From positions 1-54,009 of the forward strand of contig DATKAB010000074.1 in the NCBI GenBank assembly GCA_035498555.1: DNA of 54,009 nt, written 5' to 3'. Made by a program: the position numbers and the translations under genes. Positions 1-54,009 of this stretch are shown in pieces. The notes beneath the pieces were generated by a model. The model saw nothing but the letters and a program-made list of their open reading frames with translations, did not search any database and had not been told where the DNA came from. Source of the DNA: Candidatus Sulfotelmatobacter sp. (GTDB lineage Bacteria > Eisenbacteria > RBG-16-71-46). The first letter of the stretch is position 1. Every line of letters begins with the position of its first letter.

Positions 1-153
1 TCCCGAGCGGACCCAGCGCCAGCCGATCCCGCTAGTGCGGTGGTGGCAACAGGATGGGTTGGGGCAGAATGGGGGCGAGAAGCGACCCGCTGGCGACATG
101 CAGGGTCAGTCCCTGCACGTCCTGCACCATCACCAATCTTCGGAGCATGATCC
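1..153. other. Upstream edge, no recognisable gene
   Basis: No protein family could be recognised here. The plus-strand frame beginning at base 1 stays open to a TGA at 148-150, just before moaC, so it could be the tail of a gene cut by the window edge. Its residues (rich in Ala, Pro, Trp and Arg) match nothing I know. A GGAG at 142-145 serves as the moaC ribosome binding site. No tRNA fold or terminator was seen. Confidence 0.3.
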
Positions 154-636
154 TTGGGCCGGGCTCTTTCCCACCTCGACGCAGCCGGACGCATTCGCAT
201 GGTCGACGTAAGCCAAAAGCGCGCCACCCTTCGCACCGCCATCGCCCGCGGCCGCGTGTTCATGCACCGCGACACCCTCGCCCTCCTGCGCTCCGGGCGC
301 ACGCCGAAGGGCAACGTCCTGGCCACGGCCCATATCGCCGGGGTGATGGCGGCGAAGCGCACCGGTGAGCTGATCCCGCTCGCGCACCCGTTGTCGCTCG
401 ACAGCGTCGAGATCGCGTTCTCCTTCGACGACGCCACTGCCTCGGTCGGGATCGAGTCGCGCGTGCGCTCGCGAGGCCGGACCGGCGTCGAACTCGAAGC
501 GCTCTCGGCCGCGATGATCGCGGCGCTCACGCTTTACGACATGCTCAAGGCGGTGGACCGCGGCATGGTGATGGGCGAGTTCGCGCTGTGGGAAAAGCGC
601 GGAGGACGAAGTGGCGTCTACCGCCGTCGCGCCTGA
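154..636 (+). CDS. moaC: Cyclic pyranopterin monophosphate synthase MoaC
   Basis: MoaC converts the cyclised GTP product of MoaA into cyclic pyranopterin monophosphate, the first committed molybdenum cofactor precursor, in the cytoplasm. The 160-residue length is normal. Residues 6-22 carry the family N-terminal signature (SHLDAAGRIRMVDVSQK). The core PKGNVLATAHIAG to AAKRTGELIPLAHPL spans residues 51-80, with K52 and H78 matching the essential Lys and His of the E. coli enzyme. The Cys that normally precedes the active His-Pro is Ala here. The C-terminal stretch LYDMLKAVDRGM holds the other conserved Lys. The start is a TTG at 154: an in-frame TGA at 148-150 excludes anything earlier, and GGAG lies 8 bases upstream. 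The 3' end overlaps moeA by 26 bases, so the two are co-transcribed. Family assignment is firm. Confidence 0.95.
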   Translation: MGRALSHLDAAGRIRMVDVSQKRATLRTAIARGRVFMHRDTLALLRSGRTPKGNVLATAHIAGVMAAKRTGELIPLAHPLSLDSVEIAFSFDDATASVGIESRVRSRGRTGVELEALSAAMIAALTLYDMLKAVDRGMVMGEFALWEKRGGRSGVYRRRA

Positions 637-1855
637 GTTCTTGAGCGTCGACGCCGCGCGCAAGCGCGTGCTCGCGGCGGCCATCCCCGTCGGCGAGCTC
701 GAGATTCCCGTGCTCGACGCGGTGGGACGTGCGCTGACGAAACCGGTGGTGGCGGCTCATGCGCTCCCGCCGTTCCGGAACAGCTCGATGGACGGCTTCG
801 CGGTGCGCTCGGCCGAGGCCGCCCGGTGGCTGGCACTCGGTGAAACCGTGCCCGCGGGACACGCGCCCTTGCATCCGCTCGAGTCCGGCACGGCGGCGCG
901 CATCATGACCGGCGCCATGCTGCCGATCGGAGCGGACGCGGTGGTGCCCTACGAGCAGGCCGAGCTGGCGGCGGGAATCGCCGGAGAACGCGTGCGCGCC
1001 CGCGAGAGCGTGCTCCCCGGTCAGAACGTCCGTGACGCGGGGCGCGACCTCGCCGCTGGCGACGTCGCGCTCGAATCCGGGCGCGAGATCTCGCCTCATG
1101 ATCTGGCGCTGCTGGTCGCGCTCGGGGTGACTCGCGTGGCGGTGGCGCGCCGACCACGCGCGGCGGTGATCTCGACCGGCGACGAGCTGCTCGATCCGGG
1201 CGCTCCACTGCGTCCCGGAGCGATCCGCGACAGCAACCTGCCCATGCTCGCGGCGCTCCTCGCCGAGGCCGGCTGCGAGGTGGCTCGAGCGCGCCGGACG
1301 AGCGATCGCCCGCAAGAGGTCGCGGCGGCCGTGCGCGAGGCGTTCGACACAGCCGACCTCGTCCTCACGATCGGCGGGGTGTCGGCCGGAGACTTCGACC
1401 CGGTGAAGCTCAGCCTCGACTCGCTGGGCGGCATCGCCCTGTGGCGCGTGGCGATGAAGCCGGGCCGCCCGCAGGCGTTCGGCCGCGTCGGCGAGAGATT
1501 GTTCTTCGGATTGCCGGGGAATCCCGCTTCGGTCGCGTGCGTATTCGAGGTGCTGGTGCGTCCGGCGCTCCGAAAGCTTCAAGGTTTCACGACCCTGGAT
1601 CGTCCGAGGCTCGAGGCCCGCGCGGCGGTGGAGATCGAGTCGCGAGCGGGCCGCACCGACTTCGTGCGCGTCGAGCTCACGCGCCGGCTGGGCGACTGGT
1701 GGGCGACGCCGGCGGGAGAGCAGGTCTCGGGACATCTCACGCCGCAGGCGCGCGCTCACGCTCTGCTCGAGATTCCTGAGTGGGCGGAGCGTCTCGAACG
1801 CGGCGAGCGGGCGAGCGCGATGATCCTGCGCTGGCCGGAGAACCGGCCCGCGTGA
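611..1855 (+). CDS. moeA: Molybdopterin molybdotransferase MoeA
   Basis: MoeA inserts molybdate into adenylylated molybdopterin to give active Mo-cofactor. The 414-residue protein has the family features in order. An N-terminal region includes NSSMDGFAVR and IMTGAMLPIGADAVVPYEQ. A central MoCF-binding domain runs from VISTGDELLDPG through DLVLTIGGVSAGDFD to MKPGRPQAFGR and FFGLPGNPAS. A C-terminal beta domain follows. The start is GTG at 611 with a strong GGAGGA 5-10 bases upstream; it lies inside the end of moaC in another frame, a common sign of translational coupling. The stop TGA overlaps the GTG of the next gene (GTGA). No MoaA, MoaD or MoaE is present in the window, so the remaining pathway genes are elsewhere, apart from mobA about 21 kb away. 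Confidence 0.96.
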   Translation: MASTAVAPEFLSVDAARKRVLAAAIPVGELEIPVLDAVGRALTKPVVAAHALPPFRNSSMDGFAVRSAEAARWLALGETVPAGHAPLHPLESGTAARIMTGAMLPIGADAVVPYEQAELAAGIAGERVRARESVLPGQNVRDAGRDLAAGDVALESGREISPHDLALLVALGVTRVAVARRPRAAVISTGDELLDPGAPLRPGAIRDSNLPMLAALLAEAGCEVARARRTSDRPQEVAAAVREAFDTADLVLTIGGVSAGDFDPVKLSLDSLGGIALWRVAMKPGRPQAFGRVGERLFFGLPGNPASVACVFEVLVRPALRKLQGFTTLDRPRLEARAAVEIESRAGRTDFVRVELTRRLGDWWATPAGEQVSGHLTPQARAHALLEIPEWAERLERGERASAMILRWPENRPA

Positions 1856-3930
1856 GCGCCGGCGAGGCGCGCGCGGATCGAGGCCGGCGCCGGACAGCGG
1901 GCGACTCCCGGAAGCCGCGCCGCGCCCCCGAATCGCCATCCCCGGCGGTGCCCCCGCTTCCGCTGACACATCCGGCGTTCATCGCCGGGATCGCGGTCGC
2001 TGCGGCGATGGTGATCGCTTCGGTCACCACGTATCTGACCGAGACCGACTTCTGGCAGCACCTGCTGGTCGGCAGGGCGATCTGGACCCTGCATCGCGTG
2101 CCGACCACCGAGCTCTGGACCTGGCCAACCCATGGCGCACCCGATGTCAACGCGTCGTGGGGGTTCCGGGCACTCATCTGGCCGCTGTGGAAGCTCGCCG
2201 GCGTTTGGGGATTGTTCGGCTGGCGCTGGATCACCACGCTCGCCGCCTTCGCCATTGCCTGGCTCACCGCGCGGCGGATGGGCGCGCGAGGCTTCGCGCC
2301 GCTGGTCGTGGTCCTGTTCGGCGCGGCGCTCTACCGCCTGCGCTCGCAGATTCGTCCCGAGACGCTGGCGGTGGTGCTGCTGGCGCTCGAGATCTGGATC
2401 CTCGAGACGCGCCGCCACGGCGGAAGGGATCGCGCCTGGGCGCTGGTCCCGCTCGCCCTGCTCTGGGCGAACTGCCACATCTCCTACTTCCTGTTCTTCG
2501 TGGTCCTCGGCATCCACGCGCTCAACGATGCGCTCGGGGGTGGCGCGCCGGGAGTGGCCTCTCCGGCCACCCCGTCGCGCGATCTGCCGTTGATCGGACT
2601 TGCGTCGCTGCTGGCGATGCTGCTCAACCCCTGGGGGTGGCGGGCGCTCGCGCAGCCGTTCGAATATTTCTTCGTCTGGCGACACGAGCCGATCTTCCTC
2701 GGCATCGGCGAGCTTCAACCTCCGCGCTGGATCGAGAACTTCTGGAACGGGCTGCCGCTGGTCGCGGCCGCCACGCCCCTGTTGTTTCTGTGGCGCTGGC
2801 GGCGGCGCGGCCTGGATCGCGTCGAGCTGCTGATGGTGTTGAGCTTCGGGGCAATGGCGGCGAGCAGTCTTCGCTTCCTGGGCTTCCTGGCGATCGCCGT
2901 AGTGCCCTATCTCTCACGCGACCTCGACGACTGGCTCGCGACGCGGCGCTGGCCGCTCTGGAGCGCGCTCCCAGCGCTGCGCGCCACGGCGGTGGGGGCG
3001 GTCGCGATGGCATTGCTGTACCCGCAGGTCGCGGCACCCGACGCCGCGCTCGGCGTGGGCATCCTCTGGCACAACTATCCGGTGGCCGCCTGCGACTACA
3101 TCGCGAAACACGACGTCCGCGGCCGCAGCTTCAACTCGTTCGACCTCGGCGGCTACCTGCTCTACCGCTTCTGGCCCGACTCGACGCGGCTTCCCTTCAT
3201 CGACATCCACCAGGCCGGGACGCGCGAGGATCGATTGCTCTACGTGCTCGCGCAGGAGGACCCTCGAGCCTGGGCCCGCCTCGATGGCAAGTACCGCTTC
3301 GACTGGATCCTGCTGGGCCGGAAGGAAGTGAGCGGCTTCCGCCTGATGGACACGCTCGATTCGGATTCGACCTGGGCGCTGGTATTCGTGGACGACGCCA
3401 CGGTGATGTACACGCGCCGCGCCGGGCCGCTCGAACGACTGGCGCCGCTCGCCTTCCACGAGCTGCGAGCGGGACGAGAGGGACTGCGGGCGCTGGGGCA
3501 GGCCTGTGCCTCCGACCCGGTCAAGCGCGAGCGGGTGCGCATGGAATTCGAGCGCGCGGCGGAGTTGTCGAGCGCGAACGCCGGCACGAACAATTTCCTG
3601 GCCAGCATCGCGCTCATGGATGGACGCAGGGAGGACGCGGCGCGCCATCTTCACGCGGCGCTGGCTGCGGACCCGATGATCCCGCACGCGCACGAGCGGC
3701 TCGGCGACCTGGCCATGGACGCCGGGCGATGGCGCGAGGCGATCGGCCAGTACCGGCAGGAGGCGGCGGTTCAGCTCCCGTCGGCAGAGATGATGTTGCG
3801 GATGGGCAGCGCCTGGAATCGGCTCGGCGACCGAGGAAAGGCGCGCGAGGCGTTCCATGACGCGCTCGAGCTCGACCCGTCCGTGTCGGCGGCGCGCGAT
3901 TCGCTCGACGCGCTCGATCACCCGAGCTAG
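1852..3930 (+). CDS. Polytopic membrane protein with C-terminal TPR repeats
   Basis: This 692-residue protein is not assigned to a characterised family. After a basic, Pro-rich cytoplasmic leader of about 40 residues, roughly ten hydrophobic segments follow. Just after the first of these is an acidic-aromatic motif, TETDFWQHLLVGR at about 63-75. It resembles the first extracytoplasmic loop of GT-C glycosyltransferases and related proteins, where an Asp followed by Trp and His is common. A soluble region follows, and the last 120 residues form two or three TPR-like helical pairs (AHERLGDLAMDAGRW, MLRMGSAWNRLGD, AFHDALELDPS). I start it at GTG 1852, which overlaps the moeA stop as GTGA; an upstream extension would lie entirely inside moeA. 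A role in glycan or lipid-linked sugar handling is only a guess from topology. Its coupling to moeA may be positional rather than functional. Confidence 0.8.
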   Translation: MSAGEARADRGRRRTAGDSRKPRRAPESPSPAVPPLPLTHPAFIAGIAVAAAMVIASVTTYLTETDFWQHLLVGRAIWTLHRVPTTELWTWPTHGAPDVNASWGFRALIWPLWKLAGVWGLFGWRWITTLAAFAIAWLTARRMGARGFAPLVVVLFGAALYRLRSQIRPETLAVVLLALEIWILETRRHGGRDRAWALVPLALLWANCHISYFLFFVVLGIHALNDALGGGAPGVASPATPSRDLPLIGLASLLAMLLNPWGWRALAQPFEYFFVWRHEPIFLGIGELQPPRWIENFWNGLPLVAAATPLLFLWRWRRRGLDRVELLMVLSFGAMAASSLRFLGFLAIAVVPYLSRDLDDWLATRRWPLWSALPALRATAVGAVAMALLYPQVAAPDAALGVGILWHNYPVAACDYIAKHDVRGRSFNSFDLGGYLLYRFWPDSTRLPFIDIHQAGTREDRLLYVLAQEDPRAWARLDGKYRFDWILLGRKEVSGFRLMDTLDSDSTWALVFVDDATVMYTRRAGPLERLAPLAFHELRAGREGLRALGQACASDPVKRERVRMEFERAAELSSANAGTNNFLASIALMDGRREDAARHLHAALAADPMIPHAHERLGDLAMDAGRWREAIGQYRQEAAVQLPSAEMMLRMGSAWNRLGDRGKAREAFHDALELDPSVSAARDSLDALDHPS

Positions 3931-3958
3931 TCGTCGGGCTCGAGCCGCGCGGCGCCGC

Positions 3959-5413
3959 TCAGAACATGCCGCGGACGCTCTCGGCGGCGGCGACCAGCAG
4001 ATTCTGGGCCGAGATTCCCCACCACAGCGTGAGCCCGAGCGTCAGCACCACGGCGAGCGCGGCGGGAGGCGCCCAGGAGATCGGGGTGGGTTCGCCGCTC
4101 GGCTCCTGCATGTACATCGCCACCGTGACGCGCAGGTAGTAGAACACCGACACCACGCTGTTGAGCACGCCGATGACCACCAGCGGGACATGGCCGGTGT
4201 TGACCGCGGCACTGAACACGTAGACCTTGCCCATGAATCCGGCGGTGGGCGGAATGCCGCCGAGCGACAACATGAAGAAGGTCATCGCCAGTCCAATCGC
4301 AGGTTGGCGGAAACCGAGCCCTGCCAGGTCCGAGATCAGGACGCGCTCCTCCTGGTCGCGTCCGAGGCGCGTCAGCACGCCGAACGCGCCGAGGTTCATC
4401 GCCGAGTAGACCGCCAGGTAGAAGAGCGCGGCAGCCGCCCCGTCCGTCCCTCCCGCGACCACCGCCACCAGCAGGTAGCCGGCGTGAGCGATGCTCGAGT
4501 AGGCGAGCATGCGCTTGAGATTGGTCTGGAGCAGCGCGGTGACGTTGCCCACCGTCATGGTGAGCACGGCGATCGCCGCCAGCAGTCCGTGCCAGTCCGC
4601 GGTGATTCCCGGCAGGACGGTAAGCGCGAGTCGCAGCAGCGCGGCGAAACCGGCAGCCTTGGCCCCGGCCGACATGAAAGCCGTGATCGAAGTCGGCGCC
4701 CCTTCGTAGGCGTCCGGCGTCCACATGTGGAAGGGCGCTGCCGCGATCTTGAACCCGAACCCAACCAGCACCATGAGTCCGCCGAGGATCAGCAGCGGGT
4801 TGGAGGCCAGCGGCGTGTCGGACAGGAATTCCGCCATACGGGCGAGCTGGGTGGTCCCGGTGGCACCGTAGAGGAGCGCGATGCCGTAGAGCAGGAAGCC
4901 GCTCGCAAAGGCGCCGAGCAGAAAGTACTTGAGCGCGGCCTCGTTCGACTCGAGCTGGTCGTGCCGGAAGCCCACCAGCACATAGAGCGCGATCGACATC
5001 AGCTCGAGTCCGAGGAAGATCGTGATCAGGTCGTTGGAGGCCGCCATTACGATCATGCCCAGGGTCGAGAGCAGCATCAGCGAGTAGTACTCGGCCTGCT
5101 GCAGGCGCGTGCGCTTCGCGTAGTCCCACGAGAGCAACACGCTGAGCGCCGCGACCGCGCAGAACAGCAGCGTGAAGAAGACGGTGAAGCCGTCGTGCAG
5201 GAACATGCCGCCGAACAGCGAGCGATGAACGTTGCGCACCGGCCACACCGCCGCCGCCGATCCGATGAGCGTGAGCAGCGCGATCCACGCGCTTCGGCTG
5301 CTGCCGCGGCGCGCGGGCAGGAACTCGAGCAGCAGCAGCAGCATCGCGCCCACACTCAGGCCGATCACAGCGCCGAGCGCCAGGTAGTCGGAACGGATGA
5401 GCGCCGCCGGCAT
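3959..5413 (-). CDS. nuoN: NADH-quinone oxidoreductase subunit N
   Basis: NuoN is one of the three antiporter-like proton-pumping subunits in the membrane arm of complex I. The 484-residue protein is hydrophobic throughout and carries the family landmarks IFLGLELMSIALYVLVGF, with the key Glu of TM5, then DQLESNEAALKYFLLGAFASG. Further on come FKIAAAPFHMWTPDAYEGAPT and LKRMLAYSSIAHAGYLL, with the conserved Lys residues. The start is ATG 5413, which shares one base with the nuoM stop (TGATG). It is the last gene of the nuo operon and faces moeA's downstream neighbour convergently, with 28 bases between the stops. That gap holds a GGCTCGAGCC palindrome at 3937-3946 but no U-rich terminator. Confidence 0.96.
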   Translation of the reverse strand: MPAALIRSDYLALGAVIGLSVGAMLLLLLEFLPARRGSSRSAWIALLTLIGSAAAVWPVRNVHRSLFGGMFLHDGFTVFFTLLFCAVAALSVLLSWDYAKRTRLQQAEYYSLMLLSTLGMIVMAASNDLITIFLGLELMSIALYVLVGFRHDQLESNEAALKYFLLGAFASGFLLYGIALLYGATGTTQLARMAEFLSDTPLASNPLLILGGLMVLVGFGFKIAAAPFHMWTPDAYEGAPTSITAFMSAGAKAAGFAALLRLALTVLPGITADWHGLLAAIAVLTMTVGNVTALLQTNLKRMLAYSSIAHAGYLLVAVVAGGTDGAAAALFYLAVYSAMNLGAFGVLTRLGRDQEERVLISDLAGLGFRQPAIGLAMTFFMLSLGGIPPTAGFMGKVYVFSAAVNTGHVPLVVIGVLNSVVSVFYYLRVTVAMYMQEPSGEPTPISWAPPAALAVVLTLGLTLWWGISAQNLLVAAAESVRGMF

Positions 5414-6996
5414 CAGGGCTGGACCTCGACCAGGGTCGAGACGCCCTGCGCGCCTCCAGCCGGCCTGGGCGCCGCGGGCATCGTCCCGCTGATCAGCTTC
5501 TCGGTCATCGCCGTGCGCTGGCGGGCAAGCTCCAGCGTCCGGTCGAGCGCGGGCTGCATGCGATCCAGAAACGGCTGCGGCATCACGCCCATCCACAGGA
5601 TCAGCACCAGCAGCGGCGCGAACACCAGCTTCTCGCGCAGGGTGAGATCCGACAGCTTCTCGTTCTCGGAGTGAGTGACGGGACCGAAGATCACGCGCTG
5701 GAACATCCACAGCATGTAGACCGCCGAGAGGATCACGCCGCTTGCCGCCCAGATCGCCCACGCATGCTGGGTGCGGAATGCCCCGATCAGCACCAGGAAC
5801 TCACCCACGAACCCGTTGAGCCCGGGAAGTCCGATCGAGGAGAGCATCACGATCAGGAATACGGTCGCGAACACGGGCAGGGGCTTCCACAGGCCGCCGA
5901 AATCCGAGATCAGCCGGGTGTGCCGCCGTTCGTAGACCACGCCCACCAGCAGGAACAGCGCGCCGGTCGAGATGCCGTGATTGAGCATCTGCATCATCGA
6001 GCCGGCCAGGCCCTGGGGATTCATCGCGTACATCCCCAGCATGCAGAAGCCGAGATGGCTCACCGATGAATACGCCACCAGCTTCTTGAGATCGGGCTGC
6101 ACCATCGCCACCAGCGCGCCATAGACGATGCCGATGATCGCGAGCGCCACGATCCACGGCGCGAAGCGCTCCGAGGCCACCGGGAACAGCGGGATCGCGA
6201 AGCGGATGAACCCGTAGGTGCCCATCTTGAGCAGCACCGCCGCCAGGATCACCGAGCCGGCGGTCGGGGCCTCGACGTGGGCGTCCGGAAGCCAGGTATG
6301 AAAGGGAAACATCGGCACCTTGATCGCGAACGCGACCGCGAACGCCAGGAACAGAGCCATCTGCATCGGCGCCGGAATCGCGATCGCGTAGAAGGCGTCG
6401 AGCGAGAAGGTCGGCACGCCCGTGATGCCACGCTGGTAGAAGTAGAGCCACAGGATCGCCACCAGCATGAGCACGCTGCCGGCCATGGTGTAGAGGAAGA
6501 ACTTGATGGCCGCGTAGCGGCGGCGCGCCCCTCCCCACACGCCGATCAGCAGGTACATGGGCACCAGCATCGCTTCCCAGAAAACGTAGAACAGCAGGAG
6601 ATCCCGGGCCAGGAAGGTTCCGAGCATCCCGGTCTCGAGCGCCAGCAGCAACGCATAGAACTCCCGTACCCGGTTCTCCACGGCGGTCCACGAACCCAGC
6701 ACCGCGACGAACGTGATCAAGGTGGTCAGCAGCACCAGCAGCAGGCTGATGCCGTCCACGCCCAGCGCGTACTCGGCGCCCAGCGCCGGCAGCCACCGGT
6801 GGGTCTCCGGGAACTGCCAGCCGGTGGCCTGAGGCTGGAAGCGCCACCACAGCGGCAGCGAGAACAGGAATTCGGCGAGCGACACCACCATCGCCCAGCG
6901 CTTGATCGCGCGCGTGGCGGTCTCGGGCATGAGCACGATCAGCGCGCCGCTCGCGAGCGGGAAGAAGATCAGCCAGGAGAGCCAGGGGAATTCCAT
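5413..6996 (-). CDS. nuoM: NADH-quinone oxidoreductase subunit M
   Basis: NuoM is an antiporter-like subunit of complex I. It is 527 residues with about 14 transmembrane helices. Diagnostic segments are DGISLLLVLLTTLITF, then FYVFWEAMLVPMYLLIGVWGG with the essential Glu, then AIKFFLYTMAGSVLML. These are followed by FAIKVPMFPFHTWLPDAHVE and LKKLVAYSSVSHLGFCMLG. The ATG at 6996 lies 3 bases after the nuoL stop. The C-terminal tail of about 45 residues is hydrophilic and rich in Ala and Pro, somewhat longer than usual but within family range. Confidence 0.97.
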   Translation of the reverse strand: MEFPWLSWLIFFPLASGALIVLMPETATRAIKRWAMVVSLAEFLFSLPLWWRFQPQATGWQFPETHRWLPALGAEYALGVDGISLLLVLLTTLITFVAVLGSWTAVENRVREFYALLLALETGMLGTFLARDLLLFYVFWEAMLVPMYLLIGVWGGARRRYAAIKFFLYTMAGSVLMLVAILWLYFYQRGITGVPTFSLDAFYAIAIPAPMQMALFLAFAVAFAIKVPMFPFHTWLPDAHVEAPTAGSVILAAVLLKMGTYGFIRFAIPLFPVASERFAPWIVALAIIGIVYGALVAMVQPDLKKLVAYSSVSHLGFCMLGMYAMNPQGLAGSMMQMLNHGISTGALFLLVGVVYERRHTRLISDFGGLWKPLPVFATVFLIVMLSSIGLPGLNGFVGEFLVLIGAFRTQHAWAIWAASGVILSAVYMLWMFQRVIFGPVTHSENEKLSDLTLREKLVFAPLLVLILWMGVMPQPFLDRMQPALDRTLELARQRTAMTEKLISGTMPAAPRPAGGAQGVSTLVEVQP

Positions 6997-6999
6997 CGA

Positions 7000-8913
<1,914 letters not shown>

Positions 8914-8919
8914 GCGGCT

Positions 8920-9222
8920 CTATCCCTTGAGCAGGTTGACTTCGTCCACGAACACCGTCTCGCGCAGGCGGAAGAGGTTCACGATGATGGCGAGACCCAC
9001 CGCGACTTCCGCGGCCGCAACCGTCATCACGAAGAACACGAAGATCTGGCCGTCGAGCGAGTTCATCTGTCGCGCGAACGAGACGAAGGCCAGGTTGCCG
9101 GCATTGAGCATCAGCTCGACCGACATGAAGATCACGAGCGCGTTGCGCCGCACCAGCACACCGACGGCGCCGATCACGAACAGGGCGGCGCTCAGCGCGA
9201 GCGGCCAACTGAGTGGAATCAT
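8920..9222 (-). CDS. nuoK: NADH-quinone oxidoreductase subunit K
   Basis: NuoK is a small three-helix subunit of the complex I membrane arm that links proton channels. At 100 residues it is the standard size. The two buried glutamates typical of the family sit in [12 protein letters not shown] (TM2) and [12 protein letters not shown] (TM3). I use ATG 9222, which overlaps the nuoJ stop as ATGA; an earlier start would extend into nuoJ in the wrong frame without any family similarity. Confidence 0.96.
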
Positions 9223-9743
9223 CGCTCCTCTCCGCGCGAGGCGTGGCCGCGGCCGCGCGCCATGACGATCACGCCCACCATCGCGGCGAGCAGGATCAGC
9301 GAGGTGATCTCGAACGGAAACAGGTAGCGGGTATAGAGCAGCTGGCCGACCGCGCGGGTGTTGTCGGTGTCGGCCGCGGGCTGGAGCGAAGTGGGGCCCG
9401 GCGCCCAGTGACGCGCCATCAGCCACAGGCCTTCGGCGGCCAGCACCGCGCCCACCAGCCAGCCGATGCCGCGGCGAACCGCGATCTGCACCCCGGTCTC
9501 GACGTCGCTCTTGAGATTCAGATACATGATCACGAACAGGAAGAGCACCATGATCGCGCCGGCGTAGACGATGATCTGCACCGCGAACAGGAATTCGGCG
9601 TGCTGGAGCAGATAGATGCCGGCGAGCGAGCAGAACGACACCACCAGGAACAGCGCGCTGGTCACGGGATTTCGGTGCAGGATCACGAGCAGGCTCGACA
9701 CGACCGCGATCGCGCTCAGTGCGACGAACAACGCCTGGATCAC
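9219..9743 (-). CDS. nuoJ: NADH-quinone oxidoreductase subunit J
   Basis: NuoJ is a five-helix membrane subunit of complex I. It has 174 residues. The conserved segments are [24 protein letters not shown] and [22 protein letters not shown], the latter forming the pi-bulged TM3 that moves during turnover. The GTG start at 9743 overlaps the nuoH stop by four bases (GTGA). In most bacteria nuoI lies between nuoH and nuoJ. Here the two are directly joined, leaving no room for it. Confidence 0.96.
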
Positions 9744-10774
9744 GGCAGGATCCCCCAGAAGACCAGCAGCGCGGTGACCAGGACGTTGGCGAGCGCGATC
9801 GGCAACAGCACTTTCCAGCCGAGGTTCATGAGCTGGTCGTAGCGGAGCCGGGGATAGGTCCAGCGTATCCAGATGAAGAAGAACAGCAGCACGAACAGCT
9901 TGAGCATGAACCAGAGGATGCCGAGCGACGCCGGTCCCGGCCCGTTCCAGCCACCCAGGAACAGGGTGACCGCGATGCACGAGATCGAGATGACGTTCAT
10001 GAACTCGCCGAGGAAGAAGAGTCCGAACTTCATGCTCGAGTACTCGGTGTGGAATCCGGCCACCAGCTCGGCCTCGGCCTCGGGCAGGTCGAAGGGCGCG
10101 CGATTGGTCTCGGCCAGAGCGGTGATCATGAACACCACGAACGCCACCGGCTGGAAGAACAGGTTCCACGACGGAATCGCGAGGGGACCGAGGTGCCAGA
10201 ACTTCGACTGCTGGGCCACGATCGCCCCGAGCGACAGCGAATTGGCGATCAGCAGCACGCCGATCGTCGAAAGCCCCATCGCCAGCTCGTAGGACACCAT
10301 CTGCGCGGAGGAGCGAAGCCCGCCGAGCAGGGCGTACTTGTTGTTCGAAGACCAGCCGCCCAGCGTGATGGCATAGACGCCGAGGCTCGACATGGCGAGG
10401 AACACCAGCAGCCCAACGTTCACGTCGGTGACGAAGAACGGCGCCGGACCGAACGGAATGACCGAGAAGGTCACCAGCGCCGGCACCACCGCGATGATCG
10501 GCGCGAGGTGGAAGATGACCTTGTTCGCCTCGGCGGGGATGAATTCTTCCTTGAGGAACAACTTGCCGACGTCGGCGATCGGCTGGAGCAGCCCGAGCGG
10601 GCCGACGCGATTGGGCCCGACGCGCGCCTGCATGTGGCCGGCCACCTTGCGCTCGACGTAAATCAGGTAGGACACGATGCCGAGCATGCCGTTCAGGATG
10701 ATGAAGATCTTGACGAACGCCCAGAGCGCGTACTGGAGGTCGGGGTTCTGGAACAGGGCGGCCATCGCGCTCAT
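9740..10774 (-). CDS. nuoH: NADH-quinone oxidoreductase subunit H
   Basis: NuoH forms the quinone-binding chamber with NuoB and NuoD at the foot of the complex I membrane arm. It is 344 residues with about eight helices. The signature loop reads [19 protein letters not shown], followed by [24 protein letters not shown]. The acidic loop [20 protein letters not shown] is conserved. The start is ATG 10774, overlapping the nuoG stop as ATGA. The next gene in the transcript is nuoJ, not nuoI. Confidence 0.97.
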
Positions 10775-13458
10775 GCTCTCTGCGCCGCGCCGGCGCGCGT
10801 CACCGCGACCTGAACGGCGCCGTCACCCGTGACACCCAGTCGGTTGATCTCGATGCCCGGAAACGCGTAGGGCAGGAAGACGCTCCCGGCGGGGACCGAA
10901 TCGTCGAGCGCCGCGGCCAGACGAACGCGGCCGGACGGTCCCGCCAGCTCGATCTCGGCGCCGTGTTCGACACCCAGACGCGAGGCGTCGCCCGGATTGA
11001 GCGCGGCGCGCGGAGACTTCGCGAGCTTCGGCAACAACGCCGTGTGGTGGCTCAGGCTGCCCTGCAGGAAGAGCGTGCCGCCGGACAGCAGCTGGAGCGC
11101 GCCATTCCCCGCGGCCTGCGGCGCCGCCTCCCGAGGCATCGTCACGACCGCGGCCAGCGGAGGCCGCGAATCGAAGCGCCATTGCGGGCCGAGCGGCAGG
11201 AGCGTCGCCCAGCTCATGCGTTCGTAGCCCGGGACGAGGCGACCGATTTCGCGGAAAACGTCCTCGGCGGTGCGATAGCTCCACCTGGCGCCCAGTCCCT
11301 GCGCGACCGCCTGGAACACCTCCCAGTCGGCGCGCGTGCCAAGCTTCGGCGAAAGCGCTCGGGCCGAACGTTGGAGCCGTCGCTCGGCGTTCACCACAAC
11401 ACCTTCCTTCTCCGCGAACGAGCTGACCGGGAACACGACGTGGGCGGCGGCCGCGGTTTCGGTCAGGAACATCTCGTTCACGATCACCAGCTCGCAGCGC
11501 TTCAAGGCCAGCTCGACCAGCGCGCGATCGGGCGCGCTCCGCAGCAGGTGATCGCTGGCGATCCACAGCGCGCGGATCTGGCCTTCGGCCGCGGCGCGGA
11601 GGATCCCCGCGGCCGACAGGCCGGCCGGAAGCTCGAGCGGCCCTCCCCACTGCTGCTCGAAAGGCTTGCGCGCCGCCGCCGATTCGGGCGCCACGTATCC
11701 GGGCAGCACGTCGGGCGCGAGACCCATGTCGAGCGCCCCCTGGCTGTTGTTCTGCGGTCCGAGGTAGAGCACTCGCGATCGCTCCGCCGACAACGCGCCG
11801 CTCGCCCAGCCGAGGTTCTCGATCGCCTGGAGCAGCGCATCGGCATGGGGATGCTCCATCACTCCGCGCCCGAACAGGATCGCTTGCTCGCTCGTCTCCC
11901 GCAGGCGCTTCGCCGCCGCCGCGAGAGCCTCCCAGGCGAGCCCGGTCGGCTCGGCCAGCTTCTCGCGCGACGTCGCGCCCAGCGATTTGCCCAGCGCCGC
12001 CAGCGCGGCCGCCACCTCGGGCGGCGCGTCGGCCGGCGCGCCGGCCTCCAGCACCGCGCGCGTGAGCGCGTTCAGCAAGGCCAGCTCGGAGCCCGGCCGG
12101 TACGCGAGGTGCACGCCGCGGAACTTGGGGCGCGCGAGCTTCACGCGCCGCGGATGCGCCACGGTGAGATGGAGTCCGCGCTGATGCTGGCCGCGGATCA
12201 GCTGCGCCTGAGCGAAGGGCGACTCGCCCTGCAGGTCTTCGCCCAGGACGAGCACCTCGCGACAGCCGATCAGCTCGTCGAACGAGAGCGTGGGCCTTCC
12301 GCCGCCGGTCGCGCGCAGCACGGCGGCCGCCGGTACGCGGGCGCTCAATCGCGTGCGCGCGTCGACGTGCGGCGTGCCGATCACGGCGCGCGCCAGCTTC
12401 TGGAACAGGTACTGCTCCTCCAGGTTCAGCTTCTCGCCGCCCAGGAAGGCAATGCTGCCCGGCCCGTGCGTGGCCGCGATCGCCTGGAGCCGGGCCGCCG
12501 TCCAGGCCACGCTCTCGGCAAACCCGGCCGGTTCGAGATTCTGACCCTCGCGAAGCAACGGCGAGCTCAGCCGCTCGGCGGAGTTCACGAATTCGTAGCC
12601 GAAGCGGCCGCGGACGCACAGGTACTCTTGATTGATGCCGCGGAACTCGGTTCCGCGCGCGCGCAGGATCTCGGTGCCGCGCACGCCCAGCCGCACCGAG
12701 CAGCCGTTCGAGCACCACGGGCACACGCTGATGTGCTGGCGCAGATCCCAGGGACGCGCCTTGAACCGGTAGGGCAGCGCGGTCAGCGCACCGACCGGGC
12801 AGACCTCGACGCAATTTCCGCACTGTTCGCACTCGAGCGGCTGGCGGTTGAACGAGCTGATCTCGGTCCACACGCCCCGCTGATGCGCGGTCAGGGCGTC
12901 GTCGCCCATCACCTCGTCGCAGTACCGCACGCAGCGCATGCAGACGATGCAGCGATTGGCCTCCTTCTTCACCACCGGGCCGAGGTCTTCGGACTCGAAG
13001 GTGCGCTTGGCCTCGTCCATGCGCGAGAAGTCGGCGCCGAATGCGAAGGCCAGGTCCTGCAACTGGCACTCGCCGCCCTCGTCGCACACCGGGCAATCGA
13101 GCGGATGATTGACGAGCAGGAACTCCATCACGCCCTTGCGCGCCTTGACGGCGGTCGGCGAGGCGGTCCTGACCTCCATGCCGTCGGACACCGGGGTGGT
13201 GCAGCCGGTCTGGACCTTGGGCATCCACGCGACCTCGGGCCGTCCATCGGCGCCGATCACCGGCTTGCGATCGGGACCGAGTTTCGGCGTTCCCACTTCC
13301 ACCACGCAGATGCGGCAGGCGCCCAGCGGCGGAAGCTTCTGGTGCGAGCAGAAGATCGGGACGTGCACCTCGGCCATCCGCGCGGCGTCGGTCACCAACG
13401 TGCCGGCGGGCACGTCGATCACGCGGCCGTCGATGGTGACGCGAACCGTCGCGCTCAC
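10771..13458 (-). CDS. nuoG: NADH-quinone oxidoreductase subunit G with an extra ferredoxin site
   Basis: NuoG is the large iron-sulfur subunit of the complex I hydrophilic arm. Residues 1-90 are a 2Fe-2S ferredoxin domain (C37, C48, C51, C86; cluster N1b). The His-Cys3 site for N5 is H118, C122, C125 and C131. Two complete ferredoxin motifs follow: C170, C173, C176, C180 and C210, C213, C216, C220. E. coli NuoG keeps only one of these (N4), so this protein should hold one more 4Fe-4S cluster. C246, C249, C253 and C281 fit the N7 pattern C-x2-C-x3-C-x27-C. The rest (to residue 895) is a molybdopterin-oxidoreductase-like domain with a C-terminal dinucleotide-binding-like domain; it is not expected to bind Mo in complex I. 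The GTG start at 13458 overlaps nuoF (GTGA). Identity is firm; the number of bound clusters is inferred from Cys spacing. Confidence 0.95.
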   Translation of the reverse strand: MSATVRVTIDGRVIDVPAGTLVTDAARMAEVHVPIFCSHQKLPPLGACRICVVEVGTPKLGPDRKPVIGADGRPEVAWMPKVQTGCTTPVSDGMEVRTASPTAVKARKGVMEFLLVNHPLDCPVCDEGGECQLQDLAFAFGADFSRMDEAKRTFESEDLGPVVKKEANRCIVCMRCVRYCDEVMGDDALTAHQRGVWTEISSFNRQPLECEQCGNCVEVCPVGALTALPYRFKARPWDLRQHISVCPWCSNGCSVRLGVRGTEILRARGTEFRGINQEYLCVRGRFGYEFVNSAERLSSPLLREGQNLEPAGFAESVAWTAARLQAIAATHGPGSIAFLGGEKLNLEEQYLFQKLARAVIGTPHVDARTRLSARVPAAAVLRATGGGRPTLSFDELIGCREVLVLGEDLQGESPFAQAQLIRGQHQRGLHLTVAHPRRVKLARPKFRGVHLAYRPGSELALLNALTRAVLEAGAPADAPPEVAAALAALGKSLGATSREKLAEPTGLAWEALAAAAKRLRETSEQAILFGRGVMEHPHADALLQAIENLGWASGALSAERSRVLYLGPQNNSQGALDMGLAPDVLPGYVAPESAAARKPFEQQWGGPLELPAGLSAAGILRAAAEGQIRALWIASDHLLRSAPDRALVELALKRCELVIVNEMFLTETAAAAHVVFPVSSFAEKEGVVVNAERRLQRSARALSPKLGTRADWEVFQAVAQGLGARWSYRTAEDVFREIGRLVPGYERMSWATLLPLGPQWRFDSRPPLAAVVTMPREAAPQAAGNGALQLLSGGTLFLQGSLSHHTALLPKLAKSPRAALNPGDASRLGVEHGAEIELAGPSGRVRLAAALDDSVPAGSVFLPYAFPGIEINRLGVTGDGAVQVAVTRAGAAQRA

Positions 13459-14777
13459 GCGTGCACCCGCTCGCCGAAGCGCGCTTCGATCTCGGCGCGC
13501 CGCCGATTCGCGCGGCAGCGCTGGTGCGTGATGTGGTGCTGGAACTCGTCGCGGAAATGCTTGAGGAACCCCTGCACCGGCATCGCGGCCGCGTCGCCGA
13601 GCGCGCAGAACGACTTGCCGAGAATGTTGTCGGCGAGGTCCTCGAGCAGATCGAGATCGCCGGCGCGGCCCTGACCGTGCTCGACGCGCTCGAGGATCTC
13701 GGTCATCCAGTAGGTGCCTTCGCGGCACGGCGTGCACTTGCCGCACGACTCGTGCTCGTAGAAACGGATGATGTTCCAGAGCGAGTCCACCAGGCAGGTC
13801 TGCTCGTCGATCACGATCACGCCGCCCGAGCCGAGAAAGGTGCCTTCGGCGTTGAGCGATTCGTAATCGAGCGCCGTGTCGAGCTTGCTGGCGGGAAGCG
13901 GCGGCACCGACGAGCCGCCCGGGATCACGGCCTTGACGCGGAAGCCCTCGCGCATGCCGCCACAGTAGTCGTCGATCAATTGGCGCAGTGGAATCCCGAG
14001 CGGGATCTCGTAGTTGCCGGGGCGCTTCACCGGCCCCGAGACGCTGAGGATCTTGGTGCCGGGGCTCTTCTCGGTGCCCCACTGCCGGAACCACTTCGCG
14101 CCGTTGATCAGGATGGCGGGCACGTTCATCAGGGTCTCGACGTTGTTCACGACCGTCGGGCAGGCGTAGAGCCCCTCGACCGCCGGGAACGGCGGCTTAA
14201 GACGGGGCTGGCCGCGATAGCCTTCCAGCGACGAGAGCAGCGCGGTCTCCTCGCCGCAGATGTAGGCGCCGGCGCCAAGATGGGTGTGGATGTCGAACGC
14301 GTAGCCGCTGCCGGCGACGTTCGCGCCGAGCAGGCCGGCCGAGCGCGCCTCGGCGATCGCGCGATCGAGGATCACCTGGATGTAGTCGAACTCGCCGCGC
14401 AGATAGATGTAGCCGACGTGGGCGCCGATCGCGTACCCGGCCAGCGCCACCCCTTCGAGTAGAAGGTGAGGGTTCTTCTCCATCAGCTCGCGATCTTTGA
14501 AAGTGCCGGGCTCGCTCTCGTCGGCGTTGCAGACCAGATAGCGGGGCTTGGGCGAGGCCTTGGGCACGAAGCTCCACTTGAGGCCGGCCGGGAATCCCGC
14601 CCCGCCGCGGCCGCGCAATCCCGAGGCCTTCACCACCTCGATGCACTCGTCGGCGGGTCGCCGGCCGAGCATCTCGGCGAGCGCCCGATAGCCGCCGCCC
14701 TTCCGGTAGACGTCGATGCCGGTGAGCCCCGGCGTGTCGATGTCCTTGAACAGGAAGGGCCCGCGCTCGTCGCTCAT
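13455..14777 (-). CDS. nuoF: NADH-quinone oxidoreductase subunit F
   Basis: NuoF binds NADH and FMN and is the entry point for electrons into complex I. It has 440 residues. The visible motifs are GRGGAGFPAGLKW (FMN/NADH glycine-rich loop), YLVCNADESEPGTFKDR, GAGAYICGEETALLSSLEG, and the N3 4Fe-4S site ESCGKCTPCREGT with the fourth Cys in GKSFCALGD. The start is ATG 14777, which overlaps the nuoE stop as ATGA. Gene order E-F-G is the classical NADH-dehydrogenase module, so this complex should use NADH rather than F420 or ferredoxin alone. Confidence 0.97.
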   Translation of the reverse strand: MSDERGPFLFKDIDTPGLTGIDVYRKGGGYRALAEMLGRRPADECIEVVKASGLRGRGGAGFPAGLKWSFVPKASPKPRYLVCNADESEPGTFKDRELMEKNPHLLLEGVALAGYAIGAHVGYIYLRGEFDYIQVILDRAIAEARSAGLLGANVAGSGYAFDIHTHLGAGAYICGEETALLSSLEGYRGQPRLKPPFPAVEGLYACPTVVNNVETLMNVPAILINGAKWFRQWGTEKSPGTKILSVSGPVKRPGNYEIPLGIPLRQLIDDYCGGMREGFRVKAVIPGGSSVPPLPASKLDTALDYESLNAEGTFLGSGGVIVIDEQTCLVDSLWNIIRFYEHESCGKCTPCREGTYWMTEILERVEHGQGRAGDLDLLEDLADNILGKSFCALGDAAAMPVQGFLKHFRDEFQHHITHQRCRANRRRAEIEARFGERVHA

Positions 14778-15277
14778 TTGAGCTTCTCCAGCAACGCGTC
14801 GCACTTCGCCTCGTCGAGATTCTCGTGGTAGTCGAAGTTGACCTGCATGCACGGCGCGCCCCCACAGGCCGCCAGGCACTCGACGCGACGCAGCGTGAAC
14901 CGGCCGTCGGCGGTGGTCTCGCCGTGACCGATTCCGAGCTTGCTCTGCAGATGCCGGAACAGACGGTCGGAGCCCATCAGCGAGCAGGAGAGCGTCATGC
15001 ACACCTGGAGGTGATGACGTCCGATCGGCTTCAGGTTGAACATGGTGTAGAAGGTGGCGATCCCGAACACCTCGGGCTCGGGCAGCTCGACGAGGCTCGC
15101 CGCCAGCCGCAGCCGAGCCGGCGAGATCCAGCCGTGCTCGCGCTGCAGGATCCACAGCACCGGCAGAATCGCCGAGCGCGGGTTGGGATAGTGGGCGAGC
15201 ACCTCGTCGACCTCGCGCCGCGCCTGCGGCGAGAGCGTGGCCGGCGCTTCCTCGATCGGCACCACCACCGCGCTCAA
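14774..15277 (-). CDS. nuoE: NADH-quinone oxidoreductase subunit E
   Basis: NuoE is the thioredoxin-fold 2Fe-2S subunit (cluster N1a) that pairs with NuoF. It is 167 residues. The four ligands are C93, C98, C134 and C138, in the pattern C-x4-C then C-x3-C, nearly the same numbering as E. coli. The segment PEVFGIATFYTMFNLKPIG is the usual family core. I place the start at TTG 15277 because it overlaps the nuoD stop as TTGA, matching the four-base overlaps at most other junctions here. GTG codons at 15268, 15265 and 15262 are possible alternatives. Confidence 0.94.
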   Translation of the reverse strand: MSAVVVPIEEAPATLSPQARREVDEVLAHYPNPRSAILPVLWILQREHGWISPARLRLAASLVELPEPEVFGIATFYTMFNLKPIGRHHLQVCMTLSCSLMGSDRLFRHLQSKLGIGHGETTADGRFTLRRVECLAACGGAPCMQVNFDYHENLDEAKCDALLEKLK

Positions 15278-16455
15278 CGGTCGATCTCCCCGAGCACGAT
15301 GTCGAGACTGCCGATGGCCGTGATCACGTCGGCCACCAGCCGCCCCTCGATCATGGTGGGCAGGGTCTGCAGGTTCACGAACGACGGGCTCCGCACCTTC
15401 ATGCGCCATGGCCGCGGCGTGCCGTCGGAAACGAAATAGAAACCCAACTCGCCCTTGGGGGCTTCGATCGCGCGATAGGCCTCGCCGACCGGCGGGAAGA
15501 ACCCGTGCGCGACGATCTTGAAGTGGTGGATCAGCGCCTCCATCGAGGTCTTCACTTCCTCCTTGGGAGGCAGCACGTACTTGTAGTCGCGCAGCCGGTA
15601 CTCGCCCTTCTCTCCCATCGAGCGGATCCGCGCGATCGCCTGACCGGCGATGCGGGTCGCTTCGCGGATCTCGCGCACCCGTACCTGGTAGCGATCGTAG
15701 GCGTCGCCGTTCTTCCCCACTGGAACGTCGAAGTCGTAGCTGTCGTAGGCGCAGTAGGGCTCCTGCTTGCGCAGGTCCCAGTCCACGCCCGAGCCGCGCA
15801 GCGTCGGCCCGGTCGCTCCCAGCGCGATCGCGTCGTGGCGCGAAAGCGGCGCGACGCCCTCGGTGCGCGCCAGCCAGATCGGGTTGCGCGTGAGCAGCGA
15901 TTCGTACTCGTCGGTGTGCGCCGGCATCTCGTCCACGAACTTCTGGCAGCGGTCGAGAAAGCCTTCGGGAATGTCCATCGCCAGACCGCCAACTCGGAAA
16001 TACGAGGCGGTCATCCGCGCGCCGCAGACGTGGTCGTAGAGCGACAGGACCTTCTCGCGCTCGCGGAAGCAGTAGAAGAAGACCGTCATCGCTCCGATGT
16101 CGAGCGCGTGTGTGCCCAGCCACACGCAGTGCGCGCTGATCCGCGTCAGCTCGGTGAGCAGCACGCGGATCGCCTGAGCACGGGGCGGCGCCTCGATGCC
16201 GAGCAGCTTTTCGACCGCCAGGCAGAACGCCAGGTTGTTGGACATCGGTGCCAGATAGTCCATCCGGTCGGTCTGCGGGATGGACTGCGTGTAGGTCTTG
16301 TATTCGGCCTGCTTCTCCATGCCGGTGTGGAGGTAGCCGATGATCGGCTTCGCTCGCACCACGGTTTCGCCGTCGAGCTCGAGCGCCACGCGCAGAACCC
16401 CGTGCGTCGAGGGATGCTGCGGCCCCATGTTGAGGGTCATGGTCTCAGTGCGCAC
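15274..16455 (-). CDS. nuoD: NADH-quinone oxidoreductase subunit D
   Basis: NuoD forms the quinone-reduction site with NuoB; it is the 49 kDa, hydrogenase-like subunit. It has 393 residues, with NMGPQHPSTHGVLRV near the N terminus (the quinone-head His lies in this loop), GYLHTGMEK, and the C-terminal ADVITAIGSLDIVLGEIDR. I choose GTG 16455 because AAGGTG lies about 7 bases before it. ATG 16440 is in frame but lacks a ribosome binding site. With the GTG start, the gene overlaps nuoC by 11 bases. NuoC and NuoD are separate proteins here, not the CD fusion seen in enterobacteria. Confidence 0.95.
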   Translation of the reverse strand: MRTETMTLNMGPQHPSTHGVLRVALELDGETVVRAKPIIGYLHTGMEKQAEYKTYTQSIPQTDRMDYLAPMSNNLAFCLAVEKLLGIEAPPRAQAIRVLLTELTRISAHCVWLGTHALDIGAMTVFFYCFREREKVLSLYDHVCGARMTASYFRVGGLAMDIPEGFLDRCQKFVDEMPAHTDEYESLLTRNPIWLARTEGVAPLSRHDAIALGATGPTLRGSGVDWDLRKQEPYCAYDSYDFDVPVGKNGDAYDRYQVRVREIREATRIAGQAIARIRSMGEKGEYRLRDYKYVLPPKEEVKTSMEALIHHFKIVAHGFFPPVGEAYRAIEAPKGELGFYFVSDGTPRPWRMKVRSPSFVNLQTLPTMIEGRLVADVITAIGSLDIVLGEIDR

Positions 16456-17011
16456 GGTATTTCACCTTCTTCGGCTTGAGCTTCTTGAGCGACGGTGAGG
16501 GAAGGATGCGATGCGGGGTATTGTGCGTGAACGCCACTTCTTCGTAGCCGAGCGGCGAGTCCTTGCGAAGCGGATGTCCCACCCAGTCATCCGGCAGCAG
16601 GATGCGCGTCAGGTCGGGATGTCCGGAGAACTCGATCCCGTAGAAGTCGAAGGTCTCGCGCTCGTGCCAGTTGGCCGTCGGCCACACGCCGACGAGCGAG
16701 GGGACGCGCGCGCGCTCCTCGGGCACCTCGACCTTGAGATGGAGGCGGAGATTGTGGCTCAGCGAGAGCAGGTTGTAGACCACTTCGAAGCGCGGCGCCC
16801 GCGGCAGGTAGTCGCAGCCGGCGATCCAGGAGAGCATCGCGAAATCCAGCTCCGGATCGTCCCGCAGGAACTCGCACATCTCGACCAGCTGCTCGACCGG
16901 CAGGACCAGGGTGAAGTCCCGCACCGCCGGGCCGGTCTGCCGCCGAATCGCCACGCCCGGAAAGCGCGCCTGGAGTCGTTCCTCCACGCGCTCGGGGGTC
17001 AGCGAGCTCAC
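16445..17011 (-). CDS. nuoC: NADH-quinone oxidoreductase subunit C
   Basis: NuoC is the 30 kDa-type structural subunit of the complex I Q module. It has 188 residues. The family signature appears as [29 protein letters not shown], followed by [17 protein letters not shown]. The C-terminal 20 residues are strongly basic ([13 protein letters not shown]). The GTG start at 17011 overlaps the nuoB stop by four bases. It has no cofactor of its own. Confidence 0.96.
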
Positions 17012-17628
17012 GCGGCGCCCTTCTTCTTCCGCGGCACGAACGGCCCGAGCTCGGGCTTCGAAGCGAGGATCTTCTCCTGCAGCTTCATGATTCCGTGGAT
17101 CAGCGCCTCGGGACGCGGCGGGCAGCCGGGCACGTAGACGTCGACCGGCACGACCTTGTCCACGCCCTGAACGATCGCATAGTTGTTGAACACGCCGCCG
17201 CACGACGAGCATGCACCCATCGCGATGACCCACTTGGGATCGGGCATCTGGTCATAGAGTTGCCGCACCACCGGCGCCATCTTCACGCTCACGCGGCCGG
17301 CGACGATCATGAGATCCGCCTGGCGCGGAGACGCGCGGAACACTTCGGCGCCGAAACGCGAGATGTCGAATCGCGGCCCGACGATCGCCATCATTTCGAT
17401 CGCGCAGCAGGCGAGCCCGAAGCCCAGCGGCCAGATGGCATTGGCGCGCGCGTTGTTCACCGCCCACGCCACCATGTTCTCGGCGGTGGTGAACAGCAGA
17501 CCCTTTTCCACTTCCTCGCGAAGCGCGTCTTCCGGAGTCGCGGGCAGGACCCGCTCGGGAACGGGTGGGGCGGCGGGCTCGGCCGGGCTCAGGATGCGGA
17601 GCGGGTTGGATGGCTTGCGATCGGTCAT
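17008..17628 (-). CDS. nuoB: NADH-quinone oxidoreductase subunit B
   Basis: NuoB carries cluster N2, the last iron-sulfur centre before quinone. It has 206 residues. The ligands are the tandem cysteines C74 and C75 ([12 protein letters not shown]), C140 ([13 protein letters not shown]) and C169 ([15 protein letters not shown]). An N-terminal extension of about 45 residues, rich in Pro and Ala, precedes the core. In canonical complex I the electrons reaching N2 come from NuoI (clusters N6a and N6b), which this operon lacks. The start is ATG 17628, 31 bases after the nuoA stop. Confidence 0.97.
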
Positions 17629-17659
17629 GATCTCCTCCGCGCCCAGGCGACGCCCCGGC

Positions 17660-18013
17660 TCAGTTCCAATCCAGGGCGCGCTTCTTAAGAAGGTAGAGGT
17701 AGCCCACCAGCAATACGAAGATGAAGAGCAGCATCTCCACCAGCCCGTAGAGCCCGAGCTGCCGGAACGCGACCGCCCACGGGTAGAGGAACACGGCCTC
17801 GATGTCGAACAGGATGAACAGCACCGCCACCAGGTAGAACTTCACGGTGAAGCGGGCCCGCGCGTTTCCGACCGGCTCGACCCCGCACTCGTAAGGGGAT
17901 TGCTTCACCGAGTTCCGGCGTCGGGGAACGATGAACGTGGAGGCGGCAATCGTGCTCGCCGCGAAGGCGAACGCCACCACCAGGAACATCAGGACGGGAA
18001 GGTAAGGCCTCAT
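17660..18013 (-). CDS. nuoA: NADH-quinone oxidoreductase subunit A
   Basis: NuoA is a three-helix membrane subunit near the quinone cavity of complex I. It has 117 residues. The conserved loop [17 protein letters not shown] and the acidic helix [21 protein letters not shown] are clear. The start is ATG 18013, preceded by GAGAGG about 5 bases upstream. It is the first gene of the nuo operon, about 30 bases downstream of a candidate promoter. Confidence 0.96.
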
Positions 18014-18051
18014 GCTTTCCTCTCGGCGGGGGCGCGAAGCCACCCGACCGC

Positions 18052-18080
18052 ACCCTATTCGGATGGCCGGGACCCGTCAA
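18052..18080 (-). promoter_or_regulatory. Candidate promoter of the nuo operon
   Basis: On the minus strand, TTGACG (18080-18075) is followed by 17 bases and then TAGGGT (18057-18052). The -35 matches five of six consensus bases; the -10 keeps the first, second and last. Initiation would fall near 18045, giving a leader of about 30 bases with a GAGAGG ribosome binding site before nuoA. The element lies between the etfA stop and nuoA, so nuo can be expressed separately from etfBA. Confidence 0.6.
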
Positions 18081-18132
18081 GCGAACCCGGCCATTGCCAT
18101 GAAGATGCGAATCTTTTCTTTGCGCCCCGCGG

Positions 18133-19110
18133 TCAGGAATGCGAGTTCAATTGCCTGACGGCCTCGGTCAGAGCCGGCACCACCTCGAACAGATCTCCGA
18201 CGATACCGAAGTCCGCGATCTTGAAGATGGGCGCCTCCGGATCCTTGTTGATCGCGACGATGCAGCGTGAGGACGACATTCCGGCGAGGTGCTGGACGGC
18301 ACCGGAAATCCCGACCGCCACGTAGAGCTTGGGCGAGACGGTCTTCCCGGTCTGCCCGACCTGATCGGAGTGCGGCCGCCAGCCGGCATCCACCACCGCG
18401 CGCGAGGCGCCGACCGTCGCGCCGAGCGCCGCGGCCAGCTGCTCCACGAGCTGAAAGTTCTCGGGGCCCTTGAGCCCTCGCCCCCCGGAGACGATGATCT
18501 CGGACTCGGTCAGATCCACCTTGCCGCCGCTCGCCGCGGCCACCTCTCGCACACGCGCGCGGCTCGCGCTCGAGTCATACGAGAACGAAAGCGCTTCCAC
18601 GGCTGCCGCGACACCGGGCTTCGACACCGGCGCGAACAGCTTGGGCCGGAGCGTCGCCACGGCCGGCGTCGCGGTGAAGCCGACTCGCTGGATCGCCTTG
18701 CCCGCGAACACCGGGCGCGACGCGATCAGGCGCCCGTTCTCGATCGCGAGCCCGGTGCAATCGGAGGCGAGCCCCACTCCGAGCCGCGCCGCCACGCGCG
18801 GCGCCAGATCCTTGCCCAGCGCCGAGGCCGGCAGCAGCACTAGCGCGGGCTTCAGCTGTTCGACCGCGGCGCAGACGGCGCTCGCGTACCCGGCCGCGTC
18901 GGCTCGGGCGAACTCGGGACGCGCCGCCAGCAGTACGCGCTCGGCGCCGAACTCGCCGAGCGAGGCGAGTCCCGGGTCGGCGGCCGCCGCGCAGACGCCC
19001 ACCACCGGCCCGCCCAGGGTCGCGGCCATGCGCGTCGCTTCGCCCAGCGCCTCGCGCGAGACCGGGCGAATCGCGCCGTCGCGCTGCTCGATGAAGGTGA
19101 GGACGCTCAC
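18133..19110 (-). CDS. etfA: Electron transfer flavoprotein alpha subunit
   Basis: EtfA binds FAD and, with EtfB, shuttles electrons from flavoprotein dehydrogenases towards the quinone pool. The 325-residue protein has an N-terminal nucleotide-like domain (residues 1-190). The C-terminal FAD-binding domain contains SGGRGLKGPENFQLVEQLA, then DAGWRPHSDQVGQTGKTVSP. After these come YVAVGISGAVQHLAGM and AINKDPEAPIFKIADFGIVGD. The start is GTG 19110, directly abutting the etfB stop. Whether this pair is an ordinary or an electron-bifurcating ETF cannot be decided from motifs alone. The adjacent complex I fits a respiratory role. Confidence 0.95.
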   Translation of the reverse strand: MSVLTFIEQRDGAIRPVSREALGEATRMAATLGGPVVGVCAAAADPGLASLGEFGAERVLLAARPEFARADAAGYASAVCAAVEQLKPALVLLPASALGKDLAPRVAARLGVGLASDCTGLAIENGRLIASRPVFAGKAIQRVGFTATPAVATLRPKLFAPVSKPGVAAAVEALSFSYDSSASRARVREVAAASGGKVDLTESEIIVSGGRGLKGPENFQLVEQLAAALGATVGASRAVVDAGWRPHSDQVGQTGKTVSPKLYVAVGISGAVQHLAGMSSSRCIVAINKDPEAPIFKIADFGIVGDLFEVVPALTEAVRQLNSHS

Positions 19111-19857
19111 CTAGATCACCTTCGCTTCCTGGCGCAGCGCTCGAATCAGCTCGGGGACGGCGGCCGCGCCCTGCCCCACCACGCGGCCCGCGCCGCGGGG
19201 CGGCGGGAGCGCGAGCGAAAGCACTTCGAGGCCGCCGGACGACAGCGTCACCGGTTTCTCGTCGATGGGCTTCTTCTTGGCCGCCATGATGCCCTTGAGC
19301 GAAGCGAAGCGAGGGGTGTTGAGACCCTTGTCGGTGGTGAGCGCCGCGGGCAGGGTCAGCTCGATCACCTCGCGCCCCCCTTCGATTTCGCGCTCGACGG
19401 TGGCCAGGCGCTCCTTCAGCTCGAACCTGGCGATGCCGGTGGCGCAGGGAACTCCGAGCTTCTCCGCCACCATCGGCCCGACCTGGGCCGCGTCGTCGTC
19501 CACCGCCTGCTTGCCGAACCACACCAGATCCGCGGCGAGCGACCGGATCTCCGCGGCCAGCGCTTCGGCCACGGCGAGCGGGGAGCCCGCCCCGTCGGCT
19601 TTGAGGTGCACGGCGCGATCGGCGCCCATGGCCAGCACGTTGCGGAGCATGGTGGAGACGCCCGCGCCGCCGACCGTGATCGCGATCACTTCGCCGCCGG
19701 TGGCGTCGCGAAGCTGGAGGGCCTGCTCGACCGCGAATTCGTCGTAAGGGTTGAGGATCCAGGTGACACCGGCGGGATCGAGGCTCTTGCCGTCCCCGGC
19801 GACCTTGACGCGGGTGTCGGTGTCCGCGACCTGTTTCACGCACACGACCTGAATCAC
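19111..19857 (-). CDS. etfB: Electron transfer flavoprotein beta subunit
   Basis: EtfB is the AMP- or second-FAD-binding partner of EtfA. It has 248 residues. Conserved parts are the N-terminal VVCVKQVADTDT, WILNPYDEFAVEQALQL, and the ADLVWFGKQAVDDDAAQVGPM region followed by PRFASLKGIMAAKKKPI. The latter is the loop that inserts into the EtfA nucleotide site in this family. The start is GTG 19857 with GGAAGGA about 10 bases upstream. The gene diverges from the XRE-cupin gene at 20176. Confidence 0.94.
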   Translation of the reverse strand: MIQVVCVKQVADTDTRVKVAGDGKSLDPAGVTWILNPYDEFAVEQALQLRDATGGEVIAITVGGAGVSTMLRNVLAMGADRAVHLKADGAGSPLAVAEALAAEIRSLAADLVWFGKQAVDDDAAQVGPMVAEKLGVPCATGIARFELKERLATVEREIEGGREVIELTLPAALTTDKGLNTPRFASLKGIMAAKKKPIDEKPVTLSSGGLEVLSLALPPPRGAGRVVGQGAAAVPELIRALRQEAKVI

Positions 19858-19951
19858 GAACGAGCCATCCTTCCCGGTCTGCTGGGGATTTGCCGGCGGG
19901 CGAGACCGCGACCACCGCGAACCTGCGCGGCGCGGATCGAAACGGGCGGGC

Positions 19952-19980
19952 AGTCTGTGCTGAGGGCGAGGGAGTGTCAA
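19952..19980 (-). promoter_or_regulatory. Candidate promoter of etfBA
   Basis: On the minus strand a perfect TTGACA (19980-19975) is followed by 17 bases and CAGACT (19957-19952), which matches three of six -10 bases. The leader would be about 90 bases. The CGGGAC/GTCCCG dyad at 19985-19999 sits immediately upstream of the -35. Confidence 0.5.
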
Positions 19981-20084
19981 GCCGCGGGACCGCGTCCCGG
20001 GCGGCGAAAATGAGCGGAGAAGCATTGACGCCATTTCGTCCGCTATGGCACCATCCATTGCGCTTCGCGCTGGCGATCCAAGGT

Positions 20085-20151
20085 GTTCCCTCTCTAGGTC
20101 AAGCGAACGCGGTTCGGCAGACGCCCCCGACGCCGAGCCGGCAGAGGGAAC
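20085..20151 (+). promoter_or_regulatory. Structured 5' leader with competing hairpins
   Basis: The outer arms GTTCCCTCT (20085-20093) and AGAGGGAAC (20143-20151) are perfectly complementary. Inside them, 20110-20118 pairs with 20132-20140 over nine base pairs (one G-U) around a 13-base loop. A smaller hairpin, CGAAC-GCG-GTTCG (20104-20116), uses part of the same strand, so it excludes the nine-pair stem. The UUCCC at 20086-20090 could also pair with the GGGAG ribosome binding site at 20166-20170 (one G-U). This could be a leader RNA switch or overlapping operators. Pairing is seen in the sequence; function is inferred. Confidence 0.4.
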
Positions 20152-20175
20152 GCGCATCCTGAACCGGGAGCCTTC

Positions 20176-20838
20176 ATGGCCAAGACCCGTAAGCCCGCTT
20201 CCCGCCGCCCCAAGATCACAGCCCGTCCTGCGGAGCCGCGTTCCGCCCGCTCGCCGGCCGCGATCGTCGAAACCGAAGAGCTCGGCCGCCGCATCCGCAA
20301 GCTGCGCATGGACCGGCGCATGACCCTCAAGCAGGTCGAACGCGCCGCCGGACTCTCCGCCACCCATCTCTCCGAGATCGAGCGCGGCCGCACCTCGCCG
20401 ACCATTGGCGCACTGGTGCGCATCGCCCGCGCGCTCGAGAAGGACACGTCGTACTTCATCGAGAGGGACGAGCGCAGCGACGTCGCGCATCTCTCCCGCG
20501 ACCACGCCGCCCGACTCCAGCCCGCGCCCGGCGTCGAGGCCAGCGTGCTGACCCCCGGAATCCCGGGCAGCCGCCTGTTCGCCTACCGGCTGGTGCTGAA
20601 ACCCGGCCCCGGTCGCTCCGGCGAGCTCGCGCTGCCGGCCGAGGAAGTCGAGGGCGAGGCGCTCTACATGGTGCGCAGCGGCGTGCTGGCCTCGCGCTTC
20701 GGAGATTCCGAGGTCACGTTGAACCCGGGCGACGGTGTCCAGGCCTGCACGGTGATGCCCCATCGCCTGCGGCCCGCCACCAGCGAACCCGTCGAACTCC
20801 TTGCGCTCTTCACGCGCTCACTCGAGGGCGGCCCCTAG
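20176..20838 (+). CDS. XRE-family transcriptional regulator with degenerate cupin domain
   Basis: The protein has 220 residues. A basic, Pro/Ala-rich leader of about 30 residues precedes an XRE helix-turn-helix (about 36-90: LGRRIRKLRMDRRMTLKQV, then LSATHLSEIERGRTSPTIGA). A C-terminal cupin fold follows. The second-half motif NPGDGVQACTVMPHRL is recognisable, but the first-half His-x-His metal ligands are missing, so this cupin probably does not bind metal in the usual way. The family (PuuR-like) regulates metabolic genes in response to a small ligand. The ATG has GGGAG five bases upstream and a structured leader. It diverges from etfBA and is followed 31 bases later by a second regulator of the same type. 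Confidence 0.9.
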   Translation: MAKTRKPASRRPKITARPAEPRSARSPAAIVETEELGRRIRKLRMDRRMTLKQVERAAGLSATHLSEIERGRTSPTIGALVRIARALEKDTSYFIERDERSDVAHLSRDHAARLQPAPGVEASVLTPGIPGSRLFAYRLVLKPGPGRSGELALPAEEVEGEALYMVRSGVLASRFGDSEVTLNPGDGVQACTVMPHRLRPATSEPVELLALFTRSLEGGP

Positions 20839-20869
20839 GCCGGCCCCACACCAGGGAGACATCCCCACG

Positions 20870-21484
20870 ATGACGCCTGCCACCGCGGCGCCCTCCGAAA
20901 CCACCGACACCAAGCTCGATCCCCGCGATCCCTCCCCCATCGAGCTCGGCCGGCGCATCAAGATGTTTCGCATCTCTCGCGGACTCACGCTCAAGGATCT
21001 CGAAGAGCGCGGGGGCATCTCCGCCACCCATGTCTCCGAGATCGAGCGCGGCAAGGCCTCGCCGACCGTCGGCGCCCTGGGTCGCATCGCGCGCGCGCTC
21101 GGCATGCGGCCGGCGACCCTGGTGGAAGCCCAGCTCCAACCCGAGTTCTCGGTGATGCGCGCGAAGGAGCGCGAGAGCCGCGCGCTCCGCTGGGGCCAGG
21201 CGACCTTCGAGCCACTCACCCAGCCCGTGCACTGCGCGCCCTTCAGCGGCCAGCTCCTCACGCTTCCGATCGGACGCGAGCCCGCCCTCACCCACGCGCA
21301 CGAGGGCGAAGAGTGGGCGACGGTCCTGAGCGGCGTGGCCGAGATCAGCGTGGATGGGAAGCCCTACGTGCTTCGCGAGGGCGATTCGCTCCACTTCCGT
21401 TCCCATCGCACGCATTCGTATTCGAATCTGTCGAGCGATCCAGCGGTGCTGCTGCTCGCCGGCCGGCCTCAGCTCACTCTGTAG
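20870..21484 (+). CDS. XRE-family transcriptional regulator with cupin domain
   Basis: The protein has 204 residues, with an XRE helix-turn-helix at about 25-80 (LGRRIKMFRISRGLTLKDL, ISATHVSEIERGKASPTVGA) and a C-terminal cupin. The first cupin motif is complete (THAHEGEEWATVLSG) and the second is EGDSLHFRSHRTHSYSN. A metal-binding cupin is therefore plausible, unlike in the preceding paralogue. The two proteins are clearly related in the DNA-binding half, which suggests a tandem duplication followed by divergence. The start is ATG 20870 with GGGAG about 11 bases upstream. Its last 11 bases overlap the end of the convergent lysA gene. Confidence 0.9.
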   Translation: MTPATAAPSETTDTKLDPRDPSPIELGRRIKMFRISRGLTLKDLEERGGISATHVSEIERGKASPTVGALGRIARALGMRPATLVEAQLQPEFSVMRAKERESRALRWGQATFEPLTQPVHCAPFSGQLLTLPIGREPALTHAHEGEEWATVLSGVAEISVDGKPYVLREGDSLHFRSHRTHSYSNLSSDPAVLLLAGRPQLTL

Positions 21485-22760
21485 TCCGCGCTCCTCTCTT
21501 TCCCGGCTCCAGCCGATCGGCGGTCCGACGCGCGAGCAGTGCGTCGGGCCCCTCGCCCGCACGCACCCGCGTGAGTTCTCCGCCCGCCGCGGTGAGCTCG
21601 GCGAGCCGGCCGCGCCCGTTGTAGTTCGACGACATCGCGGCGCCGTAGGCGCCGGCATCGAGGATCGCGACGCGGTCGCCGGCTTCGAGCGGCGGGAGTT
21701 CGATGCCGCTCGCGAACACATCGGCGCTCTCGCACACCGGTCCCACGACCACCGCGGGCGTGTCCGCCCCGGCGCGCGGCGCGATCGGCACGATGCGGTG
21801 ACGCGCTCCGTAGAGCGCCGGGCGCAGCAGGTCGTTCATGCCGGCGGCAAGCACGACGAAGCGCTGGCCGTCACGCCGCTTCACCGCGCGCACCTCGGCG
21901 AGCAGCGCACCGATCGGCGCGGTGAGCCAGCGCCCCGGCTCGAGGAGCCACTCGAGGGAGCGCCCTCGAGCACGCCCGGTGAGCCACTCGGCGTAACCTT
22001 CGAGCGGGAACTCGGCGCCGCTGCCCGAGTAGTCCACGCCGAAGCCGCCGCCGAGGTTCACGAAGCCGAGCGCCGCGCCACGCCGGGCCGATTCATCCGT
22101 CAGCCGAAGCGCGGCTTCGGCGCCGCGCTGAAGCGGACCCGCGTCCTGGAGCTGCGAGCCGATGTGGAGGTGCATCCCGTCCAGGCGCAGGTGCGGCCAG
22201 CGCTCGCGCGCCGTCCAGGCCTCGAGCGCCTCGCCGGGTGCGATGCCGAACTTCGCGTCGTCGCCGCCGGTCGCCACGTAGGGATGACCGCCGGCCTCGA
22301 TCGACGGATTGACGCGCAGCGCCACGCGCACGCGCGCGCTCGAGCGCGAGGCCTCGCGCTCGAGCAAATCGAGCTCGCCGACGTGATCGGCGTTGACCGA
22401 GTGGAGCCCGTGCCGGGCCGCCCACTCCGCCTCCTCGGCACTGCGACCGTTCCCGTTGAGGATGGTGCGGGCGGGATCGAACCCGAGCCGGCGCGAGAGT
22501 TCGAGCTCGCCGATCGAGCCGGCTTCCGCTCCGAGCCCGAGGTCGCGTGCCGACTCGAGCAGCGCCGGCAGCGAATTGGCCTTGAGCGCGAGCGCCACGG
22601 TCGCACTCAGCGGGGCGAAGGCGCGCTGAAACCGGCGTACACGCGCGGCGAACGCGTCGAGGTCGTAGATCCAGCAGGCGTCGGCGCGCGGCTCGACCTC
22701 GCGCAACGCGTCGATCACGCCGGCCAGCGGCACGCCGCCGAATTCGAGCGGCGCGCTCAC
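21474..22760 (-). CDS. lysA: Diaminopimelate decarboxylase (LysA-like)
   Basis: A PLP-dependent fold-III decarboxylase of 428 residues. LysA makes lysine from meso-diaminopimelate. K60 in ALALKANSLPALL is the PLP lysine. Other family marks are HLHIGSQLQDAG, NLGGGFGVDYSG, EPGRWLTAPIGALL, the catalytic GPVCESADVFASG, and GAYGAAMSSNYNGRGR. The GTG start at 22760 overlaps the mobA stop as GTGA. The partner genes (mobA and a 2-hydroxyacid dehydrogenase) are not lysine genes, so a related decarboxylase substrate cannot be excluded. The motif set fits LysA best. It ends 11 bases inside the convergent XRE-cupin gene. Confidence 0.88.
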   Translation of the reverse strand: MSAPLEFGGVPLAGVIDALREVEPRADACWIYDLDAFAARVRRFQRAFAPLSATVALALKANSLPALLESARDLGLGAEAGSIGELELSRRLGFDPARTILNGNGRSAEEAEWAARHGLHSVNADHVGELDLLEREASRSSARVRVALRVNPSIEAGGHPYVATGGDDAKFGIAPGEALEAWTARERWPHLRLDGMHLHIGSQLQDAGPLQRGAEAALRLTDESARRGAALGFVNLGGGFGVDYSGSGAEFPLEGYAEWLTGRARGRSLEWLLEPGRWLTAPIGALLAEVRAVKRRDGQRFVVLAAGMNDLLRPALYGARHRIVPIAPRAGADTPAVVVGPVCESADVFASGIELPPLEAGDRVAILDAGAYGAAMSSNYNGRGRLAELTAAGGELTRVRAGEGPDALLARRTADRLEPGKRGARTTE

Positions 22761-23356
22761 GCTTCCCTCCGGGCGCGCGACTCGAACGCGGCCAGGTCCT
22801 CGGGGCGATCGAGATCCGCGAAGTCGCCGGGAGCGAGGCCAAGCGCCCGGAGCTCATGGTCGGCGAGCATGCGCGGTCCGAGCGCCATCACCGCCGGCGT
22901 CACGGCGCGTGCACCCGATTCGAACGCCTGCCGCAGCGGGAGGCGAGCGGTGCGCGAATAGACGGCGGTGAGCGGCTGAGGGCGGCCGCCCGGCGCAGGA
23001 ACCGTGGCGGGGTGGTCGCCATGAGCGGCGAGCAATCGGGTCAACTTCGAGGCGGTCAATCGTGGAAAGTCGACCCCCAGCGCGAGCGCGCGCTCGAATG
23101 CCCGCGCCTCGAGTCCGGCGACCAGCGCCGAGAGCGGCCCTCCCGCGGCGATGAGGTCGTTCACGCGCGGAAGCGAGGTCGCCAGCTCGAAGTCTTCCGG
23201 CAGCACCACCACCACCTCGTCGCAGACGGCGGACAACTCGCGCGCCGCACGTTCGAACAGCGTCTCCCCCTCGAGGAGCACCTTCGCCTTGGGGCTCCCC
23301 TGGGCGAGGCGCGAGCCGCGACCTCCCGCGAGCAGGATGCCCAGCGTGCGCATCAC
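22757..23356 (-). CDS. mobA: Molybdenum cofactor guanylyltransferase-like nucleotidyltransferase (MobA)
   Basis: MobA attaches GMP to Mo-molybdopterin to form the bis-MGD cofactor precursor. The protein has 199 residues. An N-terminal nucleotide-binding loop reads LLAGGRGSRLAQGSPKAKVL, close to the LAGGxSxRxGxxK signature. A conserved Asp occurs in GVDFPRLTASKL and a final GDFADLDRPEDLAAF matches the family's N-x-N-T-P-E-D-L. The spacing after the glycine loop is slightly unusual, so a related sugar or cytidylyl transferase remains possible. GTG 23356 or ATG 23353 may start it. It lies 3 bases after the upstream dehydrogenase and overlaps lysA. With moaC and moeA in the same window, a Mo-cofactor role is likely. 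Confidence 0.82.
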   Translation of the reverse strand: MMRTLGILLAGGRGSRLAQGSPKAKVLLEGETLFERAARELSAVCDEVVVVLPEDFELATSLPRVNDLIAAGGPLSALVAGLEARAFERALALGVDFPRLTASKLTRLLAAHGDHPATVPAPGGRPQPLTAVYSRTARLPLRQAFESGARAVTPAVMALGPRMLADHELRALGLAPGDFADLDRPEDLAAFESRARREA

Positions 23357-23359
23357 GGT

Positions 23360-24352
23360 TCAGTACCCCTCGCGCTTGTCGACGACGTTGGCGAGCGGCC
23401 GGCCCGCGAGGAACGCGCGCAGGTTGTCGGCGAACATCGTCGTGGCGCGCTCCCAGTAGTGGGGCCCGAGCCCGGAGACGTGCGGAGTGAGGATCACATG
23501 GGGAAGATTCCAGAGCGGGCTCTCGGCGGGAAGCGGTTCCTTCGCGAACACGTCGAGGGCCGCGCCCCCCAGCGTGCGTCGTTCCAACGCTTCGATGAGC
23601 GCCGGCTCGTCCACCAGCCCGCCGCGCCCGAGATTGACGAGCAGCGCGTGACCGGGAATCCGGGCGATCACCTCGCGTCCGAGGATCCCGGTGGTGGCCG
23701 GAGTGAGCGGCGCCGCCAGCACCAGCCAGTCGCTGATCGAGGCCAGCTCGGGCAGCCGCGAACCGGGCCAGAGCTCGTGTGCGGGCGCGGGATCGGGCCG
23801 CGGGTTGCGCACGATCGCGCGCACGGTCATGCCCAGAGCGCGGGCGCGCGAGGCGATCGCTCCTCCCACCGCCCCCATCCCCAACAGGCCGAGCGCGGTC
23901 CCGGCCAGCTCGCGAAAGGGCGGCGCTTCGCCCCACAACTCGTTCTGCGTCCAACGCCGCTCGCGCTGGGCGTCGCGGGCCAGATGGAGCTTGCGCGCGA
24001 AGGCGAACATCACCGCCAGCGTATGCTCGGCCATCGCCTCGGAGTGGAGCCCGCGGCCGTTGGTGAGGACCACGTCGCTCTCCACCATCTCGCGGAACAG
24101 GAGCGGCCCGACTCCGGCAGCACTCACGTGGATCCACTTGAGCCGGCGCGCCGAGGCGAAATTGTGTGGCCGGACCGCCCAGCCGTACACCACGTCGGCG
24201 GCGGGCAACTCACGGTCCGCCGCCTCGCGGTCCTTCGGGGAGACGAAGGCCACATCCGGAAACTGGCGCTCCAGCGCGTCGAGTCGCTCTGGCGGGAGAT
24301 TCCAGATCGCGAGCGGATCGCGGACGTATTCGAGCACGCGCAATGACGCCAT
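23360..24352 (-). CDS. D-isomer-specific 2-hydroxyacid dehydrogenase
   Basis: An NAD(P)-dependent oxidoreductase of 330 residues. The Rossmann glycine motif is GLLGMGAVGGAIASRA (about 155-170). The catalytic set is Arg in LVNLGRGGLVDE, Glu in ALDVFAKEPLP, and His in VILTPHVSGLG. It resembles the GhrA/phosphoglycerate-dehydrogenase-like branch; the substrate is unknown. The ATG at 24352 has no clear ribosome binding site, and CACGAT lies 9 bases upstream, so the transcript may be leaderless. It heads the dehydrogenase-mobA-lysA unit and diverges from the outer-membrane protein gene at 24480. Confidence 0.9.
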   Translation of the reverse strand: MASLRVLEYVRDPLAIWNLPPERLDALERQFPDVAFVSPKDREAADRELPAADVVYGWAVRPHNFASARRLKWIHVSAAGVGPLLFREMVESDVVLTNGRGLHSEAMAEHTLAVMFAFARKLHLARDAQRERRWTQNELWGEAPPFRELAGTALGLLGMGAVGGAIASRARALGMTVRAIVRNPRPDPAPAHELWPGSRLPELASISDWLVLAAPLTPATTGILGREVIARIPGHALLVNLGRGGLVDEPALIEALERRTLGGAALDVFAKEPLPAESPLWNLPHVILTPHVSGLGPHYWERATTMFADNLRAFLAGRPLANVVDKREGY

Positions 24353-24479
24353 GGGTGGCGCATCGTGCCACAGCCGGGGACACGGCGCGACGCGCTCCGC
24401 CCTTGCGTGGCGCGGGCCGCGGCGGATACAGTGCCCCGACTTCGATGGGGTACCGGGTGGACGACCGTCCAGGAGACTC
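24353..24479. promoter_or_regulatory. Divergent promoter region
   Basis: These 127 bases separate two divergent genes. On the plus strand TTGCGT (24403-24408) is followed 16 bases later by GATACA (24425-24430), a modest promoter candidate. AGGAG at 24471-24475 is the ribosome binding site for the plus-strand gene. On the minus strand only a weak -10-like CACGAT precedes the dehydrogenase start. Confidence 0.4.
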
Positions 24480-25343
24480 GTGATCTTGAGACTCGCGAGA
24501 CCGCTGCTGTTCACTTCGCTGACACTTGGACTCATTGCGCCCGCCGCGCGCGCCTTCGACGGTGGCGCCTGGACCGTCGGAAAGGGCGAGTGGTACTCGG
24601 AAATGCAGGGATTCCGAAGCTCGGCCAGCAATTTCTTCCAGTCGAACGGGGATGCCGCGGCGCTCCCCGACAACGGCCGCAACCAGTCGATGGGAATCAC
24701 CTCCTACAGCGAGATCGGCTGGAAGAAGAACCTGAGCCTTTCCATCCTCCTCCCCTTCGAGAGCCACGTCAGCTCCACCGGCGCGCAGACGCTTTCGGTG
24801 ACCGGACTTTCCGATCTCGCGCTCGGGCTGAGGCTGAGACTCAAGGAGAGCCAGCCGGGCCTGGTGATCGACGCGGGCTGGAAGGCCCCGCTCGGATACG
24901 AGAAGAACCTCGAGCCCACGCTCGGCAACGGCCGGCAGGAGCTGTTCGGCGCCGCCCACATCGGCCTCGAGCTGCCGAAGATCAACGGATTCGTGCAGGC
25001 CTCTCGGGGCATGCGCTTCGTCGGCGAGCTGAGCGACGTGCGCATCAACACCACGGCCGACCTCGCGGCCTGGATCGGCAAACGCGTGCTGGTCGGGGGC
25101 CGCTATTTCGACGAGGGCGTCTGGTCCTCGACGTCGGCGATCAGCGAGGCGCCGCACAGCTACGCGGCGGGGCCGGTGCTGCTGGTGAGGATGGATGAGC
25201 GCCTCGACTTGTCGGCGGGATCCTTCTACCGGTGGGCGGGGCACAACGTCGACAAGACCATGGCGTACTACGTCTCGGTCGGGTTCCGGCAAACCCGGCT
25301 GAATCGGCTCGAAGGGTTCCTCGGCACCACCAAGTTCCAGTAG
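24480..25343 (+). CDS. Putative outer-membrane beta-barrel protein
   Basis: The protein has 287 residues. A signal peptide is clear: a basic start, the hydrophobic stretch LLFTSLTLGLIAPAARA, and probable cleavage before FDGG. The mature part alternates short hydrophobic strands with turns (SYSEIGWKKNLSLSILLPF, DLALGLRLRLKE, VLVGGRYFDEG) and ends in YYVSVGFRQTRLNRLEGFLG. This looks like an outer-membrane barrel of the uncharacterised transporter type. The GTG start at 24480 has AGGAG five bases upstream. The gene is followed by the ABC exporter on the same strand, so it might be a partner channel, though that is only positional. No specific family name can be given. Confidence 0.75.
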   Translation: MILRLARPLLFTSLTLGLIAPAARAFDGGAWTVGKGEWYSEMQGFRSSASNFFQSNGDAAALPDNGRNQSMGITSYSEIGWKKNLSLSILLPFESHVSSTGAQTLSVTGLSDLALGLRLRLKESQPGLVIDAGWKAPLGYEKNLEPTLGNGRQELFGAAHIGLELPKINGFVQASRGMRFVGELSDVRINTTADLAAWIGKRVLVGGRYFDEGVWSSTSAISEAPHSYAAGPVLLVRMDERLDLSAGSFYRWAGHNVDKTMAYYVSVGFRQTRLNRLEGFLGTTKFQ

Positions 25344-25345
25344 TT

Positions 25346-25386
25346 CGTCTGCGCCGGGAGAGTCTCGGCGTTCCCCAACGCAGACG
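25346..25386 (+). repeat. Inverted repeat between outer-membrane protein and ABC exporter
   Basis: CGTCTGCG (25346-25353) and CGCAGACG (25379-25386) are perfectly complementary with a 25-base loop. No T-run follows, so it is not a standard intrinsic terminator. It could attenuate transcription between the two genes or be an operator. Confidence 0.35.
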
Positions 25387-25407
25387 CGGCCGCGGAGGGG
25401 CGGGCGG

Positions 25408-27153
25408 ATGATTCCGCTGCTGAGACAGCTCGGGCCGGCCTTTGCGCGCTACCGGCGGGGCCTCGCCTGGGGCATCGCGTGCGTGGTGCTCACCAATCTG
25501 CTCGCGCTCGCCCAGCCGCAGGTGCTGCGCTTCGCGGTCGACGATCTCTACCGCGGCGTGACCGCTGAAAAGCTCGGCCGCTATGCCATCATCCTGTTCA
25601 GCATCGCGACCGCCTCCGGCTTGTTCAAGTTCGCGATGCGCATGGCGCTGCTCGGCATCTCGCGGAAGATCGAGTTCGATCTGCGCGGCCGCGTGTTCGA
25701 CCGGCTGCTGGCGCAGAGCCAGGGCTACCTGCAGCGGCAGGGCGTCGGCGATCTGGTGGCGCGGGCCACCAACGACCTGGCCGCGGTGCGCATGATGCTC
25801 GGCCCCGGCGTGATGTACCTGGTGAATACCGTGGTGGTCGCCGTGGTCACGCTGGTGTTCATGCTGGCGATCTCTCCGCGGCTCACGCTGCTCTCGCTGC
25901 TGCCCCTGCCGCTCATCTCGCTCACCATGTGGTTCTTTGGCGAGCGCATTCACCGCGGGTTCGAACGCCTGCAGGAGCAGTTCGCCAGGATTTCCGCTCG
26001 CGCGCAGGAGAATCTCTCGGGCGTGCGCGTGGTGCGGGCGCTGGCGCGCGAATCTCGCGAGCGCGAGGATTTCCGCCGGCTCCAGATCGAGTATTTCGAG
26101 CGCCAGGGGGCGCTGACGCGGTTGTCGGCGTTCTTCCATCCCGCGCTCGCGTTCCTGTCGGGGCTGGCGGCGCTGCTCGCGCTCTACTTCGGCGGACTTC
26201 AGGTGATCCGTCACCAGATCACGCTCGGCGAATTCGTGGCGTTCACGGTCTATCTCGGCATGCTCAACTGGCCGATGGTGGCACTTGGCTGGGTGATCAA
26301 TCTGTTCCAGCGCGGCGCCGCCTCGTACGCGCGGCTCCGCGCGATCCTCGATGCGGTTCCGGAGATTCGCTCCCCGGCGCGATCGCTCGCCCCCGCGACC
26401 GCGCGCGGCGAGATCGAAGTGCGGCGATTGACCTTCACCTACCCGGGCGCGAGCTTCCCGGCGCTGGCCGACGTCTCGCTCCGCATCCGCGGCGGCACGA
26501 TCGCGGCGTTGGTCGGGGGAACCGGCGCCGGCAAGAGCACCCTGCTCTCGCTGATCGTGCGCACCTACGATCCGCCGCCCGGCACCATCTTCCTCGACGG
26601 AGTCGACGTCCGCGACTACGACCTGCGCGAGCTGCGCACGCGGCTGGCGCTGGTGCCTCAGGACGTGTTCCTGTTCTCGGGGACGGTCGCCGACAACATC
26701 GCCATGGGCGGTCCCCCGGCCGATGCCGAGGCGGTTCGCGATGCGGCCGAGCGCGCGGGCCTCGCGCGCGACATCGCCGCCTGGCCGCTGGGGCTCGACA
26801 CTCCCGCCGGCGAGCGCGGCCTCGGGCTCTCGGGCGGACAACGCCAGCGCGTCGCCATCGCCCGCGCGGTGCGGCGCCGGGCGCCGGTCCTGTTGCTGGA
26901 CGACGCGCTCTCGAGCGTGGATGGGCCGACCGAGGAAGCGATCCTTCGCGCGCTGGAGCGCTCGCGCGGCGATCAGACGCTGTTGCTGGTATCGCATCGC
27001 GCCGCAGTGGTCGAAGCCGCCGAGCAGGCGGTGGTGCTCGACGACGGGCGGGTCGTCGAGTCGGGCCCGCCGTCACAACTCGCGCTTCGAGACGGGGCCT
27101 ACTCCCGCTGGCGGCGCGAGCAGCAGCTCGAAGCGGAGCTCGAGGCCTCGTGA
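25408..27153 (+). CDS. ABC exporter half-transporter, subunit with degenerate ATPase site
   Basis: The protein has 581 residues: six transmembrane helices (residues about 15-320) joined to an ATPase domain. The ATPase motifs are the Walker A GGTGAGKST (370-378), the Q-loop region VPQDVFLFSG, the signature LSGGQ (474-478) and Walker B LLLDD. The residue after the Walker B Asp is Asp (D499) instead of the catalytic Glu. That is the mark of the degenerate half of heterodimeric exporters such as BmrC, LmrC and TM287. The ATG is preceded by a strong GGAGGGG. Its stop overlaps the GTG of the partner gene. The substrate is unknown; lipids or drugs are typical for the family. Confidence 0.93.
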   Translation: MIPLLRQLGPAFARYRRGLAWGIACVVLTNLLALAQPQVLRFAVDDLYRGVTAEKLGRYAIILFSIATASGLFKFAMRMALLGISRKIEFDLRGRVFDRLLAQSQGYLQRQGVGDLVARATNDLAAVRMMLGPGVMYLVNTVVVAVVTLVFMLAISPRLTLLSLLPLPLISLTMWFFGERIHRGFERLQEQFARISARAQENLSGVRVVRALARESREREDFRRLQIEYFERQGALTRLSAFFHPALAFLSGLAALLALYFGGLQVIRHQITLGEFVAFTVYLGMLNWPMVALGWVINLFQRGAASYARLRAILDAVPEIRSPARSLAPATARGEIEVRRLTFTYPGASFPALADVSLRIRGGTIAALVGGTGAGKSTLLSLIVRTYDPPPGTIFLDGVDVRDYDLRELRTRLALVPQDVFLFSGTVADNIAMGGPPADAEAVRDAAERAGLARDIAAWPLGLDTPAGERGLGLSGGQRQRVAIARAVRRRAPVLLLDDALSSVDGPTEEAILRALERSRGDQTLLLVSHRAAVVEAAEQAVVLDDGRVVESGPPSQLALRDGAYSRWRREQQLEAELEAS

Positions 27154-29042
27154 GCGGCTCCGAGGACCTGGCTCTCCGCGGCTACGACCCGCGGCTGATG
27201 CGCCGCCTGCTCGGCTACGTCCGACCCTACCGGGGAACGGTGCTGCTGGCCGGACTGCTGGTGCTGGCCGACACGCTGACGTTGCTGGCGGGCCCCTGGC
27301 TGACCCGGGAAGCCATCGATCACGGCATTCGCCAGGGCGACATGGTTCATCTCACGCTGGTGGGGCTGCTGTACCTGTCGATGCTGGGGTTGAGCTTCGC
27401 CTTCTCGTGCTGGCACCAGCTGCTCATGCAGCGCGTCGGCCAGCACGTGACGATGGACCTCAGGCTGGCGCTGTTCGAGCATCTCCAGCGCCTGCCCATC
27501 CCGTATTTCGATCGGCGGCCGGTCGGCAAGCTCCTCACTCGCGTGATGGGCGACGTGGACGTGGTGCAGGAACTGGTCACCGGCGGAGTGGGTGCGTTGT
27601 TCGGCGATCTGTTCATGCTGGCCGGCATCGTGATCGCGATGTGCCGGCTCAACGTCGAGCTGCTGGCGGTGGCGTTTTCGGTGCTGCCACTCATCATCGT
27701 CGTGACGCTCACGCTTCGCTCGCGAGCCCGGCGCACGTTTCGCGACATCCGGATTCGCTATGCCGAGCTGATCGCGACGCTCACCGAGAGCCTGACCGGC
27801 ATGGGCACCATCCAGCTGCTGGGCATCGAGTCGCGGCGTGCCGGAGAATTCCGGCGGGTCAACGCCGGACACCGCGACGCCAACCTGCGCGCGGTGTTCG
27901 ATCAGTCGCTGATCTTTCCGGCACTCGAGCTGGTGGGCGCGCTCACGGTCTCGCTGATCGTGTGGTACGGCGGCCGGCAGGTCATGTGGACCGGCATCAC
28001 GCTTGGAACGCTGGTGGCTTTCCTCCAGTACACGCAGCGATTCTTCCGCCCGGTCGGCGAGCTGAGCGAGAAGTACACGCTGCTCCAGCAGGCCATGGCC
28101 TCCTCGGAGCGCATCTTCGAGCTGCTCGACACGCCCGCCGCTGTTTCGCTCGCAGAGGCGCCGGTCGCGAGCGCCGCGGCCATGAACGGGCGGCGAAACG
28201 GCTCGCCCGCCCCCTGGACCGGCCCGCTCGAAGGTCGCGTGGAGTTCGATCGGGTCGGATTCGCGTATCAGGGCGACAGCCGGGTGCTGGAGGATGTCAG
28301 CTTCTCGGTCGCCGCCGGCGAGCGGGTCGCGCTGGTCGGCGCCTCGGGTTCGGGCAAGACCACGCTGATGCACCTGCTGCTCGGCTTCTACCAGCCGCAG
28401 CGCGGCGAGATCCGGGTGGATGGCCGGCCGCTGGCGGACTGGGACATCCGCGCGCTCCGCTCGCAGATGGGCGTCGTGCTGCAGGACGTCTTCCTGTTCA
28501 CCGACACGGTGGCCCGGAATCTCGATCCGACCGGAGCGCTGCCCCGCGACCGGATCGAGCGCGCGGCGCGGGAGCTGTGCGCGCACGAGTTCATCACTCG
28601 ACTGCCGGAAGGCTACGATTCCGCGCTGGCCGAGCGCGGCGCCTCGCTCTCGGCGGGGCAGCGCCAGCTGCTGGCATTCGCCCGGGCGCTGGTCGGCGAT
28701 CCGCGACTGCTGATGCTCGACGAGGCCACTTCGTCGGTGGACCCTCAGACCGAAGCCGTGCTCCAGGCCGCGGTGCGGCGTCTCCTCGCGGGGCGCAGCA
28801 GCCTGGTGATCGCCCACCGACTCTCCACCGTTCAGGACGTGGACCGTATCGTGGTGCTCCACCACGGACGGGTCCGCGAGGTCGGCACCCACGCCGAACT
28901 CCTTGCCCGCGGCGGAATCTACAGCCGGCTCCATGCCCTGCACTTCCGCGGCCCGCGCGCCGCCGGACGTCCAGCACCCGAGATCCTGGAGCCCGCCCTG
29001 GTCTCGTCTTTCGACGTAAACAAAAGATTGACACAGGCTTGA
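27150..29042 (+). CDS. ABC exporter half-transporter, catalytic subunit
   Basis: Partner of the preceding subunit, with 630 residues. Six transmembrane helices are followed by an ATPase domain. Its motifs are Walker A GASGSGKTT (397-405), a deviant signature LSAGQ (500-504), Walker B with intact catalytic Glu (LLMLDEATSSVD, E525), and the H-loop IAHRLST. The deviant signature pairs with the partner's degenerate Walker B, as expected for an asymmetric heterodimer with one competent ATP site. A linker of about 30 residues rich in Ala, Asn and Arg (near 350-375) separates the domains. The GTG start overlaps the first subunit's stop. The end of this gene contains the -35 box of the next gene's promoter. 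Confidence 0.94.
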   Translation: MSGSEDLALRGYDPRLMRRLLGYVRPYRGTVLLAGLLVLADTLTLLAGPWLTREAIDHGIRQGDMVHLTLVGLLYLSMLGLSFAFSCWHQLLMQRVGQHVTMDLRLALFEHLQRLPIPYFDRRPVGKLLTRVMGDVDVVQELVTGGVGALFGDLFMLAGIVIAMCRLNVELLAVAFSVLPLIIVVTLTLRSRARRTFRDIRIRYAELIATLTESLTGMGTIQLLGIESRRAGEFRRVNAGHRDANLRAVFDQSLIFPALELVGALTVSLIVWYGGRQVMWTGITLGTLVAFLQYTQRFFRPVGELSEKYTLLQQAMASSERIFELLDTPAAVSLAEAPVASAAAMNGRRNGSPAPWTGPLEGRVEFDRVGFAYQGDSRVLEDVSFSVAAGERVALVGASGSGKTTLMHLLLGFYQPQRGEIRVDGRPLADWDIRALRSQMGVVLQDVFLFTDTVARNLDPTGALPRDRIERAARELCAHEFITRLPEGYDSALAERGASLSAGQRQLLAFARALVGDPRLLMLDEATSSVDPQTEAVLQAAVRRLLAGRSSLVIAHRLSTVQDVDRIVVLHHGRVREVGTHAELLARGGIYSRLHALHFRGPRAAGRPAPEILEPALVSSFDVNKRLTQA

Positions 29043-29056
29043 AAGCCCGGTAGCAT
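29028..29056 (+). promoter_or_regulatory. Promoter with spacer palindrome for the third XRE-cupin gene
   Basis: A perfect TTGACA (29028-29033), a 17-base spacer and TAGCAT (29051-29056; four of six) form the best promoter in the window. The spacer holds the dyad GGCTT-GA-AAGCC (29036-29047), where a bound repressor would block RNA polymerase. The -35 lies inside the end of the ABC gene, and its TGA stop is within the dyad. Downstream, CCTCC (29077-29081) can pair with the GGAGG ribosome binding site (29093-29097). Confidence 0.72.
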
Positions 29057-29103
29057 CCCTAAACGTTGTCACGTACCCTCCAACCCCCACGGGGAGGTGG
29101 CTC

Positions 29104-29709
29104 ATGCAACTGGGTAGAAAGATCCGTGACCTCCGCCTCCGACGTGGACTCACCGTCCAACAGCTGGCGGAAGCAAGCGACCTCTCGAAGGGCTTCATCA
29201 GTCAGGTCGAGAACGATCGAACCTCGCCCTCGCTCGCCACGCTGCGCGATCTCGCCATGGCGCTCGAGACCTCGGTGGCGTACCTGGTGGTCGAAGAGGA
29301 CCAGGTTCCGCACGTGGTGCGGAAAGCCGAACGCCCGCGCGTGCAGGTGGGCGGCAACACCTCGCGGGTCGAGGTGCTCTCGGCCCAGCCCAAGCGCAAT
29401 CTCGAGCTGTTGATGGCGGAGCTGCCGCCGGGCATGAACGCCGGCGACAAGCGCCATTACCATCACGGCGAGGAATGCGTGGTGGTGCTCGAGGGGCGGG
29501 TCCGGCTCACCTGCGGGAATCAGGTGATGGTGCTCGACCCCGGCGACTCCTGCCACTACGACGGGCGCGTGCCGCACGCGGTCGAGAACTGTGGCTCGAC
29601 CACCGCCCGGCTGTTGATCGCCATGACGCCGGCGGCCTTCGAACCGCTGATTCGCGTGCGCGAGATGGCGGCTCCGCGCGCCGAGGTGCAGCCCGTCACC
29701 AACTACTGA
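29104..29709 (+). CDS. XRE-family transcriptional regulator with metal-type cupin domain
   Basis: The protein has 201 residues. An XRE helix-turn-helix occupies residues 1-60 (LGRKIRDLRLRRGLTVQQL, LSKGFISQVENDRTSPSLATL). The C-terminal cupin has both motifs intact: GDKRHYHHGEECVVVLEG, with paired His and Glu ligands, and PGDSCHYDGRVPHAVEN with the second-motif His. It resembles PuuR-type regulators that sense a small metabolite. The ATG is 6 bases after GGAGG. The spacer dyad in its promoter suggests autoregulation. It is the third such regulator within 10 kb and the only one with a fully canonical cupin. Confidence 0.92.
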   Translation: MQLGRKIRDLRLRRGLTVQQLAEASDLSKGFISQVENDRTSPSLATLRDLAMALETSVAYLVVEEDQVPHVVRKAERPRVQVGGNTSRVEVLSAQPKRNLELLMAELPPGMNAGDKRHYHHGEECVVVLEGRVRLTCGNQVMVLDPGDSCHYDGRVPHAVENCGSTTARLLIAMTPAAFEPLIRVREMAAPRAEVQPVTNY

Positions 29710-29730
29710 CGCCGTTCGGCGTCCGCGGGA

Positions 29731-29756
29731 CGGCGGTCCGCTCGAGCGGGCCGCCG
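29731..29756 (+). terminator. GC-rich hairpin after the XRE-cupin gene
   Basis: Bases 29731-29756 form a near-perfect 26-base palindrome (two G-U pairs in RNA) centred on CTCGAG, followed by TTCGGCTTTCTG. A second perfect stem, GACGCC-GTTC-GGCGTC at 29708-29723, overlaps the stop codon. The tail is only moderately T-rich, so termination may be incomplete. Confidence 0.5.
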
Positions 29757-29769
29757 TTCGGCTTTCTGC

Positions 29770-29775
29770 TAGTTT
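29770..29775 (+). promoter_or_regulatory. Candidate -10 element of a leaderless MFS gene
   Basis: TAGTTT lies 9 bases before the ATG at 29785, and no ribosome binding site is visible between them. No good -35 is present 17 bases upstream, where the terminator-like hairpin lies. Confidence 0.4.
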
Positions 29776-29784
29776 CCGCGCCCC

Positions 29785-31071
29785 ATGAGTCCACTGGCCG
29801 GCGCTTTCAACGACTTCCTCGAAGCCGCGCGACTGTTCTCGATTCCCTCCCGCCGTTTTCTGCTCGGCGAGTTCCTGGCCTGGGTCGGGATGGGGATCTT
29901 CCAGGTGCTGTTCAACCTCTACCTGGTGCAGGGCCATTTCCAGGAGGCGTTCGTCGGGCGCGCAGTCTCGCTGAACGCGCTCGGCGTGGCGCTGCTCGCC
30001 CTGCCGGCCGGCTGGCTGGCCGATCGTTACGGCCGCAGGCGCGTCATCGTGGGCGGTGCGCTGGTGGATGGAATGGCGCAGCTCACGCGCGCCATGACGC
30101 TGCACCCGGGCGCGATCCTCGCCGGCAGCTTCATTTCGGGCGCCGGCCAGGCGATGCTGGCGATCGCGGCGGCCCCGTTCATCGCCGAGCATTCGACTGC
30201 GCGCGAGCGCACGCACCTGTTCAGCGCGTTCTTCGCGGCGGTGCTGTTCGCCGGCGTGATCGGCAACATTCTCGGCGGCTGGATCCCGCCCGCGCTGATG
30301 CACTTGCCCCAGGCCTGGCGTCCCAATCTGCTCGGCGCCTATCGCATCTCGCTCCTGATCGGCGCGGGATTCGTGCTCGCGGGGACGCTGCCGCTCGCGC
30401 TGTTGCGCGGGCACCTCGAGAAGCCGACGCCCCACCTCGGCCGGCGGCTGTCGCGCGCCGACCTGCGCCTGCTCGCGCCGATCGCCCTCAACAGCATCCT
30501 GATCGGGCTGGGCGCCGGGCTCGTCATTCCCTTCATGAACCTGTACTTCGCGCGGCGCTTCGCCTGCTCGAGCGCTCAGATCGGCTCGTTCTTCTCGCTG
30601 GCTCAGGTGGTGACCGCGGCGGCCTCGCTGATCGGGCCGGCGATCGCGCGGCGCTTCGGCAAACTCCGCACCGCGGTCAGCTCGGAGCTGCTGTCGCTGC
30701 CGTTCCTGGTCACGCTCGGCGCCGAGCACAACCTCGGCATCGCGGTTACGGCGTTCCTGTTTCGAGCCACGCTCATGCAGGCCTCGACTCCGCTGGTCAA
30801 CGCGTTCGTGATGGATATGCTACCGCCGGAGCTGCGCGCGCGCTCGACCAGCCTCAACAATCTGCTCTGGAATCTGGGATGGGCGATGAGCGCCACCCTG
30901 GCGGGCGCGATCATCCAGCGGTTCGGCTACGACGTGCCCTTCTATTGCACCGCGGCGCTCTATGCCATCGCCGCCAGCTCGTTCTTCCTGGCGTTCCGCG
31001 GCCACCGCGAGCCGCCGGTCGTCTCCGCCGGCGAGATCCTGGCCAGCAGCGAGAGCGGCGAGGTGGTCTAG
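29785..31071 (+). CDS. Major facilitator superfamily transporter
   Basis: The protein has 428 residues with about 12 transmembrane helices. The MFS loop-2/3 signature is present as GWLADRYGRRRVIVGGALVDG (about 75-95). The second half begins after a cytoplasmic loop (LEKPTPHLGRRLSRADLRLL), and its matching loop reads IGPAIARRFGKLR. LPPELRARSTSLNNLLWNLGW is typical of drug-type MFS proteins. The substrate is unknown. It has no visible ribosome binding site, so the mRNA may be leaderless from the TAGTTT at 29770. It is not obviously regulated by the upstream XRE gene, from which a hairpin separates it. Confidence 0.88.
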   Translation: MSPLAGAFNDFLEAARLFSIPSRRFLLGEFLAWVGMGIFQVLFNLYLVQGHFQEAFVGRAVSLNALGVALLALPAGWLADRYGRRRVIVGGALVDGMAQLTRAMTLHPGAILAGSFISGAGQAMLAIAAAPFIAEHSTARERTHLFSAFFAAVLFAGVIGNILGGWIPPALMHLPQAWRPNLLGAYRISLLIGAGFVLAGTLPLALLRGHLEKPTPHLGRRLSRADLRLLAPIALNSILIGLGAGLVIPFMNLYFARRFACSSAQIGSFFSLAQVVTAAASLIGPAIARRFGKLRTAVSSELLSLPFLVTLGAEHNLGIAVTAFLFRATLMQASTPLVNAFVMDMLPPELRARSTSLNNLLWNLGWAMSATLAGAIIQRFGYDVPFYCTAALYAIAASSFFLAFRGHREPPVVSAGEILASSESGEVV

Positions 31072-31148
31072 GTCGGGGGGGATTCAACTCGGGCGCGTGA
31101 CGGTCCGATAACGGAAGAGGCGGGCGCCGCGGGGGTATGCCCCTCCCC

Positions 31149-31177
31149 TTGTTCGTCACACGCGGCGGCGCTAGCTT
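31149..31177 (+). promoter_or_regulatory. Candidate promoter of the 124-residue protein
   Basis: TTGTTC (31149-31154), a 17-base spacer and TAGCTT (31172-31177) lie about 45 bases before the gene's ATG. The 152-base gap after the MFS gene also holds a small GGGG-TATG-CCCC hairpin (31132-31143) and is otherwise featureless. Confidence 0.45.
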
Positions 31178-31223
31178 GAAGAGCGTCGAGCGAACCCCAC
31201 GCTCGGCCACCAAGGAGGGTGGG

Positions 31224-31598
31224 ATGAAGAAGTTCTTCGTGTTCCTGCTCGTCTGCTTCGCTGCCTGGTACGGCTGGAAGCACTACCCCGAGCTCTTGAA
31301 GAAGCGTGGCGGCGACGAGGCCGTGATCGTCAACAATTCCGGCCACCCGATGGAGCGCGTGCGACTCACCGTCGACGGGCAAACCTACGTCAAGGAAGCA
31401 CTGCCCGAGAACGACAAGGCTTCGTTCGAATTCGAGGTCGCCAACGACGCCACGTTCGAGCTCGAATGGCAATATTCCGACGCGATGGGTGTGAAACACT
31501 GGTCGGGCGGAATGGTGCCACGGGGGCCGATGCTGCAGCGGCACACCATGACCGTGGATGGCGACGGAGAGGTGCTCTACCAGGCGGAGAACAAATAG
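31224..31598 (+). CDS. Small membrane-anchored hypothetical protein
   Basis: The protein has 124 residues. One N-terminal hydrophobic helix (KKFFVFLLVCFAAWYGW) probably acts as an uncleaved anchor. The remaining 100 residues look extracytoplasmic and mainly beta (AVIVNNSGHPMERVRLTVDGQTY, ASFEFEVANDATFELEWQYS). The pattern suggests a small Ig-like or immunoglobulin-sandwich domain, but I do not recognise the family. The ATG has an excellent ribosome binding site (AAGGAGGG) and its own candidate promoter, so it is probably a real gene. It converges on the acyl-CoA synthetase with 12 bases between stops. Confidence 0.8.
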   Translation: MKKFFVFLLVCFAAWYGWKHYPELLKKRGGDEAVIVNNSGHPMERVRLTVDGQTYVKEALPENDKASFEFEVANDATFELEWQYSDAMGVKHWSGGMVPRGPMLQRHTMTVDGDGEVLYQAENK

Positions 31599-31610
31599 CC
31601 AGGCGGCGAG

Positions 31611-33365
31611 CTAGGCGACCGCGCCGACCCTTCGCGATTCCGACTCCGCGTCGGCCGTGAACGACTGCCGCCGGATCTTTCCCGTGGTGGTCTTCGGGAA
31701 TTCCTGCCAGCGGATGAACACGCGCTTGACGCGCTTGTAGGGCGCGAGTGTCGCGCAGCGCGCCTCCACCTCATGGCGCAGCAGCGCCTCGACGTAGGCG
31801 TCGTCGGCCTTGCGGCCTTCGCTCGCAGCGCGCGCCTCGATCTCGGGAAGGTTCGGCACCAGGTACGCGTGCACTTCCTCGCGTTCGCCACGGACGTCGC
31901 GGCCGCCCACCACCATGACCTCGAGCACGTAGGGACTGTTGGCGAGATAGACCTCGATCTCCTCGGGGTAGATCTTCTTGCCCGCCGCGGTGGCGATCAT
32001 GTTCTTGAGCCGCCCGGTGATGCGAAGCCGCCCGTCGGGCAACAGTCGGCCGAGGTCGCCGGTGTAGAGCCAGCCGTCGCGCAGCACCTCGGCGGTCCCG
32101 CGAGGATTTCCGTAGTAGCCCAGCATGACGTTGGGGCCGCGAATCGCGATCTCGCCGTTCCCCTCTTCGTCGGGATCGGCGATGCGCACCTCGACCCCCG
32201 GCACCGGCCAGCCGACGCCACCGGGCTCGGGCCGCGACGGTCGATTGGCGCACGCCACCGGTGAGGTTTCGGTCAGGCCGTAGCCCTCGAGCACCGGGAG
32301 CCCGAGGTCGAGGAATCCGTAGAAGACCTCGGGCGCGAGCGGCGCGGCCCCGCACACGAACAGCCGCAACGAGCCGAGCCCGGCCTTCACGCGGAGCGGG
32401 CGCATCAGTTGCCGGCCGATGCGCGCACCGGTCAGGATCCGCGCCAGGCGCGCCACTGCGAGCAGAGCGCGAACCGACAATCTTTGCGGGAACGGCCGCT
32501 CGCTGATGCCGCGCTGGATGGCGCTCAGCAGCTTCTCGTAGAGCAGTGGCACGGCGATGAACAGAGTCGTCCCGCTGCTCTGCAGATCCTCGCGCAACTC
32601 CTTGGAATTGAGCCCTCGCGCGTACGCCACGCTCGCGCCCATGCGCATGGCGCACAGGAAGCCTCCGGTGCTCTCGAAGGTGTGGTGGAGCGGAAGCACC
32701 GAGAGCAGCCGGTCGGCGGGCCCGAACTGGAGCGTCTTCGCCACCGCCTCGACATTGAAGAGCAGGTTCGCGTGCGAGAGCATCACGCCCTTGGCGTGGC
32801 CCGTGGTGCCGGAGGTGAAGATCAGCACCGCGAGATCGTTCGGCTGCGCGGTCAGCTGGCGCGGGGCGGCGTCGCCGAACTCGCGCATCGCGTCTTCCCA
32901 GCCGGGCAAGTCGCGTCCCGGATCGAGACTCAGCAGCCTCAGCTGCGGAAGGCGCTCCGCTCTCACCGCTTCGAGCGTCTGGCGCTGGCGCTCGCTCACG
33001 ATGCAGCGCGTCGCGCCGGCAGTGGCGAGGATCTCGCCCACCTCTTGCGCTTTGAGTTGCGCGTCGAGCGGCACCACCACCGCCCCGGTTTCGATCACGG
33101 CGAGATAGGCCAGCCCCCATTCGGGCCGATTCTCGGATTGGAGACCGACGCGATCGCCGGGCCGGACGCCTTCGCGCTCCAGCAACGCCGCGAAGGCGTG
33201 CATCTGACGCGCGGATTCGGCGAAGGAGCGCGCGCGCCACTCGCCCTCCCGGTGGGCAAGCAGGAAGGGCGCATCGCCGTACTGGCGCGCGGCGAACTCG
33301 AGGAGCTGCGGAAGAAGCGGGACGACGGGCGCGGGGGCTTCGGCCGGACCCTGTGGATGGATCAC
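31611..33365 (-). CDS. Long-chain fatty acyl-CoA synthetase-like AMP-binding enzyme
   Basis: An adenylate-forming ligase of 584 residues that activates a carboxylic acid, probably a fatty acid, with ATP and CoA. The motifs occur in order: LIFTSGTTGHAKGVMLSHAN (P-loop), LPLHHTFESTGG, EGYGLTETSPV, WLYTGDLGRLLPDGRLRITGR, and the C-terminal catalytic lysine region PKTTTGKIRR. I start it at GTG 33365, directly after a promoter-like TACCGT. The in-frame TTG at 33401 is the -35 of that promoter and is rejected. Substrate chain length cannot be read from the sequence. Confidence 0.9.
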   Translation of the reverse strand: MIHPQGPAEAPAPVVPLLPQLLEFAARQYGDAPFLLAHREGEWRARSFAESARQMHAFAALLEREGVRPGDRVGLQSENRPEWGLAYLAVIETGAVVVPLDAQLKAQEVGEILATAGATRCIVSERQRQTLEAVRAERLPQLRLLSLDPGRDLPGWEDAMREFGDAAPRQLTAQPNDLAVLIFTSGTTGHAKGVMLSHANLLFNVEAVAKTLQFGPADRLLSVLPLHHTFESTGGFLCAMRMGASVAYARGLNSKELREDLQSSGTTLFIAVPLLYEKLLSAIQRGISERPFPQRLSVRALLAVARLARILTGARIGRQLMRPLRVKAGLGSLRLFVCGAAPLAPEVFYGFLDLGLPVLEGYGLTETSPVACANRPSRPEPGGVGWPVPGVEVRIADPDEEGNGEIAIRGPNVMLGYYGNPRGTAEVLRDGWLYTGDLGRLLPDGRLRITGRLKNMIATAAGKKIYPEEIEVYLANSPYVLEVMVVGGRDVRGEREEVHAYLVPNLPEIEARAASEGRKADDAYVEALLRHEVEARCATLAPYKRVKRVFIRWQEFPKTTTGKIRRQSFTADAESESRRVGAVA

Positions 33366-33371
33366 GGAAAA

Positions 33372-33401
33372 ACGGTAGCACCCGCTCGAAAACAGGGTCA
33401 A
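33372..33401 (-). promoter_or_regulatory. Candidate leaderless promoter of the acyl-CoA synthetase
   Basis: On the minus strand TTGACC (33401-33396) is followed by 18 bases and TACCGT (33377-33372). Only six bases (TTTTCC) then separate the -10 from the GTG start at 33365. No ribosome binding site is possible in that gap, so initiation on a leaderless transcript is likely. Confidence 0.5.
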
Positions 33402-33417
33402 GAACTCCGCGGCCGGC

Positions 33418-34137
33418 CTAGCTCATCCGTTCCGGCTTCCGAGCGATCACCAGATGCGACATCGCCTCCAGGGGGTCGAAGAACAGCTGGTCCATCAGCT
33501 CGAAGAACGACTGGATCAGCACGTACAGCAGCCGCACCGGGATTTCGGTGAGCCAGCGGAGCGCGCCGCGGTTGATCCGATTGAGCGCGCCGATCAGCGA
33601 CAGACCGGTACGCGCCCACAGTCCGCCGAGCGGCACGATCTCCATCACTTCGAATCCCGCCTTCTCGAACAGATAGCGCGCGCCGAATTGAGTGAAGCGG
33701 AAATAGTCGTGCGGCGCGTCGAGCACCGGCTCCATCTGCGCGAACTCGACCATGGCGATCCCGCCCGGCCTGAGCACGCGGTAGGCCTCGCGGAACATCT
33801 CGGACGGCTCCCGCAGGTAGGTGACCACCGAAAACGAGACCACCGTGTCGATCGATTCGGAGCGGATCGGCTGCGCCTCGGCCCGCGCGCAGGCATCGGG
33901 ACCCGCGCGCTTCGCGTGCGGCGAGCCCGGCAGGTCGGTGCCCCAGTAGCGGCGGATGCCGCCCGCCAGCGCCGGCGCGAACGGTCGCGAGCCGCAGCCG
34001 ATGTCGAGGAGCTCGCCGCGCGCCAGTGCGCGGCGCTTCTCGAGCGCGTCGATCAGCTTGTGGTTGGCGAGCCAGTTGTACTTCCATACCGACCACTTGC
34101 CGGTCGGTGCCCGCTCCGGGATCCCCGGGGTGGTCAC
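33418..34137 (-). CDS. SAM-dependent methyltransferase, class I
   Basis: The protein has 239 residues. The SAM-binding motif I is LLDIGCGSRPFAP (about 43-55). Motif II is the acidic ESIDTVVSFSVVTYLREPSE, and VLRPGGIAMVEFAQ is the post-II strand typical of Methyltransf_11 proteins. The C-terminal third is hydrophobic (LIGALNRINRGALRWL, LLYVLIQSFFELMDQLFF) and may sit at the membrane. The GTG start at 34137 overlaps the upstream deacetylase-like gene by four bases. This pairing, next to a divergent glycosyltransferase, suggests modification of a polysaccharide or a lipid-linked glycan. The substrate is unknown. Confidence 0.85.
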   Translation of the reverse strand: MTTPGIPERAPTGKWSVWKYNWLANHKLIDALEKRRALARGELLDIGCGSRPFAPALAGGIRRYWGTDLPGSPHAKRAGPDACARAEAQPIRSESIDTVVSFSVVTYLREPSEMFREAYRVLRPGGIAMVEFAQMEPVLDAPHDYFRFTQFGARYLFEKAGFEVMEIVPLGGLWARTGLSLIGALNRINRGALRWLTEIPVRLLYVLIQSFFELMDQLFFDPLEAMSHLVIARKPERMS

Positions 34138-35393
34138 GGGTTCGCCCACTCGATCAGGTACTCGCCGACGTTGGCGCGCACCGTGACCTCGCCCGGCTCG
34201 AAGAACACATCGGCGTCGGCGTCGTGCCCTTCGCGCAGCGCGGCGCCGCGCGCGTTCTTCGGCGCCGGAAAGCGCACCGGCTCGCGCGGCACCGCGTAGT
34301 AGCGGAGCAGCACGCCTCGATCGCCGACCGGGCGCAACGACCAGCGTCGATCCACCAGCTGCCTCACCTCGTGATCGGTGAGGAACACGGCCCCGTCCCG
34401 GCTCAGGCGCGAGAGCAGGTCGCGCAGCGAGGCCCGGCCGGCCTCGGCGGCCTCGGGATCGAGCTGAGCGTAGTTGACGCGATGGCTGCTGATCACCGCC
34501 GGCTGGCCGCGGCCCCAGGCATCGCGCGCGACGTGATGCGCCGCCAGCGCGCCAAGCGCCGGGTCGCGCGCGATCGGCTCGAACGAAATGCGTGGCGGCA
34601 GGTAGAACCGCGCGCCGTTGCGCCACGGCCAGCGATGGAGGTTCAGCAGGCGGCGCAGCCGCGGCCAGCTCGCTCCCTGCTGCTCGGCCTTCCCCTGGAG
34701 GGTGGTGATGCCACGACGCTCGGCGTCGGCTTCCAGAGATTCGTCCCACCGGTAGTCGGGCGGACAGAACGAATCGGGGGCGCGGCCCATCAGCCGCGTG
34801 AACCGATCGATCGCCAGCTCGAGGTTGCGAGCGCGCACTTCGACGGGCTCGCTCGGATCATATTCCGAGCTGGCCTGCACCGCCGCGCACACCGGACTCT
34901 GTTGCTCCAGCGCGCGCCGCGCGTCATCCGCGCCGCGGCGCAGGGCTTCGAGCCAGGCGCGTTCGGGAAGGTGATGCAGGCCGTGGAGCTCCGGCCACCA
35001 GAGACCCGAAAGCCGCGCCACCATCACCTGCTCCCAAAGCCGCGGGCGCTGCCAGCGGGACGGCGTCTGCGGCAGATCCACCAGCGGGAGCGCGTCGGTC
35101 TCGAACGCCGGCGGCCGCAGCCGCGAGTAGTCCGGGGCGGCCATCACGGTGTTGGCCTGCCAGACCGGCGGGAAACCGTCGCGCCCGCGGAACACCGACA
35201 GCGTCTCGGCGAGCAGTCGCACGTCGTCGGCGCTCTCGAGCGTCGAGGTGCCGTAGCGCAGCCCGGCGGGACTGCGGAACACCGGCGTGTCGGCCAGCAC
35301 CCGGTGCGCCTGCTCGTCGGGGATCCAGGCGCACAGACCCCAGTCGTCGCTTTCGAGCACGACCGCGTGCAGTCGGCCCCAGTCGAGGTTCAA
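34134..35393 (-). CDS. Polysaccharide deacetylase-like protein
   Basis: The protein has 419 residues and no signal peptide. Near the N terminus is VVLESDDWGL (D16, D17), which resembles the TFDDG metal/catalytic motif of NodB-type deacetylases. Later conserved-looking parts are DSFCPPDYRWDESLEADAERRGITTLQGK, placed like the second barrel strands, and PAVISSHRVNYAQLDPE, with a possible ligand His. The C-terminal 70 residues form a small beta domain. The assignment rests on fold-like motifs, not a full signature. I use TTG 35393 with GGAG 8 bases upstream; a candidate -10 TATAGT lies 32 bases before it. It is coupled to the methyltransferase gene. Confidence 0.7.
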   Translation of the reverse strand: MNLDWGRLHAVVLESDDWGLCAWIPDEQAHRVLADTPVFRSPAGLRYGTSTLESADDVRLLAETLSVFRGRDGFPPVWQANTVMAAPDYSRLRPPAFETDALPLVDLPQTPSRWQRPRLWEQVMVARLSGLWWPELHGLHHLPERAWLEALRRGADDARRALEQQSPVCAAVQASSEYDPSEPVEVRARNLELAIDRFTRLMGRAPDSFCPPDYRWDESLEADAERRGITTLQGKAEQQGASWPRLRRLLNLHRWPWRNGARFYLPPRISFEPIARDPALGALAAHHVARDAWGRGQPAVISSHRVNYAQLDPEAAEAGRASLRDLLSRLSRDGAVFLTDHEVRQLVDRRWSLRPVGDRGVLLRYYAVPREPVRFPAPKNARGAALREGHDADADVFFEPGEVTVRANVGEYLIEWANP

Positions 35394-35425
35394 GCGCGGC
35401 GCTCCGTGCTCATGATCGGCGGGCG

Positions 35426-35431
35426 ACTATA
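35426..35431 (-). promoter_or_regulatory. Candidate -10 of the deacetylase-methyltransferase unit
   Basis: TATAGT on the minus strand matches five of six consensus bases and lies 32 bases before the TTG start. The -35 position (CGGGTC) is poor. It lies only 15 bases from the -35 of the divergent glycosyltransferase promoter, so the two promoters could interfere. Confidence 0.45.
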
Positions 35432-35446
35432 GCACGCGTCGGCGCG

Positions 35447-35475
35447 TTGACCCGCCACGCCGGGCGTGCCAGAGT
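35447..35475 (+). promoter_or_regulatory. Candidate leaderless promoter of the GT-C glycosyltransferase
   Basis: TTGACC (35447-35452), a 17-base spacer and CAGAGT (35470-35475) are followed after eight bases by GTG 35484. An in-frame GTG at 35466 would lie inside the promoter, so 35484 is the likely start. There is no ribosome binding site in the gap. Confidence 0.5.
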
Positions 35476-35483
35476 CGCGCGCC

Positions 35484-37001
35484 GTGCGTCCTCGAGGCTC
35501 AGCTGCGGATGCGCCCTGGCTTGCGCGCGCGCTGTTCTTCGCGGCGGCCTGGTGGATCTTCGATCTCGCGGTCGCGCGTTCCGGCGTTCCCGATCGTCTC
35601 GACGACACCTGGGAGTACGGGCTGGTGGCGCGCTCGCTCCTCGGCGGTCACGGCTTTCGGACGCCGGTGATCCATCCGCCGCTGTGGGGATTGCGCGACG
35701 CGGCGCTCACGGTGCCGGTGCTGGTGCACGGTCCGTTGGTGCCGGTTCTTCTCGCCCCGGCGCTGGCGCTGTTCGGCCACGGGGCGCTCGACCGCATCGC
35801 CTGGCTGGGCGCGTTGGGCGCGATCGCTGCCGTGATTCCGCTGGTCCGGCTCGGCGAGCGTTGCGGCGACGGCGCGATCGGGTTCGCCGCCGCGCTGCTC
35901 TGGACGCTGGCGCCGCTGACCCTGAACGCGGTCCATCACGACGTGAGTCTGACGATCGGCGCCGCGCTCGCGCTGGCCGCCGTCGAGCGGGCGACGCGTG
36001 GCGATTCCCGCGTGGCGGCCTCGGTGGCCGCCGGCATCGCCATCGGGCTCGCGGCGCTCGCCCGGCCCGAGCTGCTGCTGGCGGTCCCGCTGCTGGCGCC
36101 GCTCTCGGCCCGGCGAGTGGCCGCCTATCTGCTCGGCGCGCTCGCCTGCCTCGCCCCCTGGTGGATGCATCATGCGCTGGCCGTGGGTCAGCCGCTCTTC
36201 AATCTGTCGAGCTATCTCGTGATCGGCTACTGGCCGCCCCATCCGGGAATCTCAGTGATGCGCGATTTCTCGTTGCCTCCCGATCGCTTCGCGGCCGCGC
36301 TCGCCTCGTCGTGGCGCGCGCTGCCCGCCAAGTGGGCGGATTTCTTCCCTCACGCGCTGAAGCGCGCGCTGCTCGTGCCCACCGCCGCGTGCGGGTGGCT
36401 CGCCGCGCTCGGCGCCGCGTTCGCGTTGTTCCGCCCGGCCGCGACCTCGGGCGGCGCGGGCGACGCCGGCCATTCGCGGTTCTCGCACCTCGCCACCTTT
36501 CGCATGCTGGCGTTGGCCCTGATCCCGATCGCGGTGATGACCGTGACGCTCTACGACGATCGCTACCTCACCCCGCTCCTTCCGCTGTGGGCGCTGGCCG
36601 CGGCCCGAGGCGCGCGCGATCTGGCGATGCGCGCGCCGGAGTGGGCGCGCCGGCCGCGCGCCTGGATCGGCGCGCTGCTGCTGCTGATCGCGCCGACGGT
36701 GGCGCCCTTCGCCCGCGATCAGGTGACGCTGGCGCGCGCCCACGAACGCGCGCTGGCCCAGGATCGCGCGCGGCTTGCGGAATGGCGCGCGGCGGACGCC
36801 GCCGGCGGGGCACCTTGCCTGCTGTTCAGCGACACGCCCGACTTCGTCGCCTGGACCACCGGCTGCTCCGTGGTCTGGGTGACGGAAGCCGAATATCGAG
36901 CGCTGCCGATCTCTCCCGACGCGAGCGGCCTGCCGGTCCGCTCCGGCGATTCCGCTCGGGACGCCTGGTTTCACTCCGGAGAACCCGGCCTCACGCGCTG
37001 A
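35484..37001 (+). CDS. GT-C family glycosyltransferase, membrane protein
   Basis: The protein has 505 residues and about 11 transmembrane helices. The first extracytoplasmic loop has the PMT/ArnT-like acidic motif [20 protein letters not shown] (D40, D41, E44). Such enzymes use polyprenyl-phosphate sugars as donors. Further along is [23 protein letters not shown], resembling the R-Y-L-x-P-x-x-P motif of GT39/GT83 members. The C-terminal 80 residues are soluble ([15 protein letters not shown]). The acceptor is unknown. It diverges from the deacetylase-like and methyltransferase genes, which may act on the same glycan. Confidence 0.8.
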
Positions 37002-37026
37002 CCTCCGGGGCGGTATCCTCGCTCGC

Positions 37027-37089
37027 GTGAGCTACGATTCAGCGGATTCGTACCCCGGCCGCGACCGCTGGCGCGGAGGCTTCGCTTGA
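37027..37089 (+). CDS. Possible 20-codon leader ORF before the metalloprotease
   Basis: A GTG at 37027 opens a frame of 20 codons ending in TGA 37087-37089, which overlaps the protease start as TTGA. TATCCT (37014-37019) lies seven bases upstream of the GTG, the same layout as other leaderless starts in this window. The peptide is polar and rich in Arg, Asp, Gly and Tyr. The four-base overlap matches most operon junctions here, so coupled translation of the protease through this ORF is plausible. No homology supports it. Confidence 0.3.
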   Translation: MSYDSADSYPGRDRWRGGFA

Positions 37090-39746
37090 TCCTTCTGGCA
37101 TCATGGGCGGTGGCGCTCGCGCTGGTTCATCCTGCGACCGGGTCCATTCCCCGCCGTCCGCCGCCGCCGACCACTCGCGTCTCGATCGGCGAGCCGGGCG
37201 CGTTCTCGTTCGCATGCGGGGCCCGTAATGGCGGCGCCGCGGCCCTGCTCCAGCAGCACTGGGCACAGCCGGACAACGCCCCGCTTCCCACTCCAAATTC
37301 CACCGACGTCGGCAACATTGCCGTGCTCGAGGACGACGGGCGTTTCTTCTTCTCCGACAAGAACGGAAACGCGATCGCCGATCAGGCGGCGATCGCGCAG
37401 GCCTTCTACCGCACGCACGGCGACGACTACGACTGTCTCGCGGTCTTCCTCTCGACCGGTCTCTCCACCTACCTCGGCTCTCCCACCGCGATCGCCGCCG
37501 CCGACGTGCTCCGCAGCCGCACCTCGGGCCTCGGGCTCGACCTCTACGATCTCGGCGCCGGATTCGGCAGCCCGTCGCGCCTCGAGTGGATGCTGGCCAT
37601 GAACGGGCTCGGCAAGTATCCCGATGACCCCGACGCCGACATCAGCGGCGATTCGTTCTCGACGCTCGACGTGATCTCGCACGAGTTCGGCCACCGCTGG
37701 CTCGCCTACGTGCGGGTGGATTCGGCCGGCACCGCCTCCACCGCGCTGCTCGGCCGCGCCTATCAGCACTGGAGCATGTTCTTCGACTCCGACGCCTCGT
37801 TCATGGAGGGCTGCGACTGGAGCTCTCCGGCGCCCGACTCGTTCGCGATCGATGACGTGAGCAGCCGGTACGGAAAGCTCGATCTCTACCTGATGGGCCT
37901 GCGTTCGGCCGCCGACACCGATTCGTTCTTCACGCTCCACGACGCGACGAACTTCGATCCGCCCGGCACCTACGTGCCCTACACCTGGCCGCCGCTGGGG
38001 CTCACCTGCCATGCGCGCCAGCACTGGTGGCACGTAAGCGATGTGGCGGCGGCGAACGGGCCGCGGGTCCCCGACGCTTCGACCGCGCCCCACTCGTTCC
38101 GGATCGGCTTCATCCTGGTGACGGCCCGCGGGAACGCCGCGACCGCAGCGGACCTCGCCAAGCTCGAAACGCTCCGCTCCCGATTCCCCTCCTACTTCGC
38201 CGCCGCCACGCAGGGGCTCGGTTCCATCGATGCCTCGATCACTTCGCGCGCGGGATCGGTGCGCATCGCTCACACCCCGCTCCACGACCGGACCGATCTC
38301 GCCTCGCCGATACCGGTGGGCGCGCACATCACCGTCGATCAGGCCGGAATCCCGCTCACGCTCGATGCGGCCTCGCCCCGCCTCTTCTGGCGCGCCGGGA
38401 CCAGCGGGTCGTTCTCGTCGCTGCCGATGGCGATCGTCGCTCCCGATTCCTTCGCGGCGCAGATTCCGGCGCCGGGAGCACCCGGAAAGTTTCAGTACTA
38501 CCTCTACGCCTCGAGCGATTCGAGCGGCCTCGACGCGTTCGATCCGCCGGCCGGCGCTGCCGCGCCCATCACGTTCGTGGCAGGCTCCGACACCACTCTG
38601 CCGGTGATCACGCACACTTCCATTCCCATTCAGGGCGAGGCGCTGATGCCGGTCACGCTGCTCGCGCGCGTCACCGACAACGTCGGCGTGGATTCGGTGC
38701 GCGTGCTGTGGGGCGTGGACGGCGCGATCACCCACATTTCGAACGCGAGCCCGGTGGGCCGGGATTCGTTCTCGGCGGCGATTGGTGCCGGGGTCGCGGC
38801 GGGCCATGTCATCGACTACTACTTCTGGGCGCGCGATGCGGCCGGATGCATCGCCGACGGATTCCAGGGCTCGTTGAACCAGACACCCCAGGTCATGCAC
38901 GTCGGAAAGGACTGGGTCTTCGATTCGGACAACGGCGACGGCGGGCTGACCCACTCGCCCTACTGGTACTCGTATCGTGACGCCTGGCACCTGACCCACG
39001 AGGATTCGTGGCCGCCGGGCGGCACGGCGTGGAAATGTGGAGACGATGCCCCGCTCCCCTATCCGCCGCATCTCGACTCGAACCTGTACCTGCCGGTGAT
39101 CGGCACCCTTCCCGCCGGCACACAGCTCCGCTTCGAGCATCGCTACGATCTCGAGGAAGCCGATCCGTTCCACGCCTACGACGGGGCTCGAGTCGAGATC
39201 CAAGTCGGGTCCGGCCCGTGGACCGCGCTCGCGACTCAGGCCGGCTACTCGCACCAGTTCTTCCTGAATTCGAATCCCTTCCAGAGCGGCACCCCGTGCT
39301 GGAGCGGCAATTCCGGCGGCTGGCGCAGCGAGGTCGCCGATCTCACGCCCTATGCGCCGGGACCGGTGCGCATCCGCTTTCGGATGCTGGCCGACGATTT
39401 CATCGGCTACGACGGATGGATCGTGGACCACGTCGTCGTGGACTTCCCCGACGCGCTCGCCGCGGTTTCGAGCGCCGCGACGACCACCGACCGCGCGCCA
39501 TGGCCCAATCCGGCGCGCGACGGAATTCGCATCAGCCTCGCGAACGCCGGGGCGAGGGACGTCGAGTGGGCGCTCTACGACCTTCAGGGCCGCCGGCTCG
39601 CCACGCTGTGGAGCGGGCACGTGCCGGCCGGCGGCGCCGAGTTGAGTGCCCGGCTGCCGCAGGACCTGCGCGCCGGGCTCTACTTCTCGCGGGTCACGAT
39701 GGGCGGAAGAGCGCTCGAATCGCGGCGCGTCGCGGTGATTCGCTAG
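37086..39746 (+). CDS. Secreted zinc metalloprotease-like protein with C-terminal sorting domain
   Basis: The protein has 886 residues. An N-terminal signal peptide (LLASWAVALALVHPATGS) leads into a peptidase-like region with HEFGHRW (H199, E200, H203), the HExxH zinc motif. A later KLDLYLMGLRS segment recurs in secreted proteins of this type. Residues about 495-590 look like an Ig-like domain (TLLARVTDNVGVDSVRVLWG). A jelly-roll-like region follows (about 600-790, with LRFEHRYDLEEADPF and DGWIVDHVVVDFPDA). The last 85 residues are a T9SS/FlgD-Ig-like sorting domain (PWPNPARDGIRIS, LYDLQGRRLATLW, LRAGLYFSRV). The TTG start at 37086 has GGAGG 6 bases upstream. The third zinc ligand is not obvious, so activity is inferred. 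Confidence 0.85.
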   Translation: MILLASWAVALALVHPATGSIPRRPPPPTTRVSIGEPGAFSFACGARNGGAAALLQQHWAQPDNAPLPTPNSTDVGNIAVLEDDGRFFFSDKNGNAIADQAAIAQAFYRTHGDDYDCLAVFLSTGLSTYLGSPTAIAAADVLRSRTSGLGLDLYDLGAGFGSPSRLEWMLAMNGLGKYPDDPDADISGDSFSTLDVISHEFGHRWLAYVRVDSAGTASTALLGRAYQHWSMFFDSDASFMEGCDWSSPAPDSFAIDDVSSRYGKLDLYLMGLRSAADTDSFFTLHDATNFDPPGTYVPYTWPPLGLTCHARQHWWHVSDVAAANGPRVPDASTAPHSFRIGFILVTARGNAATAADLAKLETLRSRFPSYFAAATQGLGSIDASITSRAGSVRIAHTPLHDRTDLASPIPVGAHITVDQAGIPLTLDAASPRLFWRAGTSGSFSSLPMAIVAPDSFAAQIPAPGAPGKFQYYLYASSDSSGLDAFDPPAGAAAPITFVAGSDTTLPVITHTSIPIQGEALMPVTLLARVTDNVGVDSVRVLWGVDGAITHISNASPVGRDSFSAAIGAGVAAGHVIDYYFWARDAAGCIADGFQGSLNQTPQVMHVGKDWVFDSDNGDGGLTHSPYWYSYRDAWHLTHEDSWPPGGTAWKCGDDAPLPYPPHLDSNLYLPVIGTLPAGTQLRFEHRYDLEEADPFHAYDGARVEIQVGSGPWTALATQAGYSHQFFLNSNPFQSGTPCWSGNSGGWRSEVADLTPYAPGPVRIRFRMLADDFIGYDGWIVDHVVVDFPDALAAVSSAATTTDRAPWPNPARDGIRISLANAGARDVEWALYDLQGRRLATLWSGHVPAGGAELSARLPQDLRAGLYFSRVTMGGRALESRRVAVIR

Positions 39747-39761
39747 TCGGCGCCAGCCCGC

Positions 39762-40979
39762 CTACTCGTACCTCAGCGCGTCCACGGGATCGAGGCGCGA
39801 GGCGCGCAGCGCCGGGTAGTAGCCGAAGAACAGGCCCACCAGCGTCGCGAAGCCGAATGCCACCATCACCGCCTCGGGTTGCACCAGCGTCGGCCACCGG
39901 GCGATCTGCGAGACCAGCATGGCGGCCAGCACGCCGATCAGCACGCCGAGCGCGCCGCCGGCCAGCGACAGGAACGCGGCCTCGACCAGGAACTGGAGCA
40001 GGATGTCGCGCCGCCTCGCACCGATCGCGCGCCGAATCCCGATCTCACGCGTCCGCTCGGTGACCGAGACCAGCATGATGTTCATGATGCCGATGCCGCC
40101 GACCAGCAGCGAGACCGCCGCAATGCTGGCGAGCAGCAGCGTCATCACCTGCGACGTGGCCTCGGCGGTGTTGGCGGCCTCGAGCTGGGTGCGAATGAAG
40201 AAGTCGTCGGGCGTGCCCGACCGGATGCGGTGGCGCTGGCGGAGCAGATCGGTGATCTGGTTCACGGCCTCGTTCACCTGGGTCTCGTCCACCGCCGAGA
40301 CCAGGATCCAGTTGACATAGGTGATGCCCATCAGCTTGTGCTGCGCGGTGGTCACCGGGATCAGCACGGTGTCGTCCACGTCGCCGCCCCAGCCGCTCCC
40401 CCCCTTGTAGCTCAGCACCCCGACCACGCGGAATGGAATGTCCTTGATGCGCACGGTAGAGCCGATCGGATCGGAATCGCCGAACAGCTGCTTCACCACG
40501 CTCTGGCCGAGCACGCAGACCTTGGCGGCGCCGCGCACGTCGGACTCGGTGAAGAACGCGCCCCTGTCCACCGGCCACTGCCGGATGGTGACGAAGTCGG
40601 GCGTGGTGCCCTGAATCGAAGTGCCCCAGTTGGTGTTGCCGGCGACCACCTGCGCCACCGAGCGCGTGCCGGGAGAGGAAGCGTCCACCGCGGGACACTC
40701 GCGCTTGATCGCGGTTGCGTCGTCGATGGTCATGGTGGTGATGCCGCCCATGCCGCCGTGCGCGCCGCCCGAGGTGATGGTCCCGGGAATCACGCTGAGC
40801 GTGTTGGCGCCGAGCGCGCGGATCTGCGCCTGCACCGCGGCGCGGGCCCCCTGACCGATCGCCAGGGTCGCGATCACCGCCGCGACGCCGATCACGATGC
40901 CGAGCACGGTGAGCGCGGAGCGCATGCGATTGCGCGACAGCGCCACGGTTCCAATCGAGAGCAGCGTCCCGAAGTTCAT
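39762..40979 (-). CDS. MacB-type ABC transporter permease without ATPase domain
   Basis: The protein has 405 residues. One N-terminal transmembrane helix (RSALTVLGIVIGVAAVIATLAIG) and three C-terminal ones flank a large periplasmic domain, the MacB/FtsX permease plan. Typical marks are ERTREIGIRRAIGARRRDILLQFL and the terminal YYPALRASRLDPVDALRYE. E. coli MacB carries its ATPase at the N terminus. Here it is absent and no separate ATPase gene lies beside it, so the ATP-binding partner must be encoded elsewhere. The ATG at 40979 overlaps the adaptor gene's stop as ATGA. The likely role is mechanotransmission-driven efflux or outer-membrane export. Confidence 0.93.
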   Translation of the reverse strand: MNFGTLLSIGTVALSRNRMRSALTVLGIVIGVAAVIATLAIGQGARAAVQAQIRALGANTLSVIPGTITSGGAHGGMGGITTMTIDDATAIKRECPAVDASSPGTRSVAQVVAGNTNWGTSIQGTTPDFVTIRQWPVDRGAFFTESDVRGAAKVCVLGQSVVKQLFGDSDPIGSTVRIKDIPFRVVGVLSYKGGSGWGGDVDDTVLIPVTTAQHKLMGITYVNWILVSAVDETQVNEAVNQITDLLRQRHRIRSGTPDDFFIRTQLEAANTAEATSQVMTLLLASIAAVSLLVGGIGIMNIMLVSVTERTREIGIRRAIGARRRDILLQFLVEAAFLSLAGGALGVLIGVLAAMLVSQIARWPTLVQPEAVMVAFGFATLVGLFFGYYPALRASRLDPVDALRYE

Positions 40980-42607
40980 CGCGTGCGCCCTCCGCCTCCG
41001 CCGCCACTCGGACGAGCGCCGCCTCCGAACGGACTTCCCATGCCCGGAGGAGGCTGGAGGTTGGTGGCGGTCTTGCTCGCCTCGATCCCCACGATCACCG
41101 CATCCCCCGGCCTCAGCTGGTCGGTCTGCACCTCGGTGTAGGCGCCATCGGTCATGCCGGCCATCAGCGCGACTCGCACCGGCTGGGCTCCACGCAGCGC
41201 GTAGACCGTTCCCGGCTTCATCGGCGCCGTCCCGATCGTGCCCATCACCACCGGCCCGGTCTCGGGCGGCGCGACCTTCTTGCCGGCGGGCGCCTCGCCC
41301 TGCCTGCCGAAGTTCTTGAACGACGGCGGCGCGGCCCCCGTCCCGCCGCCGCCGCTGCGCATCTGCTCCATGCGCTGCCGAAGCCGTTCGCGGATCTCGT
41401 CGTCCTTGAGGCCCTGGGCGCGCAACTGCGCGATCGCCTGATCGCGACGCTCGAGCACGCTCTGAATCATGTCCTCGGGCATGCCATGGTCCCGCATGCG
41501 CTTTTCGAGGGCCGCGCGATCGGGGTCCTTCGGCCCGCCGAGCCGCGTCGGATCCGAGGCCGCGGTGCCCGCCGCACCCGCACCCTTGCCCGCGGCGGCC
41601 GGGGGCGGCCCGTCGGCGGCGGCGGCGGTGCCGGCGCTCTCCTGGCGGTTGGCTCCGGCCTGCGCGGCCTCGGCCATCGCCTTCAGGGCCTCGGGCGGCG
41701 GGCGGAAGCGAAGCGCCGAGTTCGGAACTTTGAGCACGTCCTCGCGGTGGGCGACGCGCACCGAAACGTTGGCGGTCATCCCGGGCCGAAGCTTGAGATC
41801 CAGGTTGGCCGTGCTGATCACGGTGGTGTAGGTGACCACGTTCTGGTCGATGATGGGCTCGAGTCGCACCTGCGACACCTGCCCCTCGAACTGTTGGTCC
41901 GGGAACGCGTCCACCGTGAAGATCACGGGCAGGCCCGGGCGTATCTGGCCGATGTCGGCCTCGTCGATGCGGGTCTCGACCTGCATCTGCGACAGATCGT
42001 TGGCGATCGTGAACAGCTTGGGCGCCTGAAGGCTCGCCGCCACGGTCTGGCCGAGATCCACCGAGCGATCGATCACGACGCCATCGATCGGCGAGCGGAT
42101 GGTGGCGTTGTTGAGATCCACCTGCGAGGCTTCGAGGGCGGCGCGCGATTGCTTGAGATCGGCCTGGCGCTGTTGAAGAGTGGACTCCGCGGTATCGACG
42201 TCGGATTGCGAGACATAGTTCCCCGGCAGCAGCTCCTTTGCCCGATTCAGGTCGAGCTGCGCCTGATGTACCGCGGCCTCCGCCCGCGCCACCGCCGCCT
42301 CGGCCTGCGCGAGACGCGCCTTGAACCCCGAGGGCTCCAGTTCGCAGAGCACGTCACCGGTGCGCACGCGCATGTTGTAATCGGCGTGCAGCTTCCACAC
42401 CGTGCCGCTCACCTGGCTGCCGACGTCCACCTGCACCACCGGCTCGATCGTGCCGGTCGCCGAAACCACCGCTTCGATGTTGCCTCGCTCGACCAGCGCG
42501 GTGCGGTACTGGATCTGCTCCGTGCGCCCGTGCGACCACCAGATCCAGCCTGCCCCCAGCAGGACGATCGCGATCACGGCAAACGTGACGAGTCGCGAAC
42601 GGCTCAC
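40976..42607 (-). CDS. MacA-type periplasmic adaptor with long low-complexity insert
   Basis: A membrane fusion protein of 543 residues. An N-terminal anchor (VTFAVIAIVLLGAGWIWW) is followed by a lipoyl-like half (GNIEAVVSATGTIEPVVQVDVG, VGSQVSGTVWKL). An alpha-hairpin (about 100-150) and the second lipoyl half (ATIRSPIDGVVIDRSVDLGQTV) come next, then beta-barrel segments. Residues about 280-410 form an unusual insert. It starts with Ala, Gly and Pro-rich sequence and continues as charged helices (ALEKRMRDHGMPEDMIQSVL, DDEIRERLRQRMEQM). The family core resumes after it. The C terminus is Gly-rich. I use GTG 42607 because GGGAGG lies four bases upstream; ATG 42622 is an alternative. Confidence 0.9.
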   Translation of the reverse strand: MSRSRLVTFAVIAIVLLGAGWIWWSHGRTEQIQYRTALVERGNIEAVVSATGTIEPVVQVDVGSQVSGTVWKLHADYNMRVRTGDVLCELEPSGFKARLAQAEAAVARAEAAVHQAQLDLNRAKELLPGNYVSQSDVDTAESTLQQRQADLKQSRAALEASQVDLNNATIRSPIDGVVIDRSVDLGQTVAASLQAPKLFTIANDLSQMQVETRIDEADIGQIRPGLPVIFTVDAFPDQQFEGQVSQVRLEPIIDQNVVTYTTVISTANLDLKLRPGMTANVSVRVAHREDVLKVPNSALRFRPPPEALKAMAEAAQAGANRQESAGTAAAADGPPPAAAGKGAGAAGTAASDPTRLGGPKDPDRAALEKRMRDHGMPEDMIQSVLERRDQAIAQLRAQGLKDDEIRERLRQRMEQMRSGGGGTGAAPPSFKNFGRQGEAPAGKKVAPPETGPVVMGTIGTAPMKPGTVYALRGAQPVRVALMAGMTDGAYTEVQTDQLRPGDAVIVGIEASKTATNLQPPPGMGSPFGGGARPSGGGGGGRTR

Positions 42608-42860
42608 TGAACCTCCCGGCATGTCGGCCACGATGGTGCGCGGCGCCAATTCCGAATCCCGGAGTCTAACGGATGCGCCTGCGGCAGGTAGGGGCGGTCG
42701 ACCAGCGTGCCACAGGTCGAGCCCGGCGCGTAGCCGGAAGTTGCACCCCCGGCCCGGGCCCCCCATCATCGCCCGACGGCTCCGGTATCCGAGTCGTCCG
42801 GCTTCGGCCTCGACGGCCGACCGGTCCCCGGCGGCGCCGCGACCCTCGAGGCTTCCACCC
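42608..42860. promoter_or_regulatory. Divergent region between the MacA-like and CDF genes
   Basis: No gene is seen in these 253 bases. On the minus strand TAGACT (42668-42663) is a candidate -10 for the macA-like gene, about 55 bases before its start. No convincing -35 accompanies it. On the plus side the CDF start has only a weak GAGG about 10 bases upstream and no clear promoter. Confidence 0.4.
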
Positions 42861-43775
42861 ATGGATGCGTTACGCGCCCGTTCGGTTGCCCGCGTCCTGT
42901 GGAGCATCCTCGGACTGAACGTCCTGGTGGCCGCGGCCAAGCTGGCCTACGGCTACCGATCACACGCCATCGCCATCTCGGCCGACGGCCTGCATTCGCT
43001 GATCGACGGCATGTCGAACATCGTCGGGCTGGTCGGGTTGCAGGTCGCGAGCCGCCCACCCGACGCCAACCACCCCTACGGGCACCGCAAGTACGAAACG
43101 TTCGCAGCGATGGGGGTGGCCGCCCTGTTGTTCGTCGGCTGCCGCGAAATCCTGGGCTCGAGCCTCGAACGCCTGCGGCACCCGAGACTCCCGGAAGTGG
43201 GGGCGGCCGGCTATCTCGTGCTGTTCGTCACCATCACCATCAATCTGGTCGTGGTGATCTACGAGCGGCGGGCGGCGCACCGCCTGAACAGCGAGCTGCT
43301 GCTCTCGGATGCCGCCCACACCGGCAGCGACGTGCTGGCCAGCGTGCTGGTGCTGGTGAGCTTCGCCCTGGCCCCCCTTCGCCACCGCTGGGTGGACCTG
43401 GCCGCCGCGCTGGTCATCGTCGGGCTGATCCTGCGCAGTGGTTGGGAGATCCTGCGCTCGACGCTCTCGACGCTTTCGGACGAGCGGCGCATCGATCCCG
43501 CCCTGGTCGAGGCCGCGGCGCTCGAGGTCGCGGGGGTGCGAGAGGCGCACAACGTACGCTCGCGCGGCCCCCACGACGACATTCACCTCGATCTTCACGT
43601 GCTCGTGGATCCCGGGATGCCGATCGCCGCCGCCCACGCCCTCAGCCACTCGGTCGAACAACGCCTGCGCAGTCGCTGGCAGGGATTGACCGACGTGGTG
43701 GTCCATGTCGAGCCGGCCCTCGACAGCGAGCGCGCCACCCACAGCGAAGGCGGCGGGTTGAAGGCGGAAGGCTGA
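42861..43775 (+). CDS. Cation diffusion facilitator, probable zinc exporter
   Basis: The protein has 304 residues: six transmembrane helices (to about residue 205) and a C-terminal cytoplasmic ferredoxin-like domain. The transport site is readable. In TM2, H45-x3-D49 lies in ADGLHSLIDG; in TM5, H153-x3-D157 lies in DAAHTGSDVL, at the same positions as in E. coli YiiP. The HD-HD arrangement is typical of zinc-selective members (YiiP has DD-HD). The C-terminal domain has HNVRSRGPHDDIHLDLHVLVDP, the usual regulatory metal region. The start is ATG 42861. It converges with the YncE-like gene; eight bases separate the stops. Confidence 0.93.
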   Translation: MDALRARSVARVLWSILGLNVLVAAAKLAYGYRSHAIAISADGLHSLIDGMSNIVGLVGLQVASRPPDANHPYGHRKYETFAAMGVAALLFVGCREILGSSLERLRHPRLPEVGAAGYLVLFVTITINLVVVIYERRAAHRLNSELLLSDAAHTGSDVLASVLVLVSFALAPLRHRWVDLAAALVIVGLILRSGWEILRSTLSTLSDERRIDPALVEAAALEVAGVREAHNVRSRGPHDDIHLDLHVLVDPGMPIAAAHALSHSVEQRLRSRWQGLTDVVVHVEPALDSERATHSEGGGLKAEG

Positions 43776-43783
43776 CCGGGGTC

Positions 43784-44821
43784 TTACTTTCGCTTCAACA
43801 CCAGCACGCGGAAGGTCCCCGGCTGAATCGTCGGCCGCGGGTGCGGGCGCTCCTCGGTCGGCGCCGGTGCCGGCCCGAAATCCGCGGTGACCACGTAGAC
43901 CGTGCCGGAGCCTGCATCGAGGGCCATGGTGCGCGCGCCGCGTTCGGTGGTCGCATTCTCGACCACCGTGTACTTGTCGGGCGAATCCTCGTGGATCACG
44001 GTGAGCGTCCCCTCACCATTCGAGCTGAAGATCAGATTGCGATTGGGATCGAACGCCACCGCATCCACGCCCTTGCCGATCGGGAGCGTCGCGACCACCG
44101 CACCCTGGTCGGCGTCCAGGACCACCAGCTTCTGGTTCGAACAGCCCGAGAACAGGCGGCGGTGCTTGCGGTCCATGGCGAGCCCGCTCGGTTCCTCGCC
44201 GGGCGCGATCGGCCAGCGATGCAGCACCCGAAGGGTGCGCGCATCGAACGCCACCACGCAGCTGCTGTCCTCGATGTTCACGAACATCGCGCCCTTGCCG
44301 TCGGCGACCGCGAATTCGGGCTTGCCGTCGAGTGGGACGCTCCCCACCAGTCGTGCGCTCGGGGCGTCGATCGCGCTGGCGTTGCCGCTGCCGCCGTTGA
44401 AGGTGAAAACGCGCCGCGACACCGGATCGTAGGCGATGGCGTCGGGATTCCGTGCGTCGAGCTTGATCTGGCTCGAGACCGCGAGCGATTTGTAGTCGAA
44501 CACCGACACGGTGGAATCCCGGCCGTTGCTGGTGAAGCCGCGCCCCAGCTCGGGTGCGAGGGCCACGCCGTGCACTCCGAGCGTGTTCGGGATGTCGCCC
44601 ACCACCCGGTCGTTCCGGGTGTCGACCACCTGCACGTGGGTTCCATGCGAAACGAACAGGCGCTGGCCGGGAACGTCCATGGTGAGGTAGTCCCAACCGC
44701 CTTCCCCGCCGAGCAGGATCCTGCGATCGACCTTGAACGCACCGGCGGCCGAGGCGAGCGATGCCCAGGCCATGACCGACGCGACCAGCCACGTGACGGC
44801 GCCGCGAGAAACGCACTTCAT
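43784..44821 (-). CDS. Secreted YncE-like beta-propeller protein
   Basis: The protein has 345 residues. A signal peptide (VTWLVASVMAWASLASAAGA) is followed by repeats of 40-45 residues, each starting with a segment such as QRLFVSHGTHVQVVDTRNDRVVGDIPN. This is the YVTN/YncE seven-bladed propeller pattern. The C terminus adds a Pro-rich loop (FGPAPAPTEERPHPRP) and a last strand. Its role is unknown; such proteins can bind ligands or partner proteins in the periplasm. The ATG start at 44821 overlaps the RND pump stop as ATGA, so it is the last gene of the efflux operon and is translated with the pump. That coupling suggests a subunit or sensor role. Confidence 0.88.
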   Translation of the reverse strand: MKCVSRGAVTWLVASVMAWASLASAAGAFKVDRRILLGGEGGWDYLTMDVPGQRLFVSHGTHVQVVDTRNDRVVGDIPNTLGVHGVALAPELGRGFTSNGRDSTVSVFDYKSLAVSSQIKLDARNPDAIAYDPVSRRVFTFNGGSGNASAIDAPSARLVGSVPLDGKPEFAVADGKGAMFVNIEDSSCVVAFDARTLRVLHRWPIAPGEEPSGLAMDRKHRRLFSGCSNQKLVVLDADQGAVVATLPIGKGVDAVAFDPNRNLIFSSNGEGTLTVIHEDSPDKYTVVENATTERGARTMALDAGSGTVYVVTADFGPAPAPTEERPHPRPTIQPGTFRVLVLKRK

Positions 44822-47800
44822 GACGGACCTCCTGTGAGGGGAACCGATGGGGGTACGTGAGGATCGACGATCGGAGCCGCGCGATCGAACGAAAGCAGGG
44901 ACGGCAAACCGAACAGCAGCAGCGGAGTCGAGAGCGCGAACCCGCCGGTGACCGCCAGCGCCAGCGGCCGGAGGAGCGCGCTACCCGCGCCCCAGCCCAG
45001 CACCAGTGGCAGCAGCGCGGCGATGCCCGCCGACGCGGTCATCAGGATCGGCCGCACGCGGCGCTGGGCGGCGGCGCGCGCGGCCTCGCCCGGCGCGGCT
45101 CCCGAGCAGCGCAATCGCCTGAACTCGGCCACCAGGAACACGGCGTTCTCCGACACGATGCCCACCACCATGATCGCCCCGACGAAGCTCGACAGGTTCA
45201 GCGACTCGTCCGCGATCCGCAACGCCATGAAGACGCCGGCCAGCGAGGCGACCGCCGTCAGCATCACCGCGATCGCCGGCCACCATGCACGGAACGCGAT
45301 CAGCAGCAGGAACAGTACCGCGAACACCGCGAGCCCGAGCACCACCGCCAGCCCCTGGAACGACGACTGCTGCTCGGCCCACAGCCCGGCGTACTGGAGC
45401 CTCACGCCGCGCGCCGATTCGAGACTGTCGCGCAGGCGTGTCTGGATCTCGGCCACCGCCGAGCCGAGGTCGCGATCCGAGAGCCGGCCGGTCACCGACA
45501 CCATGGTGCGCTGATCGTCGCGCTGGATTTCCGCATCGCCGGGCACCACGCCGGCCACGCTGAGATCGCCGAGCCGCGCCCGCCCGCCCTCCGGCAGCAC
45601 CGCCTCGAGGTCCATGAGCGAAGCGAGCCGGTCGTTGGGGGGCGCGGGCAGGGTCACGCGGATCGGCCACACGCGCGTGCGGCGAGGCACTTCGCCGGCC
45701 TCGATGCCGCGGATGCGCGGCGCCACCAGGTCCTCGAGTTCTTCGGCGTCCACTCCCAGCCGCTCGGCGCGCTCCGAGGGCGCAATCACCAGGTTGGGTC
45801 CGCTCACCACCACCCCGTCGCGCACGTCGACTACGCCGCGCACTCGCGAAATCAAGGCGGCGACGCGCCCCGCGACATCGCGACCCAGCGGGCGATCTTC
45901 GGAGAACACGCGCACTTCGATCGGGTGGGGGTTGGAGGTGAGATCGCCGATCACGTCCTCGATCAACTGGCCGAAATCCACGTCCACTCCCGGCACCGTC
46001 GCTTCGATGCGATCGCGCAGATCGTCCGCCACCTGGTCGGCGCTCCGGCGGCGACGATCCTTGAGCTTGAGAATGTAGTCGCCGGTATTGGGCTCGGTGA
46101 TGAAGAAACCGAGCTGATCGCCGGTCCGCCGCGACCACGACTCGATCTCGGGCGTGGCGTCGAGCTGGCGTTCGAGCGGGCGGAGCATGCGCACCGTCTC
46201 CTCGAGCGAGGTCCCGGGCGGGGTGATGTAATCGAGGATCAACGCGCCCTCGTCCATCGAAGGCAGAAACTCGGTCTCGATGCCGCGGAGCAGCGCCGCG
46301 CCCCCCAGCGCCACGCCCAGCATGCCGGCGAGCGCGAGCGCCCGGCGCTTCGTGACGAAGCCGATCCAGCCGCGCCCCAGGTTCGGAAACGGCAGCCGCG
46401 GTGCGCGAGCGCGGCCGGCGAAATGCGGCAGCAGCGTGACGCACAACGCCAGCGACACCGCGAGCATCAGCGAGACCGAGATCGCCAGCACCCGAAAGAA
46501 GGCGCCGGCGACGCCGCCGAGCAGCGCGAACGGCACAAAGATCGCGAGCGAGCAGAGGCTCGAGGTGAACAGCGTGGGGAACAGCTCGGCCAGCGCCTCG
46601 TGGCGGTCGCGGCCGCGCGCTCGCTCGTGAGCCAGGTGCTCCACCACCACGATCGCGTCGTCGAGCACCAGCCCGGTGGCGGCGGCGATGCCGCCGAGCG
46701 TCATCAGATTGAGCGACTGGTGAGCGAGCCCGAGCCCGAGCAAGGACAGCGCGATGCTGCCCGGGAGGAGGACCGCGGCTCTCGCGCCCAACGAAGCGCT
46801 GCCGAGGAAGAGCGTCACGATCAGGATGGCGAACCACCCGCCCACCAGCAGACTGTCGCGCACGCTCGAGATCGAGGCGCGCACCAGATCGCCCTGATCG
46901 TAGAAGGTCGAGAACTTGAGATCGGCCGGGAACTCGGCCCGGTGCTCCCGGAACCAGCCACGCACCGCATCAGCCAGCGTGACGGTGCTGGCCGAGGACT
47001 GGCGGAGCAGATTGATCAGTACTGGCTCCCCCCCCGGCGAGCCGTAGCGCGTGAAACGCGGCTGGTCGGCGATCTCGACGCGACCGAGCGAACCGAGCGG
47101 AACGACCGCGCCTGCTCCGAGTGGGATCGGTAGCCCGCGCAGCTGGTCGAGATCGCGCGGCCGCTGATCCACCAGCGCCAGGTACATCTCTCGATTGGCG
47201 GAATGGAGTCCGAGGCTACGCAGCTCGGCGGCGTGCGCGACGGCCTCGGCGACTTCGGCCACGGTGAGCCCCCGCGCCGTCAGCGCGGAGGGATCCAGCG
47301 TCACGCGCGCCTCGGGCCTGGCGCCGCCCTGCAGCACCACCTCGGCGACGCCGGGCAGCCGCGCCAGCTCGGGTCTCAGCTGGACCTCGGCGATGTCGCG
47401 CAGCTCGGCCTGGCTGCGCGTCGGCGAAGTGAGCGACAGGCCCAGCACCGGGAACAGGGTCGGATTCATGAGCCGGGCGTCGAGCCCGGTGCCGCCGGGC
47501 AGCTCCTCGCGCACCGAATTCGCCAGCGCCTGGACGCGCTGGAGCGCGAGGTTCATGTCGGTGGACCAGTCGAAGTCGAGGTCCATTTCGGTCGAGCCGC
47601 GACTGGTGGTCGAACGCAGCTCGCGAAGTCCGGGCACGCGCCGGATGCCTTGCTCGAGCGGCATCGTCACCTGGCGCAACATTTCCTCGGTGTCGCGCTC
47701 GCCGCTGTCGGCGATCAGGGTGATGCGCGGGAACGTGACCTCGGGAAGGATCGCGGCCGGCAGTCGCAGCGCCATGACCACGCCGGCCGCGGCGAGGAAG

Positions 47801-47859
47801 AGGAACGCGAGCAGCACGGCGCGATGTTGCGCGGCCAGCGCGCGAAAGACCGAAGTCAC
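44818..47859 (-). CDS. RND efflux pump, inner-membrane permease
   Basis: The protein has 1013 residues, with two repeats of six helices and large periplasmic loops. TM4 has GLVLDDAIVVVEH (D400, D401), the proton-relay aspartates of the AcrB/HAE1 type. In TM10 the sequence is GIVSENAVFLVAEF, with Glu904 where AcrB has the relay Lys. CusA-type metal pumps also have a Glu in TM10, but their TM11 Lys (RPKAMT) is missing here (RRVRPILMT). The pump thus mixes features of drug and metal classes, and its substrate is uncertain. The GTG start at 47859 overlaps the adaptor stop as GTGA. It needs the adjacent adaptor and TolC-like channel. Confidence 0.93.
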   Translation of the reverse strand: MTSVFRALAAQHRAVLLAFLFLAAAGVVMALRLPAAILPEVTFPRITLIADSGERDTEEMLRQVTMPLEQGIRRVPGLRELRSTTSRGSTEMDLDFDWSTDMNLALQRVQALANSVREELPGGTGLDARLMNPTLFPVLGLSLTSPTRSQAELRDIAEVQLRPELARLPGVAEVVLQGGARPEARVTLDPSALTARGLTVAEVAEAVAHAAELRSLGLHSANREMYLALVDQRPRDLDQLRGLPIPLGAGAVVPLGSLGRVEIADQPRFTRYGSPGGEPVLINLLRQSSASTVTLADAVRGWFREHRAEFPADLKFSTFYDQGDLVRASISSVRDSLLVGGWFAILIVTLFLGSASLGARAAVLLPGSIALSLLGLGLAHQSLNLMTLGGIAAATGLVLDDAIVVVEHLAHERARGRDRHEALAELFPTLFTSSLCSLAIFVPFALLGGVAGAFFRVLAISVSLMLAVSLALCVTLLPHFAGRARAPRLPFPNLGRGWIGFVTKRRALALAGMLGVALGGAALLRGIETEFLPSMDEGALILDYITPPGTSLEETVRMLRPLERQLDATPEIESWSRRTGDQLGFFITEPNTGDYILKLKDRRRRSADQVADDLRDRIEATVPGVDVDFGQLIEDVIGDLTSNPHPIEVRVFSEDRPLGRDVAGRVAALISRVRGVVDVRDGVVVSGPNLVIAPSERAERLGVDAEELEDLVAPRIRGIEAGEVPRRTRVWPIRVTLPAPPNDRLASLMDLEAVLPEGGRARLGDLSVAGVVPGDAEIQRDDQRTMVSVTGRLSDRDLGSAVAEIQTRLRDSLESARGVRLQYAGLWAEQQSSFQGLAVVLGLAVFAVLFLLLIAFRAWWPAIAVMLTAVASLAGVFMALRIADESLNLSSFVGAIMVVGIVSENAVFLVAEFRRLRCSGAAPGEAARAAAQRRVRPILMTASAGIAALLPLVLGWGAGSALLRPLALAVTGGFALSTPLLLFGLPSLLSFDRAAPIVDPHVPPSVPLTGGPS

Positions 47860-48836
47860 GGCTCCGGGCTCACCGTCACGCCGTCGATGAGCGCCCGCTG
47901 TTCCTCGACGATGACTCGAAGCCCGGGTTTCAACCCGGGCGCCGACACGGCGCGCGTCTGCCCCTCGCGCGGGCCCAGCTCGACATCGATCCACTGGACG
48001 CGACTCAGCGAATCGACCACCGCGATGCGGTGCTTGCCGGTGAGATCGTCTTCGACCACCGCCGAATCCGGCACGGCGAGCGCCCGGGTATGGACGCCGG
48101 TCGCGATCCGCGCGGTGCCGAACCGTCCGATCTCCGGAGGATGTCCGCCCCCCTCGGCTTTGAGCCAGACCAGCTCGGATTGATCGCCGGCCGCGGTCGG
48201 CAGCAGCGTCCACACCCGCGCCGCGCGATCGGGCTCGGAAGCGCCGATCAGCGTCGCCGGCATGCCCACGCGAACCTGGTCCCGGCGGTCGGCGGGGACG
48301 CGCGCCTCGAACACCACCGCGTCGTTGGCGACCAGCGCCAGCACCTCTCCCCCCGCGGTCAGCCGCGAGCCCTCGTCGGTCTGCCGGCGCAGCACGATGC
48401 CGCTCACCGGCGAGAGAATCGGCACGCGCACCACCGACGCCTTCGCGTTGCGCAGCTCCCTCGCCGCTTCGCGCGAGGCCGAGGAGTCCTGCGCCTGCTC
48501 GAGCAGCAGCTCGGCGCCGTGCACGACGGCTTCGGATTCGTAGGTGCGCCACCAGCCGAGCCGCGCGCCCTTTTCCACCGAATCGCCCGGCCGGGCCTGC
48601 AGCGACTCGAGAATGGCGTCGAAGGGGGCCTGGATCACGGTCTCGGTCGATGCCTTCCACTGGCCCGGAGCCTCGATGTCGCCGCGGAACTCGTGCGCGG
48701 CCATCGTGACCACGTGAACCGTCGGATGCAGTCGGCCCTCGCTCCCGGCCGGCGTGCCGGCATGCCGGGCGCAGCCCAGCAGCCCGGCCAACCACAGCCA
48801 TCCCACCCAGAACCGGACAGCCCCGGCGCGTCGCAC
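47856..48836 (-). CDS. RND efflux membrane fusion lipoprotein
   Basis: The protein has 326 residues. A lipobox (WLAGLLGC, C22) indicates a lipid-anchored periplasmic adaptor. A first lipoyl half (DAILESLQARPGDSVEKGARLG), a short alpha-hairpin (about 85-125) and a second lipoyl half (PILSPVSGIVLRRQTDEGSRL) follow. Beta-barrel and membrane-proximal domains complete it. The hairpin is short compared with AcrA. The start is GTG 48836, three bases after the channel gene. It belongs to a tripartite system with the pump (44818) and the TolC-like channel (48840). Confidence 0.88.
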   Translation of the reverse strand: MRRAGAVRFWVGWLWLAGLLGCARHAGTPAGSEGRLHPTVHVVTMAAHEFRGDIEAPGQWKASTETVIQAPFDAILESLQARPGDSVEKGARLGWWRTYESEAVVHGAELLLEQAQDSSASREAARELRNAKASVVRVPILSPVSGIVLRRQTDEGSRLTAGGEVLALVANDAVVFEARVPADRRDQVRVGMPATLIGASEPDRAARVWTLLPTAAGDQSELVWLKAEGGGHPPEIGRFGTARIATGVHTRALAVPDSAVVEDDLTGKHRIAVVDSLSRVQWIDVELGPREGQTRAVSAPGLKPGLRVIVEEQRALIDGVTVSPEP

Positions 48837-48839
48837 CGG

Positions 48840-50186
48840 CTAGCTCCCGATCTCGCCCTCGAGCCGGGTGAGCAGCAACTCGCCGCGCGCCGCCTCGAGC
48901 TGGTCACGATCTTCATCGAGAATCTTGCGTGCATCGATCAGGTCGAGCAGTGACCCCGATCCCGACAAGTACAGGCTCTGCACGCGCAACGCGTGGAGTT
49001 CGGCCATCGACGCGGCGTCACGCTGCAGCGCGAGCCGGCGCGCGGCCGAACGCCAGCGGCTGAGCAGATCGAGCGCGGCGCGGCGCGAGCTGTTCATCGC
49101 CAGGTTTGCCCGCAGCTCGGCGGCGCGCACGGCCGATTCACGCGCCCCAATCGTGGCGGTGACCCCTGGCTGCAGGAGCGGGAGCAGGAAATCGATCGTG
49201 ACCGATGCGCCGAGATCGCGCTTGAGGCGATCCGAGAACGTGGCGGCGCCGACCGGCGGCACGTCGGGCGGCACGGCGCGCGTGAGATCGGTGCCGAGCA
49301 GGCCGGCGTCCAGCGTCGCGCCGAGCCTCGACGCGCGCTGACCGCGCGCCGAAGCCAGATCGAGGCGCGCCAGTTCGAGCTCGGTGGTGGCGCGCGTCAC
49401 CTCGCTCGAGTTCTCGAACAGGCGCAGGACGGCGGCGCTGTCGGCGGGCTCCGGAGGCCCTTCGGCCCACGACGAATCGCGCACGTCGGTGAAGGAGTAG
49501 TCGATCGAGTCGGGGACGAGTATCGCGCCCAACTCGCGCCCCTGTCGCTCGAGCCCGGCGTCCAGGTCATCGATCTCGACCGACAGGGTCTGCAGATCGA
49601 GCCTCAGGCGGGCCACGTCCGACGGGCTCCGCGTTCCCGCGCGCGCGCTGGCTTCGATCGAATGAACGACGCCCTCGGTCCAATTGCGCGAGGCGACTCT
49701 TCGCCGCAGGCCCGCCGTGGTCTGGAGGATCCCGACCGCCAGCTCGGCCGCCCGCCCGGCGGCCTCGCGCCGCGCCGCGGCCAGGTCGGTCTCGGCGCGG
49801 TGCGCCGCGGCTCCGGCGCGGGCGCGTTCCCGGCCGAGCGCGCCGCCGTCGTACAGCGTCATGCTGCTCACCAGCCTCAGGTCGAACTGACCCTCATTGG
49901 TGGCCGCGGGATCATAGGAACCGTCGGGAACCAGCCAGGCGCTGGAGTGAAGGTGAAGTTCCGGATGGGCGTTGGCGCGGGCGGCCAGGGCGTCCTGACG
50001 CGAAGCATGGAGTCCCTCGGCGGCGGCCTGCACTTGGAGCGCGTGTTCCCGCGCGCGCGCCATGCACTCGCGCACCGAAAGCGAGTCGGCCGCTCGCGCC
50101 GCGGCGGGCGCGGCGACGCTCGACGCGGCCGCCATCACCATGGCCGCGGCCGCCGCGAGGCGAGTCTCGAACCGACGCGCGATCAA
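48840..50186 (-). CDS. TolC-like outer-membrane efflux channel
   Basis: The protein has 448 residues. A signal peptide (LAAAAAMVMAAASSVAAPAAARA) precedes two outer-membrane efflux protein (OEP) repeats of long helices. The repeats include CMARAREHALQVQAAAEGL and SMTLYDGGALGRERARAGAA, and in the second half SVTIDFLLPLLQPGVTATIGA and LYLSGSGSLLDLIDARKIL. The last of these is a hallmark of the family. The TTG start at 50186 overlaps the PepSY-like gene stop as TTGA. It should form the exit duct for the adjacent RND pump. Confidence 0.9.
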   Translation of the reverse strand: MIARRFETRLAAAAAMVMAAASSVAAPAAARAADSLSVRECMARAREHALQVQAAAEGLHASRQDALAARANAHPELHLHSSAWLVPDGSYDPAATNEGQFDLRLVSSMTLYDGGALGRERARAGAAAHRAETDLAAARREAAGRAAELAVGILQTTAGLRRRVASRNWTEGVVHSIEASARAGTRSPSDVARLRLDLQTLSVEIDDLDAGLERQGRELGAILVPDSIDYSFTDVRDSSWAEGPPEPADSAAVLRLFENSSEVTRATTELELARLDLASARGQRASRLGATLDAGLLGTDLTRAVPPDVPPVGAATFSDRLKRDLGASVTIDFLLPLLQPGVTATIGARESAVRAAELRANLAMNSSRRAALDLLSRWRSAARRLALQRDAASMAELHALRVQSLYLSGSGSLLDLIDARKILDEDRDQLEAARGELLLTRLEGEIGS

Positions 50187-50668
50187 TCCTCTCGCCCGAT
50201 CTTCTCTTCGTGAACGAGTCGGCCCGAGGAGTCGTACTCAAGCTCGGAGCGCAGGTCGCCCTCCCGGATCGCCAGCTCGTAACGCGGAGGAAGTTTCGAG
50301 CCGAGTTCCACGATGCGCTCGGAACGCGTCACGGAGCCGCCCGCGTGCCGCGAAGCGGCAAGGCTCGTGCGCACCGGCTGCGGCACCTCGTGCCAGGGGA
50401 TCGTGGTCTCTTCCAGCTTCAGCACCCCGAGCGAATCGAAGCTCGCGTCGACGTGGCGGCCATCGTTGTTCAGCTCGGCTTCGAACATCAGCCGGCCGTG
50501 CTCCCGCTCGCGTGAGAACCCGAGACGCTGGGCGCTCGGATAGTGCTTCTGAACGGATGCTCGCACCGCGGCTGGAAGATCTTCGAACTTCACCCGGACT
50601 TCGCCAGCCATCGCAACCACGGTCCAGCCCGCGGCCACGAGTGCGGCGGCGATCGCAAGCGTGCGCAT
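50183..50668 (-). CDS. Periplasmic PepSY-like domain protein
   Basis: The protein has 161 residues. A signal peptide (MRTLAIAAALVAAGWTVVAMA) is followed by two tandem PepSY-like units. The first is VKFEDLPAAVRASVQKHYPSAQ with a beta segment to VDASFDSLGVLKLEETTIP. The second is WHEVPQPVRTSLAASR with YELAIREGDLRSELEYDSSG. Proteins of this type often accompany two-component systems and may hold inhibitors or sense misfolding or metals; that is family knowledge, not shown here. The ATG at 50668 has no ribosome binding site, and TACCAC lies seven bases upstream, so it may have its own leaderless promoter. It lies 35 bases after the kinase gene and is coupled to the channel gene. Confidence 0.75.
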   Translation of the reverse strand: MRTLAIAAALVAAGWTVVAMAGEVRVKFEDLPAAVRASVQKHYPSAQRLGFSREREHGRLMFEAELNNDGRHVDASFDSLGVLKLEETTIPWHEVPQPVRTSLAASRHAGGSVTRSERIVELGSKLPPRYELAIREGDLRSELEYDSSGRLVHEEKIGRED

Positions 50669-50703
50669 GGAGCGAGTGGTAGCGCGGCGACCTGAACCAG
50701 GGC

Positions 50704-52044
50704 TTAACCGAGCTCGCGCTCCTCGAGCGGCGCCCAGGCCGGCATGCGCATCTCGAATCGGGCTCCGCCGAGCGGAGAGGTCTTTACCGTGACGTCGCCG
50801 CGATGCGCGCGCGCCACGCGTCGCAGCAGGGGAAGGCCGAGGCCGAAGCCCGACTGCTCGGCCCGCGCGCGCGCGCTGCGATAGAAGGCGTCGAAGATTC
50901 GTTCGCGATCTCCGGGGGCGATGCCCGGCCCGTCGTCGTCCACCAGCACCACGCACTCCCGCTCGCGATGGAACACCGACACCTGAACGTGCCCGCCGGC
51001 CGAGGTCGCCTTGAGAGCGTTGGTGAGAAGGTTGCGGATCGCCGCGGCGAGCAGCTGCGGATCGCCGTTCACCAGCACCTCGTCCTGGGACTCGAGCACG
51101 AGGTCCGGCTTTCGATCGGGCATGCGGGCGCGCAGCTCGTCGGTCGCGTCTCGCGCCATGTCGGAGAGGTTGACGGCCGCGCGCATGCCGCGAAGATCGC
51201 CGTTGGCCTGCTCGGCGCGTCGCAGCAGCAGCAGCGCCTCGACCAGCGCGCTCAAGTCGCGCGCCTGATCCGAGGCGTTGCGCAGCGATTCGCGCCGGCT
51301 CGAGGGCAACCGGGCGTCTCCCGCGAAGCCTTCGAGCTCTCCGGAGATGACGGTGAGCGGCGTCCTCAGCTCATGCGCGGCATCCTGCGTGAAGCGGCGC
51401 TCCGCCTCGAGAAGCTCGTCGAGACGGGCGAACAGCCGGTGGAACGCGTCGGCGAGACGCGCCACCTCCTCCGGATCCGTTGGCCCCGCGAGCGGCGCGA
51501 GACGCCCATCCTTCGCCGCCGATTCCGCCAAAGCCGTCATCCGAGACAGCGGCGCAAGGGCGCGCCGCGCGAGCGCACGGCTCATGGCCAGCGTCACGAG
51601 CAGGAGCGGCAGCGACGCCAACGCCATCGCCGTGATCAGCGCGGCGATCGCTCGCCGGCGCGGCTCGGTGGACAGCCCCACCACCACCCAGGCCCCGCGC
51701 GGCACGTGGATCGTGTAGTCGCGCGTGGTGCCGGATCGATCCGGCCGCGCGGAACTGCCGGCGACGTGGCGGCGGTTCTCGTCGAGCACCTCGACGCGAG
51801 CTCCCGCGGGCGCGTCATCGGTGACCGCCGACTGCGCCGCGCGAGCGAGACTGCCGTCTTCTGCCCACTCGGCTTCGAGGCTGTTGGCGAACTGCGAGGC
51901 CGCCCCCAGCAAGGCGAGATTCTCCTCGCGCTCGAGGGTTCGGGCCGAGAGGACGATCGCCGAGCCCGCGAACAGCGCGATGACGGCCACGGCCAGGATG
52001 AGCTGGAGCAGCACCAGCCGGCCTTCCAGCGAACGCGCCTTCAC
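50704..52044 (-). CDS. Sensor histidine kinase
   Basis: The protein has 446 residues. TM1 (LVLLQLILAVAVIALFAGSAIV) and TM2 (AALITAMALASLPLLLVTLAM) flank a periplasmic sensor of about 100 residues. A HAMP linker (ARRALAPLSRMTALAESA) follows, then the dimerisation helix with H224 in FTQDAAHELRTPLTVI. The ATPase domain shows the N-box AAAIRNLLTNALKA, the G1 box VDDDGPGIAPGDRERIFDAF and the G2 box GFGLGLPLL. This is the QseC/CusS-like class. The GTG start at 52044 overlaps the response regulator stop as GTGA. It probably senses an envelope signal and controls the efflux genes downstream. Confidence 0.94.
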   Translation of the reverse strand: MKARSLEGRLVLLQLILAVAVIALFAGSAIVLSARTLEREENLALLGAASQFANSLEAEWAEDGSLARAAQSAVTDDAPAGARVEVLDENRRHVAGSSARPDRSGTTRDYTIHVPRGAWVVVGLSTEPRRRAIAALITAMALASLPLLLVTLAMSRALARRALAPLSRMTALAESAAKDGRLAPLAGPTDPEEVARLADAFHRLFARLDELLEAERRFTQDAAHELRTPLTVISGELEGFAGDARLPSSRRESLRNASDQARDLSALVEALLLLRRAEQANGDLRGMRAAVNLSDMARDATDELRARMPDRKPDLVLESQDEVLVNGDPQLLAAAIRNLLTNALKATSAGGHVQVSVFHRERECVVLVDDDGPGIAPGDRERIFDAFYRSARARAEQSGFGLGLPLLRRVARAHRGDVTVKTSPLGGARFEMRMPAWAPLEERELG

Positions 52045-52715
52045 GGGCGGATCTCGATCGCCAGCCCGGCCCCGCGCAGGGTCCGGATCCCGATGCCCGA
52101 GCCGGGACCGCCGAGCTTGCGCCGCAGCCGGCTCAGGATCACGTCGAGGCTCGCGGACTGGGTGGGGCCCGCGCCATGCCAGATCAGCTCGAGCAGCTCC
52201 ACGCGCTCGACCACACGGCCGTCGCGCGCGATCAGGGCCTCGAGCACCGCCCACTCGCGTGCGGTCAGCGGCACCTCGCCGCCGTTCTGCTCGAGCCGGC
52301 GGGTCGCGAAGTCGATTCGCGTGGCCTGGGCCGCCACCCGTCGCGGCGGCGCGGTTCCGGCTCGCCGGCCGAGCGCGCGCAGCCGCGCGTGCAGCTCGGC
52401 CAGCGCGAACGGCTTCTTCAGATAGTCGTCGGCCCCGGCGTCGAGGCCCTTCACGCGATCCTCGACGTCGGCTCGCGCCGACAGGCAGAGCACCGGCGTC
52501 GTCACGCCGGTGGCGCGTAACGAGCGGCAGAGCTCGAGACCGTCACCGTCCGGGAGCATCAGGTCGAGCACGATGACGTCGAAACTCACCTGGCTCGCGC
52601 GCTGGAGTGCCGTGCTGCATCGCGACACGCACTCCGCGTCCATTCCGGCATCTTCGAGCGAGCGCTTGAGCAGCCCGCGCGTCGGGGCGTGGTCTTCGAC
52701 CACCAGGATCCGCAT
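52041..52715 (-). CDS. OmpR-family response regulator
   Basis: The protein has 224 residues. The receiver domain has the acidic pair E7 and D8, the phosphoacceptor D51 (VIVLDLMLPDGDG) and Lys in YLKKPF. The C-terminal winged helix reads LTAREWAVLEALIARDGRVV, then SASLDVILSRLRRKL and IRTLRGAGLAIE. This is the OmpR/PhoB layout. The ATG at 52715 lies six bases after a TAGACT -10-like element. It is the first gene of the two-component and efflux unit. Confidence 0.95.
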   Translation of the reverse strand: MRILVVEDHAPTRGLLKRSLEDAGMDAECVSRCSTALQRASQVSFDVIVLDLMLPDGDGLELCRSLRATGVTTPVLCLSARADVEDRVKGLDAGADDYLKKPFALAELHARLRALGRRAGTAPPRRVAAQATRIDFATRRLEQNGGEVPLTAREWAVLEALIARDGRVVERVELLELIWHGAGPTQSASLDVILSRLRRKLGGPGSGIGIRTLRGAGLAIEIRP

Positions 52716-52721
52716 GCGGGG

Positions 52722-52727
52722 AGTCTA
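52722..52727 (-). promoter_or_regulatory. Candidate -10 of the regulator-efflux operon
   Basis: TAGACT on the minus strand lies six bases before the ATG of the response regulator. TTGCCG lies 15 bases further upstream, a short spacing. A GAGGAG just before the -10 is 12 bases from the start and is probably too far for a ribosome binding site. Confidence 0.4.
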
Positions 52728-52737
52728 CTCCTCGCGG

Positions 52738-53382
52738 CTACACGGCAAGGTCGTCCCGGAGCGCCTTCGCCAGCGCCTCGCCCAGCTCGCCGAGCTTGCG
52801 GTCGAAGAAATGGGTCGCGCCCTGGATCCACACCAGGCGCTTCGGCTCCGCCCAGTTCGGGAAGTCCTTTTCGAGCAGCTCCGGCGGGCAGACGTCGTCG
52901 GCGGTGCCCTGGATCACGAGCTTGGCGGCTCTCGCGCGGTACATGCTCGCGAAGCTCGAGGTCTTGAGCGCCGGCGCCACCAGGATCACGCGCTCGACCT
53001 CGGGGGATTCGGCGGTGAGCCGAGCCGCGATCCAGGAGCCGAACGAGAAGCCGGCGAGCCAGGCGCGCGCACCGGGGTGGCGCCACCGCAGCCAGGCGAG
53101 CGCGGCGCGAGCGTCCTCCGTCTCGCCCTCGCCGCGATCGTGAGTGCCGGCGCTCTTCCCCACGCCGCGGAAGTTGAAGCGCAGCACCGCCGCGCCCATG
53201 CCGAACAGGGTCGACGCCACGCGGTGCACGACCTTGTTGTGCATTGTGCCGCCATAGAGCGGATGCGGATGGCAAACCACCACCACCAGCGCCGGCTCGC
53301 GGCCCTCGCGATCCTGAAGCAGCGCCTCGAGCGGCCCGGCCGGACCGGGAATCGTGATCGCCGCGAGCCGGTCCGCGCTCAA
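52738..53382 (-). CDS. Alpha/beta hydrolase, dienelactone-hydrolase-like
   Basis: The protein has 214 residues with the alpha/beta-hydrolase fold. VVVCHPHPLYGGTMHNKVV contains the H-P-H-P oxyanion region typical of this subgroup. The nucleophile Ser lies in LAGFSFGSW (G-x-S-x-G), the acid Asp in IQGTADDVCP and the catalytic His in GATHFFDRK. The subgroup (YdeN/"alpha-beta hydrolase of unknown substrate") is broadly distributed. The TTG start at 53382 overlaps the upstream gene's stop as TTGA; a longer reading upstream would lie inside that gene. It is co-transcribed with the 159-residue protein. Confidence 0.88.
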   Translation of the reverse strand: MSADRLAAITIPGPAGPLEALLQDREGREPALVVVVCHPHPLYGGTMHNKVVHRVASTLFGMGAAVLRFNFRGVGKSAGTHDRGEGETEDARAALAWLRWRHPGARAWLAGFSFGSWIAARLTAESPEVERVILVAPALKTSSFASMYRARAAKLVIQGTADDVCPPELLEKDFPNWAEPKRLVWIQGATHFFDRKLGELGEALAKALRDDLAV

Positions 53383-53858
53383 TAGACCTTGAATCGCTTG
53401 CGCAGGCGCTCGGCGAGTCCGGCGTCGAGCGTCGCGAAGTTGAGGCCACGCCCGTCGCCCATCGCCAGGATGCAGCCCGAGTCGAGCATCCACTCCTCCA
53501 GCCCGAGCGGCGTGCCGACCGAGAAGTCCTGGAGATCGCTGGTGAATCGTCCGGGGAAGGCCTCGAACTCGTCGTTCCATTCCGAGACCAGCAGCACCTC
53601 GTCGTTCCCGCTCAACAGGCCCAGCGCGTTGACTCGATCGAGATCGCCGGGCTCGAGCAGCAGGACGCCGCGGTGCTCGCGCACGCGGATGCCTTCGGCG
53701 CGCAGGCGGCGGCGCACGGTCGGAACCTCGGCGGGTCGCTCCTGCGCGTCGAGCACCGGGATCGCCGCGAGCTCGAAATGAGGGAGGAGATCCACGGTGC
53801 CGTCCAGCACGTCGGAAATCGTGGCGCGAAGGAGACCGTGGAAGAGCCGCTCGCTCAT
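53379..53858 (-). CDS. Conserved hypothetical protein, 159 residues
   Basis: I do not recognise this protein. It is soluble and has no signal peptide. Its features are an acidic, mixed alpha/beta composition with VLLLEPGDLDRVNALGLLSG, EVLLVSEWNDEFEAFPGRF, WMLDSGCILAMGDGRGLNF and a basic C-terminal helix (LAERLRKRFKVY). The ATG at 53858 has no ribosome binding site; a good promoter ends ten bases upstream, so the mRNA is probably leaderless or nearly so. It is coupled to the alpha/beta hydrolase gene by a TTGA overlap. Confidence 0.75.
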   Translation of the reverse strand: MSERLFHGLLRATISDVLDGTVDLLPHFELAAIPVLDAQERPAEVPTVRRRLRAEGIRVREHRGVLLLEPGDLDRVNALGLLSGNDEVLLVSEWNDEFEAFPGRFTSDLQDFSVGTPLGLEEWMLDSGCILAMGDGRGLNFATLDAGLAERLRKRFKVY

Positions 53859-53868
53859 GGAGCCAGGG

Positions 53869-53897
53869 ATGATAGGGCGCGGGCGCTCGGGCGGCAA
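53869..53897 (-). promoter_or_regulatory. Candidate promoter of the hydrolase operon
   Basis: On the minus strand TTGCCG (53897-53892), a 17-base spacer and TATCAT (53874-53869; five of six) are followed after ten bases by the ATG at 53858. The fit of both boxes and the spacing is good, and the start lies where transcription should begin. Confidence 0.6.
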
Positions 53898-53926
53898 AAT
53901 CGCGGGCGCTCAGCCCCGGTGCCGGA

Positions 53927-54009
53927 CTATCGCCGCCCGCTCGGCCGCACCGTCAGCACCGGACAGCTCACGCGATGGCGCAGCGCCGAGACCGTCGAGC
54001 CGTAGAACA
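53927..54009 (-). CDS. Universal stress protein, C-terminal fragment at window edge
   Basis: The last 26 codons of a minus-strand gene end at TAG 53929-53927. The residues FYGSTVSALRHRVSCPVLTV match the UspA C-terminal signature, G-S-x-x-x-x-L-x-x-x-x-x-C-P-V-L-x-V. The rest lies beyond the window. It precedes the hydrolase operon on the same strand with its own stop, so the two are probably separate units. Confidence 0.75.
   Translation of the reverse strand, partial: FYGSTVSALRHRVSCPVLTVRPSGRR

Follow-up and report, generated by a model that had tools for sequence, protein, structure and literature searches.

Do a two-component system, a tripartite RND pump, a PepSY_like protein and a YncE-like beta-propeller encoded side by side in Candidatus Sulfotelmatobacter sp. 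form one sensor-regulated efflux system, and what might the two small secreted proteins contribute to it? The seven genes lie on a 54,009-nucleotide stretch of contig DATKAB010000074.1 (the window), and a sequence-only reading had described them as locked together, with the propeller as a possible fourth periplasmic component or substrate receptor of the pump.

The gene order given in that reading is correct, and all seven genes are intact and on the minus strand. Five four-base overlaps had been counted, whereas the six junctions include four (regulator/kinase GTGA, PepSY_like/channel TTGA, adaptor/permease GTGA and permease/propeller ATGA); the reported 3-base and 35-base gaps are present, the former between channel and adaptor and the latter between kinase and PepSY_like genes. 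The length of the overlaps is unremarkable because exactly four bases are shared in 13 of the window's 36 pairs of adjacent same-strand genes, and a special meaning for them was rejected. The propeller gene does overlap the stop codon of the pump gene, as had been proposed, yet it is preceded by a ribosome-binding sequence of its own.

Table. Features of the seven-gene locus, with coordinates in the window.
Feature	Position	Strand	Basis
OmpR-type response regulator	52041..52715	-	Response_reg and Trans_reg_C above Pfam cut-offs
Membrane histidine kinase (GTG start)	50704..52044	-	HisKA and HATPase_c above cut-off
Secreted PepSY_like (PF11396, DUF2874) protein, two repeats	50183..50668	-	Pfam, AlphaFold, Foldseek
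TolC/OEP-type outer-membrane channel (TTG start)	48840..50186	-	OEP PF02321, 2.8e-22
Periplasmic adaptor (membrane fusion protein), lipoprotein signal LLGC, GTG start	47856..48836	-	HlyD_3 and HlyD_D23
RND permease, HME-sister clade (GTG start)	44818..47859	-	ACR_tran 1.3e-163, tree, residue comparison
AGGAGG ribosome-binding sequence of propeller gene, within 3' end of RND gene	44828..44833	-	Sequence
Secreted seven-bladed YncE-like beta-propeller (ATG start)	43784..44821	-	AlphaFold, Foldseek, ring residues

Permease, adaptor and TolC-type channel genes adjoin those of the regulator and kinase, the arrangement expected of a tripartite RND efflux system under two-component control. The adaptor, whose lipobox was identified by eye, matches the RND_mfp and CzcB/NccB profiles below their cut-offs. 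In a tree of 164 RNDs the permease falls in one well-supported clade that is sister to the heavy-metal CusA/CzcA pumps and not inside them (support 1.00 for each of the two clades), and every propeller-linked pump placed in the tree belongs to this HME-sister clade. Assignment to the HME-RND family by the curated TIGR00914 profile was ruled out (368.4 vs a cut-off of 701.45 bits), as was an HAE1 multidrug pump (TIGR00915, 246.4 vs 940.35 bits); residue comparison shows DDE at AcrB positions 407/408/940, with Glu and not Lys at 940. A CusA-type methionine metal site (M573, M623, M672) was likewise rejected: Asp replaces Met at two of the three positions, 573 and 672, in 72 of 72 clade members compared, and 623 is variable. 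Among solved structures, ZneA is the nearest in sequence. The clade lies beside the heavy-metal pumps and has no name in the curated families.

The best subfamily match of the kinase is the heavy-metal sensor kinase TIGR01386, with a score below its cut-off. The window regulator groups with mmfR, although without branch support, and a single orthologous two-component system across all loci was rejected, as the regulators fall into several groups, one of them near CusR. Plasmid searches by tblastn gave no match to the window kinase at a cut-off of E 1e-30 or to the window pump at E 1e-90. The PepSY_like protein matches PF11396 above the gathering cut-off (31.5 vs 28.3 bits); its AlphaFold model (pLDDT 84) has the DUF2874 fold and matches the solved DUF2874 proteins 4k61, 4hbr and 4ipb in Foldseek. 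Its gene lies within the distance used to recognise DbfQRS-type modules (at most four genes from a kinase or regulator). There is precedent for PepSY proteins acting on sensors: in Vibrio, DbfQ binds the periplasmic loop of DbfS and sets kinase activity (PMC12714742), and UipA is a further example, described in a review (PMC8963506).

Full gene sets were found in Pedobacter, Chloracidobacterium, Sphingomonas and Hymenobacter; Pedobacter keeps the gene order of the window with one extra gene, and a Sphingomonas plasmid carries all seven genes. The propeller gene does not always keep to the pump. In at least ten loci it directly follows the kinase gene rather than the pump gene, regulator-kinase-propeller trios occur in L091, L213, L225, L247, L248, L313, L315, L324, L328, L331, L335 and L336, and a Spirosoma plasmid has PepSY, kinase, regulator, PAP2 and propeller genes with no RND in the stretch. 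Together with the DbfQ precedent, these arrangements suit an explanation in which propeller and PepSY protein both act on the sensor side, as periplasmic co-receptors presenting a signal to the kinase or buffering it, and make no contact with the pump. We consider this unlikely, though worth keeping in view, since the propeller gene directly follows the pump gene and not the kinase gene in the window and other loci, and pump and propeller occur without adjacent two-component genes at L079, L216 and L229. Because it is kinase-adjacent in so many loci, the propeller is best regarded as a member of the whole gene set and not provably of the pump.

Relatives add PAP2, DUF347 and EamA genes, which are the content of the mmf metal-response cassette, and some (e.g., L312) contain the whole mmf combination of PF03413 PepSY, phosphatase, DUF347 and EamA with a two-component system. 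The window unit is itself not an mmf cassette, as its PepSY domain is PF11396 and it has no PAP2, DUF347 or EamA gene. That these genes join in like manner, that gene order is fluid and that single parts are often missing would also be expected if pump, propeller and PepSY protein act separately on one stress and are neighbours only through common two-component control. Such a shared regulon by itself leaves the restriction to one RND clade unexplained, and we regard it as distinctly unlikely.

The propeller was modelled with a pLDDT of 88.4 and a pTM of 0.85; structure matching gives a seven-bladed fold, with YncE (3vgz, TM 0.75-0.80) as the best Foldseek match. A true YncE was rejected (NF052280, 41.8 vs a cut-off of 400 bits). 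Seven residues that form a ring at the pore, judging the geometry from strand positions, are conserved in 16 diverse family members (D44-H84-D127-E169-S212-D253-R297). The ring residues are also conserved in unlinked propellers, including those of genomes without an HME-sister pump, so ring conservation is no proof of a role with the pump; the unlinked propellers have no common neighbour gene that would account for them. In the case of MmpL3/TtfA, a seven-bladed propeller, MSMEG_5308, stabilises an RND-superfamily transporter (PMC6593404), and the window propeller might similarly keep its RND complex stable as a scaffold, binding no substrate itself. The propeller does match the profile of that stabiliser, NF048007, weakly (E 3e-6), but far below its cut-off (26.6 vs 600 bits), and membership was rejected; a scaffold would moreover leave ring conservation in pump-free genomes unexplained, and we hold it to be improbable.

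Co-occurrence was assessed across genomes. Among 296 Bacteroidota genomes the propeller is present in 16, the pump in 23 and both in 14 (p 3e-16, not corrected for ancestry), with the two linked in 9; among 199 Acidobacteriota the counts are 41, 42 and 28 (p 3e-14, likewise ancestry-uncorrected), and the linkage, seen in 17 genomes, takes four arrangements. Of the 28 Bacteroidota pump loci, 17 have a PepSY gene nearby. Around 64 control loci of other RNDs there was no propeller and one weak PepSY match. In the phylum to which the window belongs, 3 of 10 pump loci have an adjoining propeller gene and 2 of 10 a PepSY gene; of the 9 such loci whose record is intact, 6 have neither gene next to the pump. 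That most of these loci lack both genes is what chance neighbourhood in the window's genome alone would predict, but this is very improbable given that the association recurs in several phyla and is not seen around control RNDs, and the co-occurrence data already contradict it unless shared ancestry accounts for all of them.

These data show that the association of propeller and pump exceeds chance, and that their linkage recurs in different gene arrangements and across phyla. In Bacteroidota, Acidobacteriota, Alphaproteobacteria and the phylum of the window, a single RND clade and its two-component genes are repeatedly accompanied by genes for PepSY-type proteins and propellers. The gene set is shuffled and not always complete beside this one pump branch in at least four phyla. 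The composition is not locked: many relatives have the pump without propeller or PepSY, close propellers also occur without the pump, and an obligate seven-gene unit was rejected as the parts are frequently apart. Pump-only relatives, which the sequence-only reading had named as a sign of accidental association, therefore do exist, but an accident is not borne out with co-occurrence so far above expectation. Literature searches found no publication describing this seven-gene composition, in agreement with the earlier claim of novelty. Recurrence in at least four phyla makes it look like a real, apparently undescribed export system.

The explanation we tentatively prefer is a conserved but facultatively assembled, sensor-regulated tripartite efflux operon in which the PepSY protein tunes the kinase and the propeller binds substrate through a polar pore ring specific to its family. 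Composition, cross-phylum recurrence, pump phylogeny and accessory-protein folds are results of the analysis, from which we infer the functional steps. The kinase would respond to a toxicant in the periplasm or to damage resulting from it; the PepSY_like protein may bind the periplasmic loop of the kinase and set its activity, by analogy with DbfQ and DbfS; and the regulator would turn on the operon. The pump would take its substrate from the periplasm and pass it out through adaptor and channel, and the propeller may be a ligand-binding accessory that captures or delivers substrate, a role comparable to that of CusF. The putative substrate is most likely a metal ion, a metal complex or another charged toxicant. 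Favouring this operon model are the recurrent pump-propeller linkage, the full sets in four genera, the propeller-free control loci, the sister relation to CusA/CzcA, Asp at two of the three CusA methionine positions, the sequence proximity to ZneA, the conserved ring and its change in the chromate-operon sister group, the mmf gene content of relatives and the two PepSY precedents. Against it stand the kinase-adjacent propellers, the common separation of pumps and propellers, the ring conservation in unlinked propellers, the pump loci of the window's phylum that lack both genes, the absence of PAP2, DUF347 and EamA from the window, and mmf phenotypes whose attribution is only tentative by their authors. 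A bolder version is possible but rather doubtful: an unnamed RND subfamily with the propeller as substrate receptor, making a four-part exporter in which the seven-residue ring sets specificity and a PepSY co-sensor tunes expression.

What matters here is that propeller and PepSY_like protein are linked, across phyla and in repeatedly rebuilt form, to a single RND clade and the two-component genes beside it. Proteins of both types are common and most have no assigned function, and the link suggests a testable role for both.

Among known systems, CusRS-CusCFBA of E. coli similarly places a two-component system beside a channel, small periplasmic protein, adaptor and RND pump, but the window has propeller and PepSY where Cus has CusF. 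CusA and the window pump share Glu at the AcrB K940 position, whereas the window pump has a second TM4 aspartate and no methionine metal site. DbfQRS of Vibrio cholerae is alike in its small secreted PepSY protein gene beside kinase and regulator; DbfQ is of the PF03413 and not the PF11396 type, and the module as described has neither pump nor propeller (PMC12714742). E. coli YncE shares the fold of the window propeller at about 19% identity, but its pore-ring residues differ and its gene adjoins pqqU and no pump. MSMEG_5308/Rv1057 is a seven-bladed propeller that also works with an RND-superfamily transporter, although of a different class and without adaptor or TolC (PMC6593404). The YncE-family proteins of chromate operons (pMOL28, Arthrobacter FB24) are sister propellers at about 30% identity that retain D44 and D253, with the remaining ring positions changed and with ChrA/ChrB rather than the HME-sister clade as partners. 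The mmf cassette (Tn6048 of Cupriavidus; Variovorax plasmid pHB44) combines PepSY, phosphatase, DUF347, a two-component system and EamA; its PepSY is of the PF03413 type in contrast to that of the window, and the pHB44 copy has no RND pump or propeller. The DUF347 protein of pHB44 is about 70% identical to that of L247, and mmf gene types recur beside the HME-sister pump in relatives, which ties this poorly explained metal-response cassette to an export pump.

All seven genes of the proposed unit were found intact on the minus strand, in the order that the sequence-only reading had given: response regulator, kinase, PepSY-like protein, TolC-like channel, lipoprotein adaptor, RND pump and YncE-like propeller. 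Pfam matches back an OmpR-type regulator, a HisKA/HATPase kinase, a PepSY_like protein (PF11396), an OEP channel, an HlyD adaptor and an ACR_tran pump, which accounts for one of the genome's nine ACR_tran matches; the Pfam matches of the propeller are weak and of WD40/PQQ type. The six junctions comprise four 4-base overlaps, one fewer than had been counted in that reading, a 3-base gap and a 35-base gap. Because 4-base overlaps occur at 13 of the 36 same-strand junctions in the window, they weigh little as evidence. An AGGAGG lies 6 bases ahead of the propeller start, within the pump gene.

The transcript may start upstream of the regulator, since a same-strand hydrolase gene lies with its end 22 bases ahead of the regulator's first codon; this neighbour is not kept in a relative, L029. 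At the other end, a convergent CDF-family gene lies 8 bases from the propeller stop, a weak hint of a metal. Beyond it lies a separate export system, an adaptor gene overlapping by 4 bases with a gene that by eye resembles a MacB/FtsX-type permease.

Positions of the unit and its neighbours in the window
Feature	Position	Strand	Remarks
Seven-gene unit	43784-52715	-	regulator to propeller
Alpha/beta hydrolase gene	52738-53382	-	
Cation efflux gene	42861-43775	+	Cation_efflux, ZT_dimer
HlyD-type adaptor, then MacB/FtsX-type permease	39762-42607	-	permease judged by eye

Of the 164 RND proteins in a tree, 76 made up one clade (support 1.00) that took in every propeller-linked pump of the window type placed there. 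Its sister is the clade with CusA (support 1.00), and AcrB and MdtB/C lie elsewhere in the tree. The exception, L069, has a chromate-type propeller near an RND gene of the HME (CusA/CzcA) side. ZneA is the closest solved structure by sequence, and the window pump falls short of the curated cut-offs for both HME and HAE1. At AcrB positions 407/408/940, CusA reads DAE and AcrB DDK, whereas the clade reads DDE (window, Bacteroidota, Sphingomonas) or DDK (Acidobacteriota, Verrucomicrobiota). Position 940, that of the proton-relay lysine, splits the clade cleanly, with Glu in the window's phylum, Bacteroidota and Sphingomonas and Lys in the other two. Two of the three metal-site methionines of CusA are aspartate in every clade member compared.

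Within the window's phylum, pump orthologs form a sharply delimited group (55-67% identity, next best about 30%) found in 10 of 47 genomes, including G010, where the copy is truncated at the end of a contig. Channel and adaptor adjoin the pump wherever the contig permits, and regulator and kinase are present at most loci. The propeller is a neighbour at three: it lies downstream in both the window and G019, and in G010 it is transcribed divergently from the regulator. Propellers of at least 43% identity occur in 11 genomes, six of which also carry the pump (p 0.006). Only the window and G010 have a PepSY-type gene between kinase and channel, that of G010 being PF03413, unlike the window's PF11396. 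In the G012 MAG the pump gene is broken across two reading frames, which may reflect sequencing error or a pseudogene.

In other phyla, full-length relatives (32-38% identity) turned up when named genomes were scanned. A Pedobacter locus has the window order plus one gene, in one direction (regulator, kinase, PepSY_like, PAP2, TolC, adaptor, RND, propeller), and Arcicella and another Bacteroidota MAG keep adaptor-RND-propeller. The locus of a Bryobacteraceae MAG has its propeller-HK-RR genes running divergently from the pump. All seven genes occur in Chloracidobacterium (L247) and, with PAP2 and DUF347, on an annotated Sphingomonas plasmid; annotated plasmids of Granulicella (RR-HK-YncE-TolC-adaptor-RND) and Hymenobacter (EamA-PAP2-DUF347-propeller-PAP2, PepSY, RR-HK-TolC-adaptor-RND) show related sets. 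Among 296 Bacteroidota genomes, 16 had the propeller, 23 the pump and 14 both (Fisher p 3e-16); among 199 Acidobacteriota the counts were 41, 42 and 28 (p 3e-14), both p values ignoring shared ancestry. Nine of the 14 pairs were linked in Bacteroidota (propeller downstream on the same strand, downstream convergent, or upstream) and 17 of 28 in Acidobacteriota, in four arrangements. The 28 Bacteroidota clade loci included PepSY at 17, two-component genes at 16 and the propeller at 12 (once 9 kb off). Around all 64 non-clade RND control loci the propeller was absent, and PepSY gave one weak match, in an unrelated large protein.

PAP2 phosphatase genes lay near 12 of 49 clade loci versus 2 of the 64 controls, EamA genes near 6 versus none and DUF347 genes near 4 versus none. 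The same kinds of gene (PepSY, phosphatase, DUF347, two-component system, EamA) make up the mmf cassette region of Tn6048, for which a metal response has been reported (PMC4914505), and the L247 DUF347 protein is about 70% identical to that of the mmf-carrying Variovorax plasmid pHB44. This plasmid altered growth under Fe and V limitation and conferred bacitracin resistance, phenotypes ascribed to its genes only tentatively (PMC4914505). Accessory genes can occur apart from the pump, as on Spirosoma linguale pSLIN01, where PepSY-HK-RR, PAP2, propeller, EamA and PAP2 stand in a stretch without an RND gene. A Paraburkholderia sp. FT54 plasmid, in another stretch lacking RND, places a 48% identical propeller between TonB-dependent receptor and ExbB-ExbD-TonB genes, near an acid phosphatase gene.

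Solved DUF2874 proteins match the PepSY_like model (pLDDT 84), and the best of them is described as calcium-binding. Binding of the PepSY protein DbfQ switches the Vibrio kinase DbfS to phosphatase activity (PMC12714742). The propeller model (pLDDT 88.4, pTM 0.85) best matches E. coli YncE, which lacks a ring of polar pore residues common to 16 diverse propellers, pump-linked or not: D44, H84, D127, E169, S/T/H212, D253 and R/K297. Each occupies the same blade-repeat position (GGWD, GVHG, NPDA, KPEF, EPSG, GVDA, GART), where an innermost strand begins or right next to that point. Strict invariance holds at five of the seven, versus 15 of the 338 other positions. A sister group (about 30% identity) from chromate-resistance operons of the window's phylum, C. 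metallidurans pMOL28 and Arthrobacter FB24 plasmids retains D44 and D253, with most other ring positions altered. Five loci of the window's phylum (L069, L070, L072, L073, L074) have a sister-family propeller directly adjoining ChrB-domain or chromate-transporter genes. We infer that the ring would bind a ligand and that its composition would follow that ligand.

Most likely, the genes form a sensor-regulated efflux unit in which the PepSY protein would tune the kinase, the pump would export a periplasmic toxicant and the propeller would bind it. What the analysis shows is the composition, its recurrence, the pump clade and the protein folds; the roles in sensing, binding and transport are predictions. 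The substrate class is predicted from the sister relation to metal pumps, from the acidic positions and from the links to mmf and chromate genes, with a further weak hint from the convergent cation-efflux gene. The propeller may instead serve sensing rather than the pump, since at many loci its gene follows the kinase gene, not the pump gene; this is the main uncertainty of the model. A pure pump-scaffold role has a precedent in the seven-bladed propeller that stabilises the RND-superfamily MmpL3 complex of mycobacteria (PMC6593404) but is less likely, because propellers unlinked to a pump keep the ring too. Literature searches, covering few subscription journals, returned no paper on the whole composition of this efflux unit; DbfQ/DbfS, the MmpL3 propeller and the mmf cassette are precedents for its single parts rather than for the whole.
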